The notes under the pieces: generated by a model
Seen by the model: the letters and a program-made list of their open reading frames with translations, nothing else
Databases searched by the model: none
What the model was told of the DNA's origin: nothing
DNA from: Zhongshania aliphaticivorans
GTDB lineage: Bacteria > Pseudomonadota > Gammaproteobacteria > Pseudomonadales > Spongiibacteraceae
DNA: 64,000 bases
Reading direction: 5' to 3'
Assembly: GCF_902705855.1 (NCBI RefSeq)
Contig: NZ_CACSIJ010000011.1
Span: forward strand, 1 to 64,000
Position numbers and translations under genes: made by a program
Part shown: piece by piece, positions 1 through 64,000 of the stretch
Layout: each line of letters begins with the position of its first letter
Position numbering within the stretch: the first letter of the stretch is position 1

Positions 1-202
1 TCAGCGCCACACCGAGGGGCGCCCATGCCAGCGCCGCTATATATAGTTTAATCGAAACGGCAAAAGCAAATGGCCTTGAGCCTTACGCGTATTTGCGGGA
101 AGTGTTTACAAGACTGCCGAGCATATCCAGTGATGAAGAATTACAGGCGCTGCTACCTTGGAATGTGTCGCTCGTGTAGGGTGTGGTTAATAGAGCGCTT
201 AC
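1..202 (+). mobile_element. Right end of an IS66-family insertion sequence (partial)
   Basis: The window opens inside an IS66-type element. The end of its large transposase gene runs to 179, and 16 bases later the sequence GCGCTTAC (195-202) matches the inverse of the GTAAGCGC-type terminus of IS66 family inverted repeats, so 202 is the likely outer boundary. The next eight bases, CTCTCTAG (203-210), would be the target duplication if the element is intact; the left end is outside the window. Confidence 0.7.
3..179 (+). CDS. tnpC: IS66 family transposase (TnpC), C-terminal fragment
   Basis: Only the last 58 codons are present; the 5' part lies before the window. The frame reads GAHASAAIYSLIETAKANGL, then a PYAYLREVF stretch, and closes with LLPWN and a short tail, which is the characteristic C-terminal signature of the IS66 large transposase. 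The stop is TAG at 177-179. TnpC is the DDE transposase of these elements and normally works with the small TnpA and TnpB products, which are not visible here. Family assignment is secure from the C-terminal motif; whether the full gene is intact cannot be judged. Confidence 0.85.
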   Translation, partial: SATPRGAHASAAIYSLIETAKANGLEPYAYLREVFTRLPSISSDEELQALLPWNVSLV

Positions 203-278
203 CTCTCTAGCGCAAACTGGGCCCAATCTCAGATGGTGGTCATTGGGAAAGCTTGTAACACACTGATATTAAACGAAA

Positions 279-300
279 AAGGCCGCTAATTAGCGGCCTT
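279..300 (-). terminator. Rho-independent terminator after nrdB
   Basis: Perfect inverted repeat AAGGCCGCTA/TAGCGGCCTT with essentially no unpaired loop bases. Read on the minus strand it is followed by a run of T, so it ends the nrdA-nrdB transcript about 60 bases after the nrdB stop. Confidence 0.8.
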
Positions 301-361
301 CTGGATCATCACTAGTGACAAAATGTCGCTCTCTAGTGAGAATTGCCGGGGGGAAATTACA

Positions 362-1600
362 TCACCAAGTCAACGCCCCTCCAGTCTGATACTCAATTAC
401 TCTTGTCTCAAAAAAATTCTTCTCCTTACGCAAGTCCATGATTTCACTCATCCATGGGAAGGGGTTTTGCGCGCCGGGGAATTGTTCTTTTAAGCCGAGT
501 TGGCTTAGGCGGCGGTTGGCGATGAATTGGAGGTATTCTTCCATCATGCCTGAGTTCATGCCGAGTACGCCGCGTGGCATTGAGTCGCGGGCGTATTCAA
601 TTTCTAGCTGCATGCCTTCGACGATCATTTGGGTGACTTCGCCTTGGAATTTTTCGCTCCAGAGGTGTGGGTTTTCCAGTTTGATCTGGTTGATCATGTC
701 GATGCCGAAGTTCAGGTGCATAGACTCGTCGCGGAGTATGTACTGGAATTGTTCGGCGATGCCGGTCATTTTGTTGCGGCGGCCCATAGACAGTATTTGG
801 GTGAAGCCGCAGTAGAAGAAGATGCCTTCGGTTACCGCGTAGAAACCGATCAGGTTGCGGAGCAGCTCTTGGTCGGTTTCTGGGGTGCCGGTGTGGAAGT
901 TTGGATCGCCCAGTGCTTGGGTGTGCTGCAGGCTCCACGCCGCTTTTTTAGCGATGGAGGGCAGTTCGCGGTACATATTGAAGACTTCGGCTTCGTCCAT
1001 GCCCAGTGACTCTACGCAGTATTGGTAGGCGTGGGTGTGGATGGCTTCTTCAAAGGCTTGGCGCAATAAGTACTGGCGGCACTCTGGGTTGGTGATGTGG
1101 CGGTATACGGCCAGCACTAAGTTATTGGCAACCAAGGAGTCGGCGGTTGAGAAGTAACCCAGTGAGCGCATGATGATGCGGCGCTCGTCGTCGGTCAGGC
1201 CTTCTGGATTTTTCCACATGGCGATGTCGGCGGTCATGTTTACTTCTTGCGGCATCCAGTGGTTGGCGCAGCCGTCGAGGTATTTCTGCCATGCCCAGTC
1301 GTATTTAAAGGGTACGAGTTGGTTTAAGTCGAGGTGGCAGTTGATGATGCGTTTGTCTTCTACACGCAGACGCGCTGCGCCCATTTCCAGTTCTTCTAAA
1401 CCGGCGGCAACGTCTAGGTGTTCGATAGCGGCGTTGGCTTTTTCGAGTACGCTTTGATCAGCAATGCTAACGCCGTCTTCGTTGTTCATGGTGTTTAGCG
1501 CGGCGCTAACAACCGGTTCAGCAGTTTTCGGTGCTTGGGGTTTGGCGACCGGTGCTTTTGCGGGTGCTTCGTCTTTATCGAATTCGTCCCAACTTAACAT
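362..1600 (-). CDS. nrdB: Ribonucleoside-diphosphate reductase, class Ia, beta (radical) subunit
   Basis: Small subunit of aerobic ribonucleotide reductase. It carries the diiron-tyrosyl radical needed by NrdA to reduce ribonucleoside diphosphates to deoxyribonucleotides in the cytoplasm. The 412-residue length matches the longer NrdB type of Pseudomonas-like bacteria, with an Ala/Pro-rich, poorly conserved N-terminal stretch (about residues 1-80) before the ferritin-like helical domain. Visible iron-ligand motifs include EEAIHTH (about 185) and [10 protein letters not shown] (about 300), and the C-terminal tail that docks on NrdA is present. It lies directly downstream of nrdA on the same strand (about 95 bases apart), followed by a strong terminator, so the two form one operon. 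The gap between them holds a copy of a dispersed repeat. Confidence 0.97.
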
Positions 1601-1640
1601 TTTATAACCTCAATTCTTTTATGTGTTGCTCTGTATTTTT

Positions 1641-1666
1641 CGTCAGACGCCAGGCATCCGACGTCC
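1641..1666. repeat. Dispersed intergenic repeat, CGTCCGAC family (short copy)
   Basis: The nrdA-nrdB gap contains CGTCAGACGC followed by ATCCGACGTCC, closely resembling the repeats at 11526-11742 and 49367-49446. It lies inside a transcribed operon spacer. Confidence 0.5.
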
Positions 1667-1694
1667 AACTAAGGGGCCAGCGGCCCCTGCGCAC

Positions 1695-4589
1695 TTATTG
1701 ACAGGCTTCGCAGTCTGGATCGTCCAGCGAGCAGGCCAGTGGTACTGGTGCAGCTTGCGGTGCTGCGGCAGACGCGGTGGCGGCTGCTTTAGGTGCTGAC
1801 TGCGACGATACTTTGTTCATTGAGCCCTGAGTCACAGTAGATTTCTCAGTGGAGCTCGCTGCCAGCGCGCGGAGGTAGTAAGTGGTTTTTAGGCCACGGT
1901 ACCATGCCATGCGGTAGGTGATGTCGAGCTTTTTGCCTGAGGCGCCAGCTATATATAGGTTCAATGACTGGGCTTGGTCTAACCATTTTTGACGACGGCT
2001 TGCGGCGTCTACTAACCAGCGCGGTTCAACTTCGAACGCGGTGGCGTACAGGGCTTTAAGATCGTCTGGAATGCGGTCTATTTTGCTAACCGAACCTTCG
2101 TAGTATTTAAGATCATTGACCATAACCGCGTCCCACAGGCCGCGTGCTTTTAGGTCTTTAACCAAGTAGGGGTTCACGACGGTGAACTCGCCAGACAGGT
2201 TAGATTTCACATACAGGTTTTGGTAAGTCGGCTCGATCGACTGCGACACACCAGTGATGTTAGCGATGGTTGCGGTTGGCGCAATTGCCATCACGTTAGA
2301 GTTACGCATGCCCTGGGTTTTAACGACGGCGCGCAGGCTGTCCCAATCTAGAGTTTGGCTGCGGTCAACTTCAATGTAGTCGGCGCCGCGTTCTTGCACG
2401 AGGATTTCTACTGAGTCGATGGGCAGAATGCCACGGCTCCATAATGAACCTTCGTAGCTTTGGTAAGAGCCGCGCTCTGCTGCCAAGTCGCTCGATGATT
2501 TAATGGCGTAGTAGCTGATGGCTTCCATTGAGCGGTCGGCAAATTCCACTGCTTCGTCAGACGAGTAGGGAATGTGTTGCTTGTATAGTGCGTCTTGGAA
2601 GCCCATCAAACCCAGGCCGACAGGGCGGTGTTTGAAGTTTGAGTTTTTAGCTTGTGGCACGCTGTAGTAGTTAATGTCGATGACGTTGTCGAGCATACGG
2701 ACGGCCGTTTTTACGGTTTTTTCTAGCTTGGCTAGATCTAAGCCGCTGTCGCCGATGTGTTGCGCAAGGTTAACCGAACCCAAGTTACATACTGCGATTT
2801 CATCTTTGCTGGTGTTCAGGGTGATTTCTGTACACAGGTTAGACGAGTGCACCACGCCAACGTGTTGCTGTGGGCTGCGCAGGTTGCATGGGTCTTTAAA
2901 GGTGATCCATGGGTGGCCAGTTTCAAACAGCATAGACAGCACTTTGCGCCACAGGTCGGCTGCTTTTACGCGCTTATAAAGTTTGATGCCGCCTTGGCGA
3001 GTTTGTTCTTCGTAGTGCTCAAAGCGCGCTTCGAAGGCCTTGCCATACAGGTCGTGCAGGTCTGGAACGTCGTTGGGTGAGAACAAGGTCCAGTCGCCGT
3101 CTTGGAAAACCCGCTTCATGAACAAATCAGGAATCCAGTTGGCGGTGTTCATGTCGTGGGTACGACGACGGTCATCACCGGTGTTTTTGCGCAGCTCGAG
3201 GAATTCTTCAATGTCGATGTGCCAGCTTTCTAGGTAAGCACACACGGCCCCTTTACGCTTGCCACCTTGGTTTACGGCAACAGCAGTGTCGTTAACCACT
3301 TTAAGGAAGGGGACAACGCCTTGTGATTTGCCGTTGGTGCCTTTGATGTAAGCGCCGAGGCCGCGAACGGGTGTCCAGTCGTTACCTAGGCCGCCAGCGT
3401 ATTTAGACAACATGGCATTGTCTTGAATCGCGCCGTAAATACCGTGTAGATCGTCTGGCACGGTGGTCAGGTAGCAAGAAGACAGTTGCGGGCGCAGGGT
3501 GCCGGCATTGAAGAGTGTTGGCGTTGAGCTCATATAATCGAAGGAGCTCAGCAGGTCGTAGAATTCAATGGCGCGGGCATTGCGGTCTTCTTCGTTCATA
3601 GCGAGGCCCATGGCAACACGCATAAAGAAGATTTGTGGTAATTCAATGCGCACTTCATTGCTGTGAATAAAGTAGCGGTCGTACAAGGTTTGCAGGCCAA
3701 GGTAATGGAACTGCATATCGCGCTCTGGCTTGATGGCTTCGCCCAGTGCGGCAACGTCGAATTCTGTTTCTAGGCGAGGGTCGAGCAATTCTAGCTCGGC
3801 ACCTTTAGCCAAATACACTGGCAGGGCCTGCGGGTAGTAAATGCTCATGTCGTGCTGGGTCGCGCTTTGGGCTACGCCTAAAAAGTTCAGGGCTTCGGCG
3901 CGCAATTTGTCTAGCAGTAGGCGAGCGGTCACCAAGCTGTAGTTGTGTTCTTTCTCAACCATGGCGCGGGCGGTAATCACCAGCGAGGTATTGACCTCAT
4001 CCTCTGGCACGCCGTTGTACAGGCTTTTCAGGGCTTCTTCTTGCACGGCAGCAGCAGAGACATCTTTCAGGCCTTCGCAGGCTTCTTGAACGATGAATTC
4101 TAGGCGGCCAAGATCAAGTGGCGACTCGCTGCCATCAGCGTGCTTAACGCGAATGCTAGGGTGAACTTTTTCGCCAACAGGGGCCAATTGGCTGCGCTCT
4201 TCAGCGCGGGCAGCGCGATACAAAACATAGCCGCGGGCAATTTTATGCTCGCCGCTGCGCATCAGTGCCAGCTCTACTTGGTCTTGAATTTCTTCAATAT
4301 GCATAGTGCCGCCAGAAGGCATGCGGCGCTTAAAGGTGGCGCTGACTTGGTCGGTCAGTTTGGCAACCGTTTCGTGAATACGGGTAGAGGCGGCGGCGTT
4401 GCCACCTTCTACCGCTAGAAAGGCCTTGGTAATGGCAACGCTGATTTTGTCGTCAGTGTAGGGAACCACAGAACCGTTGCGCTTAATAACCCGTAACTGA
4501 CCGGGAGCGGTGGCTTTAAGTTCTGCGTCGTTGCTGTTTTGCGGGGGAATGCCTGTGGCACTGGTGGTGCTGTCTTGTTGGGTTTGCAT
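1695..4589 (-). CDS. nrdA: Ribonucleoside-diphosphate reductase, class Ia, alpha (catalytic) subunit
   Basis: Catalytic subunit of aerobic ribonucleotide reductase, reducing NDPs to dNDPs together with NrdB. The chosen start (ATG at 4589, [10 protein letters not shown]) has GGAG eight bases upstream; a 25-codon upstream extension is open but has no comparable ribosome site. The 964-residue product has an N-terminal ATP-cone (about 30-125, starting LRVIKRNG) and what looks like a second ATP-cone-like domain (about 145-240), as described for Pseudomonas-type NrdA, implying allosteric activity control by ATP/dATP. The ten-stranded barrel follows with conserved SSCYLT (active-site Cys), NLCTEI and [10 protein letters not shown] motifs. 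The end, [12 protein letters not shown], carries the C-terminal redox cysteines re-reduced by thioredoxin or glutaredoxin. It is first gene of nrdA-nrdB, with NrdR-like boxes upstream. Confidence 0.96.
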
Positions 4590-4988
4590 GATATCTCCGG
4601 GCCCTTGCTGATGTCCTTGAAACGATTGTGCGGCAGTCTTCCTGCGTGGCCTCTTGCTACCCAAATACGGGGTGAGGGCTTTATATGATGCTTCAATAAC
4701 CTTGAAACTTGGTTTCAGTTCGGATGTGTCATCCGTTGTTATTTTGGTTTGGCTGAAACCCTATATATGGGGTTTGGCTGAAGCTGGCATACAAGATAAT
4801 GCGGTTTGCCTGAGTTCGCAAGCACTAGATGCTGTGTATTTTCTGTGGATAAAGTGTCGGTAAGTGGTGGGTAAACACGGTATGAAGTGGTAGATGCCCA
4901 CGAGACGTGGGTTTCCGCTGGATTGCCGACCCGCTGTGGGCCGGTAGACGGATTGTGAATAAAAAAGGTTTTCTTATGCCTTTAAAAT
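4590..4988. other. Intergenic region rich in short palindromes
   Basis: No gene is supported in this 400-base gap between nrdA and the ABC ATPase gene. Besides the NrdR-like boxes it contains three perfect 6-3-6 inverted repeats: TGAAACTTGGTTTCA (4703-4717), CGGATGTGTCATCCG (4721-4735) and CCCACGAGACGTGGG (4897-4911). A TATAAA-type minus-strand -10 sits near 4680-4685 and could serve nrdA. Confidence 0.5.
4758..4837 (-). promoter_or_regulatory. Candidate tandem NrdR boxes upstream of nrdA
   Basis: ACCCTATATATGGGGT (4758-4773) and GCACTAGATGCTGTGT (4822-4837) both resemble the NrdR box consensus (ACACwATATaTwGTGT), with about 12-13 of 16 matches each by eye. Their centres are 64 bases apart. 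A weaker third match, ATACAAGATAATGCGG (4789-4804), lies near the midpoint, giving spacings of about 31 and 33 bases, the three-helical-turn spacing typical of NrdR sites. No nrdR gene is in the window. Confidence 0.5.
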
Positions 4989-6050
4989 TTAGGCTGCGCC
5001 GTGCAGCAATTCTTCGCGGCTGAAGACGATTAAATGATCTGCTTCGGTGGTGATTTGCACGGTGTCATTTATCGCGTAATTGCGATGACTTGGTAGCAGT
5101 GCTTCCACGCGACTGCCGGTTGGCAAGCTTAATGTGTAGAGGGTGGCACTGCCAGAAAATACTTTTTTCTCGATAGTGGCGGTAATACCGCCAAAATCAC
5201 TTAATACAATGTCATCCGGGCGCAGCAATACTTCTACGGGGGTGCCTGGCGGCCAGTGATAGGCGCGGTTACCCATGAGGGTGCCAAGTTCGGTGGTGAC
5301 GGTGTTAGCCTCGGTGCCGATTACGCCGGGTAAAAAGCAGCCTTCGCCAATAAAGTCGGCGACGGTGCGATTGTTGGGTTCGTGATAGAGATTAAACGGG
5401 GTGTCCCACTGCTGTAGCTGGCCGCCGTGGAGCAGGCCGATTTGGTCGCTGAAGGCAAAGGCTTCTTGCTGGTCGTGGGTAACCAAAATGGCGCTGATTT
5501 TGAGTTCTTTGAGAATGTCGCGCACTTCCAAACTCAGGCGCTTACGCAGCTCGGCATCTAAGTTTGAAAACGGTTCGTCTAGCAATAATAAGTCTGGGCT
5601 GGGTGCAAGAGCGCGAGCCAGTGCGACGCGCTGCTGCTGGCCGCCAGATAATTCGTGAGGGTAACGATGGGCGATACCATCCAGCTGCACCAGCTCCAGC
5701 AGGCGCTTTACGGTGCTGTGTTGTTGTACTTTGCTCTGTTTGCGTAGGCCAAAGCTTATATTGTCTTTAACGCTTAAGTGCGGGAACAGGGCGTAGTCTT
5801 GGAACACCATGCCGATATTGCGTTGCTCGGGGTCAATTAATTTGCCGGGTTCGCTTAGGCAGTGGTCGCGTAAAATAACACTGCCGTGGGTGAGTGGTTG
5901 GAATCCCGCGATGGCTCTAAGTATGGTGGTTTTACCGCAGCCGCTGGGGCCGAGCAGGCTGCAAATATCGCCGTCATTAACGTGAAAGCTGACCTTGTCG
6001 ACGACAAAGTCGCTGGCGTATTGGCATTGGATTTCGTGAATTTGGAGCAT
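4989..6050 (-). CDS. ABC transporter ATP-binding protein, FbpC/PotA-like
   Basis: ATPase component of an importer of the iron(III)/spermidine/maltose-type family. The nucleotide-binding domain occupies about residues 1-235: Walker A GPSGCGKTT (about 35), Q-loop VFQDYALFPHL, signature LSGGQQQRVALARAL and Walker B LLLLDEPFSNLD. A TOBE-type beta-barrel follows (about 245-350). The Q-loop and signature wording is closest to ferric-iron (FbpC/AfuC) ATPases, but polyamine or other substrates cannot be excluded. No binding protein or permease is adjacent, so it is an orphan here. It lies downstream of argF on the same strand, separated by a repeat-bearing spacer. The 353-residue length is normal for the family. 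Confidence 0.85.
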   Translation of the reverse strand: MLQIHEIQCQYASDFVVDKVSFHVNDGDICSLLGPSGCGKTTILRAIAGFQPLTHGSVILRDHCLSEPGKLIDPEQRNIGMVFQDYALFPHLSVKDNISFGLRKQSKVQQHSTVKRLLELVQLDGIAHRYPHELSGGQQQRVALARALAPSPDLLLLDEPFSNLDAELRKRLSLEVRDILKELKISAILVTHDQQEAFAFSDQIGLLHGGQLQQWDTPFNLYHEPNNRTVADFIGEGCFLPGVIGTEANTVTTELGTLMGNRAYHWPPGTPVEVLLRPDDIVLSDFGGITATIEKKVFSGSATLYTLSLPTGSRVEALLPSHRNYAINDTVQITTEADHLIVFSREELLHGAA

Positions 6051-6076
6051 GGCTTTGGACCCGCTATAGGCCGGAT

Positions 6077-6208
6077 GGGAGACGGGAGATGCAAAAGCGG
6101 GCGCGGCTTTGCCGCGCTGATTCGGCGGAGCAGTTGTAAGGCCCTAGCGTTTCCCGTACCCAAAGCACTCGCTGCGCTCGCGGGGCAGGCCCTCTCCCGT
6201 CCAGCATC
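6077..6208. repeat. Dispersed inverted repeat, GACGGGAGATG family
   Basis: Left arm GGGAGACGGGAGATGCAAAA (6077-6096) and right arm CTCTCCCGTCCAGCATC (6192-6208) are inverted copies of one another flanking a GC-rich middle. The right arm reaches into the argF stop codon. Similar units occur at about 39650-39708 and 44231-44366, so this is a repeat family in the genome. Confidence 0.6.
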
Positions 6209-7124
6209 AAGCAGTCTGTGCCTCAAGCAATAAAAACTCCAGCAAGGCTTTCTGTGCATGCAGGCGATTTTCTGCTTCGTCCCAAATGACGGTGTTAGGA
6301 TCGTCCATCAATTCAGCGCTGATTTCTTCACCGCGCTTGGCGGGTAGGCAGTGCATATACAGTGCGTCGGGGTTGGCTAAGTCCATCAGGGTGCGATTGA
6401 TCTGGTAGCCAGACAGTTTGCGGCGACGCTCGGCCTTTTCTTCTTCTTGGCCCATCGATGCCCACACGTCAGTAACGAGTAGGTCGGAATTACGGGCGGC
6501 GTCTACGGGGTCGCGGACGATTTTTACGCGGTCGCCAGCGGCGGCTAGCAGATCGGCGCGGGGCTCAAAGCCCTCTGGGCAGGCGACCATTAATGTAAAG
6601 TCCAGCATCATCGCCGCTTTAATATATGACTGGCACATATTGTTGCCGTCGCCAATCCACGCGACTTGTTTGCCTTTCATGCTGCCACGGTTTTCGACAA
6701 AGGTTTGAATGTCGGCGAGTAGCTGGCAGGGGTGGTAGTCGTCGGTTAGTGCGTTAATAACCGGGACGCTAGAGTTGGCGGCAAAACGCTCGATAATGTC
6801 GTGCTCAAAGGTGCGAATCATGACGATGTCGCACATCGACGAAATAACCTTGGCGCTGTCTTCTATGGGTTCGCCGCGGCCAAGCTGGGTGTCGCGGGGC
6901 GATAAGAAAATAGCGTGGCCGCCCATATGCGCCATGCCCGCTTCAAAAGAAATGCGAGTACGGGTGGACGCCTTTTCAAACACCATGCCTAACACGTAAT
7001 TAGGAAATTGAACGCTGGGTTTGCGGGCTTTGTGCTCTGCTTTGAGTTCGATGGCACGCTGAATAAGCTGTTCCAGTTCGGCGGGACTCAAATCCGTGAG
7101 AGTTAAAAAATGTCTTAAGGCCAT
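6207..7124 (-). CDS. argF: Ornithine carbamoyltransferase
   Basis: Catalyses carbamoyl phosphate + ornithine to citrulline + phosphate, the sixth step of arginine synthesis, in the cytoplasm. The 305-residue protein has the carbamoyl-phosphate site STRTRISFE (about 53-61), the ornithine-domain DxxxSMG-type motif [10 protein letters not shown] (about 225) and the [12 protein letters not shown] motif (about 263). Its start lies only 27 bases after the argD stop on the same strand, giving an argD-argF operon. CarAB, which makes its carbamoyl phosphate, is encoded in the same window near 48-53 kb. Confidence 0.97.
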
Positions 7125-7151
7125 TCGGCTACCTATACTGCTGAATCGGCA

Positions 7152-8342
7152 TCACGCCGCGCTGCTCTGGTCTGTCCACGCTAAAATGAGTGGGCAGAGG
7201 ATAGAGAGCAATTCATCAATTTCCTGTTGGTTAATAATTAGTGGTGGTAGTAAACGTACCACGCGCTCTGATGTCACGTTGATTAGCAAACCTTTCTCAA
7301 GCGCCAGAGCAACAAGGCCAGCGCAGGGGGTGGTCAGCTCAATGCCAATCATTAAACCTTGGCCGCGCACTTCTTTTACATGCGGAGCGTTGGCGAGCTG
7401 TTGTTTTAATCCGGCGACTAAGTAGCGACCGTTTTCGGCTACTTGCTCAATCGCGTTGTTGCTGGTCAGGGTTTTGACCACGGCGAGTCCGGCGGCACAT
7501 ACCAAGGGGTTGCCGCCAAAGGTTGAGCCGTGGTTACCGGGCTGAAATAACGATGCGGCTTTACCATGGGCGAGGCAGGCGCCAATTGGCACGCCATTGC
7601 CAAGACCTTTGGCGGTCACGACTACGTCGGGCATGATGTCGCTATGCTGGTAGGCGAAATATTTACCAGTACGGCCATTGCCAGTTTGCACTTCGTCTAG
7701 CATCAGCAGCCAGTCGTATTTGTCGCACAGCGCCCGCAGTTGCGAGAGGTATTCTGGCGGCAGAGTGTGAATACCGCCTTCACCTTGAATCGGCTCAATT
7801 AAGACAGCCGCAACGCTGTCATTATTGTGGGCAATGGTTTCCAGTGCCGCTATGTCGCCAAAGGGCGCGCGGATAAAGCCACGTACCAGCGGTTCAAAGC
7901 CGGCCTGAATTTTACGGTTGCCCGACGCCGTTAGGGTAGCTAATGTCCGGCCGTGAAAGGCTTGCTCCATAACGACAACGTGGGGAATCTCGATATTGCG
8001 ATCGTGGCCGTGCTTACGGGCGAGCTTAATGGCCGCTTCGTTAGCCTCGGCGCCAGAGTTTGAGAAAAACACATTGTCCATGCCGCTAACGGCGCACAGG
8101 GCTTCCGCTAATTCGGTTTGTTTTTGCACCGAGTATAAATTGGAGGTGTGCAAAAGCTGGCCGGCCTGAGTTTGAATGGCTTCGGTCACGGCGGGGTGGG
8201 CATGGCCAAGGGCATTTACGCCAATACCACTAATGCTGTCTAAATAGCGCTTACCTTCTGTATCGAACAGTCGCACACCTTCGCCCCGGGTAAAAGTTAC
8301 CGGTAGCCGTCCGTAGGTGTTCATTAATGCGGGCTGTGCCAT
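7152..8342 (-). CDS. argD: Acetylornithine aminotransferase
   Basis: PLP enzyme converting N-acetylglutamate semialdehyde to N2-acetylornithine; many family members also serve as succinyldiaminopimelate aminotransferase in lysine synthesis. The start is set at the ATG at 8342 (MAQPALMNTYGRLPV), which has GGAG eight to nine bases upstream, rather than the in-frame GTG nine codons earlier. Class III aminotransferase features are visible: NSGAEANEAAIKLAR, the LLMLDEVQTGNGRTGK segment with the PLP-pyridine Asp, and VTAKGLGNG with the Schiff-base Lys. First gene of argD-argF. A minus-strand terminator hairpin stands about 80 bases upstream. Confidence 0.95.
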   Translation of the reverse strand: MAQPALMNTYGRLPVTFTRGEGVRLFDTEGKRYLDSISGIGVNALGHAHPAVTEAIQTQAGQLLHTSNLYSVQKQTELAEALCAVSGMDNVFFSNSGAEANEAAIKLARKHGHDRNIEIPHVVVMEQAFHGRTLATLTASGNRKIQAGFEPLVRGFIRAPFGDIAALETIAHNNDSVAAVLIEPIQGEGGIHTLPPEYLSQLRALCDKYDWLLMLDEVQTGNGRTGKYFAYQHSDIMPDVVVTAKGLGNGVPIGACLAHGKAASLFQPGNHGSTFGGNPLVCAAGLAVVKTLTSNNAIEQVAENGRYLVAGLKQQLANAPHVKEVRGQGLMIGIELTTPCAGLVALALEKGLLINVTSERVVRLLPPLIINQQEIDELLSILCPLILAWTDQSSAA

Positions 8343-8419
8343 CAACAGATCTCCGTACGCGAATATCACTTAAAGTGCGATAAACAGCGCAAAAAAGCAG
8401 TACAAAGGATTTAAAACGC

Positions 8420-8440
8420 AAAAAGGCAGCCAGTGCTGCC
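8420..8440 (-). terminator. Rho-independent terminator upstream of argD
   Basis: GGCAGC-CAGT-GCTGCC inverted repeat (8425-8440). On the minus strand it is followed directly by TTTTT. It probably ends transcription from the alcohol dehydrogenase gene, although its position about 80 bases before argD also permits a leader role. Confidence 0.65.
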
Positions 8441-8605
8441 TAGTCAGAGCCTCAATAATATAAGGAACCACGCGGGAATTCTAGGCCTTGGCGCCGGAAA
8501 AACACCGAACGTGAGAATTACCGTATGTCAGTATTAACTTACGGTTCAGCCCTTGTTTTGCAATGGCTTGCGTTGCCGCAGGATTAATAAGGTCGGGGCG
8601 GCGAA

Positions 8606-9766
8606 TTAGTCGCCCCAAACCGTTTGATACAGCGTGGCTATTTGTTCGGCGTTGGGAATACGCGGATTGTTTGCCGGTGAGCCAGAGTTCAGCGCTTGCT
8701 GGGCCATCGTCGGTATGGCTTGCTGCCATTGAGCTTTGCTTATACCGAAACTGGCGGGTGTTGGCACTTGTAAATCAGTGCAAAGTTGGCGTAGGCCGGC
8801 GACCAGTTTTTGGTTCGCCTGCTCGTCGCTGTCGCTGGCATCAGCCAACTGCATGGCGCGGGCGCAGCTGGCATAACGGGCTGGTGCGCCACTTATAGAC
8901 CACGCGGTTATGTCGGGTAAAAGCATGGCATTACTCATGCCGTGCGGTACATGGAATAGGCCGCCAATGGGGCGGCTCATGCCGTGAATGAGTGTGACCG
9001 AGGCATTTGAGAAGGCAATGCCACCATGGGTGGCGGCGAGCATCATGGCTTCTCTTGCTTCGCGGTTGTCCGGTTCTTTGCACGCGGTGGGCAAATGCTT
9101 AGCAATGGCGCTCATTGAGGCCAATGCGATAGTGTCGGTAAACGGGTTTGCCTTGCGGCTTACATAGGCTTCTAAAGCATGGCAAAGGCTATCAATGCCG
9201 GTATCAGCGGTGAGGCGCAGCGGCATGGTTATGGTGAGTTCAAAATCTACCAGCGCCGCTACCGGCATTAGTCCCAAGCCCATGCACAGCATTTTCTCGT
9301 GGGTTTCGGTGTCGGTAATCACTGCAACGCGGGTGGCTTCCGAGCCAGTGCCGGCGGTGGTGGGGATGGCGATAATCGGCAGGCCGTCGTCTAGGGTGCG
9401 TGGCACTTTGTAGTCGCGTATTGGCTGTTCGCGGTTCGCCATCGCGGCGATGGCTTTGGCGGTGTCGATGGTACTGCCGCCGCCCAGGGCTACCACGCAG
9501 TCGTGTTCGTTTTCGCGCAACACGGCCAAGCCTTGATAGATTGCGTCGGTGGTCGGGTCGGGCACGACCTCGGTAAAGCTGCGGTGAAAAACACCTTCGT
9601 CATCTAGCTGCTGCTGCAGATTGGCAAGCCACCCCAAACTCACAATAAAGGCATCGCTCACTAAGAGTGGTCGCGATAAGCCCAGCTCTTTTAAAGTCGC
9701 TGGCAGCATACGGCTGGCTTCTGCACCAATGCGTAAAATGCGTGGCAGATTGATATTGCTGGTCAT
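8606..9766 (-). CDS. Iron-containing (group III) alcohol dehydrogenase
   Basis: NAD(P)-dependent alcohol/aldehyde oxidoreductase of the Fe-ADH family; the substrate is not predictable from sequence. An N-terminal Rossmann-like domain carries the GGGSTIDTAKAIA nucleotide motif (about 98-110) and TAGTGSEATRVAVI. The C-terminal helical domain has the metal-binding block HGMSRPIGGLFHVPHGMSNA (about 265-284) with its histidines. The 386-residue length is typical. The final codons lie in a GC-rich inverted repeat (about 8595-8617). It is divergent from the hydantoinase-B gene; no partner dehydrogenase or regulator is adjacent. Confidence 0.9.
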   Translation of the reverse strand: MTSNINLPRILRIGAEASRMLPATLKELGLSRPLLVSDAFIVSLGWLANLQQQLDDEGVFHRSFTEVVPDPTTDAIYQGLAVLRENEHDCVVALGGGSTIDTAKAIAAMANREQPIRDYKVPRTLDDGLPIIAIPTTAGTGSEATRVAVITDTETHEKMLCMGLGLMPVAALVDFELTITMPLRLTADTGIDSLCHALEAYVSRKANPFTDTIALASMSAIAKHLPTACKEPDNREAREAMMLAATHGGIAFSNASVTLIHGMSRPIGGLFHVPHGMSNAMLLPDITAWSISGAPARYASCARAMQLADASDSDEQANQKLVAGLRQLCTDLQVPTPASFGISKAQWQQAIPTMAQQALNSGSPANNPRIPNAEQIATLYQTVWGD

Positions 9767-9979
9767 GGCGATAATCTCTTTATTGTATAGGCGCTATTTA
9801 ATAGGCTGTGGGTCGTAAATACAATTTACGCGATTTGTTCGGCGGGGTTAACGCTCCGATAACCAGCCATAGTGCTTAAACTATATTTCGTGGATGCGCT
9901 GTTTGTGGCGGCGAGTCGCGATCAGGGATAATGCCGCCAATAGTCATATTGGTCTTTAGTAGAACAGTAGAGTGTTTTT

Positions 9980-11527
9980 ATGTCGCAATCGCCAATACTC
10001 GACCCCGTAAAACTCGGTCTTTTTGTGAACCGACTGGAGTCAGTGTGCGAGGAAATGGGCGCGGTGTTACAGCGTGCGGCCTTCTCACCCAATATAAAAG
10101 ATCGTTTGGATTTTTCCTGTGCGATCTTTGATGCTCGTGGTGAGCTTTGCGCGCAGGCGGCACATATTCCCGTGCATCTTGGCAGCATGGCATACGCGAT
10201 GGCCGATATTGTGAGTGCCTGTGAATGGCATTCTGGCGATATGATCGTGGTCAACGATCCTTTTCTTGGCGGTACTCATTTACCTGACGTGACGGTGATT
10301 GCTCCGTTCTTCGACGGGGGGGGTGAGTTGCTGGCCTTTGTTGTAAACCGTGCTCATCACGCCGACATTGGAGCTTCAACTCCGGGCTCCATGCCGCTTT
10401 CCAAAACGCTGGCCGAAGAGGGTGTAGTCATTCCGCCTACCTTGTTAGTCCGCGCTGGCGTCTTAGATAAAGCCTTGCTCGATTCGTGGTTTGGCGACGG
10501 CCAGCATGGCGATTTTATTGCTCAGGTCAGTGCCAATCGCAGTGGCTTGCTGCGCTTGGCTGAAGTGGTGTCGGCACTGCCGGTGGCATTTGATGCCGCC
10601 GTCGAGCAATTGCAACACTACGCCGAAGGCATTGCCCGTCGTCGTTTGGCAGACTTGCCGAAGGGTATTTACCACTTTACCGACTATATGGACGACGATG
10701 GTTTCGGCAATAGTCATCTTCCTATTGTCGTCAGTATCGAATTAGCTAACGACGGTGTTGTCGTAGATTTTAGCGGCACCTCCGCGCAGGTGGCAGGCAA
10801 TATAAATTGTCCCCTATCGGTGGCTGCAGCAGCAGTGTATTACGTATTTCGGTGTTTAATGCCAAACGAAGTGCCGGTGTGTATGGGGTTGTTTCGGTCA
10901 ATTAGCTTGAGCGCGCCGCTAGGGTGCTTACTCAATGCCCAGCGCCCCGCAGCCGTGGCGGCGGGTAATGTAGAAACCTCAATGCGTATTACCGACGCGG
11001 TGTTGGGTGCATTGGCGCAGGCGGTGCCTGAGCTTATTCCTGCCGCGAGTCAGGGCAGTATGAATAATGTTGCTATGGGTGGCGCGATGAACTCACAAGG
11101 CGGTAGCGATACGTGGAATTACTACGAGACCATCGCCGGTGGCATGGGGGCACACGCAGACGGACACGGCTTAAGCGCGGTGCAAAGTCATATGACCAAT
11201 ACCTTAAACACGCCGGTAGAAAGCTTAGAAATGCATTATCCACTTAGAATTCGGCGTTATGCTCTGCGTCATAGCTCTGGTGGTACGGGCCAGTTTAAGG
11301 GTGGCGATGGTGTTGTACGTGAATTTGAATTTTTAGCGCCAACACAATTCACCTTGCTAACTGAGCGTCGAAGCCTCGCACCGTGGGGCTTGGCGGGTGG
11401 CGCTGATGCGGTAGCTGGGCGGAATTTTTTAAATGGTCAGCTGCTTCCGGCTAAAGTGAGCCAGTCCGCGAAAGCGGGCGATGTGCTCACCATTGAAACT
11501 CCTGGCGGTGGTGGTTGGGGTGGCTGA
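9980..11527 (+). CDS. Hydantoinase B / oxoprolinase family protein (HyuB-like), without HyuA
   Basis: Member of the N-methylhydantoinase/acetone carboxylase B-subunit family, which normally works with an ATP-binding HyuA subunit in ATP-dependent ring opening or carboxylation. Family hallmarks are RAAFSPNIKDRLDFSCAIFD (about 27-46), HIPVHLGSMAYA, the VNDPFLGGTHLPDV block (about 91-104) and the glycine-rich end ETPGGGGWGG. The 515-residue length is complete for the family. No hyuA gene is on either side: upstream is the divergent alcohol dehydrogenase and downstream a repeat-filled spacer. The substrate is unknown. The ribosome site ahead of the ATG is weak. Confidence 0.85.
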   Translation: MSQSPILDPVKLGLFVNRLESVCEEMGAVLQRAAFSPNIKDRLDFSCAIFDARGELCAQAAHIPVHLGSMAYAMADIVSACEWHSGDMIVVNDPFLGGTHLPDVTVIAPFFDGGGELLAFVVNRAHHADIGASTPGSMPLSKTLAEEGVVIPPTLLVRAGVLDKALLDSWFGDGQHGDFIAQVSANRSGLLRLAEVVSALPVAFDAAVEQLQHYAEGIARRRLADLPKGIYHFTDYMDDDGFGNSHLPIVVSIELANDGVVVDFSGTSAQVAGNINCPLSVAAAAVYYVFRCLMPNEVPVCMGLFRSISLSAPLGCLLNAQRPAAVAAGNVETSMRITDAVLGALAQAVPELIPAASQGSMNNVAMGGAMNSQGGSDTWNYYETIAGGMGAHADGHGLSAVQSHMTNTLNTPVESLEMHYPLRIRRYALRHSSGGTGQFKGGDGVVREFEFLAPTQFTLLTERRSLAPWGLAGGADAVAGRNFLNGQLLPAKVSQSAKAGDVLTIETPGGGGWGG

Positions 11528-11742
11528 CGTCGGACAAAGCTATAATGCGTGGCGGGGCTATACGCTGGACGGGGACGCTTTTTAGGAATCTTAGTCGGAT
11601 GTCAGAAGTCGGACGACTGACGATAAGGTCAAAAGCAGCTCTCAGCACGATTACATAACACTAGACCAAAACGTAATTCAGCATCTACGGGCTTGGTATA
11701 CGGCAACCTTACGTCCGACATCCGACGCCAGACCTCCGACGG
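11526..11742. repeat. Dispersed inverted repeat, CGTCCGAC family (large copy)
   Basis: Fills most of the 330-base gap before grxD. Arms rich in GTCGGATGTC / GTCGGACG (11526-11535 and 11593-11622) face inverted copies with CGTCCGACATCCGACG (11712-11727) and CTCCGACGG (to 11742). A piece of the second family, ACGCTGGACGGGGACGC, occurs inside it near 11562. The left arm overlaps the stop codon of the preceding gene. No gene is supported here. Confidence 0.6.
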
Positions 11743-11857
11743 TTTCAACCAGAGCCATTACTTTTGCCACTGGAATTGCTAGAATAGCGCCAACAATCTC
11801 CGGATAAGCGCCCCGTGAATCAGGCCTTATCACCGTTATCCGACAAGTAGGTGATCC

Positions 11858-12184
11858 ATGGACACTATTGAAGCAATCAAACAGCAACTTTCAGCCAACC
11901 CCATCATCCTTTATATGAAAGGCTCCCCGAACCAGCCGCAGTGTGGTTTCTCTGCACGCGCGTCGCAGGCTTTAATGGAATGTGGTGAGCGCTTCGCGTT
12001 TGTGGATATTTTGTCGAACCCAGATATCCGCGCGAAAATGCCAGAATTTGCGAACTGGCCAACCTTCCCACAATTGTGGGTTGCTGGCGAGTTGGTCGGT
12101 GGCTGCGACATTATTTGTGAAATGCACGAAAGTGGCGAGTTAAAAACGTTGGTGCAGGAAACAGCGGTACAAGCTACTCAGTAA
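11858..12184 (+). CDS. grxD: Monothiol glutaredoxin, Grx4 type
   Basis: Carries the monothiol CGFS active site (QPQCGFSARA, about residues 28-37) of iron-sulfur-cluster-binding glutaredoxins, which store or deliver [2Fe-2S] clusters and influence iron homeostasis with BolA partners. Other conserved parts are the YMKGSP segment, WPTFPQLW with the glutathione-contacting Thr-Pro, and GGCDI. The 108 residues form one thioredoxin-like domain, the usual size. A strong terminator follows at 12213-12247, so it is transcribed alone or with upstream sequence only. Confidence 0.95.
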   Translation: MDTIEAIKQQLSANPIILYMKGSPNQPQCGFSARASQALMECGERFAFVDILSNPDIRAKMPEFANWPTFPQLWVAGELVGGCDIICEMHESGELKTLVQETAVQATQ

Positions 12185-12212
12185 TTCCCCCTCCTTTTGT
12201 TTTAAAGTGATT

Positions 12213-12247
12213 AAAAGCCCGGTTTGTAGTGCCGGGCTTTTTTATAT
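12213..12247 (+). terminator. Rho-independent terminator after grxD
   Basis: AAGCCCGG and CCGGGCTT pair around a nine-base loop, followed by seven T residues, about 30 bases after the grxD stop. Confidence 0.9.
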
Positions 12248-12378
12248 CCGGCGCAATAAGTAAGAATAATTTATATTTAGATTTGTGTTTGTACTTGCTA
12301 ATATCCGCGCAACAAAAATGCGGTTGGCCTTTTGCTGGGGAAGCGTTTGGCCAGTAATAAAAATATCTAGAGGTGTAT

Positions 12379-14562
12379 ATGCGACGTTTACTATTTGCTG
12401 CCGGTGCCTTATCTGCGGTTTCTACGGGCTGGGCTGATATAGCCACTAAGGAGAGCCGCGAGAACCTGAAGTTGGAGCAGGTTACTATCGTTGGTGAGCG
12501 AGTAGATGATGTTGCTGGTTCCGCTTATGTGTTGGATCAGCTGGAGCTTCAGAAGTTTGAGCATGTTGATATCCACCGTATTGTGCGTCAGGTGCCGGGT
12601 GTTTATTTTCAAGAAGAGGACGGGTATGGGCTGCGCGCCAATATCGGTATCCGCGGCTCGGGTAGTGGCCGTACTGCAAAAATAACGCTTATGGAAGACG
12701 GCGTGTTAATCGCGCCAGCGCCTTACGCAGACCCAGCTGCTTATTATTTCCCCACCAGTGGTCGTATGGCAGGAGTGGAAGTACTGAAAGGCCCACAGAC
12801 GCTGCTCTACGGTCCGTATACGGTTGGTGGTGCACTAAATCTGATATCTACCCCTATTCCTGAGCAGCGAGAAGGCTTTGTTAATATCGAGGTCGGTGAA
12901 AACAGTGCCCAGAAATCTCATGTGCACTATGGTGCCACCGAGGGACAGTGGGGCTTCTTGGTGGAGAGTTATCAAGAAGAAACACTTGGTTTTAAGAGTA
13001 TTGATCGCTCTAAAAAAGATACCGGCTATGACAAACAAGATTACGTCGGCAAGTTGCGCTGGCGCAGTGCCGAAGGAGCGACCTATGCTCAGCAGCTGGA
13101 TCTAAAGCTTAACTACACGGAAGAGCAGTCTAACGCCACATACTTGGGCGTGACTGACGCGCAGTTTGATCGCGATCCCTACCGCCGCTATGGCATTACC
13201 GAATTGGATCAAATGAGTACCCGTCAGACTGGGGTATCGTTGCGTCATACGGTTGATTTTAGTGAAAGTTTGACTTTGAGTAGTATGGTTTACCGCAATA
13301 ATTTTAAACGCAATTGGTTCAAGCTGGATCGTGTGGGTGGTACCAGTATTGGTGCCCTTATCGATAATGCCAACAATGGTGACGCCACTGCACTGGGTAT
13401 ATTGGAAGGCACGGAGGATGCCGTCGGTGTGCAAGTTAAGAACAATGCGCGCGACTATTATGGTGAGGGTATTCAATTTGAACTGGCCGGTAATATTGAC
13501 GCCGCTGGGGCTAGTCATAACTGGGTAGTAGGTATTCGTCAGCATGAAGATGAGTCGGACCGTTTTCAGCCGGTAAATGTTTACAATCAGGTCAATGGTA
13601 GTCTGCAGTTTGATTCGATAATCCAGCCCGGCAGCAGTGATAACCGCATTGATGAGGCTGAGGCTTTGTCGCTGTGGGTAATGGACCGTATCAATATGGG
13701 CGATCTGGATGTCACGGTGTCTTTACGTCATGAAGATATTGGTACCGCGCAAACTCGCTACGGCGCGCTAGATCGGAGCGCAGTGGCTAGCACCGGCAAA
13801 AACTCGGTCGACGAGGTTATGGCTGGGCTGGGTGTTACCTATGCGCTGAACGATAGCTGGCAACTGCTTGGTGGTGTCCATCAAGGTTTTGCCCCTCCGG
13901 GCGGCGGCGCGACGGATGGCACGGGTGCGGAAGAGAGTCTGAACTATGAATTTGGTGGGCGCTACCGCAGCGGTAACTTAAGCGCAGATGTGGTGGCTTT
14001 CTTTAGTGATTATCAAAACACTGTTAACAATTGTTCTATTGCCAACCCTTGTAGCGGTGGTGCTGAGTCGGGTACCGAGAGCTTTGGCGAGTCTGCGATC
14101 AAAGGTTTGGAAGTGAGTTTGCGCACGGTATTAATGGAAACTGCCGATTTTCAAGTTCCCTTTACTTTAGCCTACACCTATACCGATGCCGAGGTCACCA
14201 AAGACTCAGACTCGGGCGATGTATTCAAGGGCGATAACCTGCCGTATCTACCAGAGAATTTGCTGAATATGAATGTCGGCATTGAAGATACTCTGGGTCG
14301 CAAAGTCTACCTGTCGGCCACTTATATTGATGAAATGTGCAAAGATAATCAGTGTGAGCGCCCTGTCGAGCAGCGCTATCGCAGTACGGATAGTTATGTG
14401 TCGATTGATGTTGCTGCCAGCATGCCTCTGGCTGAAAATGTGGAGGTGTACACTCGTATCGACAATTTAATGGATGATGAATCCATTGTGTCGCGCAGCC
14501 CAGCTGGGGCCAGAGTTAACCTGCCGCGGACGGCGTCTGTAGGCCTTCGTGTAAACTTCTAA
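12379..14562 (+). CDS. TonB-dependent outer-membrane receptor, FecA-like
   Basis: Outer-membrane gated barrel that takes up iron chelates or similar ligands using TonB energy. The ATG at 12379 has AGAGG just upstream and begins a signal peptide (MRRLLFAAGALSAVSTGWA); a GTG two codons earlier is less likely. A TonB-box-like LEQVTIVGE follows at about 30, then the plug with RANIGIRGSGSGRTAKI, LMEDGVLIAPAPYADP and GPQTLLYGPYTVGGALNLIS, very like the FecA plug, and a barrel ending in an aromatic residue (VGLRVNF). No N-terminal signalling domain is present and no fecIR-type genes are adjacent, so it is probably not part of a surface-signalling loop. A loop with CSIANPCSGG and a later MCKDNQC pair could form extracellular disulfides. 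No convincing Fur box was found upstream. Confidence 0.93.
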   Translation: MRRLLFAAGALSAVSTGWADIATKESRENLKLEQVTIVGERVDDVAGSAYVLDQLELQKFEHVDIHRIVRQVPGVYFQEEDGYGLRANIGIRGSGSGRTAKITLMEDGVLIAPAPYADPAAYYFPTSGRMAGVEVLKGPQTLLYGPYTVGGALNLISTPIPEQREGFVNIEVGENSAQKSHVHYGATEGQWGFLVESYQEETLGFKSIDRSKKDTGYDKQDYVGKLRWRSAEGATYAQQLDLKLNYTEEQSNATYLGVTDAQFDRDPYRRYGITELDQMSTRQTGVSLRHTVDFSESLTLSSMVYRNNFKRNWFKLDRVGGTSIGALIDNANNGDATALGILEGTEDAVGVQVKNNARDYYGEGIQFELAGNIDAAGASHNWVVGIRQHEDESDRFQPVNVYNQVNGSLQFDSIIQPGSSDNRIDEAEALSLWVMDRINMGDLDVTVSLRHEDIGTAQTRYGALDRSAVASTGKNSVDEVMAGLGVTYALNDSWQLLGGVHQGFAPPGGGATDGTGAEESLNYEFGGRYRSGNLSADVVAFFSDYQNTVNNCSIANPCSGGAESGTESFGESAIKGLEVSLRTVLMETADFQVPFTLAYTYTDAEVTKDSDSGDVFKGDNLPYLPENLLNMNVGIEDTLGRKVYLSATYIDEMCKDNQCERPVEQRYRSTDSYVSIDVAASMPLAENVEVYTRIDNLMDDESIVSRSPAGARVNLPRTASVGLRVNF

Positions 14563-14711
14563 AGTGATGGCGTCCACCTGTTTTCGGTGGTGGGCGCAAT
14601 TTGTTGGTTCTTCCCAGTTGCCGGCTTGCCGGTTCATTTAGTCATCGCGGCCAATGTTTGTCGTTGGCGGTCGCCCTACTCTGATACTCCCAAACTCGTG
14701 GAGTGATACCA

Positions 14712-15170
14712 GTGAATCCAACATTGAAGTTATGGCGCAAACTCTCTGCGCTTCCCGCTGGCAGACTGCTTTTTTCTAAAGGCGTCTGTATGAAAGCGCC
14801 CTATTTCGCAACCATTAAACCTGTGTTTGAAGAGCTGGAAACCGGGTATGCGGTAGTGCGAATAAAAGAACGTCGCGCTATTCACAATCACATTAAAAGT
14901 GTTCACGCGATTGCGCTGTGCAATCTCGCGGAGATTGCCGGCGGTGTTGTTAGCGAAGCATCTATGCCCGCTGGCATGCGTTGGATTCCCGCAGGCATGA
15001 CTGTGCGTTACTTGGGCCCAGCCAAGGGTGTGTTGCGAGGCTACGCCAGTATGCGTGACATTGTTGTTGGCGAAAAAGGCGTGGTGCCGGTTAAGGTAGA
15101 AGTGAAAAATGCAGTTGGCAATGTGGTATTTGACGCGGAAATTTCTATGCACGTGTCGCCAAAAAAATAA
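14712..15170 (+). CDS. DUF4442 hotdog-fold protein (thioesterase-like)
   Basis: Small single-domain protein of the DUF4442/YiiD-C-like hotdog group related to acyl-CoA thioesterases; no activity can be assigned. Family features are the KPVFEELETGYAVVRI strand, the central RRAIHNHIKSVHAIALCNLA helix and the closing VKVEVKNAVGNVV strand. The start is put at GTG 14712, which has GGAG eight bases upstream; GTG 14703 is in frame but lacks such a site. It converges with the membrane protein gene at 15180 with nine bases between stops. Length about 152 residues, normal for the family. Confidence 0.8.
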   Translation: MNPTLKLWRKLSALPAGRLLFSKGVCMKAPYFATIKPVFEELETGYAVVRIKERRAIHNHIKSVHAIALCNLAEIAGGVVSEASMPAGMRWIPAGMTVRYLGPAKGVLRGYASMRDIVVGEKGVVPVKVEVKNAVGNVVFDAEISMHVSPKK

Positions 15171-15179
15171 TAGCGGAAA

Positions 15180-16625
15180 TTAGCCCTGCAAAGGCTGGGC
15201 AAGTATCCATAGGCCCACGCCGGTAAATATCACCATAAGTAATAGCATGGGAATTTGGCTGATACTTGCCTGCCGCTGATTTGGAAAGCTCCGCAGGGCT
15301 TCCGCGTGGGCTAGGTAAACACTGGCAACATGGCCTATTAAAATAAGCCAGACTTGGCTATTCCAGATAAAGCCCATGTCCGGTAACACCGGCAGTCTGC
15401 CGCTGATGGCGGTGCCAAAAATATCCCAGCCCCAGCCAAAGGGGTCTGAGAATAATCCCCGCAGTTTTAAGCCCTGACTCAGTACCAAGGTGTAGTAATG
15501 GGTGATGTGATAGACCAGTGCAATGGGCAGTAGGCTATAGCCAAATCTCAGTGATAATTCGGTGACGGTCAGTGGGCTACGAGTTAGACATTTACCTAGC
15601 CATAGAAAAAACAAAAACAATCCGAGATAGATGAACGGAGAGAGTAGTAAGCATAGGGTTTCAAACCCGATATACCAAGGCCGTAATGTGATGTAGGCAT
15701 GAAGTGGATGTTTGCCGAGTAAGGCTTCTAAAATATGGAGTGGGTCTTGCCAGAAAACATTAAACCATAAGCTGGTTTCTCGCAGTCCGTCGTAAGCGGT
15801 AGACGACAGCATAAATAATAAAAAAACGAGTAAGCTGCGGTGCTCAATGCGTTCATGTAATAAGCCGCTGAAGGGAAGTCGTAAGGTAAGCTGACGTTGC
15901 CCTGTTTGGTTGCTTGGGCAATGAACGGGCGACATTTTAGCGATAAGCCGAAACATCACTGAGAATAATTCCCCGTAGCGAAACCACTCCGCACTGCCTA
16001 CCAAGTACACGGCGAATAAATTAATAGCGGTGTAGCTGAGTAAAATGACTGAGAGCGAGAAGGGCTGTGTATTGCCAAATAGTTCAAGGCAGATAAAAGC
16101 CATATAGAGTAGAACGGCCGGCCAGTATGCAAGCTCGTTGGGGTAGATGTAACGACCTTGTCTAAATTTTTTAAACGGAGATAACAGAAATTTCCAAGGG
16201 TTTAAGTCGTGGTACCAGTTGCCAAATAAGGCGCTGAGGTAGCTAGCGCCAAGCGCGAAACTAATCCAGAAGAATGTCATATTGAAATTGCGGTAGCGGT
16301 CTTGATTGCCGATAAAGCCGCTAAGGATGGCGAGGCCAAAACATAAAACTAATATACTTTTTAATAACGTCGCTAGCTTAAGTTTGTTAGCAATAAACCT
16401 TAGCTTTGGATTGTCGACGACATATTGCCACGGTGGCCGTTTGGCTGACTCGGCACTGTAAAAATAGCCTAAAACTAAAAATGATAAGACCAGTGCCGCC
16501 ATTGCCCCGTAGATATACATCCAATAGGGCATGGGTAATTTATAGGGTTCACCAAAGGAGTGCGCAAAACTGTATTCAGGAAATAGGCCTGCAATTAATA
16601 ATAATGGCAGAAGTTTACAGCGCAT
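15180..16625 (-). CDS. Polytopic membrane protein, last gene of lipoprotein-cupredoxin operon
   Basis: A 481-residue integral membrane protein with an N-terminal signal-like segment ending FAHSFGEPYKLPMPYWMYIYG and about ten further hydrophobic segments. The AH-x-G-x-LP-P-W opening followed by a transmembrane helix resembles proteins sometimes annotated as fenitrothion hydrolase-like in databases; this is from memory and no catalytic motif is visible, so function is not assigned. Conserved-looking polar spots include a FGNWYHDLNPWKFL segment (about 155-168) and HITHYYTL (about 390), where His residues near membranes could bind metal. Its ATG overlaps the stop of the cupredoxin-like gene (TAATG), indicating translational coupling. 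Confidence 0.6.
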   Translation of the reverse strand: MRCKLLPLLLIAGLFPEYSFAHSFGEPYKLPMPYWMYIYGAMAALVLSFLVLGYFYSAESAKRPPWQYVVDNPKLRFIANKLKLATLLKSILVLCFGLAILSGFIGNQDRYRNFNMTFFWISFALGASYLSALFGNWYHDLNPWKFLLSPFKKFRQGRYIYPNELAYWPAVLLYMAFICLELFGNTQPFSLSVILLSYTAINLFAVYLVGSAEWFRYGELFSVMFRLIAKMSPVHCPSNQTGQRQLTLRLPFSGLLHERIEHRSLLVFLLFMLSSTAYDGLRETSLWFNVFWQDPLHILEALLGKHPLHAYITLRPWYIGFETLCLLLSPFIYLGLFLFFLWLGKCLTRSPLTVTELSLRFGYSLLPIALVYHITHYYTLVLSQGLKLRGLFSDPFGWGWDIFGTAISGRLPVLPDMGFIWNSQVWLILIGHVASVYLAHAEALRSFPNQRQASISQIPMLLLMVIFTGVGLWILAQPLQG

Positions 16626-16987
16626 TAGCGCGGGTAAACTTCTATGGTGCCAAGCTGTATTTCGCTAACGTGAACTTCAATGGCGAATCGTCCGGTTTGC
16701 GTCGCAACAAACTCAATGTCTTTTTTAATACCTGCCTCTAACACAATATGCATTTCGACGCCGTGTATGTGCACGGCGGCGTTTTTGTCACTGACGAAGC
16801 TAAGCTTGGCGGTGTCGCCAAGCTTAAGCTGAATCACCATGGACTCGGGAATGCTGCCCTCAAGAATGGCAAAGTAAAATGCGTGTGTTTCGCTAGTATC
16901 ATTCACTACAGGCGCTGGTTTCATCACCAACCATAGGCCAGCGAGTACCAGTGCAGCACAAATTAAAAATAATAGCTTTTGACGCAT
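16625..16987 (-). CDS. Membrane-anchored, degenerate cupredoxin-like protein
   Basis: A 120-residue protein with one N-terminal membrane anchor or signal segment (about residues 4-24) and an exported beta-sandwich (about 30-120). The final strands, KLGDTAKLSFVSDKNAAVHI and GRFAIEVHVSEIQLGTIEV, follow the cupredoxin pattern. However, the type-1 copper Cys expected before the last loop is missing (only the anchor contains Cys) and no Met ligand is seen in the usual place. Histidines at HIHG, EMH and EVH could still bind copper in another geometry. It starts three bases after the lipoprotein stop and overlaps the start of the membrane protein gene, so the three are made together. Confidence 0.65.
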   Translation of the reverse strand: MRQKLLFLICAALVLAGLWLVMKPAPVVNDTSETHAFYFAILEGSIPESMVIQLKLGDTAKLSFVSDKNAAVHIHGVEMHIVLEAGIKKDIEFVATQTGRFAIEVHVSEIQLGTIEVYPR

Positions 16988-16990
16988 TGC

Positions 16991-19204
16991 TTAGTTTCCG
17001 TTGCGGTTGTAGGCGCGTTCCCACATTTGTACATAGGCTTCCGCAGAATTATACAGGGCGTCGAGGGCTTCTTTGCCGCCTTCTAATCGCACTTCTTCAA
17101 CAAAGTCTGCAACTAGACCGTAGTGCGACATACCGGTTTCGTCAATATGCCAATACTTGCCACTTTCTGGAATTAATAACATGTCGACGGTAACGGGGTC
17201 GAATCCTGCAAATTGCGATCCCCAGTCGTCACCACTGAATAATGTGAAAGGATAAATGACGGGCTCTGAGTCGCCGCCGCGTGGGCCGGGATGACCGCCA
17301 AAGCCGTTGGCGTCGGCGCCGTAGCCTAATCCTAGAATTTGATTGCTGTTATTAATGCCGGCTTTGGTACGCCAGAATTTTAATTTTTCCAAAAATTCTT
17401 TGTGCTTTACGCCGGTACCTTTGTAGGGATAAACCACGCCACCGTTTTTGAGCATACGCACTACTTGGTCGCTGGTTAGGCCGCCATGCGCGTCATGTCC
17501 AGATGACAGTGGGTAGGCCGGCGCTTGTTCGTCGGCGATATCCAGCATGATGTCTTTGCTGTGATAGGCGGCGTGATCGATGTCGATTACCATGCCACGT
17601 TGCATCAGCGCACGGAGCGCGTATTCACCAAGGTCGGTCACGGTGCGGGCATTACAGCGTTTGCCCGGTGGGTATAGTGGTGTGATCCCGCCGGTGGTTT
17701 CAAACAATAGTTGCGTTATTGGGTCATTGCCGGAGCCGGGAATGGCCGTGGTCATTTCTGTGCCGGGGGTGCGAACCGAGGGTTCGTCTACAGGGTAGTC
17801 GCGGCACGCGGTCGTTTTCCAGAATGCGCCGGTGTCGAGGAAGTTGAGAACGTTTATGACGTCGCCGCTAAAGATACCGGCGCCGCCCAATGAGCTGTCA
17901 ATGTCGTGGAAGGGATAAACGTGGCGCACGCCCAGATCCCATAGGCGCTGAATTTCACTGTCAATTTGCGCTTGGTCACATTTACGCTGCTCTATGCCGC
18001 CGGGCAACATGGTGACGCCGCAGTCAAATATTTGGGCAACCTCTACACCGAGTACCACCGCCATCTTGCCGTCGTTAATGACTTCGCGCGCCTCTTGTGG
18101 GCTTTTAACAATACGATACCAGCCTTTACCGGGGCCGCCGGATTGGGCGTCGATGTAATCCTGTACGTCAAATAAATACTCTAGCTGTTTAACTGCTACG
18201 CTCATGTCGTTGCAGTCGGCTTGCGGGTTGGTCGCCAGCACTTTACCGACATTACACAGCGCTGTGATATTGGTGCCGTGGTTTACCATTAACCGCAAGC
18301 CGGAAAGGTAAGCGCGTTCCACCCATTTGTAGTACATCACTTGATGGGTTAAATAATCGCGGCGCGGCCAATCCACAAAGGTCGGCCAGCCTTCGGTGTT
18401 ATGGGTGTCGGTGGGGCTCATGCTAAGCACGTTATTACCATCGCGAATCCCGTTGGGGCCGTGAATGTCTTCGCAGTTTTCTAGTGCGTGATCCACCCCA
18501 AAGCGATGAATAACTTCACCGTAGAGTACGCCACCAGCTGAGGGGCCAACATCGCCCGCATAAGACATCTCGCTAGACATGCCCATGTGGGTGTGGATAT
18601 CGGCAAAGCCAATAAGCGGTTTATTTATTCCATTACCTTTAAATGTTTTACCGCTCACTGCGGTGGGCATTTCGGGGTAGCTGGTGCAGCCAGTGCTCGG
18701 TACGAATTTGAACTGGCTAGCTGGGCCGCTGGTATTTTCCGCTGTAACTAGCGCGCCGTTGTCATCCACCTGCATAGTTTGCGAACTGCTGTCAGACACA
18801 ATAGTGAAACTATCGCTGCCCTGCGCAACATCAATAGTCCAAATCGCGGCGTCAGTTGCTACGTCTTCGGCATTGACCGAACCGTTTCTTGCGGTAAGTA
18901 ATTTGCGGTCTTCGGTGTAGAACAGATATTTACCTAGATTGGCGGGCTGCATAAAAAATGTATCACCGGCGCCTACTGACTCGGCATTGCTGTTGTAAGT
19001 ACCGTCGCTTGCAGCGACGTAATTTTTGGTTTGTGTCGACTGAATAGCGTAGCAGCCATTGGCCATGTCGTAGCGAGTAACGGGTGTTTCTGTAGGTGGT
19101 GGATTGCTGCCGCCTTGACTGCCGCCTGAGCCAGAAGAGCTTGAACCACCGCAAGCGATTAACGTGGACGTACATAAAATCAGAACGGATAGCTGGATTT
19201 TCAT
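16991..19204 (-). CDS. Exported lipoprotein with M19/amidohydrolase-like metal hydrolase domain
   Basis: First gene of a three-gene operon. It begins with a lipoprotein signal peptide (lipobox LIAC, Cys18) and a Ser/Gly linker (about 19-40). Residues about 48-170 look like a beta-trefoil-type module (YAIQSTQTKNYVAASDG repeats). The catalytic part starts at about 195 with GFADIHTHMGM, a metal-binding HxH opening of the amidohydrolase/renal dipeptidase type. It continues with VVLGVEVAQIFDCG, LGVRHVYPFHDID, GMVIDIDHAAYHSKD and PLSSGHDAHGG, giving several further His/Asp ligands. The order resembles membrane dipeptidase (M19) enzymes, but the substrate is unknown. The 737-residue length is large because of the added N-terminal module. 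Confidence 0.7.
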   Translation of the reverse strand: MKIQLSVLILCTSTLIACGGSSSSGSGGSQGGSNPPPTETPVTRYDMANGCYAIQSTQTKNYVAASDGTYNSNAESVGAGDTFFMQPANLGKYLFYTEDRKLLTARNGSVNAEDVATDAAIWTIDVAQGSDSFTIVSDSSSQTMQVDDNGALVTAENTSGPASQFKFVPSTGCTSYPEMPTAVSGKTFKGNGINKPLIGFADIHTHMGMSSEMSYAGDVGPSAGGVLYGEVIHRFGVDHALENCEDIHGPNGIRDGNNVLSMSPTDTHNTEGWPTFVDWPRRDYLTHQVMYYKWVERAYLSGLRLMVNHGTNITALCNVGKVLATNPQADCNDMSVAVKQLEYLFDVQDYIDAQSGGPGKGWYRIVKSPQEAREVINDGKMAVVLGVEVAQIFDCGVTMLPGGIEQRKCDQAQIDSEIQRLWDLGVRHVYPFHDIDSSLGGAGIFSGDVINVLNFLDTGAFWKTTACRDYPVDEPSVRTPGTEMTTAIPGSGNDPITQLLFETTGGITPLYPPGKRCNARTVTDLGEYALRALMQRGMVIDIDHAAYHSKDIMLDIADEQAPAYPLSSGHDAHGGLTSDQVVRMLKNGGVVYPYKGTGVKHKEFLEKLKFWRTKAGINNSNQILGLGYGADANGFGGHPGPRGGDSEPVIYPFTLFSGDDWGSQFAGFDPVTVDMLLIPESGKYWHIDETGMSHYGLVADFVEEVRLEGGKEALDALYNSAEAYVQMWERAYNRNGN

Positions 19205-19491
19205 TCTTTAACCTACTGGGTGTTTGGTATTGTTTCTTATCGTTTTGACGGGGGCGGTCGCGTATTTTTATTTTGGCTGGACCGGCCACTTTGAAAAGCC
19301 GTTAGACCTAATCGCTAAGCTACCACTCTACTGCACAAAAGTCGCCAATTGTAACTATATGGTAATGGTTCTATAACTTTACGTGTCGGTACGGGGTCTA
19401 AGTCTAGGTTCGCGCTGTGGTTCTGAGCTGGAATTTTGGGCAATGTGAGTGGCGTGGCGATTAAAAAAGTGAACCCGCGCTGAGTGCGGAT

Positions 19492-19950
19492 TTATTCAGT
19501 GTCGCTGTTTGTTAAGTTGGTATTGATGAGGGCGTACAGCTGCTCAGCGAGCGCTTTGAGCTGCTGGACATCTTGGCGTGGCATGGCAATTTGGCCGCTG
19601 ATGTTGTCGGGAGTTTGCTTGGCTTGATCGGCGAGGTCCTTCCCTGCGGTTGTTAACACGATTACTTTCTGGCGTGAATCATTGCTCGATTTGGCGATGG
19701 TGAGTAATTTTTTGCTTTCCAGGCGCTTGAGTATCGGCGTGAGCGTGCCCGCGTCAAATCGCGTGCGCTCTACAAGGCTTTTAATAATTACCTTGTCCTC
19801 ATCCCACAGCGCTAGCATGACCAAGTACTGGGCATAGGTTAGCCCCAGCTGATCTAGTAGCGGTCGATAGGCTCGAATTAGGGCGTTGGTTGCCGAGTAA
19901 AGTGAGTGGCAGATCTGGTTTTTGAGCTTTAGGGCCGGTATGTCAGTCAA
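19492..19950 (-). CDS. MarR family regulator, OhrR-like redox sensor
   Basis: Winged-helix dimeric repressor. The N-terminal LKNQICHSLYSATNALIRAY places a Cys where OhrR-type proteins carry their peroxide-sensing cysteine, and LGLTYAQYLVMLALW, DAGTLTPILKRLE and the wing DSRQKVIVLT are OhrR/MarR hallmarks. The preferred start is TTG at 19950, eight bases after GGAGA, giving 152 residues, the usual OhrR size; an in-frame ATG twelve codons upstream lies inside an operator-like palindrome. It is divergent from the MDR oxidoreductase, with operator candidates between them, so it probably represses itself and that gene until oxidised. No ohr gene is adjacent. Confidence 0.85.
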   Translation of the reverse strand: MTDIPALKLKNQICHSLYSATNALIRAYRPLLDQLGLTYAQYLVMLALWDEDKVIIKSLVERTRFDAGTLTPILKRLESKKLLTIAKSSNDSRQKVIVLTTAGKDLADQAKQTPDNISGQIAMPRQDVQQLKALAEQLYALINTNLTNSDTE

Positions 19951-19975
19951 TGTTGTTCTCCGTGTTGAGAAATAT

Positions 19976-20031
19976 TTTGCGCGCAAATCATTGACGCGTC
20001 AACGATGGCCTGCCATTATTTTGTGCGCAAA
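19976..20031. promoter_or_regulatory. Palindromic operators between MarR and MDR genes
   Basis: Two matching palindromes, TTTGCGCGCAAA (19976-19987) and TTTGTGCGCAAA (20020-20031), have centres 44 bases apart, about four helical turns. A different perfect palindrome, TTGACGCGTCAA (19991-20002), lies between. The arrangement in a divergent promoter region next to a MarR gene makes them likely regulator binding sites. Confidence 0.65.
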
Positions 20032-20201
20032 GTAAATCTGCGCGGTTTGATATCAACATCAGAAAGCCGGTGGAAATTCTCACTGCGCTTATCGGCGGTC
20101 TTGATATCCCCGACGTACGGATGTCGCGATGACGCGGAATTTTAGTTTACTGTCCTGCTGCTTGTACTAAGGCAGTACGGCAAAAATGCAAAGGAGCAAT
20201 T

Positions 20202-21176
20202 ATGTTAAAAGCACAGTACACCGAGCGCGGATCAGATCCGCAGAAATCGATTTGCGCGGTAGAATTTGACATTGCCGAGCTTGCCGAAGATGAGGCGCTG
20301 GTAGAGTTAATCGCCTCGCCGATAAATCCTTCAGACGTCCTCACCCTAACCGGTGAGTACGGCATATTGCCGCCTTTGCCCGCAATTGGTGGCAATGAAG
20401 GTGTGGGTAAGATAGTTAAGCTTGGGGGCAAGGGACCTGCGATTGGTCAAACTGTCATGTTGCCAGTTGGTATTGGTAGCTGGGCGACCCACATGGTATG
20501 TAAAACTGCGCAGCTGATTCCTGTGCCGAATGAGGCCGACGCTAAGCAGTTGGCCATGATGACCATTAACCCGCCAACTGCACTATTAATGTTGGAAGAA
20601 TTTGTTGATTTAAAACCGGGTGACTGGGTAATACAAAATGCGGCCAACTCAGGCGTAGGCAGCTACCTGATTCAATTGGCAAAAATTAAAGGATTAAAAA
20701 CCATAAACGTGGTTCGCCGCGAATCTGCCGTTGAAGGCGTGAAAGCGCTGGGTGGTGATGTGGTGTTGGTCGACGGCCCCGCACTCGCCAAAGACGTTGC
20801 CAAAATATGCGGCGACAATCTACCAAAGTTGGCAATTGACGCCATTGGTGGCGCCGCTACCGATAACGTGGGCGCCTGTCTTGCGACGGGTGGCACCTTG
20901 GTCAACTACGGTTTAATGAGTGGCGAGTCATGCCAATTGTCAGCAAAATCCCTAGTGTTTCGTGACGTCACCCTCAAAGGCTTCTGGTTGGCCCGTTGGT
21001 TCCGCACCGCCACACCTGAAAAACAAATGGCGCTATTCGGCCAAATCACCAAATACATTACTGAAGGTAAATTGAAGACAAAAATTCATGCCGAATATCC
21101 TGTGAGCGAAATTAAACAAGCGGTAGCAGCGGCGGCCGAAGGTGGCCGTGATGGAAAGATCTTAGTTGTTGCTTAA
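20202..21176 (+). CDS. MDR-superfamily NAD(P)H oxidoreductase (MECR/quinone reductase-like)
   Basis: Medium-chain dehydrogenase/reductase without the catalytic zinc ligands, most like trans-2-enoyl reductases (MECR/ETR1) and quinone oxidoreductases. The GroES-like N-terminal half has SPINPSDVLTLTGEYG (about 39-54) and GGNEGVGKIV. The Rossmann half has NAANSGVGSYLIQLAK (about 146-161) for NADPH binding, and the C-terminal GRDGKILVV is typical. The 324-residue length is normal. A good ribosome site (AAAGGAG, six bases before ATG) is present, and a terminator follows, so it is monocistronic. The divergent OhrR-like regulator and operators suggest induction by peroxides or reactive electrophiles, which is inference. 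Confidence 0.85.
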   Translation: MLKAQYTERGSDPQKSICAVEFDIAELAEDEALVELIASPINPSDVLTLTGEYGILPPLPAIGGNEGVGKIVKLGGKGPAIGQTVMLPVGIGSWATHMVCKTAQLIPVPNEADAKQLAMMTINPPTALLMLEEFVDLKPGDWVIQNAANSGVGSYLIQLAKIKGLKTINVVRRESAVEGVKALGGDVVLVDGPALAKDVAKICGDNLPKLAIDAIGGAATDNVGACLATGGTLVNYGLMSGESCQLSAKSLVFRDVTLKGFWLARWFRTATPEKQMALFGQITKYITEGKLKTKIHAEYPVSEIKQAVAAAAEGGRDGKILVVA

Positions 21177-21200
21177 ATTTGATTTAAAAATGGGAGTTGG

Positions 21201-21232
21201 AAAGGCGAGCAGTGAATGGCTCGCCTTTTTTA
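21201..21232 (+). terminator. Rho-independent terminator after the MDR gene
   Basis: AAGGCGAGC and GCTCGCCTT pair around an eight-base loop and run into six T residues. Confidence 0.9.
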
Positions 21233-21298
21233 TTGTGATTACCGCGTGAGGCTATTTGTAGAAATTGAAGTGGTGGTACGGCGTTCTTTTAAGCAGGT

Positions 21299-21352
21299 AA
21301 TAAAAAACCCCAACTCTTTCGAGTTGAGGTTTGATACTTGGTGGAGCCGGCG
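21299..21352 (-). repeat. Distal att repeat: copy of the ssrA 3' end and terminator
   Basis: This 54-base stretch matches 30651-30704 at all but six positions. The last 25 bases (21328-21352) are identical and include TGGTGGAGCC, the complement of the tmRNA 3' acceptor end. The differences are confined to the hairpin of the terminator, whose stem is largely kept in both copies. It looks like the original chromosomal 3' end of ssrA, displaced when a mobile element entered the gene's 3' end. Sequence after 21352 no longer resembles tmRNA. Confidence 0.85.
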
Positions 21353-21562
21353 TCACTTTAATAGACATTCCAACTGATTGATATTAAAGGTTTTGTGTTT
21401 TTGTGTTTTTATTTATGCCCCATAAATGCCCCCAGTTCTGCGAGACTGAGGCGATTGTTCATTAATATGGGGGTAGGGAGGTTGATCTAGTTAGCGGGGG
21501 TGGCCTATAATTTGCGCAAGTGGATTGGGGGTTCCCGGTCGGCGTCGCAGCCTCGGTGAGTA

Positions 21563-22456
21563 TCATCGGGGCTTTTCGCTTTCTGGGCTTGGAAAAATCT
21601 TCAAGCCATAGCTTTCAAAGTCATTTCCGACAGCGTCTCGACCTCCTGCGCAGTAAAATTTCCGTTTCAGTACGTCAAATGCCCGATTTTCTTGTTCTGG
21701 TTTGAAAACGCTCAGTCCTATTGGTCGGGCGACTAGGTCAGCTAACTGCAAGCCGGACGACATGGCTTTTTTATCTGAGAACCGAACGTCAAAGGGTAGT
21801 TGCCGCGAAAGTCGATTGGCGCCGTCACAAATACGGCGAAACTCCAGCTCTAACTCGTTATCTTCCTTCCTACCGCGACATTCAACCACTACATGGGTTT
21901 GCTTTTTCTCTTGGCCTTTTTCCTGCAAAAACTCAAAGAGCGTCTCTAGGCAAAAGCCGAGTGCGATATGGTAGGGGTTGGCATTTGCATCGGCGTGGCC
22001 CTTTAGTTGACGCTTATCGATAACACAACTGATCAGAATGAAATTGCTACGCTCAATGATTTGGGTCAACTCGTCCATAAACGCAAACTTTTCTTCCTTG
22101 CTGCGGAAGATATTGAACTCCCCTTTTTCCTTTCTTATCTCGTTTTCGTGAAGCACCACTTGATCATGGCCGAAGTGATTGAATTTAAATTTTTCTAAGG
22201 CTGAAACGACTTTCTCGCTGTAGTGCCGTTTATGGAAAACGCATAGTGCCAAGACGAATAGCGGGTAATTAGGGTCGATAGTCTGCATACCGTGATCGCC
22301 GCTCTCGTCAACGTAGACAATGTACTTGCTATAGCGTGATTCCTTTATTGGGGCAGCATCTTCGCGGTCGACAACATTTTCTGTAGTCGGCTGCTCCTTA
22401 CTCGGACTAAGCTCAAGATCAAAGAGCGGTAATTGCTGTTCGTCGTTGTTAGGCAT
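21563..22456 (-). CDS. DUF3800 domain protein, last gene of the R-M operon
   Basis: A 297-residue protein. After a poorly conserved N-terminal tail (about 1-40) comes the DUF3800 opening YIVYVDESGDHG (about 45-56), with paired acidic residues, and later HVVVECRGRKEDNELELEF (about 192) and GLQLADLVARPI (about 240), where an Asp and a Glu recur. DUF3800 proteins are thought to have an RNase H-like fold, so metal-dependent nuclease activity is plausible but unproven. Its start codon overlaps the end of hsdS by eight bases, so translation is coupled to the R-M genes. Its place in a restriction operon suggests a defence or regulatory role. Confidence 0.75.
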   Translation of the reverse strand: MPNNDEQQLPLFDLELSPSKEQPTTENVVDREDAAPIKESRYSKYIVYVDESGDHGMQTIDPNYPLFVLALCVFHKRHYSEKVVSALEKFKFNHFGHDQVVLHENEIRKEKGEFNIFRSKEEKFAFMDELTQIIERSNFILISCVIDKRQLKGHADANANPYHIALGFCLETLFEFLQEKGQEKKQTHVVVECRGRKEDNELELEFRRICDGANRLSRQLPFDVRFSDKKAMSSGLQLADLVARPIGLSVFKPEQENRAFDVLKRKFYCAGGRDAVGNDFESYGLKIFPSPESEKPR

Positions 22457-24038
22457 CGCTCTTCCTGCCTTTGGTTTTCTTGGCCGGTTTGGCCGCTGCG
22501 CGCTCGGCCTTGATGCGTTCTAGCAGCGCGGCGGCGCTATTGTCGCCGCTGATGAGTTCGGGGTTGTCTTGACGCCATTGCTCGGTGAGCTCGCCTCTGA
22601 ATGCTTTGGCAAGTATGGACTGCGTGAGCTGGTTAACACGGGCTTGGGCGTTTTTGACTTGTTGCTCGACTTGGTCTGCGTAGGTGAAGAGTTGTTCTAC
22701 GCGGCGGACTATTTCGGTTTGTTCTTCGATAGGAGGTACAGGGCAGGGTGCAGAGCATAATCTGCTTTTGTTGATAATTGCAGCGTTGACTACTGCGCTA
22801 GATGTTTTATTCAGCCATGTGTGTAAGGTCTGTGCCCACATGAAAAGAAACTCTTTCTTGATTGCTGCTGTGGGTATAAGTGCATTTATTTGCTGATTGA
22901 ATGCTGACTCCTTTTCTAGTAATCCAACTTTCCCAATAGTACCGATGCAGACAATGAGAATAGATCCGGAGGGTAGAATCGGTGTTTTTTCGGCGGCTTT
23001 ATCTGTGACGTACCGCTCAGGTGCCACGATATGTCCATTTATTTTAATTTGTGATGGGGTAATGAATGGAATTTTCCCACCCCAATTTTTTTCATCTGTT
23101 GTTGGTGGGGTTTTTCCTGTAACTGATATTGATATGCTATCAAGGTTAGAGACAAACCATCCTTCTGGTGCAGATTGTATGGCTGTAAGATTGAGCTCGT
23201 CTGAATAGTTATTGGTTGGCTTTTTATATTTTTTAATATTTGAGTCAAGATTAAACGGTATACCTTTTCTATGTGCACTTTTCTTCTGCTCAGTGATCCA
23301 GCTGTTCAAGCGCTCGTTCTCGATAAATTGAATAATCGCATTTTTGTCTACGGCATTATTTTCATGGCGCCACTCCTCCGTCAATTTCCCACTCACCGCC
23401 GCAGCGAGTACCGATTGGCGGAAGCGTTTGAGAATGGTGGGGATGGCGTCGAGGCGGGCTTTTACGGTGTTGACCTGTGCCAGTAGTTCGTCGAGTTTGT
23501 CGGCGATGACTTTTTGTTCAGCTAGGGGCGGGAGTATTAGTGGTGCTTGCAAACCGTCTTTGGTGCCTAGTCGAGGCATATTTACCCCATAGCTGGCTGC
23601 ATTTACATGGGCCTGAAATGATTCTGATTTTAGCCAGTAGAATAGGTACCTATTTGATACAAAAGGTTCTGCATCTATTGGAATGATTTCTGTCGAACAA
23701 TATCCTGGGCGGTCAGCGATGATGATTTTATTTAGGTAAGGCCTGAGCTTACCGTACAGTACATCACCAGTTTTGAACTTGTTCTTGGAGCTTTTAAATT
23801 TTCTTGCCTCTACAGTTACGCGTTTCAGTAACCGTGAGCTATCTTTTTCGACGTCTTCTAATTCAAGAATCCAGTCGCCTTGGGACGCATCGCTTAGTTC
23901 AGCTTTGGTTGTTTTGCCATATTTCGTAACGGCGCCTAGCTGGGTGTATACCCAAGAGGTCGGTAGCTCTAGATTCCCGCCTTCGCAGGAATGACTGCTT
24001 TGGAGTGCTGAGTTTATATTGCTGTCGGTTTTACTCAT
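22449..24038 (-). CDS. hsdS: Type I restriction-modification specificity subunit
   Basis: DNA-recognition subunit that directs the HsdM methylase and HsdR translocase to a bipartite target. It has two target-recognition domains (about 25-175 and about 280-430), each followed by the conserved helical spacer: LPPLAEQKVIADKLDELL (about 178-195) with SGKLTEEWR, and VPPIEEQTEIVRRVEQLF (about 440) with RGELTEQWR. The lysine-rich tail KPAKKTKGRK is unusual in charge. Translation overlaps hsdM (TAATG). Codons about 15-23 encode HSCEGGN from a palindromic repeat inserted near the 5' end. At 529 residues it is somewhat longer than typical HsdS. The recognition sequence cannot be read from the protein. 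Confidence 0.93.
   Translation of the reverse strand: MSKTDSNINSALQSSHSCEGGNLELPTSWVYTQLGAVTKYGKTTKAELSDASQGDWILELEDVEKDSSRLLKRVTVEARKFKSSKNKFKTGDVLYGKLRPYLNKIIIADRPGYCSTEIIPIDAEPFVSNRYLFYWLKSESFQAHVNAASYGVNMPRLGTKDGLQAPLILPPLAEQKVIADKLDELLAQVNTVKARLDAIPTILKRFRQSVLAAAVSGKLTEEWRHENNAVDKNAIIQFIENERLNSWITEQKKSAHRKGIPFNLDSNIKKYKKPTNNYSDELNLTAIQSAPEGWFVSNLDSISISVTGKTPPTTDEKNWGGKIPFITPSQIKINGHIVAPERYVTDKAAEKTPILPSGSILIVCIGTIGKVGLLEKESAFNQQINALIPTAAIKKEFLFMWAQTLHTWLNKTSSAVVNAAIINKSRLCSAPCPVPPIEEQTEIVRRVEQLFTYADQVEQQVKNAQARVNQLTQSILAKAFRGELTEQWRQDNPELISGDNSAAALLERIKAERAAAKPAKKTKGRKSDA
23971..23996. repeat. Palindromic repeat element inside the hsdS coding sequence
   Basis: ATTCCCGCCTTCGCAGGAAT (23973-23992) is an imperfect 8-4-8 hairpin of the ATTCCCGC...GCGGGAAT type commonly dispersed between genes in proteobacteria. 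Here it is translated as part of the HsdS N-terminus (HSCEGGN on the minus strand). It is the only copy noticed in the window. Confidence 0.55.
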
Positions 24039-25654
24039 TAGGCCGACTCACTCCCAACACCTAATACATCCTGCAAAAGCTGCTTCTGAACATCTGCCTC
24101 GTCCCCAGCCCCCAAGGCCCGCATCAAGCCATCTATCTCTCTCAGTGATTCGGTCAATTCGGACATGGCTTCTGCTGCCAGTACTTCTGGTTCTGGCAAG
24201 TTGGCGGCATCGACGCTGTCTTTGTCTTTTAGCCAGCTAATGTCTAGCGAGTCGCCTTTGGTGTCGCGTACCCAGTCGCGGTTGAATACCCGCCAGCGGC
24301 TTTTGGCTAGGTCGTCGTTACTGCCAGCTTCTTCGGTAGTGTCGGCCTCTTTGGCGTTGAAGCTCCATTCACCCTCACTGCGTTTGGAGGTGCCGTCGGC
24401 TTTTTTGCCAAACACGTTTTCAAAAGGCGTCAGGTGTTCTTCAGTAAATGGTGTGCGTTTGCCAAAGCTGGGCATATTGGTGCGCAGGTCGTAAACCCAT
24501 ACGTTAGTGGTGCAGTTTTCGTCTTGCAGTTTGTCTTTGGGGTGGCCTTTAGTAAAAAACAGTACGTTGGTTTTAACACCTTGGGCGTAAAAAATACCAG
24601 TGGGCAGGCGCAGTATGGTGTGCAGATTGCACTTGTTCATTAAGTCGCGGCGCACCTCGTTGCCCACGCCTGCTTCAAATAAGACATTGTCTGGCAAGAC
24701 CACGGCGGCGCGGCCACCGGGTTTTAAATTGCGATAAATATGCTGCAAGAAGGCCAGTTGTTTGTTGCTGGTTTTATAGGTGAGGTCGTCGCGGGTGATG
24801 CTGGCATCGCCGCCCTTGGAGGTGCCAAAGGGCGGGTTGGCTAAAATAATGTCGGCCTTTGCCAGATTGGCGCCGACCATACCAAGTGCGTTGCCAAGGT
24901 GAACCACGCCTTCGTCGTCGCCTTCCATGCCGTGTAGCAGGCAGTTCATTAAGGCCATGCGGCGGGTGCTGGGCACTAGCTCTACACCGAGAAAGGCTTT
25001 GTTGCGTTGAAACTTTTGATCTTTTGCTGGCAGGTTAAATAGGTCGTCGGTGTGCTGTTTAATATAGGCGTCGGCGGCAATTAAAAAACCGGCGGTTCCC
25101 GCCGCGGGGTCTTGCACGATTTCACCGGCTTGGGGCTGAATGCAGCGCACCATGCTATTAATAAGGGCTCGCGGGGTGAAGTATTGCCCTGCGCCAGATT
25201 TGGTTTCGCTGGCGTTTTTTTCGAGCAGGCCTTCGTATAAATCCCCCAAGCCATCTTGCTGGGCGCTATACCAGTCGATTTGGTCTAGGGCTTTTACCAG
25301 CTGCTCTAGGTGACGCGGCTCGCGCAGTCGGGTTTGGGCGTCGGCATATACGGCAGAAATTAATAGGTCGTTGTGAACCTGCACGTTGTTGGCGTCTTTG
25401 CCGGAAGACAGCGCCAACAGTATGCGTTTGTAGTCGTCGAGTAAATTTAAACCCGACTTGCTGTTGAGATCGGTCCAGCGGCAGCCTTCTGGCAGAATGT
25501 GAGTTTTGAGCAAGTCAGACTCGGTGTTCTCGTGCACCATTTTCATAAACAGCAGCATCACCAGCTCGGTGACGTAGTCGCTGTAGTTAATGCCGTCGTC
25601 GCGGAGTACGTCGCAGAGATTCCAGAGTTTTTGAACAATGTCGTTGTTGGTCAT
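24038..25654 (-). CDS. hsdM: Type I restriction-modification DNA methyltransferase subunit
   Basis: SAM-dependent N6-adenine methylase of the type I complex (2M:1S, plus HsdR for cleavage). The N-terminal helical domain (about 1-140, MTNNDIVQKLWNLCDVLRDD) is typical. The catalytic domain has GQYFTPRALINSMV (about 155), DPAAGTAGFLIAA (SAM-binding motif I, about 182) and ILANPPFGTSKGG with the NPPF motif of N6-adenine methylases (about 275). Length 538. The upstream fic gene ends within its start (ATGA overlap) and hsdS starts at its stop, so fic, hsdM and hsdS are translationally coupled. Confidence 0.95.
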   Translation of the reverse strand: MTNNDIVQKLWNLCDVLRDDGINYSDYVTELVMLLFMKMVHENTESDLLKTHILPEGCRWTDLNSKSGLNLLDDYKRILLALSSGKDANNVQVHNDLLISAVYADAQTRLREPRHLEQLVKALDQIDWYSAQQDGLGDLYEGLLEKNASETKSGAGQYFTPRALINSMVRCIQPQAGEIVQDPAAGTAGFLIAADAYIKQHTDDLFNLPAKDQKFQRNKAFLGVELVPSTRRMALMNCLLHGMEGDDEGVVHLGNALGMVGANLAKADIILANPPFGTSKGGDASITRDDLTYKTSNKQLAFLQHIYRNLKPGGRAAVVLPDNVLFEAGVGNEVRRDLMNKCNLHTILRLPTGIFYAQGVKTNVLFFTKGHPKDKLQDENCTTNVWVYDLRTNMPSFGKRTPFTEEHLTPFENVFGKKADGTSKRSEGEWSFNAKEADTTEEAGSNDDLAKSRWRVFNRDWVRDTKGDSLDISWLKDKDSVDAANLPEPEVLAAEAMSELTESLREIDGLMRALGAGDEADVQKQLLQDVLGVGSESA

Positions 25655-26763
25655 GCTGGGGGGTAATCCTTAATGGTGTTGCTGTCCTGACTCAAAAGCT
25701 GAACCAGCTTGGGATGTATAAATAATTTTTCTTTGCCAACTTGGCGCTCTTCTAACACGCCAATCTCGCAGAGTTGCTTAAGGTATACCGAAGCGGTTTG
25801 CCGCTTGGCAATATTGGCGTCGACTAAATTAGTTATTCGGCAATAGGGTTGTTGGAAGATGACCTGGATCAGCTCGTGGCTATAGGCTTTGGGGAGCTGA
25901 CGTTGCACATGGTCGCCAGTAATGATCATGAGCTGGCGGGTCGCGGCAATCTTAGCGGTTGTCCACTGCGCCGTGTCTGTTACTGCGGCCAGTATATATA
26001 AAATCCACTCCTGCCAGTTTTGCTGGCTGCTTACACCGAGTAGTAGGCGGTAGTAGTCGGCCTTGTGTTCCACAATATAGCGGCTTAGGTAGAGTATAGG
26101 CAGGCTGAGGAGTTCTTCTTGAATAAGGTAAAGAATGTTCAATACGCGGCCGGTGCGACCATTGCCGTCGGTAAAGGGGTGAATGGCTTCAAACTGATAA
26201 TGGGCAATGGCCATTTTAATGAGCGGGTCTAGGTCGTCGTCGCTATAAAGAAATTTCTCCCAGTTGCTAAGCAGTGTATTGAGCTGGGCTTCGCCCTCTG
26301 GCGGTGTGTAAATCACTTGGCCACTAGCGGGATTCATGAGTTTGGTGCCGGGTACTTTGCGCACCTGCATGTCTAGCGATTTAATGGTGCTGCATATATC
26401 TATGGCGGTGTTGGCGGTGAGAGGGCGTTCGCGGAGTTTGGCGTAGCCGCTAGCCAATGCCGTGCGATAACGCAGCGCTTCGCGGGTTGCTGGGTCGGCG
26501 CTGCTGTCTTCGTCGGCGTACTGAAAGAGCTTGTCGGTGGTGGTGACAATGTTTTCGATCTCAGACGAGCCTTTGGCTTCTAATAGCGGTAGCAGATTGA
26601 TCAGCAAACCTTGGTTGGGCAGCAGCTCGCCCGCTTGTTTTAGCTCGGCCAAGGCCGCGCGTGCTGGAATGCAGGCCTTGAGTATGCCGAGGTTTTCTAC
26701 CGCTTCTCGCGGTGGTGGCAGTGGCGGTAGGTTGTTGTAGGGTCGGTCGGCTTGCCATGTCAT
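25651..26763 (-). CDS. Fic family protein (AMPylase-type) with C-terminal winged helix
   Basis: Contains the complete Fic motif HPFTDGNGRTGR (about residues 195-206 counted from the chosen start), including the catalytic His and phosphate-binding GNGR. SSEIEN near 65 resembles the autoinhibitory (S/T)xxxE(G/N) helix of class II Fic proteins. The C-terminal part (about 295-370; RITNLVDANIAKRQTASVYL, LCEIGVLEE) looks like a winged helix-turn-helix. The sequence closely follows the structurally studied Shewanella SoFic type, which begins MEWQ; on that basis ATG 26763 (MTWQADRPYNNL) is chosen, although upstream in-frame ATGs at 26790, 26814 and 26820 exist and ribosome sites are poor. It sits inside the R-M operon and overlaps hsdM by ATGA, so it may modify or regulate the system. 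The AMPylation target is unknown. Confidence 0.88.
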   Translation of the reverse strand: MTWQADRPYNNLPPLPPPREAVENLGILKACIPARAALAELKQAGELLPNQGLLINLLPLLEAKGSSEIENIVTTTDKLFQYADEDSSADPATREALRYRTALASGYAKLRERPLTANTAIDICSTIKSLDMQVRKVPGTKLMNPASGQVIYTPPEGEAQLNTLLSNWEKFLYSDDDLDPLIKMAIAHYQFEAIHPFTDGNGRTGRVLNILYLIQEELLSLPILYLSRYIVEHKADYYRLLLGVSSQQNWQEWILYILAAVTDTAQWTTAKIAATRQLMIITGDHVQRQLPKAYSHELIQVIFQQPYCRITNLVDANIAKRQTASVYLKQLCEIGVLEERQVGKEKLFIHPKLVQLLSQDSNTIKDYPPA

Positions 26764-26832
26764 GTTTAAATAATCCGGTTTTATCGACATTTGACCAGCA
26801 TAGGTTGATGGCATCGACATGACAAGCTGATA

Positions 26833-26899
26833 TGTATAAAAAGTCGCAAAAAATGTACACGTTCTGTCGACGTGCATAAAAAGTTGCGTTTTTTATGCA
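26833..26899. promoter_or_regulatory. Tandem and inverted repeats between hsdR and fic
   Basis: TGTATAAAAAGTCGC (26833-26847) and TGCATAAAAAGTTGC (26873-26887) are near-identical and exactly 40 bases apart. The second forms a perfect inverted repeat with TTTTTATGCA (26890-26899) around a seven-base loop. These AT-rich repeats precede fic and may be an operator or an internal promoter region for fic-hsdM-hsdS. Confidence 0.5.
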
Positions 26900-26918
26900 T
26901 ATGCCGTGTTGCTGTGGA

Positions 26919-29900
26919 TTAAGACGCCGCCCACAGCGCGTCGTTAATGGCGTCGAGTACGGTATCGAGCTGATTATCGAGCACTTTGTCGAATTGCTTG
27001 GCGCCGCCTTCAAAGGCGGGAATTTGGTTAATGGTGTCGCGGTCGATAATAACTTCGTGGGTGAGTTGTTTGCCAAGCCGAGTTAGCCATTTGCGCTGAT
27101 TGGCTGTCCAGTTGTGCTGGCTAAGAATTTTTTGCACCGCGTTTTGTACCCGCTGCTCAAAAGGGATCATGGCCTCGCCGATGGCGGCGCGGCGAATGTG
27201 GCCGATGATACTGGCGGCAATGTCTTGGTTGGTTTGCTGCCGCCATGCCGATTGTAGGCTGGGTTCGGTATAGCCGTTATTGTCTAAGAGCAGGCGAACG
27301 TCTTTGAGTTGCTGGCGAGTCAGGTCGCGGGGCCGGTTAACCACCGCGCTGAGGGCGGCGGAGTCGTTGAGCTGCTGGCGAACAAATTGATTGAAGCTGT
27401 CGAGGTAGTCTTGGGGTTTGTCGTAAACCCCGTAGTTTTGCTCCCGCACTCGTAGCTCGTCTTCGTGCTCCGATATTACTGGCATGCGCTCGCTGCCCAT
27501 AATCGCTTTTACTTGGGCGAGCTGGTCTATAAAGCCGCGGTGCTCATTGAGAAAGGCGGCGGCTTGACGGGGGCCTAGAGTGTGCAGGTGTTGGTGGAGT
27601 TTGGCGGGTTCAACACCCCAGCTGTATTGCAGCTCATCTAGCTTCTGGCGCAGCTGCGGATTGTTCTCGGCTTTCTTTTCGGCCTTGCGCAGCACCTGCA
27701 TCACCTTTTGGCCGAGCTGGCTCAAAACGGTGTCGGCGTGACTACTGTCGTGGGCTTCGCCGGGGGCATTCAGGCTTTGCTCTAGTTTGTCGGGGTCGGT
27801 CAGCTCGTCGCAGAGCTGTTCAAGAGTGATGTTGGGCTTGCGCACTAGCGGCTTCATGGTGGACACGTCTTGCAGTGCCGCGTAAATGCCAACGGGGTCG
27901 TATATGCGGAATACGGTTTTGCCAATGTCGTCGCAGCGGCGAGTGGCGCGGCCCACCATTTGTTCATAAAGAATGCGTGAGCGCACTCGGCGCATAAACA
28001 CCAAGTGGGCGATCTTGGGCACATCGATGCCGGTGGTGAGCAAATCGACGGTTATCGCGATATTGGGGTAGCGCTCGTTTTTGTAGCGGCGAATGAGCTG
28101 GTCGACTTTGTCGCTTTGGCCGGTAATTTTGGCGACCGCGGCTTGCGGGTAGTCGCCGTTGTAAACATCAACAAAGGCCTCATCCAACAGCCGTTTGACC
28201 ATGTCGGCATGTAAGTCGGTGGCGCAGAAGATTAGGGTTTTTTCATCGCCAAAGGGGTCTAGCTCTTGCACCAGCTGTTGGCAGATGACGTTGTTGAAAT
28301 TCTCGCTGATCACGCCGCGATTAAAGGCGTCGACCTCAAATCCTAGGTCGTCTTCTAATTCAGAGGCTTCAACTTCGCCGGTGGCGGTGTTGATTGCGCT
28401 GACGGTGTCGCCTTTTTCAAACTTAATGCCGTTCTGGCTGAGTAAGGTTTCGTAGCGAATCGGCGGTTCGTGGTCGATTAGCCAGTCGTCGGCGACGGCT
28501 TCGCGGTAGGAGTAGGTGTAAACCGGTTTGCCGAAAATGTCGCTGGTGTGTTTGGCGGGGGTGGCCGTGAGTCCGACCTTGATAGCATCGAAGTAATCTA
28601 ATACGCGGCGGTAGCTCGACAGGTATTGGCTGGTGTCGCGCAGGGCGAGTTCACCTTCGGTCATCTCTTGGTCGAGGGTATAGCCGCGATGGGCTTCGTC
28701 AATAATGATGCAGTCGAACTGGTCAACCGGTGGTGGGGTGTCGGACATAAATATCCGTTTCACCATCGCTTGCACCGTAGCTACTTGAATGCGGGTCTCG
28801 GCCTCGGCAGCCATGTCACCGAGTTCTTTTATATTGTAGATTTTACTTAGGGGCTGGTTCTGTTCCAGTGGCGCTTCATTGAACGCGTCGATAGCTTGCT
28901 GACCAAGGGCGCTGCGGTCGACTAAGAACAGAATACGTTTGAAGCGCTCCGCTTTGAGAAAACGGTACATCAAACCAATGATAGTGCGGGTTTTACCGGT
29001 GCCGGTTGCCATCGCCAGCAGGCATTCACGCTGGTCGCGCTCGAGGGCAGATTCAACGGCGACAATGGCTTTTTCTTGGTAGTCGCGCAGGCGCAGGTAG
29101 GTGAAGCCTTCGCCCTGTAATATTTGCTGGGCTTTTTCTTTATCTCTGGCGAGTAAGTCTAATAGGCCTAAGGGGCTGTGGAAGCTTTGCAGGGCGCGGC
29201 TAAGATTGCTGGTTTCTCGTACATCCCGAAACCATGTGCCAGACTGTTCTTTCAGTTGTTTGATGTATTCGCGGCCATTGCAGGAGTACACAAAGGGAAT
29301 TTGATAATGGCCGTCGTTCTCGTCTGGCCACGCGATTGTGCGGCCCGCGAGTTGCCATGCTGGCGTTACCGTGGCGTCGGGCTTAAAGCCCTTGGCGTAG
29401 CGCTCGGCTTGGGGAATCATGCCTGCGACGTTTTTGTTTTCTCGTTTAGCTTCAACAACGGCGATGGGCGTCAGCCCAGCGAATAGCATGTAGTCAGCGG
29501 GGCCAGTCTGGGTTGGCCATTCGGCAATGGCTTTGTTCTTGCCTTTCTCGGGGCGGGCGCCAGATTTGTAGGTCAGTTCTTGGGTGTCTGCCTCCCAGCC
29601 AGCATCGATCAGCAGCTGGTCAATAAACACGCGGGTGAGCTCTTCATCAAGCACCAGTGTTTTACTGGCCGATTGGGTTTTGTTTAGCACGGACTGGCGC
29701 TGCTTTTCTATTGGCGCGGCGTTGTTGGTGGTGAGCTGTTGTTTTAGTGCGGTGATCTGCGCTTCAAACTTGGTTCTCTGCGCAGCAAGCGCCTGTTCCG
29801 CCGCCTGGGCCTGCTGTTTAAACTGCTGGGCTTCTTCGTCCATTAGTTCAGCGAGCTGCTGGTATTCGGTCTTCTCCAGCTCTAGCAGGGCATCGCGTTG

Positions 29901-30431
29901 CTGTTCGACCTCCTGCTGGCCAGCTTTGCTACTTAGTTCTGCATTGAGCTGATCGATGTGTACTTGCAGCTCACGGAGCTTCTGGCTAGGGTCCTGCGGC
30001 GCTATAAAGGCGCCAGCTTTAAATGTGCTGCCTTGCTTGCCAAAGGATTTGTGATACCAAATAGCGAGCTGCCGAGCGACCTTTAAGCCCTGCATCGCTT
30101 CCCTGTGCTGGGTTTGAAATTGGTGGGTGGCCTTATTGCCCTCGATGCGTAGTACATGGAAGAGGTTGCGAACATCCGGCTCTAGGCTAATGTCGCGATT
30201 CAAGCGGTAGAGCAGGTCGGCTTGACTGGTAGCGTCGTCAAAGTCGATACCGGCGCGCAGCGACACGTCTTGAGCAAGGGCCTCGCCAAACTGGCGTAGT
30301 TTAATCAGAGTGGTGTTGGGGTCTGCATAAAAGGCATTTTCAGCAGTGGAGGTAAGCTGAATCAGGATAGGGTCGTGTTCGCTAAGAAAGGCGAAGTTGC
30401 TGCTCTGTGGCGCGTCTGCTGCTATTGCCAT
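26919..30431 (-). CDS. hsdR: Type I restriction enzyme, ATP-dependent translocase/endonuclease subunit
   Basis: Motor and nuclease subunit of the type I system. The 1170 residues show an N-terminal DUF4145-like region (about 1-150), a Gln/Glu-rich coiled coil (about 150-240), then a PD-(D/E)xK-type nuclease patch: GPADYMLFAGLTPIAVVEAK (about 315-335). The SF2 helicase core has ATGTGKTRTIIGLMYRFL (Walker A, about 480), DEAHRGYTLDQE (about 580), LTATPAKHTSDIFG and VGRATRRCDDIGK. The C-terminal helical domain that contacts HsdM/HsdS follows. The layout is of the EcoEI/EcoR124-like group. GAGGGAA lies just ahead of the ATG. It is the promoter-proximal gene of hsdR-fic-hsdM-hsdS-DUF3800. Confidence 0.94.
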   Translation of the reverse strand: MAIAADAPQSSNFAFLSEHDPILIQLTSTAENAFYADPNTTLIKLRQFGEALAQDVSLRAGIDFDDATSQADLLYRLNRDISLEPDVRNLFHVLRIEGNKATHQFQTQHREAMQGLKVARQLAIWYHKSFGKQGSTFKAGAFIAPQDPSQKLRELQVHIDQLNAELSSKAGQQEVEQQRDALLELEKTEYQQLAELMDEEAQQFKQQAQAAEQALAAQRTKFEAQITALKQQLTTNNAAPIEKQRQSVLNKTQSASKTLVLDEELTRVFIDQLLIDAGWEADTQELTYKSGARPEKGKNKAIAEWPTQTGPADYMLFAGLTPIAVVEAKRENKNVAGMIPQAERYAKGFKPDATVTPAWQLAGRTIAWPDENDGHYQIPFVYSCNGREYIKQLKEQSGTWFRDVRETSNLSRALQSFHSPLGLLDLLARDKEKAQQILQGEGFTYLRLRDYQEKAIVAVESALERDQRECLLAMATGTGKTRTIIGLMYRFLKAERFKRILFLVDRSALGQQAIDAFNEAPLEQNQPLSKIYNIKELGDMAAEAETRIQVATVQAMVKRIFMSDTPPPVDQFDCIIIDEAHRGYTLDQEMTEGELALRDTSQYLSSYRRVLDYFDAIKVGLTATPAKHTSDIFGKPVYTYSYREAVADDWLIDHEPPIRYETLLSQNGIKFEKGDTVSAINTATGEVEASELEDDLGFEVDAFNRGVISENFNNVICQQLVQELDPFGDEKTLIFCATDLHADMVKRLLDEAFVDVYNGDYPQAAVAKITGQSDKVDQLIRRYKNERYPNIAITVDLLTTGIDVPKIAHLVFMRRVRSRILYEQMVGRATRRCDDIGKTVFRIYDPVGIYAALQDVSTMKPLVRKPNITLEQLCDELTDPDKLEQSLNAPGEAHDSSHADTVLSQLGQKVMQVLRKAEKKAENNPQLRQKLDELQYSWGVEPAKLHQHLHTLGPRQAAAFLNEHRGFIDQLAQVKAIMGSERMPVISEHEDELRVREQNYGVYDKPQDYLDSFNQFVRQQLNDSAALSAVVNRPRDLTRQQLKDVRLLLDNNGYTEPSLQSAWRQQTNQDIAASIIGHIRRAAIGEAMIPFEQRVQNAVQKILSQHNWTANQRKWLTRLGKQLTHEVIIDRDTINQIPAFEGGAKQFDKVLDNQLDTVLDAINDALWAAS

Positions 30432-30650
30432 TGTTCCCTCAGTACGGGTGTTTATGCTTACTTCCGTGTTCTGGCCTCGACTATAGGCGAATCCCTTTAC
30501 TGGAACAAATATTTACGAAACCTTGTGAGCACTGTACTGACATCTTAGTGACATGGTAGTCGGTAGTAAGGTTTTTGCGATCTGTGCTTTTTGCAAAACA
30601 AGAAATTTTGAGGCAAGTTACTTTTGGCATATTTTTATTTTTAAAAGGGC

Positions 30651-30704
30651 AATAAAAAACCCCAATCCTTTCAGATTGGGGTTTGATACTTGGTGGAGCC
30701 GGCG
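30651..30704 (-). repeat. Proximal att repeat: current ssrA 3' end and terminator
   Basis: Partner of 21299-21352. It contains the 3' acceptor end of the intact tmRNA (30691-30704) and a terminator hairpin with CCCCAATCC pairing to AGATTGGGG, followed by a T run on the minus strand (30653-30658). Insertion therefore preserved both tmRNA and its terminator. Confidence 0.85.
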
Positions 30705-31053
30705 GGAATTGAACCCGCGTCCGTCAGTCCGCCACTCAGGGCTCTTCACATGCTTGGTTTCCGTCAATTAATTTAGCCGCAAACAGCCCGACGGGCAGGA
30801 CGTGATTGGCGATTCTGATTAGGTGTTTCGCGGCTCGGTCTCAGACATACCTTACTCGCTAGCTTGTTCTATATGACAGTCGCGTCCCATTTACAAGCAT
30901 CTGGTAGCGACCGCTAACCGGGGTTTAAGCGGCTAGAGCGTAGTTGTCGTCGTTGGCAACTATTAGGTTTACAGCTTTGGATTTACGTGATTGGCTGTCA
31001 TCACGGCATGCACCTCAGAGCGTTGTAACCGGCGTCGAATCCAAATCGGCCCC
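30691..31053 (-). ncRNA. ssrA: Transfer-messenger RNA (tmRNA)
   Basis: Rescues stalled ribosomes with SmpB and tags the nascent peptide for proteolysis. On the minus strand the 5' end reads GGGGCCGATTTGGATTCGAC and the 3' end has the T-arm GGTTCAATTCCCGCC and GGCTCCACCA. The tag frame at 30925-30957 encodes ANDDNYALAA and a stop. TACACT at 31063-31068 is a well-placed -10 about ten bases upstream. The gene is complete at 363 nt. Its 3' end is the attachment site of the adjacent island, and its partner smpB lies at 36.1 kb. Confidence 0.95.
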
Positions 31054-31105
31054 AGACCGGTAAGTGTACCGCTTTGCGTTGCTTGCGGCCAGTGGCTTTG
31101 CTTGC

Positions 31106-32605
31106 TTAGTTTTTATGTTCGATGCTGAGTTTGATGTTAAGTGATTTACTAAGCAGTTCGGCCTCGTCTTCAAGGTCTGCCGCGATAAGTGGGTTTATGC
31201 TGAGCCAATCTTCTGGAATCGCGAGCGTTAGTTCGTCAGCGTTCGCGCTATGTAAGCTGATGCTGTCGGGGAGTTTTTTAGGTTGTCGGCGGCGATAGAG
31301 AATACAGGCGAGGCGGAGCACGCAGACTAATGGCCAGTCTGCGCTGACGCCGTAGGTTAAGGTGCTAGGCTGTTTGGGTTTGCGACGATGGTTGGCTACT
31401 AAAAAGCTTAGGCGGGCCTGTTCTTGCCGAGAAAATCCGGGCATGTCTGCGTTGCCAAGTATATAGGCGCCATGTTTTTGGTAGCCGCCGTGGGCGATGG
31501 CAAGACCGAGCTCGTGGAGTTGTGCTGCCCAGCGTAACAGTGCTTCAGCTTCATGTTCGGGGGTGTTGATGTGTGGCGCAACAGCGGGTAAAAGCTTTGC
31601 GCAACAGTTAGCAACGCGATCGCCTTGGGCGCTGTCTATGCCGTATTGAAGGATAAGGTGTTTGATGGTGTCTTCACGTTTGTCTCGGTGATGCAGACGG
31701 CCGGCGAGGTCGTGGACAATGCCTTCGCGTATAGCGTACGCCGATACGTGTAATCCAGGCATTTCTAGCTCTTGGAACAGTGCGTAGAGGACGGCAAGGC
31801 CACCGACGAATACTTCTTTACGATCGTCGCTGAGGCCGGGGATATTTAGTGTGTGACTGTTGTCAATTGCCAGTACTTGGTCTTTGAGCTTTTCTAAGCC
31901 TTCTGCAGAGATATAGCCGGCGTCGCTATATTGTTGTTCTGCGAGTATTTTGCCGATGCTGCGGATGGTGCCAGAGGAGCCTACAGCTTCGTCCCATTGG
32001 GCGCGGAAGGGCTCTACATAGGGGCCGATCATTTGTCGTGCGGCGTTAACCGCTTTTTTAAACGCTTTTTCGCTGATGTCGCCGTTTTTAAAATAGCGCA
32101 TGCTAAAGCTCACGCAGCCCATCGGTAGGCTTTCGAGCTGGCGTGGTGTGTTGGTGCCAATGACGAGTTCAGTTGAGCCGCCGCCGATATCAATGACCAA
32201 GCGACGCTGTTTTTCTGGTGCAAAGTCGTTAGCAACGCCGAGGTAGACTAGGCGGGCCTCTTCTGTGCCAGAGATGATGTTAATGGGTAGGCCAAGCACG
32301 ACTTCGGCTTTGGCCATGAATTCATTGGCATTCGTCGCAGCGCGAAGGGTGTTGGTACCGACAATGCGGATTTGTCGGCGGGGTACGCCGCGCAGGCGAT
32401 CAGCCATTTTAGCGAGGCTTTCTAGCGCACGGTCTTGGGCTGTGTCGCTTAAGCGGCCGTCTTCGTCTAAACCGGCGGCTAGTCTAACCATATCTTTATG
32501 GCGATCTATGACACGGAGTTTATCTTCATGGAAACTAGCAATAAGTAGGTGAAAGCTATTGGAGCCCAGGTCGAGGGCCGCGTAAGAGTCACTATTTTGA
32601 GCCAT
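31106..32605 (-). CDS. ppx: Exopolyphosphatase (Ppx/GppA family)
   Basis: Hydrolyses inorganic polyphosphate from its ends, releasing phosphate; some relatives also cleave pppGpp. The N-terminal actin-like ATPase fold starts YAALDLGSNSFHLLIASF (about 8) and has the second phosphate motif DIGGGSTELVIG (about 143) and GSSGTIRSIGK (about 210). The C-terminal HD-like helical domain contains WAAQLHELGLAIAHGGYQKH (about 370). The start is ATG 32605 (MAQNSDSYAALDLGSNS), favoured over a 17-codon upstream extension because the family begins here. It is divergent from ppk, the enzyme that makes its substrate, with a shared 16-base palindrome in between. Confidence 0.93.
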   Translation of the reverse strand: MAQNSDSYAALDLGSNSFHLLIASFHEDKLRVIDRHKDMVRLAAGLDEDGRLSDTAQDRALESLAKMADRLRGVPRRQIRIVGTNTLRAATNANEFMAKAEVVLGLPINIISGTEEARLVYLGVANDFAPEKQRRLVIDIGGGSTELVIGTNTPRQLESLPMGCVSFSMRYFKNGDISEKAFKKAVNAARQMIGPYVEPFRAQWDEAVGSSGTIRSIGKILAEQQYSDAGYISAEGLEKLKDQVLAIDNSHTLNIPGLSDDRKEVFVGGLAVLYALFQELEMPGLHVSAYAIREGIVHDLAGRLHHRDKREDTIKHLILQYGIDSAQGDRVANCCAKLLPAVAPHINTPEHEAEALLRWAAQLHELGLAIAHGGYQKHGAYILGNADMPGFSRQEQARLSFLVANHRRKPKQPSTLTYGVSADWPLVCVLRLACILYRRRQPKKLPDSISLHSANADELTLAIPEDWLSINPLIAADLEDEAELLSKSLNIKLSIEHKN

Positions 32606-32673
32606 TGTAATAATAATTCCTTGGTGAGGGTTTAGTGTATCGGCTGGGCAGAGCAAAATCGACTGCTTAAATG

Positions 32674-32689
32674 TGTCATATTAATGACA
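32674..32689. promoter_or_regulatory. Perfect palindrome in the ppx-ppk divergent promoter region
   Basis: TGTCATATTAATGACA is a perfect 16-base inverted repeat (half-site TGTCAT) midway between the two starts. The half-site resembles one arm of a Pho box, but Pho boxes are direct repeats, so another dimeric regulator is as likely. Confidence 0.5.
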
Positions 32690-32736
32690 TCATTCTTTAT
32701 TAAGCTGGCGTGTAGTTTTTATTACACTTTTAATAA

Positions 32737-34878
32737 ATGGGATTGGTGATGAGCGGGCAAATCGAAGGAACGACATGGATTGCTAAAGAGTTGAGTTGGC
32801 TCTCTTTTAACGAGCGAGTATTGCAAGAGGCAGCAGATCCAGGTGTGCCGGTAATTCAGCGTATTCGTTATCTTGGTATTTTTTCAAATAATTTAGATGA
32901 GTTTTTCCGGGTGCGGGTAGCCGATGTGCGGCGTTTGGCGGCGTTTTCACCGCCGTCTAAACAAGAAGAATATAAGGTGCTGTTGGAAGAGATTCGTCAG
33001 TCAGTTCTTAAGCTGCAGCATCGTTTTGATGCAATGTACCGAGAAAACTTGAAGGAGTTGCGGCGCCGTAAGATCTATTTGATAAATGAGCGTCAGTTAG
33101 ATGGGCCGCAGACGGCATTTGTGAGGAGCTACTTTCATTCGCATATCCAGCAGGAGTTGGTGCCGATTGTTTTGGATGATGCGAACCCCATTCCCGAATT
33201 AAATGATGCCTCGATTTATTTGGCAATAAAGCTGAGCAGTGAGCAGCAGACGCGTTTTGCACTGCTCGAAATTCCTACGACTAGACTAGATCGTTTTATT
33301 CGTATTCCTGGGCGCAAGGGTAAGCGGGGTAAGGTACTTATTGCTCTAGAGAATATGATTCGGGTGTGTTTGCCTGAAGTCTTTCGCGGCATTTTTCCCA
33401 TGGATGAGGCTGCAGCCTACACTATAAAACTGACTCGTGACGCAGATTTGGAATTAGGTGAAGAGGTAACACACACGTTTGTAGAAAAAATGACACAGAG
33501 TTTAAAGCGTCGCAAAAAAGGTGATCCTGTCCGCTTTGTGTACGACAGCGCCATGCCTAATGATTTACTTGATTATTTGGTGAGACGTTTAGGCTTGGGG
33601 CGTTTGGATTCTATGATTCCTGGTGGCCGCTATCATAATTCTAAAGATTTTATGCGCTTCCCTAATTTGGGCCCCGCCTATTTAGATAATAAGCAACTGC
33701 CAGTTATTCCGGTGCCGGCCATTGATCAGGCATCAAATATTCTCAGCTGCCTGCGTGAGCAGGATATTTTATTGCATTACCCGTACCACAGTTTTAATTA
33801 TCTAACTGATTTGCTAAAAACTGCAGCGATTGATCCTGCGGTTAAAAGCATTAAGGCTAGTCTTTATCGGGTGGCATCTAATTCCCATGTGGTCGATGCT
33901 TTGTTAAATGCGGTGGCGAATCACAAAGAAGTGACGGTAGTGGTTGAGTTACAAGCGCGCTTTGATGAAGAGGCGAATATTGCCTTGTCACAACGTCTTA
34001 CGGACGGTGGTGTGAATGTGATTTTAGGCGTACCTGGATTAAAAGTGCACAGTAAATTGATTTCAATTGTGCGTCAGGAAGGCAGTGTCCAAAAATATTA
34101 TTCACACATCGGTACTGGGAATTTCAACGAGAAGACCGCAACGGTATACACCGACTTCAGCTTGCTTACTTACGATCAAGCGCTTGGCGACGAGGTTGCT
34201 AAAGTCTTTGATTTTATCGCTTACAACTACAAGCGACATGAATTTAAACATCTTGGCGTGTCGCCTTTAAATAGCCGTGAGCGCTTGCTGGCCTTAGTAG
34301 AAACTGAAATTCATAATGGCCGTAAGGGGCTTGAGTGTGGGATTACGCTGAAGTGTAATAATTTGGTTGATCGTGAATTGATCGATAAATTATATGAGGC
34401 TAGCTCGGCGGGCGTACCGGTGCGTTTGATTGTGCGTGGTATGTGCTCTTTGGTGCCGGGGGTAAAAGGTCTAAGTGAAAATATTGAAGCCATTAGTATT
34501 GTGGATGGTTTTTTAGAACATCCGCGGGTTTATATATTTCATAACGCGGGTGAGCCGCGTTATTTTATTTCGTCGGCAGATTTAATGACGCGGAACATCG
34601 ATTTCAGAGTCGAGGTAACCTGCCCGATATACAGTAAACCTTTGCAGGAAACATTGCAGTCTATTATCGATTTGCAGTGGGCAGATAACGTAAAAGCTCG
34701 GATTATTGATGCATCACAGAGTAATACGTTTAGGCCGCGGAAGAAAAGCTCAGCGAAAATTCGCTCGCAATTACTGACTCATAAATATTTGAGTACGGGT
34801 AAATTGCCGCGCATGGCAAAGCTGGACTATAGGTCAAGATTAAAGCTTAAGGCTGCGAAGTCGAAAGTCAAAAAATAG
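32737..34878 (+). CDS. ppk1: Polyphosphate kinase 1
   Basis: Reversibly polymerises the gamma-phosphate of ATP into polyphosphate, working at the membrane. The protein follows the E. coli Ppk layout: N domain (KELSWLSFNERVLQEA, about 17-32), H domain, and two phospholipase-D-like C domains. The first has VVVELQARFDEEANIAL and LKVHSKLISIV, with the phosphorylated His region; SHIGTGNFNEKTA comes next (about 450-462), and the second catalytic His lies in the C2 domain near FLEHPRVYIFH (about 595). The 713-residue length is normal with a basic C-terminal tail. ATG 32749 (MSGQIEG) is an alternative start. Divergent from ppx. Confidence 0.96.
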   Translation: MGLVMSGQIEGTTWIAKELSWLSFNERVLQEAADPGVPVIQRIRYLGIFSNNLDEFFRVRVADVRRLAAFSPPSKQEEYKVLLEEIRQSVLKLQHRFDAMYRENLKELRRRKIYLINERQLDGPQTAFVRSYFHSHIQQELVPIVLDDANPIPELNDASIYLAIKLSSEQQTRFALLEIPTTRLDRFIRIPGRKGKRGKVLIALENMIRVCLPEVFRGIFPMDEAAAYTIKLTRDADLELGEEVTHTFVEKMTQSLKRRKKGDPVRFVYDSAMPNDLLDYLVRRLGLGRLDSMIPGGRYHNSKDFMRFPNLGPAYLDNKQLPVIPVPAIDQASNILSCLREQDILLHYPYHSFNYLTDLLKTAAIDPAVKSIKASLYRVASNSHVVDALLNAVANHKEVTVVVELQARFDEEANIALSQRLTDGGVNVILGVPGLKVHSKLISIVRQEGSVQKYYSHIGTGNFNEKTATVYTDFSLLTYDQALGDEVAKVFDFIAYNYKRHEFKHLGVSPLNSRERLLALVETEIHNGRKGLECGITLKCNNLVDRELIDKLYEASSAGVPVRLIVRGMCSLVPGVKGLSENIEAISIVDGFLEHPRVYIFHNAGEPRYFISSADLMTRNIDFRVEVTCPIYSKPLQETLQSIIDLQWADNVKARIIDASQSNTFRPRKKSSAKIRSQLLTHKYLSTGKLPRMAKLDYRSRLKLKAAKSKVKK

Positions 34879-34881
34879 TAT

Positions 34882-35505
34882 CTACTGAGAGATAATCAGC
34901 AACTCGCCACTTAGTTTTTTTGGCGTGCTGATCTCTCTAGTGATGAGCTCAGCGCCAAAGGCCTTTTGGCAGCGCTTGGCTAATTTATGAAATGGTGACC
35001 GCCCCGGATCGGCAATAATAATAGTGCTAACACCTGCTTCGCGGGCGGCTTCTATTGCGGAGAATAGCGGTTTTACTAAGCTGTCCCAAAAGCAAATGTC
35101 GCCGCCTAGCATGTGGCTATGACCTTTTAGGTCAGCTGTTTTGAGGTGTTCGTAACGCGCTGTGCGGGTTGTGATTTTGACGTCATTTAGCAATGCGTGG
35201 GCATCGAGGTAGGGGAATACGTGTTCGTCGGCGTCAACCGCCGTCACTTTTGCTTTAAAGTGCTGCGCGCAAGAAACGCCTAAAATTCCCCAGCCGCAGC
35301 CAATTTCAGTCATTTTGGATTTTTTCTTAGGAGGGTTTTCTAGTAAGTAATCCATGATTAAAAATGACGAGCCCCAAACTTGGTAGCCATGAATTTCTGG
35401 CCCTGGCAGGGCATTTTGCATGCGGCGAATAAGTTTGTGATTTTTTTTGAGGATGAGTACGTCGTTAACAATGCTTATATCTTTTAATGCCGGATGCGCG
35501 GTCAT
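34882..35505 (-). CDS. Class I SAM-dependent methyltransferase (METTL23/NMT-like)
   Basis: A 207-residue single-domain protein with the SAM-binding motif MTEIGCGWGILGVSCAQ (about 65-81), an acidic end of strand 2 (AVDADEHV, about 90) and a GGDICFWDS segment that takes the place of the catalytic-loop motif in nicotinamide/lysine methyltransferase-like families. The substrate is unknown, possibly a protein lysine. It is followed by the convergent ppk end (four bases between stops) and lies downstream of sixA on the same strand with 33 bases between, suggesting cotranscription. Confidence 0.75.
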   Translation of the reverse strand: MTAHPALKDISIVNDVLILKKNHKLIRRMQNALPGPEIHGYQVWGSSFLIMDYLLENPPKKKSKMTEIGCGWGILGVSCAQHFKAKVTAVDADEHVFPYLDAHALLNDVKITTRTARYEHLKTADLKGHSHMLGGDICFWDSLVKPLFSAIEAAREAGVSTIIIADPGRSPFHKLAKRCQKAFGAELITREISTPKKLSGELLIISQ

Positions 35506-35538
35506 TGTCAGTGATTGTCCTTTGTCGCAGCGTGCGAA

Positions 35539-36036
35539 TTAACGGAATTGCTTGGGGCGAATAATGTCGGTGAGTTTTGCGCTGTCGGCCCGGAGTTGAT
35601 CCCAATATTCGATATTGATTTCTAATTCCATGAAGGTGCATGTGCCAACGTGGCCGAGTTTACCGTCGTATAAATAGTTGGCCAGCTCAGCGAGGGCGGG
35701 ATTGTGGCCGATGACCATGGCGCTATCTTGGGATTGTGGTAGCTCTTTTAGCCACGCGAGCAATTTTGCTGCTTCAAAGGTGTATGCCGCGTTTTCATGG
35801 ATAATGTCGGCGTCGTCAAACACATCGGAATCGCCTTGAAAGCGCTTGAGTGTTTCTTGCGCGCGTTTTGCGGTGCTGCAATAAACATGTTTAAAGCGTC
35901 GTCCGCTGCGTTGAAGCTCGGCGGCGACCAATTGGCAGTCCCGTTTACCGCGTTTGGTGATGGGGCGATCTGCGTCCGTTAATTGGTCATCATTCCAGTC
36001 AGATTTGGCGTGACGCAGTAAATAGAGAGTTTTCAT
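35539..36036 (-). CDS. sixA: Histidine phosphatase, SixA family
   Basis: Histidine phosphatase superfamily protein with the catalytic LYLLRHAKSDWND motif at the N-terminus (about 4-16), the DRPITKRGKRD segment, YCSTAKRAQETL (about 52) and VIGHNPALAELANYL (about 112) with the second catalytic His. The 165-residue size and the RHAKSDW form match SixA, which dephosphorylates phosphohistidine on phosphotransfer proteins such as ArcB or PTS components. It lies between smpB and the methyltransferase gene on the same strand. Confidence 0.88.
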   Translation of the reverse strand: MKTLYLLRHAKSDWNDDQLTDADRPITKRGKRDCQLVAAELQRSGRRFKHVYCSTAKRAQETLKRFQGDSDVFDDADIIHENAAYTFEAAKLLAWLKELPQSQDSAMVIGHNPALAELANYLYDGKLGHVGTCTFMELEINIEYWDQLRADSAKLTDIIRPKQFR

Positions 36037-36059
36037 GGTCGAGTGGCGGTTAGCTCGTA

Positions 36060-36536
36060 TTAGTTATGGTCGCGCACAATGCGCATTTTTTGTCGTTCCC
36101 AGTCACGGTTTTTCTCAGTCTCACGTTTGTCGTGATCCTGCTTACCTTTGGCCAAGCAAATTTCAGCTTTAATTAAGTGTTTTTTCCAGTACAGCGCGGT
36201 GCATACACAGGTATAGCCTTTTTGCTGAACGGCCTCCTGTAGTTTGCTTAGTTCTTTGCTGTGTAGCAAGAGTTTGCGGGTACGGGTTGGGTCAGTCACA
36301 AAATGTGTCGACGCACTGAGTAGCGGGGTGATGTTACAGCCAAGCAGAAACGCCTCGCCGTCTTTAAGGAAGACGTAGGTATCTGTAATTTGAATTTTGC
36401 CCTGACGCAGACTTTTCACCTCCCAGCCTTGAAGCACTATACCCGCTTCAAATTTGTCGGTGAGGCTGTAGTCGTGACGCGCCTTTTTGTTTTGGGCGAT
36501 CGTGCCGCTGGTGTTTTTTGATTTGTTTTTGCTCAT
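36060..36536 (-). CDS. smpB: SsrA-binding protein SmpB
   Basis: Binds the tRNA-like end of tmRNA and brings it to stalled ribosomes. Conserved blocks are [48 protein letters not shown] and the basic, helix-forming tail [17 protein letters not shown], which enters the mRNA channel. The start is ATG 36536 ([11 protein letters not shown]), ten codons inside the longest open frame. The 158-residue length is standard. Its RNA partner ssrA lies about 5 kb away in the same orientation. smpB opens the conserved block that continues with ratA, rnfH, bamE, fur and recN. Confidence 0.97.
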
Positions 36537-36624
36537 GGTGGCGATTATAGAGGGAGTTGCTGGCAAAACCTATTGGGCTCAGGTAAAAAGACGTCTGCTT
36601 TGCTGAAATTGATGTTGCCGACGT

Positions 36625-37995
36625 ATGGCCTTACAAAAAAGAAAAATACAGGGAATTTGGTCTAGCCGTTGGACTTTCCTTGCTGCCGCCACCGGATTGG
36701 TGGTTAGTCTCGGGAATTTCTGGCGGACACCACAGGAGCTTGGTCAAAACGGTGGTGGCGCCTATCTCGTTACCTATGTGGCGTGTTTGTTTCTTATTAT
36801 GCTGCCTATCGCGGTGGCAGAAGTGCGTATTGCCGTGCGTGCTCGAGGCAATCCTGTGCATGCGATTGACCAGCTGGCGCATTATTCCAAGGCCAGTAAG
36901 TATTGGTCGTTAGTTACGCAGTTCGCCTGTATTGCGGCGTTGTTACTGGCCGCGATTTATTCGGTCGTGTCTGGATGGTTGTTAGCTTATGTGACCAAAA
37001 TGGCATTTGGCGTGCTAGACGCGGCTAGTTTGGATGTTGTCGCCAGCGAGTTTCAAGCGTTGTTGGCAAGTGCAGATGTAATGAGGCTGTGGCAGCGGCT
37101 ATTTTTGGTATTGGCGGTGGCATTGTCGGCATTGAATGTGGTGAAGGGAATGGCGGCGGTGTTGCGAATTGTTTTGCCGGTGCTATTGCTTGTGCTATTG
37201 GGTTTGCTTTATTACGGCTACGCTTTAGGTGATTTCCATTCGGCGCTAAGCTGGATGTTTGATATGCGGATAGAAGACCTAACGTGGCGGGGTGGCTTCT
37301 CTGCCCTACAACACGCATTTTACACACTCAGTATTGGCACTGGCGCTTTAATGGCCTATGGGGCGTATTTTCCGTCGGGACGCTCTGTGAGTCGTCAGCT
37401 AATTGCTTTGGCGGTATTTGATGCGGCGGTGTTGATTATTGCTGGCGTGGCCATTTTAGCGCTGGTGTTTGATCAACACATTGTCTCTGGTTCGGGCCCC
37501 GCGTTGTTGTTCATCAGCTTGCCATTTTCTTTTGCTAACCTCGTGTTTGGTGATATCGCAGGCACCGCGTTTTATTTATTGTTATTTATTCTGTCATTAA
37601 CCACAGTCGTTGCCTTGATGGAGCCAGTGGTAGCGTATTTGGTGGAGCGCTGGGGTGTGCTGCGCTGGCTGGCGGCAGTATTGGTCGGCGGTTTGGTGTT
37701 TGTGCTTGGCGATTTGTCGATATTGTCGATGATGCCAAACTCCGATTTGCGGTGGTTTTCCTTGAGTTTGATGGAGTGGCTAGATATTTTAGCGGCCAAT
37801 GTTTTACTGCCGATGTGCGTTTTTAGTTTTGTTTTGTTTGCTGCTTGGCGGGTGCCGAAATCGGTATACGGAGTGCGAAAAGGCTGGTTTGAAGGGGCGT
37901 TTTTTTGGCTTTGGCAGGCATTGTTGCGGTATATTGCGCCGCCAGCCGTGTTGGCTGTGCTAATCATTGGCTTGTATTTGCGTGTTAGTGGCTGA
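36625..37995 (+). CDS. Neurotransmitter:sodium symporter family transporter
   Basis: Inner-membrane sodium-coupled transporter, probably for an amino acid or similar solute. TM1 carries the family signature: WTFLAAATGLVVSLGNFWRT followed by QELGQNGGGAYLVTY (about residues 14-50), including the unwound Gly region used for sodium and substrate binding. About eleven hydrophobic segments fit the 456-residue length, bacterial members often having 11-12 helices. The region near TM6 (FYTLSIGTGALMAYGAYFPS, about 231) is the other binding segment. It is inserted between smpB and ratA, where the syntenic block of relatives has few or other genes. The substrate is unknown. Confidence 0.88.
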   Translation: MALQKRKIQGIWSSRWTFLAAATGLVVSLGNFWRTPQELGQNGGGAYLVTYVACLFLIMLPIAVAEVRIAVRARGNPVHAIDQLAHYSKASKYWSLVTQFACIAALLLAAIYSVVSGWLLAYVTKMAFGVLDAASLDVVASEFQALLASADVMRLWQRLFLVLAVALSALNVVKGMAAVLRIVLPVLLLVLLGLLYYGYALGDFHSALSWMFDMRIEDLTWRGGFSALQHAFYTLSIGTGALMAYGAYFPSGRSVSRQLIALAVFDAAVLIIAGVAILALVFDQHIVSGSGPALLFISLPFSFANLVFGDIAGTAFYLLLFILSLTTVVALMEPVVAYLVERWGVLRWLAAVLVGGLVFVLGDLSILSMMPNSDLRWFSLSLMEWLDILAANVLLPMCVFSFVLFAAWRVPKSVYGVRKGWFEGAFFWLWQALLRYIAPPAVLAVLIIGLYLRVSG

Positions 37996-38032
37996 GTTGT
38001 TGTTAGCGCGTTGAAATGATTCGGGACCCCGT

Positions 38033-38467
38033 ATGAACGAGATTCGACGCAGCGCTTTGCTGCCGTATTCTGCAGACGTCATTTATCACTTAATAAATGA
38101 CGTTGAAGCCTATCCGCAATATATGGATGGCTGTATTGGCGCAGAGGTGTTGGCGCAGACGGAAGATTCAATGGACGCGCGTTTAGATTTGTCCCGCGCC
38201 GGTATTCGTCTTAGTTTTGTTACTCGCAACACCTTGACGCCTGGCCGCAGCGTGCGTTTGAAATTAATTGAAGGTCCGTTTGAAAATCTAACCGGCGAGT
38301 GGTCGTTACTGCCGCTGGGGGCAGATGCCTGTAAGGTAAGCTTACATTTGCAGTTTGCACTTACCAATAGTGTTGTTGGTGCGGCAACGCGGCAGTTGTT
38401 TAACTCTGTTGCTAATAATTTAGTCGATGCCCTTGTTAAGAGAGCGAATGAGCAGTATGGAAAATAA
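38033..38467 (+). CDS. ratA: RatA/COQ10-like START-domain protein
   Basis: A 144-residue polyketide-cyclase/START-domain protein. LLPYSADVIYHLINDVEAYP at the N-terminus and FENLTGEWSLLPLG in the middle are characteristic of the RatA/COQ10 family. COQ10-type proteins bind ubiquinone and assist respiration; E. coli RatA was also described as interfering with ribosome association. The genomic position next to smpB and rnfH is the classical one. Its end overlaps the rnfH start, so the two are translationally linked. Confidence 0.9.
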   Translation: MNEIRRSALLPYSADVIYHLINDVEAYPQYMDGCIGAEVLAQTEDSMDARLDLSRAGIRLSFVTRNTLTPGRSVRLKLIEGPFENLTGEWSLLPLGADACKVSLHLQFALTNSVVGAATRQLFNSVANNLVDALVKRANEQYGK

Positions 38468-38774
38468 AAGCGATACTATTCATGTTGAGGTGGCTTACGC
38501 CTTGCCGGATAGGCAGCGTATTGTGGCCTTGGAAGTGCCTGAAGGTTGTACCGTGCGGGCTGCCGTTATGCAGTCTGCATTAGATAAGCAGTTTCCGGAT
38601 TTAGACTTGGCGACCGCAGACCTTGGTATTTTTGGCAAATCGGTAAGTGCCCCAGACGCACAGGCTTTAAAGGGTGGCGAGCGCGTTGAAATTTATCGAC
38701 CTCTCATTGCCGATCCCAAAGAGGTTCGCAAACAGCGAGCCGCCAAGGTGAAGGCTCGCAAAGACGCCAAATAA
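38448..38774 (+). CDS. rnfH: RnfH family ubiquitin-like protein (RatB)
   Basis: Small beta-grasp (ubiquitin-like) protein of unknown precise role, typically paired with ratA. It contains IHVEVAYALPDRQRIVALEV (about 10-29), LGIFGKSVSAPD and GGERVEIYRPLIADPKEVR, the family's signature end, followed by a Lys/Arg/Ala-rich tail. The start at ATG 38448 has AGAGAG just upstream and overlaps ratA by about 20 bases; ATG 38457 is an alternative. Length about 108 residues, as usual. Confidence 0.9.
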   Translation: MSSMENKSDTIHVEVAYALPDRQRIVALEVPEGCTVRAAVMQSALDKQFPDLDLATADLGIFGKSVSAPDAQALKGGERVEIYRPLIADPKEVRKQRAAKVKARKDAK

Positions 38775-39146
38775 TTATTCGGCGTCGGTGTTTACTTGTT
38801 CTGCAGGGGTAGTTTCTGAGGTTGGTTTAATGTCAGTGGTAAATTCGCTGAGTTTACCGTCGACAAATTTTACCGTCAGTTGGTGTCGCTCTGTCTTGTC
38901 ATTGTTGCGATCGTCTAGCGTATAAACGTAGTCCCAGCGATTTGGGTTGAATGTGTCGCGCACTAGTGGTGTGCCCATGACGTATTCAACCTGGCTGCGG
39001 GTCATGCCGATCTTGAGCTGATCTACCATTTCCTGGGTAATAATGTTGCCCTGATCAATGGGCAAACGGTAAACACCGGGGAATTCCAAAGAGCTGCAGG
39101 CGGCCAAAGAGACGAGTAGGCAGGCTGTGGCAAGTTGTCTATACAT
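38775..39146 (-). CDS. bamE: Outer-membrane assembly lipoprotein BamE (SmpA/OmlA)
   Basis: Lipoprotein accessory of the BAM complex that inserts beta-barrel proteins in the outer membrane. The signal peptide ends in the lipobox LAAC (Cys17). The mature part has FPGVYRLPIDQGNIITQEMV and LKIGMTRSQVEYVMGTPL, core motifs of the family, and WDYVYTLDDRNN. Its stop adjoins that of rnfH directly (convergent), and it is divergent from fur. Length 123, with a short acidic tail. Confidence 0.95.
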   Translation of the reverse strand: MYRQLATACLLVSLAACSSLEFPGVYRLPIDQGNIITQEMVDQLKIGMTRSQVEYVMGTPLVRDTFNPNRWDYVYTLDDRNNDKTERHQLTVKFVDGKLSEFTTDIKPTSETTPAEQVNTDAE

Positions 39147-39221
39147 GCTAAGGGTTCCAATCGCTTATAGAGGCGTGGGATAATAGCGCAAACCCAATCG
39201 CAACGCTAAGGTCCAGGACAT

Positions 39222-39638
39222 ATGTCTATAGAAAATCAAGAGCTTCGTAAAGCGGGTCTCAAAGTTACTCTGCCGAGAGTGAAGATTTTACAGTTGCTGG
39301 AGCAGGCTGAAACCGAGAATCAACACTTCAGCGCGGAAGATGTTTATCGCGCTTTAATGGAGTCTGGTGAAGATGTGGGTTTGGCCACGGTTTACCGCGT
39401 GTTGACTCAGTTCGAGGCTGCAGGCCTAGTGACCCGGCATAATTTTGAAACCGGTCACTCGGTATTTGAATTAGAAAAAGGTGATCACCACGATCATATC
39501 GTGTGCATGGAAACCGGCGACGTTATCGAATTTTTTGACGAGGTGATTGAATCCCGCCAGCGTCAATTGGTGGCAGAGCGCGGCTTTGAGCTGGTCGATC
39601 ACAGCTTGGTTTTGTATGTAAGGCCGAAGAAGGCGTAA
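39222..39638 (+). CDS. fur: Ferric uptake regulator Fur
   Basis: Iron-responsive repressor of iron-uptake genes. The N-terminal winged helix carries RKAGLKVTLPRVKILQLLE and ATVYRVLTQFEAAGLV (about 53-69). The dimerisation part has the metal-binding cluster GDHHDHIVC (about 86-94) and HSLVLYVRPKK. Cys of HIVC is followed by MET rather than xxC, the Pseudomonas-type pattern. Length 138. Probable clients in the window include the TonB receptor and the iron-type ABC ATPase, although no clear Fur box was seen before them. Confidence 0.97.
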   Translation: MSIENQELRKAGLKVTLPRVKILQLLEQAETENQHFSAEDVYRALMESGEDVGLATVYRVLTQFEAAGLVTRHNFETGHSVFELEKGDHHDHIVCMETGDVIEFFDEVIESRQRQLVAERGFELVDHSLVLYVRPKKA

Positions 39639-39649
39639 TGCTTTTTAAC

Positions 39650-39708
39650 GCTGAATGGGAGGCGGGAGATGCAAGGGCGTTTCTCGTCTCCCGTCAAGCA
39701 TCCAGCGA
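39650..39708. repeat. Dispersed inverted repeat, GACGGGAGATG family, between fur and recN
   Basis: CGCTGAATG...GGCGGGAGATG on the left faces CGTCTCCCGTCAAGCATCCAGCG on the right (inverted, roughly 58 bases in total). It lies between the convergent ends of fur and recN and could fold into a bidirectional terminator-like hairpin. Confidence 0.6.
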
Positions 39709-39732
39709 CTCTAGGTTTATCCTCTTCCGAGT

Positions 39733-41400
39733 TTAGTGTCTTATCCCCAGCATCTCCCGCGCGTGCGCCAAGGTGTTCTCCGTAATCGCAATGCCTCCTA
39801 GCATACGTGCAATTTCTTCAATTTTTTGGTTGTCTTCCAGCGGCTCTAAGCTGGTCGTGAGTTTGGTTTTACTGCCGGTCTTTTTCACGCGAATATGATG
39901 ATCACCTTGGCTGGCAACCTGCGGCTGATGGGTGACGCACAGAACTTGGCTGCGTTTTCCTAGCGCCTTTAGCAGTTGTCCCACAATTTCTGCGGTGGCG
40001 CCGCCAATACCGACGTCAATTTCGTCGAAAATTACTGTGGGTATAGCGGCGACCTGCGCGGTTATTACTTGGATTGCTAGGCTGATGCGTGATAGCTCGC
40101 CGCCGGAGGCAATTTTGTTTAGCGGCCCTTTAGGGCTTGTCGGGTTGGTGCTGATTAATATTTCGATTTCCTCTTGGCCGTGGCTGTGAGGTTCGTCGTT
40201 GCCCAGTGGGTGCATGGCAAATTCGATTTCGCAATGCTTCATTGCCAGTGCTTGCAGCTGCTTTTCAATACCTGTTTTCATAAGCTTGGCTGCTTTAGCA
40301 CGTTTTTTACTTAGTTCCTTGGCATTGGTTTGGTAGGCCTTTAGTGCCTCGTCTTGCGTATTGCGTAGCTGATCAATTTTCTCGTCGCTGGCATCCATCG
40401 CCTCGAGCTGATTTTCTAATGAGGTTTGCAGTGTCAGTAGTTCGTTGGCTTGTATGCGATGCTTGCGAGCGGTTTGGTAGATGGCGTCTAGTCTTGCTTC
40501 TACTTCGATTAAGCGCTCGGGGTCGAGCTCGGTGCTGTCGATAACGTGCTGAAGCTCGACGGCGGCTTCTTCAATCTGAATGCGGGCACTTTCTATAAGT
40601 TGCGCGGCATTTTCTTGGGCGCTGCTGCGGTGTTGGCTGCTTTGTAGAGAAGACAGCGCCTGATGCAAAATGCCCATGGCATTAACTTCTCCCTCGCGGC
40701 AGAGGTTTAAACTATGGTGATTGGCGGCCAGTATTTGTTCTGCATTGGCGAGCTGCTTTTGTAAGCTTTCTAACTCGTCGACTTCGCCGGCTTTTAGGTC
40801 TAGTCGGTGTAATTCTTCAAGTTGATAACGCAGTAGCTGTTCTTGCGCGTTTTGTTCGGCGAGGTTGGCTTCTAGTGAGGCCAAGGTTTTTTTGCAGTGT
40901 TGGTATTGATGGCAGTATTCGCTTACCTGCCTGGCGAGCGCGGCAGTGCCGGCGTAGGCATCTAATAATTCCCGCTGGTAGGGCTTTTGAAGCAGCGATT
41001 GGTGGGCGTGCTGGCTGTGGATGTCGATAAGAAGGCTGCCCAGCCCTCGAACATCTTGCAGCGTTGCGGGTTGGCCATTGATATAGGCGCGTGAGCGACC
41101 GTCCGCGGTAATAACTCGTCTTAGCATGCATTCATTGCTGTCGTCTAAATCGCGTTCCTTTAGCCAGTCGTGGGCTGCGGGAATGGCGCTAATATCAAAC
41201 AAAGCGTGAATATCGGCGCGATCTGCACCGCTGCGGACAATATTGCTGTCGGCACGGTCGCCAAGCGCCAACCCTAGGGCGTCTAGCATGATGGACTTGC
41301 CCGCGCCGGTTTCGCCGGTGAGCACGGTCATGCCGGTTTTAAGTTCTATATCGAGATGTTCGGTGATGGCGTAATTGCTGATATTGAGATTGCTCAGCAT
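39733..41400 (-). CDS. recN: DNA repair protein RecN
   Basis: SMC-like ATPase involved in recombinational repair of double-strand breaks. The N-terminal head has GETGAGKSIMLDALGLALGD (Walker A, about 30-49). A long helical coiled-coil centre (about 150-380, many Leu/Gln/Glu) follows, and the C-terminal head carries ASGGELSRISLAIQV (signature) and PTVIFDEIDVGIGG (Walker B). The 555-residue length is typical. A near-perfect LexA box lies upstream at 41431-41446, so SOS control is expected. Confidence 0.96.
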   Translation of the reverse strand: MLSNLNISNYAITEHLDIELKTGMTVLTGETGAGKSIMLDALGLALGDRADSNIVRSGADRADIHALFDISAIPAAHDWLKERDLDDSNECMLRRVITADGRSRAYINGQPATLQDVRGLGSLLIDIHSQHAHQSLLQKPYQRELLDAYAGTAALARQVSEYCHQYQHCKKTLASLEANLAEQNAQEQLLRYQLEELHRLDLKAGEVDELESLQKQLANAEQILAANHHSLNLCREGEVNAMGILHQALSSLQSSQHRSSAQENAAQLIESARIQIEEAAVELQHVIDSTELDPERLIEVEARLDAIYQTARKHRIQANELLTLQTSLENQLEAMDASDEKIDQLRNTQDEALKAYQTNAKELSKKRAKAAKLMKTGIEKQLQALAMKHCEIEFAMHPLGNDEPHSHGQEEIEILISTNPTSPKGPLNKIASGGELSRISLAIQVITAQVAAIPTVIFDEIDVGIGGATAEIVGQLLKALGKRSQVLCVTHQPQVASQGDHHIRVKKTGSKTKLTTSLEPLEDNQKIEEIARMLGGIAITENTLAHAREMLGIRH

Positions 41401-41430
41401 AGTGGTCTCTCACGGTTGTACAAAATTTAT

Positions 41431-41446
41431 CTGTATATTTATACAG
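41431..41446 (-). promoter_or_regulatory. LexA (SOS) box upstream of recN
   Basis: CTGTATATTTATACAG matches the LexA consensus CTG-(TA-rich 10)-CAG with only a central deviation, 31 bases before the recN start. Confidence 0.9.
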
Positions 41447-41505
41447 TAAAATACTGCCAGTAAAGGTGGTCGTCAATAACTAGGTGTAAAAATATTTGTC
41501 ATTGC

Positions 41506-41534
41506 CTTGAATTATTGGTGCTAAGCCCCATAAA
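41506..41534 (+). promoter_or_regulatory. Sigma-32 (heat-shock) promoter of grpE
   Basis: CTTGAA (41506-41511), a 14-base spacer and CCCCATAAA (41526-41534) match the RpoH consensus (CTTGAA, 13-15 bases, CCCCATnTA) closely. Confidence 0.85.
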
Positions 41535-41589
41535 TGCGACAGCGCGGAGATTACCCGCAAGACCTAATACGTGTACGGAGATTGAATAC

Positions 41590-42156
41590 GTGGCAGAGGA
41601 ACAAGACAAAGCGGCAATGCCGGATGAAGAGTTTCAGCCTGAAGAGTTGCAGCAAGACGACGACCTTGACCTTAGCGGCAAGTTAGAACTCAGCTTGGAA
41701 GAGCAGTTGGAAGAGGCCAAGCAAGCGGTTGCTGATGCACAAGAGCAGGCGCTGCGTGCGGCGGCCGAGGCGCAGAATATGCGTCGTCGTGCTGAGAAAG
41801 ATGCTGAAAACGCGCGCAAATTTGCGCTCGAGAAATTTGCCGGCGATATGCTTCCGGTGGTCGATAATCTTGATCGTGCGCTGGCTTCTGTCGATATCGC
41901 TGATGAAGCCTTAAAGCCGATTTTGGAAGGCGTTGAGTTAACGCTTAAAACATTGGTAGACGCTTTGGCGCGTCACAATGTTGAGCAGTTAAACCCCGTT
42001 GGCGAACCGTTTAATCCTGAGTATCACCAGGCGATGGCGATGGTGCCCAACCCCGATGCTGAGCCGAACTCGGTGATGGACGTGATGCAAAAGGGTTACA
42101 CCTTAAATGGCCGCTTGCTGCGTGCAGCGATGGTCGTTATTGCTAAGGCGCCATAA
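41590..42156 (+). CDS. grpE: Nucleotide exchange factor GrpE
   Basis: Releases ADP from DnaK in the chaperone cycle. A GTG start at 41590 is chosen because GGAG lies nine bases upstream and the frame then begins with the usual acidic region ([20 protein letters not shown]); the longer frame starting at 41515 would run through the heat-shock promoter. A long coiled coil (about 35-85) precedes the beta domain with [11 protein letters not shown] and [12 protein letters not shown], both family signatures. Length about 188. First gene of grpE-dnaK-dnaJ. Confidence 0.95.
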
Positions 42157-42186
42157 GCAGTAATTGTATTAAAAATGGCCTATGCC

Positions 42187-42215
42187 CCCTTGAAATGTGT
42201 GGATAAGGGCCAATA
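42187..42215 (+). promoter_or_regulatory. Probable sigma-32 promoter of dnaK
   Basis: CCCTTGAAA (42187-42195), a 14-base spacer and GCCAATATC approximate the RpoH consensus; the -35 is strong and the -10 weaker. It lies in the grpE-dnaK gap. Confidence 0.65.
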
Positions 42216-42275
42216 TCTGTCACAAGACAAAGAATTTCGCCGGACGTGGCGACAGTTTTTAAGTGGAGAATGATC

Positions 42276-44198
42276 ATGGGTAAAATTATTGGTATTGACT
42301 TGGGTACCACTAACTCTTGCGTAGCGGTAATGGATGGCGACAAGGTTAAGGTAATCGAGAACGCTGAAGGTACGCGTACTACGCCATCTATTGTTGCGTA
42401 CACCGACGACAAGGAAATTTTGGTGGGTCAGAGCGCTAAGCGTCAGGCCGTCACCAATCCGCATAACACTTTGTACGCGGTGAAGCGTTTGATCGGTCGT
42501 CGTTTTAAAGACGACGTGGTTCAAAAAGACATCAAAATGGTGCCATACAATATCTGCGAAGCTGATAACGGCGACGCGTGGGTAGAAGTAAAGGGCGAGA
42601 AAATGGCGCCTCCGCAAATTTCTGCGGAAATTTTGAAGAAAATGAAAAAAACCGCTGAAGACTACTTGGGTGAGAAAGTTACCGAAGCGGTTATTACCGT
42701 ACCGGCTTACTTCAATGATTCTCAGCGTCAGGCAACTAAAGACGCTGGTCGTATCGCTGGTTTGGACGTTAAACGTATTATCAACGAGCCTACCGCAGCG
42801 GCACTGGCCTACGGTATGGACAAATCTAAGGGCGACCGCACTATCGCGGTATACGACTTAGGTGGTGGTACTTTTGATATCTCGATTATTGAAATTGCTG
42901 AAGTAGACGGCGAGCACCAGTTTGAAGTGTTGTCGACTAACGGCGACACCTTCTTAGGTGGTGAAGATTTCGATATGCGCCTGATCGATTATTTGGCTGA
43001 AGAGTTCAAGAAAGAAAACAGCATTGATCTGAAAGGCGATTCACTGGCTGTGCAGCGTCTCAAAGAAGCGGCAGAGAAAGCCAAAATTGAGCTTTCTTCT
43101 AGTCAGCAGACTGAAATCAATCTGCCGTACATCACAGCAGATGCGACCGGTCCTAAGCATTTAGTGGTGAAGCTGAGTCGTGCCAAATTGGAATCACTAG
43201 TTGGTGATTTGGTTGCTCGCTCATTAGAACCAATGAAAGTTGCACTGAAAGATGCAGGTTTATCTGCTTCTGAAGTAGACGAAATCATTTTGGTTGGTGG
43301 TCAGACTCGTATGCCTTTGGTGCAAACCAAAGTAACTGAGTTCTTTGGTAAAGAAGCGCGTCGCGATGTAAACCCTGACGAAGCGGTAGCAATGGGTGCA
43401 GCGCTACAAGGCGCAGTATTGTCTGGTGAAGTAAAAGACGTATTGCTGCTAGACGTTACCCCGCTGAGCTTGGGTATTGAAACCATGGGCGGTGTAGCGA
43501 CTCACCTGATTGAGAAAAACACCACGATTCCGACTAAGAAATCACAGGTGTTCTCAACGGCGGATGACAACCAGCAAGCGGTAACGATTCACGTCGTACA
43601 GGGCGAGCGCAAGCAAGCTGCGGCAAACAAATCACTGGGTCGTTTCGACTTGGCTGATATTCCACCAGCACCACGTGGTCTGCCGCAAATTGAAGTGACC
43701 TTCGATATTGATGCCAACGGTATTTTGCATGTGTCTGCTAAAGATAAAGCAACCGGTAAAGAGCAATCTATCCGCATTACCGCGTCTAGTGGTTTGAGTG
43801 AGGACGAGATAGAGCAAATGGTGCGTGATGCAGAAGCGAACGCAGAAGCTGATAAGAAGTTTGAAGCACTGGTAGTTGCTCGCAATACTGCAGAAGGCTT
43901 GGCTAACGCGACTCGTAAGACAGTTGAAGAAGCAGGCGATAAAGCTAGTGACGAAGAAAAGGCAGCTATTGAAGCGGCCTTGGCTGAAGTCGATGAAGCG
44001 GTTAAAGGTGACGACGTCGAGAAAATCGAAGAAGCCACTAAGAAGCTAACCGAAGCGTCTAGCGGCTTGGCACAAAAAATGTATGCTGAGCAAGCGGCTC
44101 AAGCAGAGGCTGAGGGGGGTGCAGAACAGCCACAAGCCGGTGGTGACGATGTCGTTGATGCCGAGTTTGAAGAAGTGAAAGACGACGATAAGAAGTAA
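42276..44198 (+). CDS. dnaK: Molecular chaperone DnaK (Hsp70)
   Basis: ATP-dependent chaperone that binds exposed hydrophobic peptide segments. The start is ATG 42276 ([20 protein letters not shown]) preceded by GTGGAGAA; ten upstream codons in the longest frame are not expected. The nucleotide-binding domain has [23 protein letters not shown] (about 195) and [10 protein letters not shown] (about 340). The linker [19 protein letters not shown] follows (about 388), then the substrate-binding domain and the lid ending in [11 protein letters not shown], the EEVKD-type terminus. Length 640. Confidence 0.98.
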
Positions 44199-44230
44199 GC
44201 TCGACGCGAGGCTTGCCTCGCTTGAGTGTA

Positions 44231-44366
44231 ACGCTGGACGGGAGACGGAAGACGCAAAGGCTAAGGTCAGCGTGTTTTGCGATCTCCCGTTTGGCATGAG
44301 GGGTAGAATCATTTAAGGGGTAGCGGGTGGCACTACAAAAAGCGTCTCCTGCTTCCCGTCTAGCGT
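44231..44366. repeat. Dispersed inverted repeat, GACGGGAGATG family, between dnaK and dnaJ
   Basis: ACGCTGGACGGGAGACGGAA (44231-44250) faces GATCTCCCGTTTGGCATG (44281-44298) and CTGCTTCCCGTCTAGCGT (44349-44366), inverted. The repeat fills most of the dnaK-dnaJ spacer and could shape relative expression of the two genes. Confidence 0.6.
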
Positions 44367-44377
44367 GAAGCGAAGCT

Positions 44378-45496
44378 ATGTCAAAACGAGATTATTACGA
44401 AATTCTGGGTGTATCGCGAGATACCGACAGCAAGGAAGTTAAAAAAGCCTACCGTCGAATTGCGATGAAAAATCATCCCGACCGCAACCCTGATGATCCG
44501 AAGGCGGAAGACATTTTTAAAGAGGCGACCGAAGCCTACGAAGTGCTTTCTGATGAAGACAAGCGCGCGGCCTATGATCGCTTCGGCCACGAAGGTGTTA
44601 ACGCTGGCGGCGGTGGTGCTGGTGCCGGCGGGTTTAGTGATATTTTTGGTGATGTGTTTGGGGATATTTTTGGCGGCGGCGGTGGCGGTCGTCAGCGCGG
44701 CCCGCAGCGCGGTTCTGATTTGCGCTACACATTGGAGATTGACCTTGAGCAGGCGGTTCATGGCTCAACGGCTAAAATTCGTATTCCTACGCTGGTAGCC
44801 TGTAAGCCCTGTGATGGCAGCGGGGCTAAAAAAGGCTCTAAGCCGGTCACCTGTAATACCTGTAATGGTGTTGGTCAGGTGCGGATGCAGCAGGGCTTCT
44901 TTGCTGTGCAGCAGGCTTGTCCAAATTGCCGTGGCAAAGGCACGATCATTGCGAACCCCTGCAGTGAATGTCGTGGCCAAGGCTTAATAGAAGAGACAAA
45001 AACCCTTTCTGTTAAAGTGCCTGCTGGCGTAGATACTGGAGACCGCATTCGTCTAACCGGTGAGGGTGAGGCGAGTCCGAACGGCGGCCCCACGGGCGAT
45101 TTGTATGTACAAATGTCTGTGCGCCCGCATGCGATATTTAAGCGCGATGGCAAAAATTTGTACTGCGACGTGCCTATTAGTTTTGCAGATGCAGCTTTGG
45201 GCGGCGAGCTTGACGTGCCGACCTTGGAAGGTCGCGTAAAACTGAAAATTCCGGCCGAAACTCAAACCGGCAAATCCTTCCGCCTACGCGGTAAAGGCAT
45301 TACCCCGGTCCGCGGTGGCAGTACTGGTGACTTGATTTGCAAGGTCACACTGGAAACGCCGGTGTCGCTCACTAAGCGCCAAAAAGAGCTATTGCAAGAG
45401 TTGCAGGCGAGTATGGAGGGAGACGATAAGCAGTCACCGCGAAAAAAAACGTGGTTTGACGGCGTGAAAACCTTTTTTGACGATATGAAGCTCTGA
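44378..45496 (+). CDS. dnaJ: Chaperone protein DnaJ (Hsp40)
   Basis: Co-chaperone that delivers clients to DnaK and stimulates its ATPase. The J domain (about 1-70) has the HPD tripeptide in [11 protein letters not shown] Gly/Phe-rich linker (about 75-105) follows, then the zinc domain with four CxxCxGxG repeats ([32 protein letters not shown], about 145-210) and the beta-sandwich client-binding domains. Length 372, complete. A stem-loop follows at 45515-45547. Confidence 0.98.
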
Positions 45497-45514
45497 TTAT
45501 TTTAATGCGTTGAT

Positions 45515-45547
45515 GACTGGGTTCCGCTGAATTGGCGGAATCCAGTC
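45515..45547 (+). terminator. Stem-loop after dnaJ
   Basis: GACTGGGTTCCGC and GCGGAATCCAGTC pair with one mismatch around a seven-base loop. No T run follows immediately, so it may end transcription weakly or protect the message. Confidence 0.5.
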
Positions 45548-45677
45548 TCGACTTCCCCTGCTTTTTTCTCCATTCTTGGCGGCATGCCATTCTAAAAGCA
45601 TGACGGTTGCTCATCATTTCGCGATTTTTGCGGCTTGAGTGTAGTCAATCGATACTCTGAGTAAGGGCGTCTCAATA

Positions 45678-47078
45678 ATGGATAAAACCCTCAATAAATT
45701 GGTAGCCGATTATCTGTGGTCAGAGAAGGTCGTGCATTACAGTCCTTGGCGACAAAAGCTAATAGACGTTTTGCGTTTGGTTTATGTGGTGCTGGACGAT
45801 TTAACCAAGGGCGAGTTAACCCTGCGGGCAATGAGCTTGGTGTACACCACTTTGTTGTCGTTGGTGCCCATGATGGCGGTGAGCTTCTCCGTCCTTAAGG
45901 CCTTTGGTATGCACAATAAGCAGCTAGAGCCGATTATGCTGCAGTTTCTTGCACCAATGGGCGCGCAGGGTGTTGAGATTACCGACAAAATTATTGGATT
46001 TATCGACAACGTAAAAATTGGTGTCCTCGGCACCTTCGGTGTCGCGCTGTTGTTTTACACCGCGATTTCATTGATTCAAAAAATAGAAGCTACCTTTAAT
46101 TATATTTGGCGTCTTGACCAGCACCGTAGTATCGGCAGACGTTTTGCCGATTACGGTAGCGTGATGCTGATTGGGCCCTTGCTGGTATTTTCAGCCATTG
46201 GTTTGTCTGCCAGTGTGTTGGGTGGCGGCTTTGTGCAAACCATTAGTACGCACCTGCCCTTCGTGCAGCATTTAATTGCGTTTGCTACGGAAGCGGCGCC
46301 GTATTTGATGATTATTGCCGCCTTCACCTTCTTCTATATGTTTATCCCTAATACCAAGGTCACTGTCCGTGCTGGTTTGGTTGCCGGTGTGGTGTCTGGG
46401 GTGTTGTTTCAAAGTTTAGGTTGGGGTTTTGGTAGCGTGGTGGTATCTGCCAGTGGCAGTGGCACGTATGCGATTTATTCTGGCTTTGCGATTTTGATTC
46501 TATTTATGATGTGGATGTACATCAGCTGGCTGATTTTGTTGGTGGGTAGCAGTGTTGCATTTTATGTGCAGCACCCCGAATATATCGCGCCAACGCGGCG
46601 CAGTGGTGATTTAAGTATTCGTCAGCGCGAAACCTTAGCCTTGCAGGTTATGGCTGTTATCGCGCAGCGTTATTACCAGTCGCGCAAGCCGTTTTCTGCC
46701 AGTGATTTTGTCTATCGCTTACGGGTGCAAATCCAAGGCGTAACGCGGGTGTTGGGGGCGTTAAAACAGGCGGGTCTGGTGACCGAGAACCACGAAGATC
46801 CGCCGCGCTACTTGCCGAATGCGCCGCTTGAAAAAACCTCCTTAAAGATGGTGATAGACGCGGTACGAAGTGATGGTACCGTGCCCATGATTGCGCTGAG
46901 AGTGCCGCGTAAGCCGGTGCAAGGTGTGGCTGAAGTGACTGCGGCAATTGACGCGGCTTTGGATGCGGCTTTGGCATCAACTACGGTGCGAGATATGGCG
47001 CTTGGAAGTGAACGGGCAGATGCTGCGGCGCAACAAGGCGTAGCAAGCGTCGACAAAAAAGCAGATACAGACTCTTAA
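45678..47078 (+). CDS. YihY/UPF0761 family inner-membrane protein
   Basis: Membrane protein of the YihY family (once mislabelled ribonuclease BN). Residues about 40-290 hold six hydrophobic segments, with family motifs LTLRAMSLVYTTLLSLVPMM and GLVAGVVSGVLFQSLGWGFG. The C-terminal 170 residues are soluble: a winged-helix-like part (QVMAVIAQRYYQSRKPFSAS, about 320; VTRVLGALKQAGLV) and an Ala-rich tail. The transport or envelope role is unknown. It sits between dnaJ and dapB, where related genomes usually have these genes adjacent, so it is a lineage-specific insertion. Confidence 0.85.
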   Translation: MDKTLNKLVADYLWSEKVVHYSPWRQKLIDVLRLVYVVLDDLTKGELTLRAMSLVYTTLLSLVPMMAVSFSVLKAFGMHNKQLEPIMLQFLAPMGAQGVEITDKIIGFIDNVKIGVLGTFGVALLFYTAISLIQKIEATFNYIWRLDQHRSIGRRFADYGSVMLIGPLLVFSAIGLSASVLGGGFVQTISTHLPFVQHLIAFATEAAPYLMIIAAFTFFYMFIPNTKVTVRAGLVAGVVSGVLFQSLGWGFGSVVVSASGSGTYAIYSGFAILILFMMWMYISWLILLVGSSVAFYVQHPEYIAPTRRSGDLSIRQRETLALQVMAVIAQRYYQSRKPFSASDFVYRLRVQIQGVTRVLGALKQAGLVTENHEDPPRYLPNAPLEKTSLKMVIDAVRSDGTVPMIALRVPRKPVQGVAEVTAAIDAALDAALASTTVRDMALGSERADAAAQQGVASVDKKADTDS

Positions 47079-47900
<822 letters not shown>

Positions 47901-48056
47901 TCTTGGGTTTTGTTGGCTGGGTATTCGGTCGGCATAGCTAGGCGCAGCGAGCAAGGTTGGCATTAGCGGTATTTATTGCGGTGGACGCGCGGGGGGCATT
48001 TCGCGTAAAATCGCGCATCAGATTAGGGTGCCGAGCTAAATAAGCTCCGCAGCCCC

Positions 48057-48096
48057 GCAAAAAGCGAGGTGAGGTAATCTTCATCTCGCTTTTTTG
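48057..48096 (+). terminator. Terminator between dapB and carA (possible carA leader attenuator)
   Basis: GCAAAAAGCGAG and CTCGCTTTTTTGC pair as a long hairpin with a T run. About 90 bases upstream a TGGACG - 18 bases - TAAAAT promoter-like pair (47982-48011) is present. If that promoter is real, the hairpin lies within the carA leader; otherwise it is simply the dapB terminator. Confidence 0.65.
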
Positions 48097-48188
48097 CACG
48101 CGTATTTTCCTCTGTGGTCCCTTGGTTGTCGTTCCGGCGAGTGTGTCGGCGGTAGCTCTCGGCCGCAAGTTCGATCTAGGAGGTAGTC

Positions 48189-49325
48189 TTGACGGTTCCA
48201 GCCATACTTGCCCTTGAAGACGGCAGCATTTTTCGGGGCATCGCCATTGGTGCTGAAGGGCATTCGGTTGGTGAGGTCGTTTTTAATACGGCAATGACCG
48301 GTTACCAAGAAATATTGACCGATCCCTCATATGCTCGCCAAATTGTGACATTAACCTATCCTCATATCGGTAATACCGGTGTGAACAGCGAAGACGAAGA
48401 AGCAGAGCATATTTGGTCTGCCGGATTAGTTATTCGTGACCTTCCCATGCTCGCATCGAGTTTTCGCAGCGAGCAAAGCCTGTCTGATTACCTAAAAGCA
48501 CGGAACATTATTGGTATAGCCGATATCGATACCCGCCGCCTAACGCGTATTTTGCGTGACAAGGGTGCGCAGGGCGGCTGTTTGATGGCCGGCGATATCG
48601 ACGAGGCTAAGGCGCTGACGATGGCGAAGGAATTTGCCGGTCTTAAAGGCATGGATTTAGCCAAAGAAGTCACTACCGCCAAAAGCTACGAGTGGCGCGA
48701 AGGGAGTTGGGCGCTAGGTGCGGGTCACAAAACCTTTAGCGACGCCGAGCTGCCATACCATGTTGTTGCCTACGACTTTGGTGTAAAGCGCAATATTTTA
48801 CGGATGTTGACTGACCGAGGCTGCCGTCTAACGGTGGTACCGGCGCAAACATCCGCTGCCGATGTATTGGCGATGAAGCCTGACGGTGTATTTTTGTCTA
48901 ACGGCCCTGGCGACCCAGAGCCTTGTGATTACGCTATTACCGCCATTAAAGAGATTCTGACGACGGGTGTGCCTGTGTTTGGTATTTGCTTGGGTCATCA
49001 GTTGCTGGGTTTGGCGTCTGGTGCTAAAACCCAGAAAATGAAATTTGGTCATCACGGTGCCAACCATCCGGTGCAAGATTTGGCTACGAAGGTTGTGCAT
49101 ATCACCAGCCAAAACCACGGTTTTGCGGTTGATGAAAGCTCCTTGCCGGCCAACTTAGTGGTAAGCCACAAGTCGTTATTTGATGGTTCCTTGCAAGGTA
49201 TTCGACGCACAGATACACCTGCGTTCGGTTTCCAGGGGCATCCAGAGGCGAGTCCGGGCCCGCATGATATTGCGCCCTTGTTTAATCAGTTTATAGATTT
49301 GATTAAAGCCTCTAAGCAGGCCTAG
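48189..49325 (+). CDS. carA: Carbamoyl-phosphate synthase, small (glutaminase) subunit
   Basis: Supplies ammonia from glutamine to CarB for carbamoyl phosphate, precursor of arginine and pyrimidines. It starts with TTG at 48189, five bases after a perfect GGAGG. The N-terminal domain starts [20 protein letters not shown]. The class I glutamine amidotransferase domain has [12 protein letters not shown] (about 238), the nucleophile motif [12 protein letters not shown] (about 265) and [15 protein letters not shown] (about 345) with catalytic His and Glu. Length 378. It is followed, after a repeat-bearing gap, by carB. Confidence 0.97.
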
Positions 49326-49366
49326 TAAGAAGTCCGGCTTTGCGGTTTTGTAAGTGGTTTTTGTTG

Positions 49367-49446
49367 GTCCGGCGTCTGATGTCGGATGAGAAAACCCAAC
49401 ACTGCGCCCGACTTTAGCGTCCGACGTCCAGCTTCCGACGTCCGAC
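49367..49446. repeat. Dispersed inverted repeat, CGTCCGAC family, between carA and carB
   Basis: GGCGTCTGATGTCGGATG (49371-49388) on the left and CGTCCGACGTCC...TTCCGACGTCCGAC (49418-49446) on the right form inverted arms. It is the same family as 11526-11742, and lies in an operon spacer. Confidence 0.6.
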
Positions 49447-49484
49447 TTTTTGTAACGAAGCACAGAGTCAGATGATTAGAACTT

Positions 49485-52400
49485 ATGCCAAAAAGAACTG
49501 ATATTCAAAGTATCCTCATCCTCGGTGCTGGCCCGATTGTTATCGGTCAAGCCTGCGAGTTTGATTATTCCGGTGCGCAGGCGTGTAAGGCCTTGCGGGA
49601 AGAAGGTTACCGAGTGATTTTGGTGAACTCCAACCCTGCGACCATTATGACGGATCCGTCGATGGCGGATGCCACTTATATTGAGCCAGTGGTGTGGGAA
49701 ACGGTTGCGAAGATTATTGAAAAAGAGCGCCCAGATGCGATTCTTCCGACCATGGGTGGGCAGACAGCACTTAACTGCGCTCTAGATTTGGACCGTGAAG
49801 GCGTTTTGGCCAAGTACGGCGTTGAGATGATCGGCGCGACTAAAGACTCGATCGATATGGCGGAAGATCGTCAGCTGTTCGATAAGGCCATGAAGCGTAT
49901 CGGCCTAGAAACGCCGAACTCAGCTATCGCGCATAGCATGGAAGAGGCCTTGCAAGTTCTGGACTCTATCGGTTTTCCCGCCATTATTCGCCCGAGTTTC
50001 ACCATGGGTGGTTCGGGCGGTGGTATTGCCTACAACAAAGAAGAATTTGTTGAGATTTGTACCCGTGGTCTCGATTTGTCGCCAACCAATGAGCTATTGA
50101 TTGACGAGAGCTTGATTGGCTGGAAAGAATTTGAAATGGAAGTTGTGCGTGATAAAAACGACAACTGCATTATTATTTGCTCAATCGAAAATTTTGATCC
50201 GATGGGCGTGCACACCGGTGACTCGATCACAGTGGCGCCAGCTCAAACCCTGACTGACAAAGAATATCAAATCATGCGTAACGCCTCTTGCGCGGTATTG
50301 CGTGAGATTGGTGTTGAGACGGGTGGTTCAAACGTCCAGTTTGGTATGGAGCCGCACACCGGCCGTTTAGTCGTTATTGAAATGAACCCGCGGGTGAGTC
50401 GCTCTTCTGCGCTAGCCTCTAAAGCAACGGGCTTCCCGATTGCGAGAGTAGCGGCAAAATTGGCGATTGGTTACACACTTGATGAGTTGCAAAACGAGAT
50501 TACCGGCGGCGCGACCCCTGCCTCGTTTGAGCCTGCCATCGACTACGTGGTTACCAAAATTCCACGCTTTACCTTTGAAAAATTTGGCGAAGCGCAGACT
50601 CGTTTACACACTCAAATGAAATCAGTCGGCGAAGTCATGGCGATTGGTCGTACCTTCCAAGAGTCGCTGCAAAAAGCACTTCGTGGTCTTGAGGTTGGCT
50701 CCGCCGGCTTTGAACATCAAATTGATGTAGATCGTGACGATGCGCGTGATGTATTGATTGCTGAGCTGACCAACCCTGGCCCTGAGCGCATTTGGTTTGT
50801 TGCAGATGCTTTCCGTGCGGGGATGAGCGTTGAGGAAGTCTTCGAACACTCGTGGATTGATCCTTGGTTCCTCGTGCAGATTGAAGACATCGTTAAGACC
50901 GAGAACTCGCTGAAAACGCTGACCCTCACAGACATCACCAAAGATTTGATGTGGCGCCTAAAGCGTAAAGGGTTTTCAGATCAGCGCTTAGCGGTATTGC
51001 TTGCGGTAAGCGAGAAGCAGTTGCGTACTTTACGTCATAGTTTGGATATTCGTCCGGTCTACAAGCGTGTTGATACCTGCGCGGCGGAATTCTCTACGTC
51101 CACGGCGTATATGTATTCCACCTATGAAGAAGAGTGCGAGTCACTGCCATCTGACCGCGAAAAGATTCTTGTTATTGGCGGTGGTCCTAACCGTATTGGT
51201 CAGGGTATTGAATTCGATTACTGCTGTGTTCATGCGGCCTTAGCAATGCGTGAAGACGGTTACGAGACCATTATGGTTAACTGTAACCCTGAGACTGTAT
51301 CAACTGATTACGATATATCTGACCGCTTGTATTTCGAGTCTGTGACTTTAGAAGATGTGCTAGAAATTGTCGCAATAGAAAAGCCTAAAGGTGTTATTGT
51401 CCAGTTTGGTGGCCAAACGCCCCTGAAATTGGCGCGAGATCTTGAGGCGGCGGGTGTGCCGATTATTGGTACGTCGCCAGATGCCATTGATCGCGCAGAA
51501 GACCGTGAGCGTTTTCAGCAGATGATCGAACGGCTTGATCTGTTGCAGCCACCAAACACGACTGTGCGCTCAGAAGAAGCGGCTTTGTTGGCAGCGGCAA
51601 AAATTGGTTATCCATTGGTAGTTCGCCCATCTTATGTTTTGGGTGGTCGTGCGATGGAAATCGTCTACAAAGAAGACGAACTACAGCGTTATATGCGCGA
51701 AGCGGTGCGGGTATCTAATGAATCGCCGGTTCTGCTAGATCATTTTTTGAATGCTGCGGTTGAAGTCGATCTCGATGCCGTATCAGATGGCAAGCAAGTA
51801 GTGATCGGCGCGATCATGCAGCATATCGAACAAGCGGGTGTTCACTCCGGTGATTCGGCATGTTCGTTACCACCGTATTCGCTGTCGGCCGAAGTGCAAG
51901 ATCGCATGCGCGAGATTGTTAAGGCTATGGCTTTAGAGCTGGGTGTTATCGGCTTGATGAACGTACAGCTTGCGGTGCAAGATGGTGAAATATACGTGAT
52001 TGAGGTTAACCCTCGTGCCTCGCGTACCGTGCCATTTGTGTCTAAATGTATTGGTGTGTCGCTGGCGAAAGTGGCGGCGCGTTGCATGGCCGGTACTAGC
52101 CTTGAAGAGCAAAATTTCACTACCGAAGTAATACCTAAATATTTCGCGGTGAAAGAGGCGGTATTCCCGTTTGCGAAGTTCCCCGGTGTTGACCCGATTC
52201 TTGGGCCGGAGATGAAATCTACGGGTGAGGTCATGGGTTTGGGCGAGACTTTTGCTGAAGCCTTTGCGAAAGCGGCAGTAGGTGCGGGTGAGGTGTTCCC
52301 AACTAGCGGTCATGCCTTTATTAGTGTTCGTGATCCCGACAAAGATGGCGCGATTGAGGTTGCTAAGCAACTTGTAGCCCAGGGCTTTACGCTGTGCGCT

Positions 52401-52706
52401 ACGCGCGGTACTCATAAGGTATTAATTGCGGCGGGGCTAGATTGTCAGCGCGTAAACAAGGTGCTGGAGGGGCGGCCGCATATTGTCGATATGGTTAAAA
52501 ATGGCGATGTTGATTTAATTATAAATACCACCGAAGGTAAGCAAGCTATTGCCGATTCATCATTGATTCGCCGAAGCGCTTTGGTTAACAAGGTGAGTTA
52601 CACCACTACACTTGCTGGGGCCGAGGCAATTTGTCAGGCTATTGCCTTTGGTGAAGAAAAAACAGTGCGTCGTTTACAGGACGTACACGAGGGTATTATG
52701 CAATGA
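49485..52706 (+). CDS. carB: Carbamoyl-phosphate synthase, large subunit
   Basis: Forms carbamoyl phosphate from bicarbonate, ammonia and two ATP. The 1073 residues comprise two homologous ATP-grasp halves: [20 protein letters not shown] opens the first and [20 protein letters not shown] (about 558) the second, each with an EMNPR/EVNPR metal-binding motif ([12 protein letters not shown] about 297; [12 protein letters not shown] about 840). The C-terminal MGS-like allosteric domain (about 935 on, [15 protein letters not shown]) would bind UMP/ornithine. It overlaps greA by four bases (ATGA). Confidence 0.98.
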
Positions 52707-53185
52707 ATCAGGTACCAATGACGGTTGCTGGCGAAAAAGCGCTGCGCGAAGAGTTAAAACATCTGAAGTCGGTGGAGCGTCCACGTATCACGCAAGCTAT
52801 TGCCGAAGCGCGTGCTCATGGTGATTTGAAAGAAAATGCGGAATACCATGCTGCGCGTGAGCAGCAGGGTTTTTGTGAAGGCCGGCTTCAGGAAATCGAA
52901 AGTAAGCTGGCTGGCGTGCGGGTGATCGATATTTCCACTATTCCCTACACCGGCAAAGTCATTTTCGGGGTTACGGTAACCTTGATTAATTGCGAGACCG
53001 ATGAAGAAGTGACGTATCGCATTGTTGGTGAAGACGAGGCGAGTGTGAAGTTAGGAAAAATTTCTGTGACTTCACCTATTGCCCGCGCCCTAATCGGTAA
53101 AGAAGAGGGTGATGTTGCCTTGGTGACTGCGCCAGGCGGTACTATTGAGTACGAAATCGACAAGGTGCAACACCTTGCCGAGTAA
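52703..53185 (+). CDS. greA: Transcription elongation factor GreA
   Basis: Rescues backtracked RNA polymerase by stimulating transcript cleavage. The N-terminal coiled coil begins [20 protein letters not shown] and includes the acidic tip within [18 protein letters not shown] (about 36-53; Asp and Glu contact the active site). The C-terminal FKBP-like domain has [16 protein letters not shown] (about 122). Length 160. Translation overlaps the end of carB, an arrangement known from Pseudomonas relatives. Confidence 0.97.
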
Positions 53186-53196
53186 TTCTGCTTAGT

Positions 53197-53505
53197 CTAT
53201 GCCCGAAGCAGATTAGATAGCTTCGGGTTAGGCTTTTTAGCTGGCCGGTAAATCAATGCGATCTTGCCGATAGCTTGCACCAATTGTGCCTTGTGGGCAG
53301 CACAGAATTGATCAATCATAGCGCGACGTTCCGTCGGATCAGCCAGATTCACTTTCACTTTGATGAGTTCGTGATCGTCTAGTGCTCGGTCAATTTCGGT
53401 CATTACGCCTTCGCTTAATCCGCGATCACCGATCATCACAACGGGACTGAGTTTGTGGCCGAGGCTGCGGAGGTGTTTTTTATCGCTGGCGCTGAACTTG
53501 GGCAT
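53197..53505 (-). CDS. yhbY: CRM-domain ribosome-associated RNA-binding protein (YhbY)
   Basis: Single CRM domain of 102 residues that binds pre-50S ribosomal RNA. KKHLRSLGHKLSPVVMIGDR with the GDRGL loop (the GxxG RNA-binding element) and LDDHELIKVKVN are typical, as is the ending LYRPAKKPNPKLS. It is encoded opposite to its neighbours, divergent from rlmE and convergent with greA, the standard arrangement. Confidence 0.93.
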   Translation of the reverse strand: MPKFSASDKKHLRSLGHKLSPVVMIGDRGLSEGVMTEIDRALDDHELIKVKVNLADPTERRAMIDQFCAAHKAQLVQAIGKIALIYRPAKKPNPKLSNLLRA

Positions 53506-53590
53506 AATATTACTAAACCGAAAAAGGCGTGGCCGAGCATTTTACTCGAAAGGCGCTTGCGCTGAAATATGAATTCTCGCTATTAATGGG

Positions 53591-54220
53591 GTGGGCGTGG
53601 TTAAACGTACAGGATCTAGTATTACGTGGATGAAGGAACATTTTGATGATCACTACGTCAAAATGGCCCAGAGAGAGGGCTATCGTTCGCGGGCTTGCTA
53701 TAAGCTATTGGAAATTCAGGAAAAAGATCGTCTGATTAAGCCCGGCATGAGTGTGGTTGACTTGGGTAGTGCGCCTGGCGGTTGGTCGCAGGTAGCGGCC
53801 ATGCTGGTGGGGCATCATGGCCAGGTGTTGGCATCTGATATTTTAGAGATGGATACCATCGCCGGCGTGGAGTTTATTCAGGGTGATTTTACCGACGAGG
53901 CTGTAGCCAACGAGCTGATGGCTTTTTTGGGGAATCAGAAGGCAGACCTTGTAATTTCCGATATGGCCCCCAATATGAGTGGTATGAGGGATGTTGATCA
54001 GCCGCAGTCGATGTATTTATGCGAGCTGGCGCTGGACATGGCGAGTTTAGTGTTGCGCCCCGGCGGTGGATTCGTCACCAAAATATTTCAGGGAGAAGGC
54101 TTTGAAGAATATATGCGTCTTCTCCGTGAACGTTTCAGCAAGGTAGTGACTCGTAAACCCGCGGCATCAAGGCCGAGGTCGCGGGAAGTTTACCTAGTAG
54201 CCACCGGTCTGCGCGGCTAA
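53591..54220 (+). CDS. rlmE: 23S rRNA 2'-O-ribose U2552 methyltransferase RlmE (FtsJ/RrmJ)
   Basis: Methylates U2552 of 23S rRNA in the 50S subunit at a late assembly step. The SAM-binding motif [16 protein letters not shown] (about 55-70), [14 protein letters not shown] with the catalytic Asp (about 119-132), and the lysine-bearing [17 protein letters not shown] (about 156-172) define the K-D-K-E family. The N-terminal [18 protein letters not shown] is typical. Starts are GTG at 53591 or 53597; the latter fits the upstream GGGGTG better. Length 207-209. Located before ftsH as in E. coli, where both are heat-shock genes. Confidence 0.96.
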
Positions 54221-54324
54221 ATATTGCGTAGAGGGTGCCCAATTAATGTAGTAGAGTGGGCAAACATTGGGGTTAACTTCCCGTTTTGTGTACTTTGAAA
54301 GCAGAGTAGCGTGAGGATCGGTTT

Positions 54325-56283
54325 TTGAACGATATGGCTAAGAATTTACTGTTGTGGCTGGTTATTGCTGCTGTCTTGTTGACGGTATTTAATAATTTCA
54401 GCGTCCAGTCACCTACTGAGCAGCTTAATTATTCGCAGTTCATTACTGAAGTGCAAAATGAGCGTGTCCGCAAAGTTGTTATTAATGGTTTAGTGATAAG
54501 TGGTGAGCGCAATGACAATAGTCGTTTTGAAAGCGTGCGGCCGCCATTAGATGACCCCAAATTAATCGACGATTTACTACAGCATAATGTGGTTGTTGAA
54601 GGAAGTAAGCCTGAGCGCCAAAGTTTGTGGACTCAGTTGTTGGTGGCAAGTTTTCCAATTTTGATCATTCTTGCGATCTTTATGTTTTTTATGCGGCAGA
54701 TGCAAGGTGGTGCTGGCGGCGGTAAAGGCGGTCCGATGGCCTTTGGTAAGAGCAAGGCGCGCCTATTAAGTGAAGACCAAATTAAAACCACTTTCGCCGA
54801 TGTGGCGGGTGTGGATGAAGCGAAAGAAGACGTTCAAGAGTTAGTAGAGTTCTTGCGCGATCCTGGTAAATTCCAGCGTTTGGGCGGCCGTATTCCACGC
54901 GGCGTATTGATGGTCGGCCCACCGGGTACTGGTAAAACCTTGTTGGCAAAAGCGATTGCTGGCGAAGCGAAAGTGCCGTTCTTCTCTATTTCTGGTTCTG
55001 ACTTTGTTGAAATGTTTGTTGGTGTTGGTGCGTCGCGCGTGCGAGATATGTTCGAGCAAGCGAAAAAACAGGCGCCCTGCATTATCTTTATCGATGAGAT
55101 CGATGCGGTAGGCCGTCACCGTGGTGCCGGTATGGGGGGCGGTCATGATGAGCGCGAGCAAACACTGAACCAGTTGCTGGTTGAGATGGACGGTTTTGAA
55201 GCAAATGACGGCGTTATTGTTATTGCTGCAACTAACCGCCCCGATGTGCTTGATCCTGCACTATTGCGTCCCGGTCGTTTTGACCGTCAGGTTGTAGTGG
55301 GTTTGCCAGATATTCGTGGCCGCGAACAAATCTTAAAAGTGCATATGCGCAAATTGCCGCTGGGTGATGACGTTGAGGCGTCAATTATTGCCCGTGGTAC
55401 ACCTGGTTTCTCTGGCGCAGACCTTGCCAACCTTGCGAATGAGGCGGCTCTGTTTGCCGCTCGTGGTAATTCACGCTTGGTTAGCATGGAGCAATTCAAT
55501 CTAGCGAAAGATAAAATCATGATGGGCGCTGAGCGCAAGTCCATGGTGATGTCAGATAAAGAAAAATTGAATACCGCTTATCATGAAGCTGGTCATGCGA
55601 TTGTTGGTCGTACGGTGCCTGAGCATGATCCTGTTTATAAAGTAAGCATTATTCCCCGTGGCCGCGCCTTGGGTGTGACCATGTTCCTGCCAGAAGAAGA
55701 CCGTTACAGCTTGAGTCGTCGGCACATCACTAGCCAGATTTGCTCTTTATTTGGCGGTCGAATTGCAGAAGAAATGACCCTGGGGCCAGATGGTGTGACC
55801 ACGGGCGCCTCTAACGATATTCAGCGTGCAACTGATATCGCTCGTAAGATGGTGACCAAGTGGGGCTTGTCAGACAAGATGGGGCCGTTGATGTATGACG
55901 ATGCTGAGGAAGAGGTTTTCCTTGGTCGTTCAGCGGGGCAGCAAGGTAAAAGTTTTTCTGGTGAAACTGCTAGGCAGATTGATGAAGAGGTTCGGCGCAT
56001 TATTGACGAGTGCTATGAAAGTGCGCGGAAAATTCTTGAAGAGCATCGCGGTAAGTTAGATGTAATGGCTGATGCTTTGATGACATATGAAACCATAGAT
56101 GCCAAACAAATAGACGATATTATGTCTGGTCGTGCTCCGCGTAAACCTGCGGGGTGGGATGACGATGATCGTCGTGGCGGCCATAAGGCAGAGGCTGCTG
56201 AGGGCGATACTGACGCTGGACCTAGCGATGACAAAAAGAATCGTCCAGAAGACCCTTTTGTTGGCTCGGTGAGCGATCACTGA
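54325..56283 (+). CDS. ftsH: ATP-dependent zinc metalloprotease FtsH
   Basis: Membrane-anchored AAA+ protease that degrades misassembled membrane proteins and short-lived regulators such as RpoH and LpxC. The TTG at 54325 has GAGGAT eight bases upstream and is preferred to ATG 54334 ([12 protein letters not shown]). Two membrane segments (about 5-25 and 108-128) flank a periplasmic domain. The AAA module has [14 protein letters not shown] (about 197-210), [13 protein letters not shown] (about 253) and the second-region RPGRFDRQV. The protease has the zinc motif [10 protein letters not shown] (about 420). Length 652, with an acidic, poorly conserved tail. Confidence 0.97.
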
Positions 56284-56290
56284 GTTTGCA

Positions 56291-57172
56291 ATGAACTCCT
56301 TTGTAAGCCAATGGTCACCGCAGCTCCGCTGCGGTGCTCGCTTATTAGACTTAAGCGAGCCGAAGGTGATGGCGATTATTAACGTTACCCCTGATTCATT
56401 TTCCGATGGTGGTGTATTTCACGCCGGCAGTGTTTTGCTTGAAAAAGTGCTGCGCCGAGTTGATGAGGTGTGTCAGCAGGGCGCCGCGCTGGTAGATATT
56501 GGCGGCGAGTCAACGCGACCGGGTTCGATGGCGATCACTGCTGAAGAAGAGTGTGATCGGGTGTTGGCGGTGGTCGAGGCTATCACGCAGCGTTTTGACA
56601 CGATTGTTTCGGTCGATACCAGTACCCCGCAAGTGATTCGCGGCGCGGCGCAGTTGGGTGCAAATTTAATTAATGATGTGCGGGCGTTGTCGCGGTTTGG
56701 TGCTATAGATGCTGCCGTAGAGAGTGGTTTGCCGGTGTGTTTAATGCACATGCAGGGTGATCCAAGCTCAATGCAGAGAAGTCCAACATATCAAAATATT
56801 TTTGATGAGGTCGCTGCATTTCTTCAAGAGCGTGTTGCGGTGTGTGTGGCGGCGGGTGTCGCGCGTGAGCAAATATTACTCGACCCTGGTTTTGGTTTTG
56901 GCAAAACCGTGGAGCATAATTTGGAATTGTTTCGTCGTTTGCCGAGTTTTGTTGAGTTGGGTTTTCCAGTGTTGGTTGGGGTTTCAAGAAAATCTATGTT
57001 AGGTGCGCTTACTGGCCGAGCGGTTGAGGAAAGATTGGCTGGGAGCGTGGCAATGGCGGCGATGGCGGTAGAACGCGGCGCACATATTCTTCGCGTGCAT
57101 GATGTTAAAGAAACCGTCGATGCAGTAAAGCTTGCAAGCGCAGTGAAGTCTGAGAGCTGTAATAATGACTAG
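56291..57172 (+). CDS. folP: Dihydropteroate synthase
   Basis: Condenses 6-hydroxymethyl-dihydropterin pyrophosphate with p-aminobenzoate in folate synthesis; target of sulfonamides. Signature motifs are [16 protein letters not shown] (about 26-41), [13 protein letters not shown] (about 67) and the second signature [20 protein letters not shown], followed by GVSRKSMLG (about 230). Length 293, a little longer than the common 280. It lies eight bases after ftsH and overlaps glmM by eight bases; ftsH-folP-glmM is a conserved cluster. Confidence 0.97.
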
Positions 57173-58499
57173 AAAGTATTTCGGCACCGATGGGGTTCGT
57201 GGTCGCGTTGGTGAGGGTGCAATCACCCCTGAATTTGTTTTGAAATTGGGTTGGGCTGTTGGGCAGGTGTTCGCCCGCGAAGGTCGAAGTAAGGTCATTA
57301 TTGGCAAAGACACCCGTATTTCAGGTTATATGTTTGAGTCGGCGTTAGAGGCGGGCTTGGTTGCGGCTGGTGTTGACGTCTTGCTATTGGGGCCAATGCC
57401 AACACCGGCTATTGCTTATTTAACAAGAACATTTCAAGCGCGCGCGGGGATTGTGATCAGCGCGAGCCACAATCCCTATTATGATAATGGGATTAAGTTT
57501 TTTTCTGCCGATGGTACCAAGTTACCTGACGAGCTTGAGATTGCGATTGAAGAGGCTATTGATGCCAGCATGACGACGGTTGAGTCTGCGAAATTGGGCA
57601 AGGTGCGCCGCATTGACGACGCCGCAGGCCGCTATATTGAATACTGTAAATCTACCGCCCAGACGGGTCTGTCGCTGGCGGGTTTAAAAATTGTTCTCGA
57701 TTGTGCTCATGGTGCAACCTACCACGTTGCCCCTGCGGTGTTTGCTGAGTTGGGTGCCGAGGTTGTGCTCATAGGTGTGTCGCCAGATGGTCTGAATATC
57801 AACGCTAAAGTCGGCTCCACTCATCCTGCTGGTATGCAGGAGCGAGTTGTTCAAGAGTGCGCAGATTTTGGTATCGCTTTTGACGGTGACGGTGATCGCG
57901 TTGTGTTTGCAGATGCGTCGGGTGAGTTGGTTGATGGCGATGAATTGTTGTACATCATCGCGGCGGAACAGCTTCGCCGAGGTGAGCGCTGTGAGGGTGT
58001 TGTTGGCACTCTGATGTCAAATCTTGGTTTCGAGCTGGCATTAAAAGCCCTAGGTGTTTCGTTTGAGCGTGCTCAAGTTGGCGATCGCTACGTAAAAGAA
58101 AAAATGAATGCTCTGGGGTGGCGCTTGGGTGGTGAAAATTCGGGCCATATTATTTGTGGTGATGTGAGTACTACGGGTGATGGGATTGTTGCTGCTCTGA
58201 AGGTGGTGCAGGCGGTGAAGGCGAGTGGCAAAAGTTTGCTCGAGCTACGAAAGCCGGTGAAGAAATTCCCGCAAATTATGCAGAATATTCGCATACAAAA
58301 GCCGATGGATCTTAATCATTCGGAATTGCGTGCAGCGGTAGAGCAGGTTGAGCTGGAATTAGCAGGGCGAGGCAGGGTATTATTGCGCGCCTCAGGCACT
58401 GAGCCCTTGGTGCGAGTCATGGTTGAGGGCGAGAACGGCACCCAAGTTGCAGACTTGTGTCAGCGCCTGACAGACAAGGTGCAAAAGCTTTCATCATAA
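57165..58499 (+). CDS. glmM: Phosphoglucosamine mutase
   Basis: Converts glucosamine-6-phosphate to glucosamine-1-phosphate on the way to UDP-GlcNAc for peptidoglycan and lipopolysaccharide. The phosphoserine loop [16 protein letters not shown] (Ser about 101), metal loop [12 protein letters not shown] (about 241), sugar-binding [12 protein letters not shown] (about 323) and phosphate-binding [15 protein letters not shown] (about 406) mark the four alpha-D-phosphohexomutase domains. Length 444, as in other GlmM proteins. Translation overlaps folP. Confidence 0.97.
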
Positions 58500-58571
58500 G
58501 TGATGGCTGTTCTTGTATGTATTTATAAGTTTATGTAAGATTGGCGCCCATTTTGCGCTAAGGGAAATGGC

Positions 58572-59327
58572 ATGCGGAGTAATCTCGTAGCAGGAAACTG
58601 GAAGATGTGTGGCAATAGCGCCAGCATTGGAAAGTTGGTGGCGGAATTGAGAGCGTCTTTACCTGCTGAGCCTGGAGTTGATATCGCGGTTTTTCCTCCC
58701 TCGGTGTATTTAGCGCAGGTGCTAACAGGTTTAAGTGGCTCGCCGGTTGCAGTCGGTAATCAGAACGTTTGTGATCAAGCTAATGATGGTGCATTTACGG
58801 GTGAGGTGTCTGCCTCAATGCTGGCTGATGTCGGTTGTCGTTATGTCATTGTTGGGCATTCTGAGCGCCGTGCAATGTATGCAGAAACCAGCGAACAAGT
58901 TGCAGAAAAGGCTAGGCAGGCTCTATTGCAGGGGTTGATACCTTTGGTATGTGTCGGTGAAACTGAGGCACAGCGTGATGAGGGTGCAACTTTAGAAGTT
59001 ATTTCAGCCCAGCTTAAGCCAATTTTTTCGGCCTTAAGTGTAGAGCAGTTACAGTTAATTGTAGTTGCCTACGAGCCGGTTTGGGCGATTGGCACAGGTA
59101 AGACGGCAAGTCCCGCTCAAGCTCAAGAAGTGCACGCGTTTATTCGTGCGCTGTTTGCAAAGAAAAGTGAGCAATTGGCGAAGGGTTTGCGAATTCTGTA
59201 CGGCGGCAGCGTAAAGGCCGCCAATGCAGGTGAATTGTTCGCTCAGGCGGATATTGATGGCGGTTTAGTTGGTGGTGCGTCACTTGATGCACAGGAATTT
59301 TCCGCAATATGTCGGGCGGCGGAGTAA
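58572..59327 (+). CDS. tpiA: Triosephosphate isomerase
   Basis: Interconverts dihydroxyacetone phosphate and glyceraldehyde-3-phosphate in glycolysis/gluconeogenesis. The TIM barrel has VAGNWKMCGN (Lys about 11), the catalytic His in VIVGHSERRAMY (about 95), the catalytic Glu in VVAYEPVWAIGTGKTAS (about 168) with its closing loop, and the phosphate-binding LYGGSVKAANA (about 213). Length 251. Its stop overlaps the secG start (TAATG), so the two are coupled. Confidence 0.98.
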   Translation: MRSNLVAGNWKMCGNSASIGKLVAELRASLPAEPGVDIAVFPPSVYLAQVLTGLSGSPVAVGNQNVCDQANDGAFTGEVSASMLADVGCRYVIVGHSERRAMYAETSEQVAEKARQALLQGLIPLVCVGETEAQRDEGATLEVISAQLKPIFSALSVEQLQLIVVAYEPVWAIGTGKTASPAQAQEVHAFIRALFAKKSEQLAKGLRILYGGSVKAANAGELFAQADIDGGLVGGASLDAQEFSAICRAAE

Positions 59328-59707
59328 TGGAACAAATTATATTAATCGTACATGTGTTGGCTGGTCTTTCCATTATTGGTTTGATTTTAGTTCAGCAAGG
59401 TAAAGGCGCAGATATGGGGGCTTCGTTTGGCTCCGGTGCGTCGCAAACTTTATTTGGTAGCAGTGGTAGTGGTAATGCTTTAACTCGGGCCACAGCAGTT
59501 TTGGCGACGGTGTTTTTTATTACTAGCTTGTCCCTTGCCTATGTTGCTAAGCAGCGCAGTGGCGTTGACGAAGATATTATTGATGTGCCGGTGTTGCAGG
59601 AAAGTCGTGATGTTGCTCCTGTGGGCGATGACAGTATGCCATCGCAAGAGGGCGACACTGAATCAGATATGCCAGTAACAAGTGATATGCCGGCAGCAGC
59701 CGAGTAA
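59327..59707 (+). CDS. secG: Protein-export membrane subunit SecG
   Basis: Small inner-membrane component of the SecYEG translocon. The ATG at 59327 overlaps the tpiA stop and has GGCGGAG upstream; the longest frame starts six codons earlier. Two transmembrane segments, LIVHVLAGLSIIGLILVQQG (about 5-24) and ATAVLATVFFITSLSLAYVA (about 51-70), flank the cytoplasmic GADMGASFGSGASQTLFGS loop, which is diagnostic. The acidic tail (about 75-126) is longer than in E. coli. tRNA-Leu follows directly, as in E. coli. Confidence 0.96.
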   Translation: MEQIILIVHVLAGLSIIGLILVQQGKGADMGASFGSGASQTLFGSSGSGNALTRATAVLATVFFITSLSLAYVAKQRSGVDEDIIDVPVLQESRDVAPVGDDSMPSQEGDTESDMPVTSDMPAAAE

Positions 59708-59713
59708 AAATTT

Positions 59714-59799
59714 GCCGAAGTGGTGGAATTGGTAGACACGCCATCTTGAGGGGGTGGTGAGCATAGCTCGTGCGGGTTCAAGTCCCGCCTTCGGCACCA
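59714..59799 (+). tRNA. leuU: tRNA-Leu (anticodon GAG)
   Basis: GCCGAAG acceptor pairs with CTTCGGC, discriminator A and an encoded CCA. D-arm TGGTGGAATTGGTAGACA, anticodon loop CTTGAGG (GAG), a long class II variable arm GGTGAGCATAGCTCGT-like, and T-arm GCGGGTTCAAGTCCCGC are all present. 86 nt. It sits between secG and a terminator, the same location as leuU in E. coli. Confidence 0.95.
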
Positions 59800-59807
59800 A
59801 AAAATGT

Positions 59808-59840
59808 AAAGGGGATCTGCATCGCAGATCCCCTTTTTTA
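59808..59840 (+). terminator. Rho-independent terminator after tRNA-Leu
   Basis: GGGGATCTGC and GCAGATCCCC pair perfectly around a three-base ATC loop, followed by TTTTTT. Confidence 0.93.
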
Positions 59841-59911
59841 TTGTCTTTCTGTTTAATATCGATAAGTATGTTCAAAAGGATGCTGGGCAAGAATACGTAA
59901 AGGATATGAGT

Positions 59912-61681
59912 ATGGATGCTGGGGGTGGGCAAGGGGCCTTGCAGGGTGGGCAGGCAGTTCGGGAGTTTCGGCCAAGAATTTCTCCTGACATTTCATCAGA
60001 GCTTTTGGATTTGGATCCTTTGCTTAATGCCAAGTGGCAGGTCACGGTGAGTGCAGCGTTTAAAAGGCTGAGTGGGGATGAGCGTAAATACGCCTATTAT
60101 CGTTATCTTGCCCCAAAGGGCATAAGGATAGACGCCGAGAATAAGCGGCTTACCTTTGCGGGGCGGCCTAGCCTGGCAGAGATAAAGCTTAAGCTAGGTT
60201 CTTCAAAGCTTATTGCCATTGCTAATAAACTTGAGGCAGTGCTTGCGACATTAAGCGATTTGCGTGATGCGATTCCTTATGTTGATTTGCTTGAAGCTAG
60301 TCTTTCTTTGATCAACGATTTTCACTCTGAAGAGGATTTGCAGCAGATCCGTTTAAAGCGGGCATTGCGGCAGGCTTTTTTGGATGAGCTCGTTATGTTA
60401 ACTCGATCTGCGCCAATGGTTGTGCCGACGACCCACCGGGGGCTAAGTTCTGGGGCGGTACGTGATTTTGTCATTGAAGTGTATCTAAAGCAGCAAATGC
60501 TCGGTTATCGCTTTAGAGTGCGGCCGGCAGAAGAGTTGAAGTTGCATGCGAATGCATTTATTAGAGATGAGATTGCCGGCGAGGCCTGTATTCGGCAGTG
60601 CGAGTTCGTGTCTTGTGAGCGATATCTGTTTTTGATCGGTCCGGTAAGGAGTTTCTCCCTTAATCCGTATTCGGCGCGCCGGTTTCTGTATGAAGATGTG
60701 TTGTTAAATGGCAGTGCCGTTTTCTTTAATGGTATGGCGATCCCGTTTGTTTCCTTGGAAAAAGACGAGATTTTAAAGCATTTATCGTGGTCCCTCAGTC
60801 GGGTCGTTACGGTCGAGCGCCAAGTTAGTGCTGGTGTCATGGCGATTATGGATGCGGCGCACAAGACGCGGGTGGAATTGCTGCTTCCGCTTTTAGCCGA
60901 GGATATTGCAGCGGACGGTGCTGGCTACGGAATGGCGGTTGCTGGCAAGCTGAAAGTGTTTGAAGAGCTGTTGGTAAATAATGTATTGGTCAAATTGCCT
61001 CAGGCGCTGCGTGTCTTTGCTAGAACAAATGATGATCATGACTATCTGTTTTTTAATTTGCATGCGTATTTTCTGCAGTTAGCGGCAGATGTTCGGGATT
61101 TTAGTGGGCGATCCTCCTTGGTGTTGAGTGATTCGGTTGAAGAGTTGGAGTTGTGCATATTGAGTTATCTGCGTTTGCTGGAAAAACGACGAGATAAGGT
61201 TTTTTCTCTGAGTTTGCGGGAGGACCCCGTGGCACTTGATGATGCGAAGTTGCCATTGCAAGAGTTTAGGGGCTTGGTAAAAGGTTTTGTTCCGAAGGCG
61301 CGCCAACTTGCTCTGAAGCGGCAGCAAATACAGGAGGTATTACTTGCTCCTTCTGGTGGGGTTGGGCGTTTCCTTGATAATACGTTTAATCGCACGGAAA
61401 GGCGTGGCTTGGAGTTTGAGCGACTGGAGCGCGACCTGGCTTTGCAGAAGAAGCAGTGTCTAGTGGGTTTGATTCGTATATGTAAGCGTTATCCAGAATT
61501 AACAGTCTATCTTGAGTTGGAGGGTTTGGTTGTGGCTGACGAGGCGCTGCGGAGATACGCGTTGCCTGCGGGACAGGATGGGCTTGGTCAGCTGCCTAGG
61601 CTGGTAACGCTATGGGAGGATCAGCTGGCTTTTGATTTTGAGGTCATTGCGGAGCGATTGGGTGTTGTTGTGAGTATGTAG
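59912..61681 (+). CDS. Uncharacterised 589-residue protein inserted between tRNA-Leu and rimP
   Basis: I do not recognise the family. It is a soluble-looking, Leu/Arg-rich alpha-helical protein with no signal peptide, no transmembrane segment and no nucleotide-binding motif. The N-terminal 25 residues are Gly/Gln-rich. KRLSGDERKYAYYRYLAPKG (about 52-71) reads like a conserved core, and several leucine-rich helical blocks follow (about 95-150, 340-420, 420-460), with a Lys/Arg-rich helical patch at about 460-480. The ATG at 59912 is chosen because AAAGG lies eight bases upstream; ATG 59906 is too close to it. The gene follows a strong terminator and precedes the strong rimP promoter, so it must have its own promoter. 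Its position inside a highly conserved block marks it as a lineage-specific gene. Confidence 0.8.
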   Translation: MDAGGGQGALQGGQAVREFRPRISPDISSELLDLDPLLNAKWQVTVSAAFKRLSGDERKYAYYRYLAPKGIRIDAENKRLTFAGRPSLAEIKLKLGSSKLIAIANKLEAVLATLSDLRDAIPYVDLLEASLSLINDFHSEEDLQQIRLKRALRQAFLDELVMLTRSAPMVVPTTHRGLSSGAVRDFVIEVYLKQQMLGYRFRVRPAEELKLHANAFIRDEIAGEACIRQCEFVSCERYLFLIGPVRSFSLNPYSARRFLYEDVLLNGSAVFFNGMAIPFVSLEKDEILKHLSWSLSRVVTVERQVSAGVMAIMDAAHKTRVELLLPLLAEDIAADGAGYGMAVAGKLKVFEELLVNNVLVKLPQALRVFARTNDDHDYLFFNLHAYFLQLAADVRDFSGRSSLVLSDSVEELELCILSYLRLLEKRRDKVFSLSLREDPVALDDAKLPLQEFRGLVKGFVPKARQLALKRQQIQEVLLAPSGGVGRFLDNTFNRTERRGLEFERLERDLALQKKQCLVGLIRICKRYPELTVYLELEGLVVADEALRRYALPAGQDGLGQLPRLVTLWEDQLAFDFEVIAERLGVVVSM

Positions 61682-61711
61682 GTGGAGTACCGTTGGGGCG
61701 GAGGACTTACC

Positions 61712-61740
61712 TTGACCTATGCTCGTTTGGCGAATATAAT
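61712..61740 (+). promoter_or_regulatory. Strong sigma-70 promoter of the rimP-nusA-infB operon
   Basis: TTGACC (61712-61717), a 17-base spacer and a perfect TATAAT (61735-61740). Transcription would begin near 61747, about 180 bases before rimP. Confidence 0.9.
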
Positions 61741-61829
61741 GCGCCTCCTGATATGAGGTAGCGGCAATGGTTTTAAGGGCTTCCTCCAAGCGTAGGGTGA
61801 CTTCGCTTTTATTGATCAGAAGTTTTTAG

Positions 61830-61855
61830 AAGCCCCTTCCATAGGGGCTTTTTCG
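61830..61855 (+). terminator. Intrinsic terminator in the rimP leader
   Basis: AAGCCCC-TTCCAT-AGGGGCTT followed by TTTTT, roughly 85-105 bases after the predicted transcription start. It would produce a short leader RNA of about 105 nt if active. Confidence 0.85.
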
Positions 61856-61890
61856 TATCGCTAAAGGGCGTGCGTCAAAGAATTTCGATG

Positions 61891-61911
61891 TGGGCCTTGG
61901 GCCCATTTTTT
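61891..61911 (+). terminator. Second terminator-like hairpin just before rimP
   Basis: TGGGCC-TTG-GGCCCA with six T residues immediately after, ending about 18 bases before the chosen rimP start. Together with the hairpin at 61830 it makes a two-step leader. Confidence 0.7.
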
Positions 61912-61928
61912 ATTGGTGGGTAGTGAAC

Positions 61929-62384
61929 TTGTCCAACAAGACCGTCAAGCTAGAAGAATTATTAAGGCCGGGAGTGGAAGCTCTCGGCTACGAGTTATGG
62001 GGTCTGGATTACCAGTCTCATGGCCGTCACACGATGCTACGTGTGTATATTGATAGCGAGAAAGGTATTGGTGTTGATGACTGTGCTAAAGCAAGTCATC
62101 AGATCAGCGGTGTGATGGACGTCGAAGATCCCATAGCGGGTGAATATAACCTCGAGGTGTCATCGCCAGGAATGGATAGACCATTGTTTACCTTGGCGCA
62201 ATTTGAGCAGTATGTAGGTAGTGATGTAAGTGTTCGTTTACGCACCTCTTTTGAGGGGCGGCGTAAATTTCTTGGTCGCCTGATGGGGATTGAGGATGGT
62301 GATGTAGTAGTGATGGTTGAGGAGCATGATTATTTGCTTCCTTTCGATCAGATCGATAAAGCGAATGTCGTGCCTCGGTTTTAA
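61929..62384 (+). CDS. rimP: Ribosome maturation factor RimP
   Basis: Needed for maturation of the 30S ribosomal subunit. The start is placed at TTG 61929 (MSNKTVKLEELLRPGVEALG), eight bases after GGTGGG; the longest frame, from ATG 61890, would run through a terminator hairpin. N-terminal domain motifs include YELWGLDYQSHGRHTMLRVY and the central VSSPGMDRPLFTLAQFEQYV block (about 83-102), which is diagnostic. The C-terminal SH3-like part ends LPFDQIDKANVVPRF. Length about 151, normal. First gene of rimP-nusA-infB. Confidence 0.93.
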   Translation: MSNKTVKLEELLRPGVEALGYELWGLDYQSHGRHTMLRVYIDSEKGIGVDDCAKASHQISGVMDVEDPIAGEYNLEVSSPGMDRPLFTLAQFEQYVGSDVSVRLRTSFEGRRKFLGRLMGIEDGDVVVMVEEHDYLLPFDQIDKANVVPRF

Positions 62385-62430
62385 TCGGGGTTAATGATTT
62401 CAAATAGCCGGCTGCGGAAAGAGGCGGATA

Positions 62431-63933
62431 ATGAGTAAAGAAATATTGCTGGTAGTTGAGGCCGTATCGAACGAAAAAGGTGTTTCTAAAACCATCATTT
62501 TCGAAGCGATTGAGCAGGCATTGGCAACAGCCGCCAAAAAGCGTTACGACGAAGACTCTGAAATTCGTGTGGTGATTGATCGTCACACAGGGGATTATCA
62601 GACGTTTCGCAGTTGGTTAGTTATGCCTGACGATGAGATGGCGCTGCTGGGTACTCAGTTAACAATTGAAGAAGCGCACGAGTACAGCACCGATTTAAAA
62701 GCGGGCGACACCCACGAAGAAGTCGTTGAAAACGTCGGCTTTGGTCGTATTGCTGCGCAAACAGCCAAACAAGTTATTGTGCAGAAAGTGCGCGAGGCTG
62801 AGCGAGCGCAAATCGTTGATGAATACCGTAGCCGCGTTGGCGAGCTGATTAACGGTACTGTCAAAAAAGTGACCCGCGACAGTATTATTGTCGATCTTGG
62901 TAATAACGCAGAGGCATTATTGCCCCGTGAAGAATTAGTTGGTCGAGAAGTGTTTCGGATCAATGATCGGGTTCGCGCTATTTTGGCTGATGTGCGTCCA
63001 GAGGCTCGCGGTCCACAGTTGTTTTTAAGTCGCGCATGTCCAGAAATGCTCATCGAACTGTTTAAAATCGAAGTGCCTGAAGTTTCTGAAGACGTTATTG
63101 AAATTCGTGCGGCTGCTCGTGACCCAGGTTCGCGGGCAAAAATTGCAGTAAAAACCAATGATGGTCGTATTGATCCCGTTGGCGCCTGTGTTGGTATGCG
63201 TGGTTCGCGTGTACAGGCAGTATCTGGTGAGTTGGGTAATGAGCGCGTTGACATTATTTTGTGGGACGACAACCCTGCTCAGTTAGTTATCAATGCAATG
63301 GCGCCTGCTGAAGTAGAGTCTATTGTCGTCGATGAAGACACTCACACCATGGACGTTGGTGTGGCAGATGACAATCTTGCGCAGGCAATTGGTCGTGCAG
63401 GTCAAAATGTTCGCCTTGCTGGTCAGTTAACTGGCTGGACTATCAATGTGATGAGCATTGAGGAAATGGGCGCCAAGCACGAGCAGGAATCTGGACAAGT
63501 TATTAGCTATTTTGTTGACGCCCTAGATATTGGTGAAGACATTGCTGAAGTGCTGGTGGAAGAGGGTTTCACAACCTTGGAAGAGGTTGCCTACGTACCG
63601 CTTGAAGAAATGATGTCTATAGAAGGCTTTGACGAAGAGTTAGCGCAAGAGCTGCGTGCTCGCGCTAAAGATGCCTTGTTGACTCAAGCGATAGCCAGTG
63701 AAGAAAAATTAGAGAGCGCCGAACCGGCTGAAGACCTGTTAACAATGGATGGCATGGAAAAGCATCTCGCTTTTATCCTTGCTAGCCGTGGCGTTGTAAC
63801 GATGGAGGATCTGGCCGAACAGGCTGTTGAAGATCTTCTCGACATTGAAGACATGACTGAAGAACGGGCTGGTGAGTTAATTATGACTGCCCGTGCTCCG
63901 TGGTTTGCAGACGAAGACGAATCTGCAAAATAA
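62431..63933 (+). CDS. nusA: Transcription termination/antitermination factor NusA
   Basis: Binds RNA polymerase and modulates pausing, termination and antitermination. The N-terminal domain begins [18 protein letters not shown], followed by S1 (about 132-200, [20 protein letters not shown]), KH1/KH2 (about 200-345, [20 protein letters not shown] and [19 protein letters not shown]) and two acidic repeats (about 365-425 and 435-495, [20 protein letters not shown]) that bind the polymerase alpha subunit. The 500-residue length matches the gammaproteobacterial type. Preceded by rimP (46 bases) and followed by infB (30 bases). Confidence 0.98.
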
Positions 63934-63963
63934 GCGAGTCGTACCGTTTAGGGAGAATGATGA

Positions 63964-64000
63964 ATGGCTGAAGTTACCGTGAGCCAGCTTGCCGAAGTCG
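63964..64000 (+). CDS. infB: Translation initiation factor IF-2 (5' end only)
   Basis: The first 12 codons (MAEVTVSQLAEV) match the start of gammaproteobacterial IF-2, preceded by GGGAGAATGATGA. The gene continues beyond the window. Its place after nusA agrees with the conserved operon. Confidence 0.85.
   Translation, partial: MAEVTVSQLAEV

Follow-up and report, generated by a model that had tools for sequence, protein, structure and literature searches.

An integrase-less genomic island lies between ssrA and an alcohol dehydrogenase (ADH) gene in the window, the 64,000-nucleotide stretch of the Zhongshania aliphaticivorans genome that was analyzed here. We consider it likely that this island is what remains of a known kind of mobile element, the P4-type ssrA island, after stripping, and that it is probably immobile. 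A stripped remnant was one of the readings offered in an earlier note on this DNA, and comparison with relatives argues for it, as the integrase side is replaced by a host-type terminator and a spacer.

The window genome (G000) was compared with its Zhongshania relatives (G001–G017) in a genome set with one genome per species. DNA downstream of ssrA was taken for 16 of these 17 genus mates and for three family members; G003, with no tmRNA match above the cut-off, was left out. Contig ends cut some of the stretches short (G002, G014 and G016), the ORF listing covers 15 of the 19 loci, and the ADH gene falls inside the compared stretches of three relatives only (G006, G016 and G017). The features of the window are as follows.

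20202–21176, plus strand: flanking zinc-type ADH; high identity to G016 stops near 20690, inside this gene
21299–21338, minus strand: right terminator copy, the displaced host ssrA terminator; same stem in G016, G017 and G005
21339–21363, minus strand: right attachment site TATTAAAGTGACGCCGGCTCCACCA; eight relatives are without the T after GGC (GAC in G017)
21416–21433, minus strand (minus-strand reading): right-end arm motifs, GGGGGCA and a degraded GGGGCA
21563–22456, minus strand: DUF3800 protein, following hsdS
22449–24038, minus strand: HsdS, specificity subunit with two Methylase_S stretches
24038–25654, minus strand: HsdM, type I N6 methylase with an NPPF motif
25651–26877, minus strand: SoFic-like Fic protein with the motif HPFTDGNGRTGR
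26919–30431, minus strand: HsdR, EcoEI-type restriction subunit of 1170 residues with DEAH, GTGKT and EAK motifs, without stops
30470–30646, minus strand: 177-bp spacer ahead of hsdR, without a GGGGGCA arm motif
30651–30690, minus strand: left terminator copy, of the host class also seen in G006 and G016
30691–30704, minus strand: last 14 bases of ssrA, the left attachment core (from tmRNA placement)
30691–31053, minus strand: ssrA (tmRNA), located by ARAGORN and Rfam

Direct repeats at the 3′ end of ssrA

The earlier note had described two 54-base direct repeats with six mismatches and identical last 25 bases, and these were confirmed. Positions 21299–21352 and 30651–30704, at an offset of 9352, are identical at 48 of 54 bases, including all of the last 25. 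Elsewhere in the window, the 54-mer matches at no more than 29/54 bases, and 200 shuffled 54-mers reach 33/54 at best. A 24-base repeat probe with up to 3 mismatches finds just these two places in the 3,949,550-base genome. Base composition is of no help, since the GC content is 0.511 in the island and 0.516 and 0.495 on the two flanks.

The repeats had been described as the tmRNA 3′ end with its terminator, which holds in a division of 14 and 40 bases: only the last 14 bases of each copy (21339–21352 and 30691–30704) belong to the tmRNA, and the rest is terminator. All six mismatches fall in the terminator part, and each of the two copies folds into a 12-bp hairpin. The proposal of an ssrA-site island is supported, as the boundary lies at the 3′ end of ssrA with a distal copy, the arrangement expected of a P4-type island. 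A plain attL/attR pair from one integration is not supported. After integration by the P4-type family, as in G017, the host terminator is found on the far side alone, whereas the island of the window has host-class terminators on both sides and none of the family's left arm motifs at its left end. The 54-base repeat thus combines a 14-base attachment core with host terminator sequence in two alleles, and a single integration by this family would not put host-type terminators on both sides.

Cargo of the island

The five minus-strand genes between the repeats encode HsdR, SoFic, HsdM, HsdS and DUF3800, all without stops. No recombinase was found among them, as had been reported. The patterns that we take to be the catalytic motifs of HsdR, HsdM and SoFic were all found in the window proteins, and the type I restriction system (hsdR, hsdM and hsdS) appears complete and intact. 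The locus resembles EcoEI-type type I loci in having all three subunits; it differs in having a SoFic gene between hsdR and hsdM and a DUF3800 gene after hsdS. A literature search found no paper joining type I restriction, Fic and DUF3800. Within the operon, the fic gene is exchanged as a cassette: its SoFic product is 94% identical in G005 and 77% in G015, and the Fic of G016, G017, G011 and G001 is only about 40% identical to that of the window.

Right end and its arm motifs

TGCCCC occurs at 21416 and 21427, and the suggestion that this pair is an old integrase arm site is supported by motifs conserved at −64 and −76 of the core in the right sites of relatives. Nine genomes share a right-end layout of GGGGGCA at −76 and −64 followed by TTAAAGTGACGCCGGC-CCACCAA, with at most 2 differences. 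With one mismatch allowed, both arm motifs are present in six of the eight relatives and the −64 motif only in G008 and G001; one G is lost from the second motif of the window. The pair is best read as an arm site of the P4-type integrase family, and the right end of the window is a true attachment-site arm, with motifs and a core that the eight relatives share.

The right end is accompanied by an integrase at an ssrA core in five of the nine genomes (G002, G005, G011, G012 and G017), in G002 on another contig than the integrase. In the other four (the window, G001, G008 and G016), it occurs without an integrase orthologue of at least 76% identity. Near ssrA, integrases of other types do occur in G001, G008 and G016, and the window and G016 are not independent cases; we therefore say only that integrase-less copies are not rare.

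The wobble T of the tmRNA

In the acceptor stem of the tmRNA, a G-U wobble forms the third base pair; its U corresponds to the T that follows CGGC close to the 3′ end. This T is missing from the right site in all eight relatives and kept in that of the window (17 genus genomes searched, G003 excluded). Excision of CP4-57 in Escherichia coli and of CP4So in Shewanella oneidensis is described as deleting the wobble U and abolishing tmRNA function (PMC5148205, PMC10107115). Table 1 of the latter report has a deletion at the wobble T in 6/6 rows with a P4 integrase (in four of them of the single T) and in 1/4 with a P2 integrase. Deletion at the wobble T is usual, although perhaps not defining, for P4-type ssrA islands; whether excision in Zhongshania would delete it depends on the position of strand crossing. 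In G008, a T-less right site (G008:C1:283675, locus L096) lies 33.6 kb from ssrA; the host-class terminator behind it shares its stem with the left copy of G016, so that the ssrA array of this genome spans at least 33 kb.

Outside the genus, 3 of 373 genomes gave a total of 4 matches to the T-less site, all of them with 2 mismatches and without arm motifs, and the control for this search returned 9 matches in 8 genomes. As the controls matched more often (9 versus 4), the matches outside the genus are taken as chance.

The T of the window may have arisen through conversion by ssrA or one chance insertion. With the T-less right sites of the relatives, excision may kill the tmRNA and thereby bind the host to the island. 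The window island could then be a disarmed tmRNA switch, in which loss of the integrase and recovery of the T by ssrA conversion turned an island that was costly to lose into a stable defence locus spreading by homologous recombination. We put this forward as a tentative idea that is more likely wrong than right.

Integrase-bearing counterparts

In G017, the closest relative to carry the island, ssrA is followed in one row by an integrase, HsdR, Fic, HsdM, HsdS, DUF3800, the right end, a terminator and ADH. Identities to the window are 95% for HsdR, 92% for HsdM, 93% for DUF3800 and 98% for ADH; the Fic is a different protein (40%). The integrase lies 165 bp downstream of ssrA, with about 4.2 kb in all ahead of HsdR. 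It contains Arm-DNA-bind_3, Phage_int_M and Phage_integrase, the domain set of P4-type integrases.

Orthologues of at least 76% identity are present in six of the 18 genus genomes (G017, G011, G002, G005, G012 and G004), in G004 away from ssrA, and weaker or stronger matches to the G017 integrase in 15 of the 18. The window genome has no match of any kind. In five genomes (G017, G002, G005, G011 and G012), the integrase sits at an ssrA core: the distance to its aligned coding start is 165 bp, measured from ssrA in G017, G002 and G012 and from a downstream core copy in G005 (12,366 minus 12,201), and in G011 an ISL3-type transposase gene lies ahead of it. In both G017 and G011, the operon has the place of cargo, after the integrase and ahead of the right end. 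Relatives that bear the integrase conform to P4-type ssrA islands.

Five PF00589 stretches were identified in the window genome, all on other contigs, and none matches the G017 integrase. A recombinase-like pair on the 4.2-kb contig C5 is of a different type. This contig (4163 bases, locus L066) encodes a 405-residue integrase-family protein and a 783-residue protein in a row, behind a transposase-like fragment. Mobilization by a helper integrase elsewhere, which had been offered as an alternative, thus found no support: a P4-type helper is not present in the window genome, and the evidence on recent movement points to homologous recombination (see below). XerD over the cut-off is absent in nine of the 18 Zhongshania genomes, including that of the window (listed as 100% complete). 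The same nine have no XerC match at 1e-40, and the other nine have both XerC and XerD; loss of XerCD in part of the genus is possible.

Left end and spacer

P4-type islands bring their own terminator next to ssrA, and where an integrase sits at the core (five genomes), exact GGGGGCA motifs, 2 or 3 in number, come with it. No GGGGGCA was found at the left end of the window, which instead has a host-class terminator, as in G006, and then the 177-bp spacer. The spacer is present in three of 18 genus genomes (the window, G016 and G005), and the spacer together with the start of hsdR is common to all three. In G016, a 10.4-kb element with its own integrase, taken as filamentous-phage-like from its gene order judged by eye, is located between ssrA and the spacer. 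In G005, two integrase-bearing elements occupy this position, and a P4-type island lies directly before the spacer-hsdR unit. The G005 operon is decayed, with two 39-residue pieces of HsdR, SoFic at 94% and 31 residues of HsdM.

In the G016 assembly (contigs C12 and C27, loci L052 and L064), one ssrA 3′ end marks both the end of the contig with ssrA and the start of the contig with the island. The assembly therefore breaks at the attachment site, which may be an effect of repeats or of mixed states. In G009 (locus L045), some 10.5 kb separate ssrA from a partial second tmRNA copy downstream, behind which come distant HsdR-like and HsdS-like genes; AbiEii-type and deaminase-type genes lie in between.

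Probable spread between species

From the ssrA end to +10,000, the identity of the window to G016 is 87–100% in all 250-bp bins that have 200 or more aligned bases (82–100% with short bins counted). Most of the fic gene and of the variable parts of hsdS stay unaligned. Identity is 74–83% beyond +10,000, 71–83% upstream of ssrA, and 98% in ssrA itself. The high-identity tract passes the right core and stops in the middle of ADH. As a site-specific insertion would end at the core, the position of this stop speaks for homologous recombination, and the recent spread looks like homologous recombination rather than integrase action. The near half of the window ADH is 88–91% identical to that of the sister species G017. 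The window copy thus looks native and G016 looks like the receiver, a direction drawn from single pairs of genomes.

Origin of the island

We propose that a P4-type (CP4-57-like) island with a type I operon integrated between ssrA and ADH in an ancestor of the window species and G017, since G017 keeps the whole series from ssrA and the integrase through the restriction genes to the right end and ADH. The integrase half would then have been lost by recombination with an allele that already had the order ssrA, terminator, spacer and hsdR, to judge from two alleles; G016 and G005 show this order once the elements inserted there are set aside. The resulting block may have been exchanged between species by homologous recombination through ssrA and ADH, to which the identity tract of G016 points. 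It would have been retained because the restriction operon is useful, as the intact reading frames suggest. The intermediate, an integrase half and spacer joined to one intact hsdR, was found in none of the genomes compared. The T in the right site of the window also speaks against this proposal, as a dead remnant need not have it, although it may come from one chance insertion. Without an integrase or left arm motifs, and with one right arm damaged, the window island is probably no longer able to excise alone.

No empty ssrA-ADH site was found among G006, G016 and G017, the relatives whose stretches reach ADH. Relatives with the same genes and no att repeat, which the earlier note had held to speak against its reading, do occur, if only at a distance: the five genes lie at ssrA in G015 as well, where the right end is absent. 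In this distant species, a core, a similar terminator and hsdR follow in order without a window-type right end, and the link between ssrA and hsdR may therefore be older than the P4-type island.

An integrase-less element with usable sites at both ends, moved in cis by the integrase of an adjacent P4-type island, is an unlikely alternative to such a remnant. As far as sequence can tell, the window has flanking sites and neither an integrase nor a transfer gene. Both cores are identical over 25 bases, a P4-type island lies right before the spacer-hsdR unit in G005 (and a different integrase-bearing element in G016), and the start of this unit is common to three species; cis-mobilization has also been proposed for ssrA islands of Dehalococcoides (PMC3146451). 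However, a P4-type helper integrase was not found in the window genome, the left end has no arm motifs, one right arm is short of a G, and the tract shared with G016 extends beyond the right core and into ADH, a stretch that site-specific insertion would leave behind.

Still less probable is a resident operon, in which the restriction genes have long stood beside ssrA and the right repeat is left over from a separate P4-type island between operon and ADH. It would account for the order ssrA, terminator, spacer and hsdR in the window (and, with inserted elements discounted, in G016 and G005) and for the restriction block after a core and similar terminator in G015. The junction from DUF3800 to the right end, however, is continuous and common to the window, G017 and G016, and in G017 and G011 the operon stands between integrase and right end, as cargo. 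Finally, chance or purely terminator-type similarity with no history of integration can hardly explain the repeats: this terminator class does recur in the genus and supplies 40 of the 54 bases, but the right copy has 14 tmRNA bases and conserved arm motifs in the nine-genome alignment, and a third genome match of the repeat probe is absent.

Comparison with known systems and implications

CP4-57 of E. coli and CP4So of S. oneidensis target the ssrA 3′ end, as in the window, and they match Zhongshania in the integrase-bearing sister species and the T-less right site of relatives; CP4So also carries restriction-modification genes, like the window island (PMC10107115, PMC5148205). The window copy differs from both in having no integrase, no left arm motifs and a right site that keeps the T; if its two sites recombined, this T would not be lost. 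Three P4-type features are thus absent from the window (an integrase by ssrA, arms at both ends and a T-less right site), which makes the window copy a derivative and not a working member.

In Dehalococcoides, 31 ssrA islands have been reported, with 15 said to be without an integration module (PMC3146451). As described there, these resemble the Zhongshania islands in being tandem at the ssrA site, with about half lacking a recombinase and possibly cis-mobilizable. They differ in the recombinase family, serine rather than tyrosine, and in cargo.

A literature search for Zhongshania genomic islands found nothing relevant. Among 72,556 plasmid records, megablast gave 2 matches, to pieces of hsdM only (10% and 1% of the query). 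An hsdR close to that of the window is present in 21 of 244 genomes of other genera. An ssrA-type 3′ end lies within 1.5 kb before hsdR at four of these 21 loci (L071, L072, L074 and L081, by eye for the last), and a whole tmRNA gene ahead of it at two; other near-matches of the 11-base probe in L071, L072, L074, L076 and L085, without ssrA context, were dropped from this count. At L081, which belongs to a genome from another family of the order (G155), the close hsdR relative is about 1.25 kb from the ssrA-like 3′ end by eye.

The ssrA site of this one genus presents a row of stages, from an integrase-bearing island through tandem arrays and integrase-less copies to a decayed operon. The occurrence of a T-less ssrA site, described in E. 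coli, Shewanella and others, now takes in another family. Once the integrase is gone, the defence operon seems to travel by recombination in the flanking genes.
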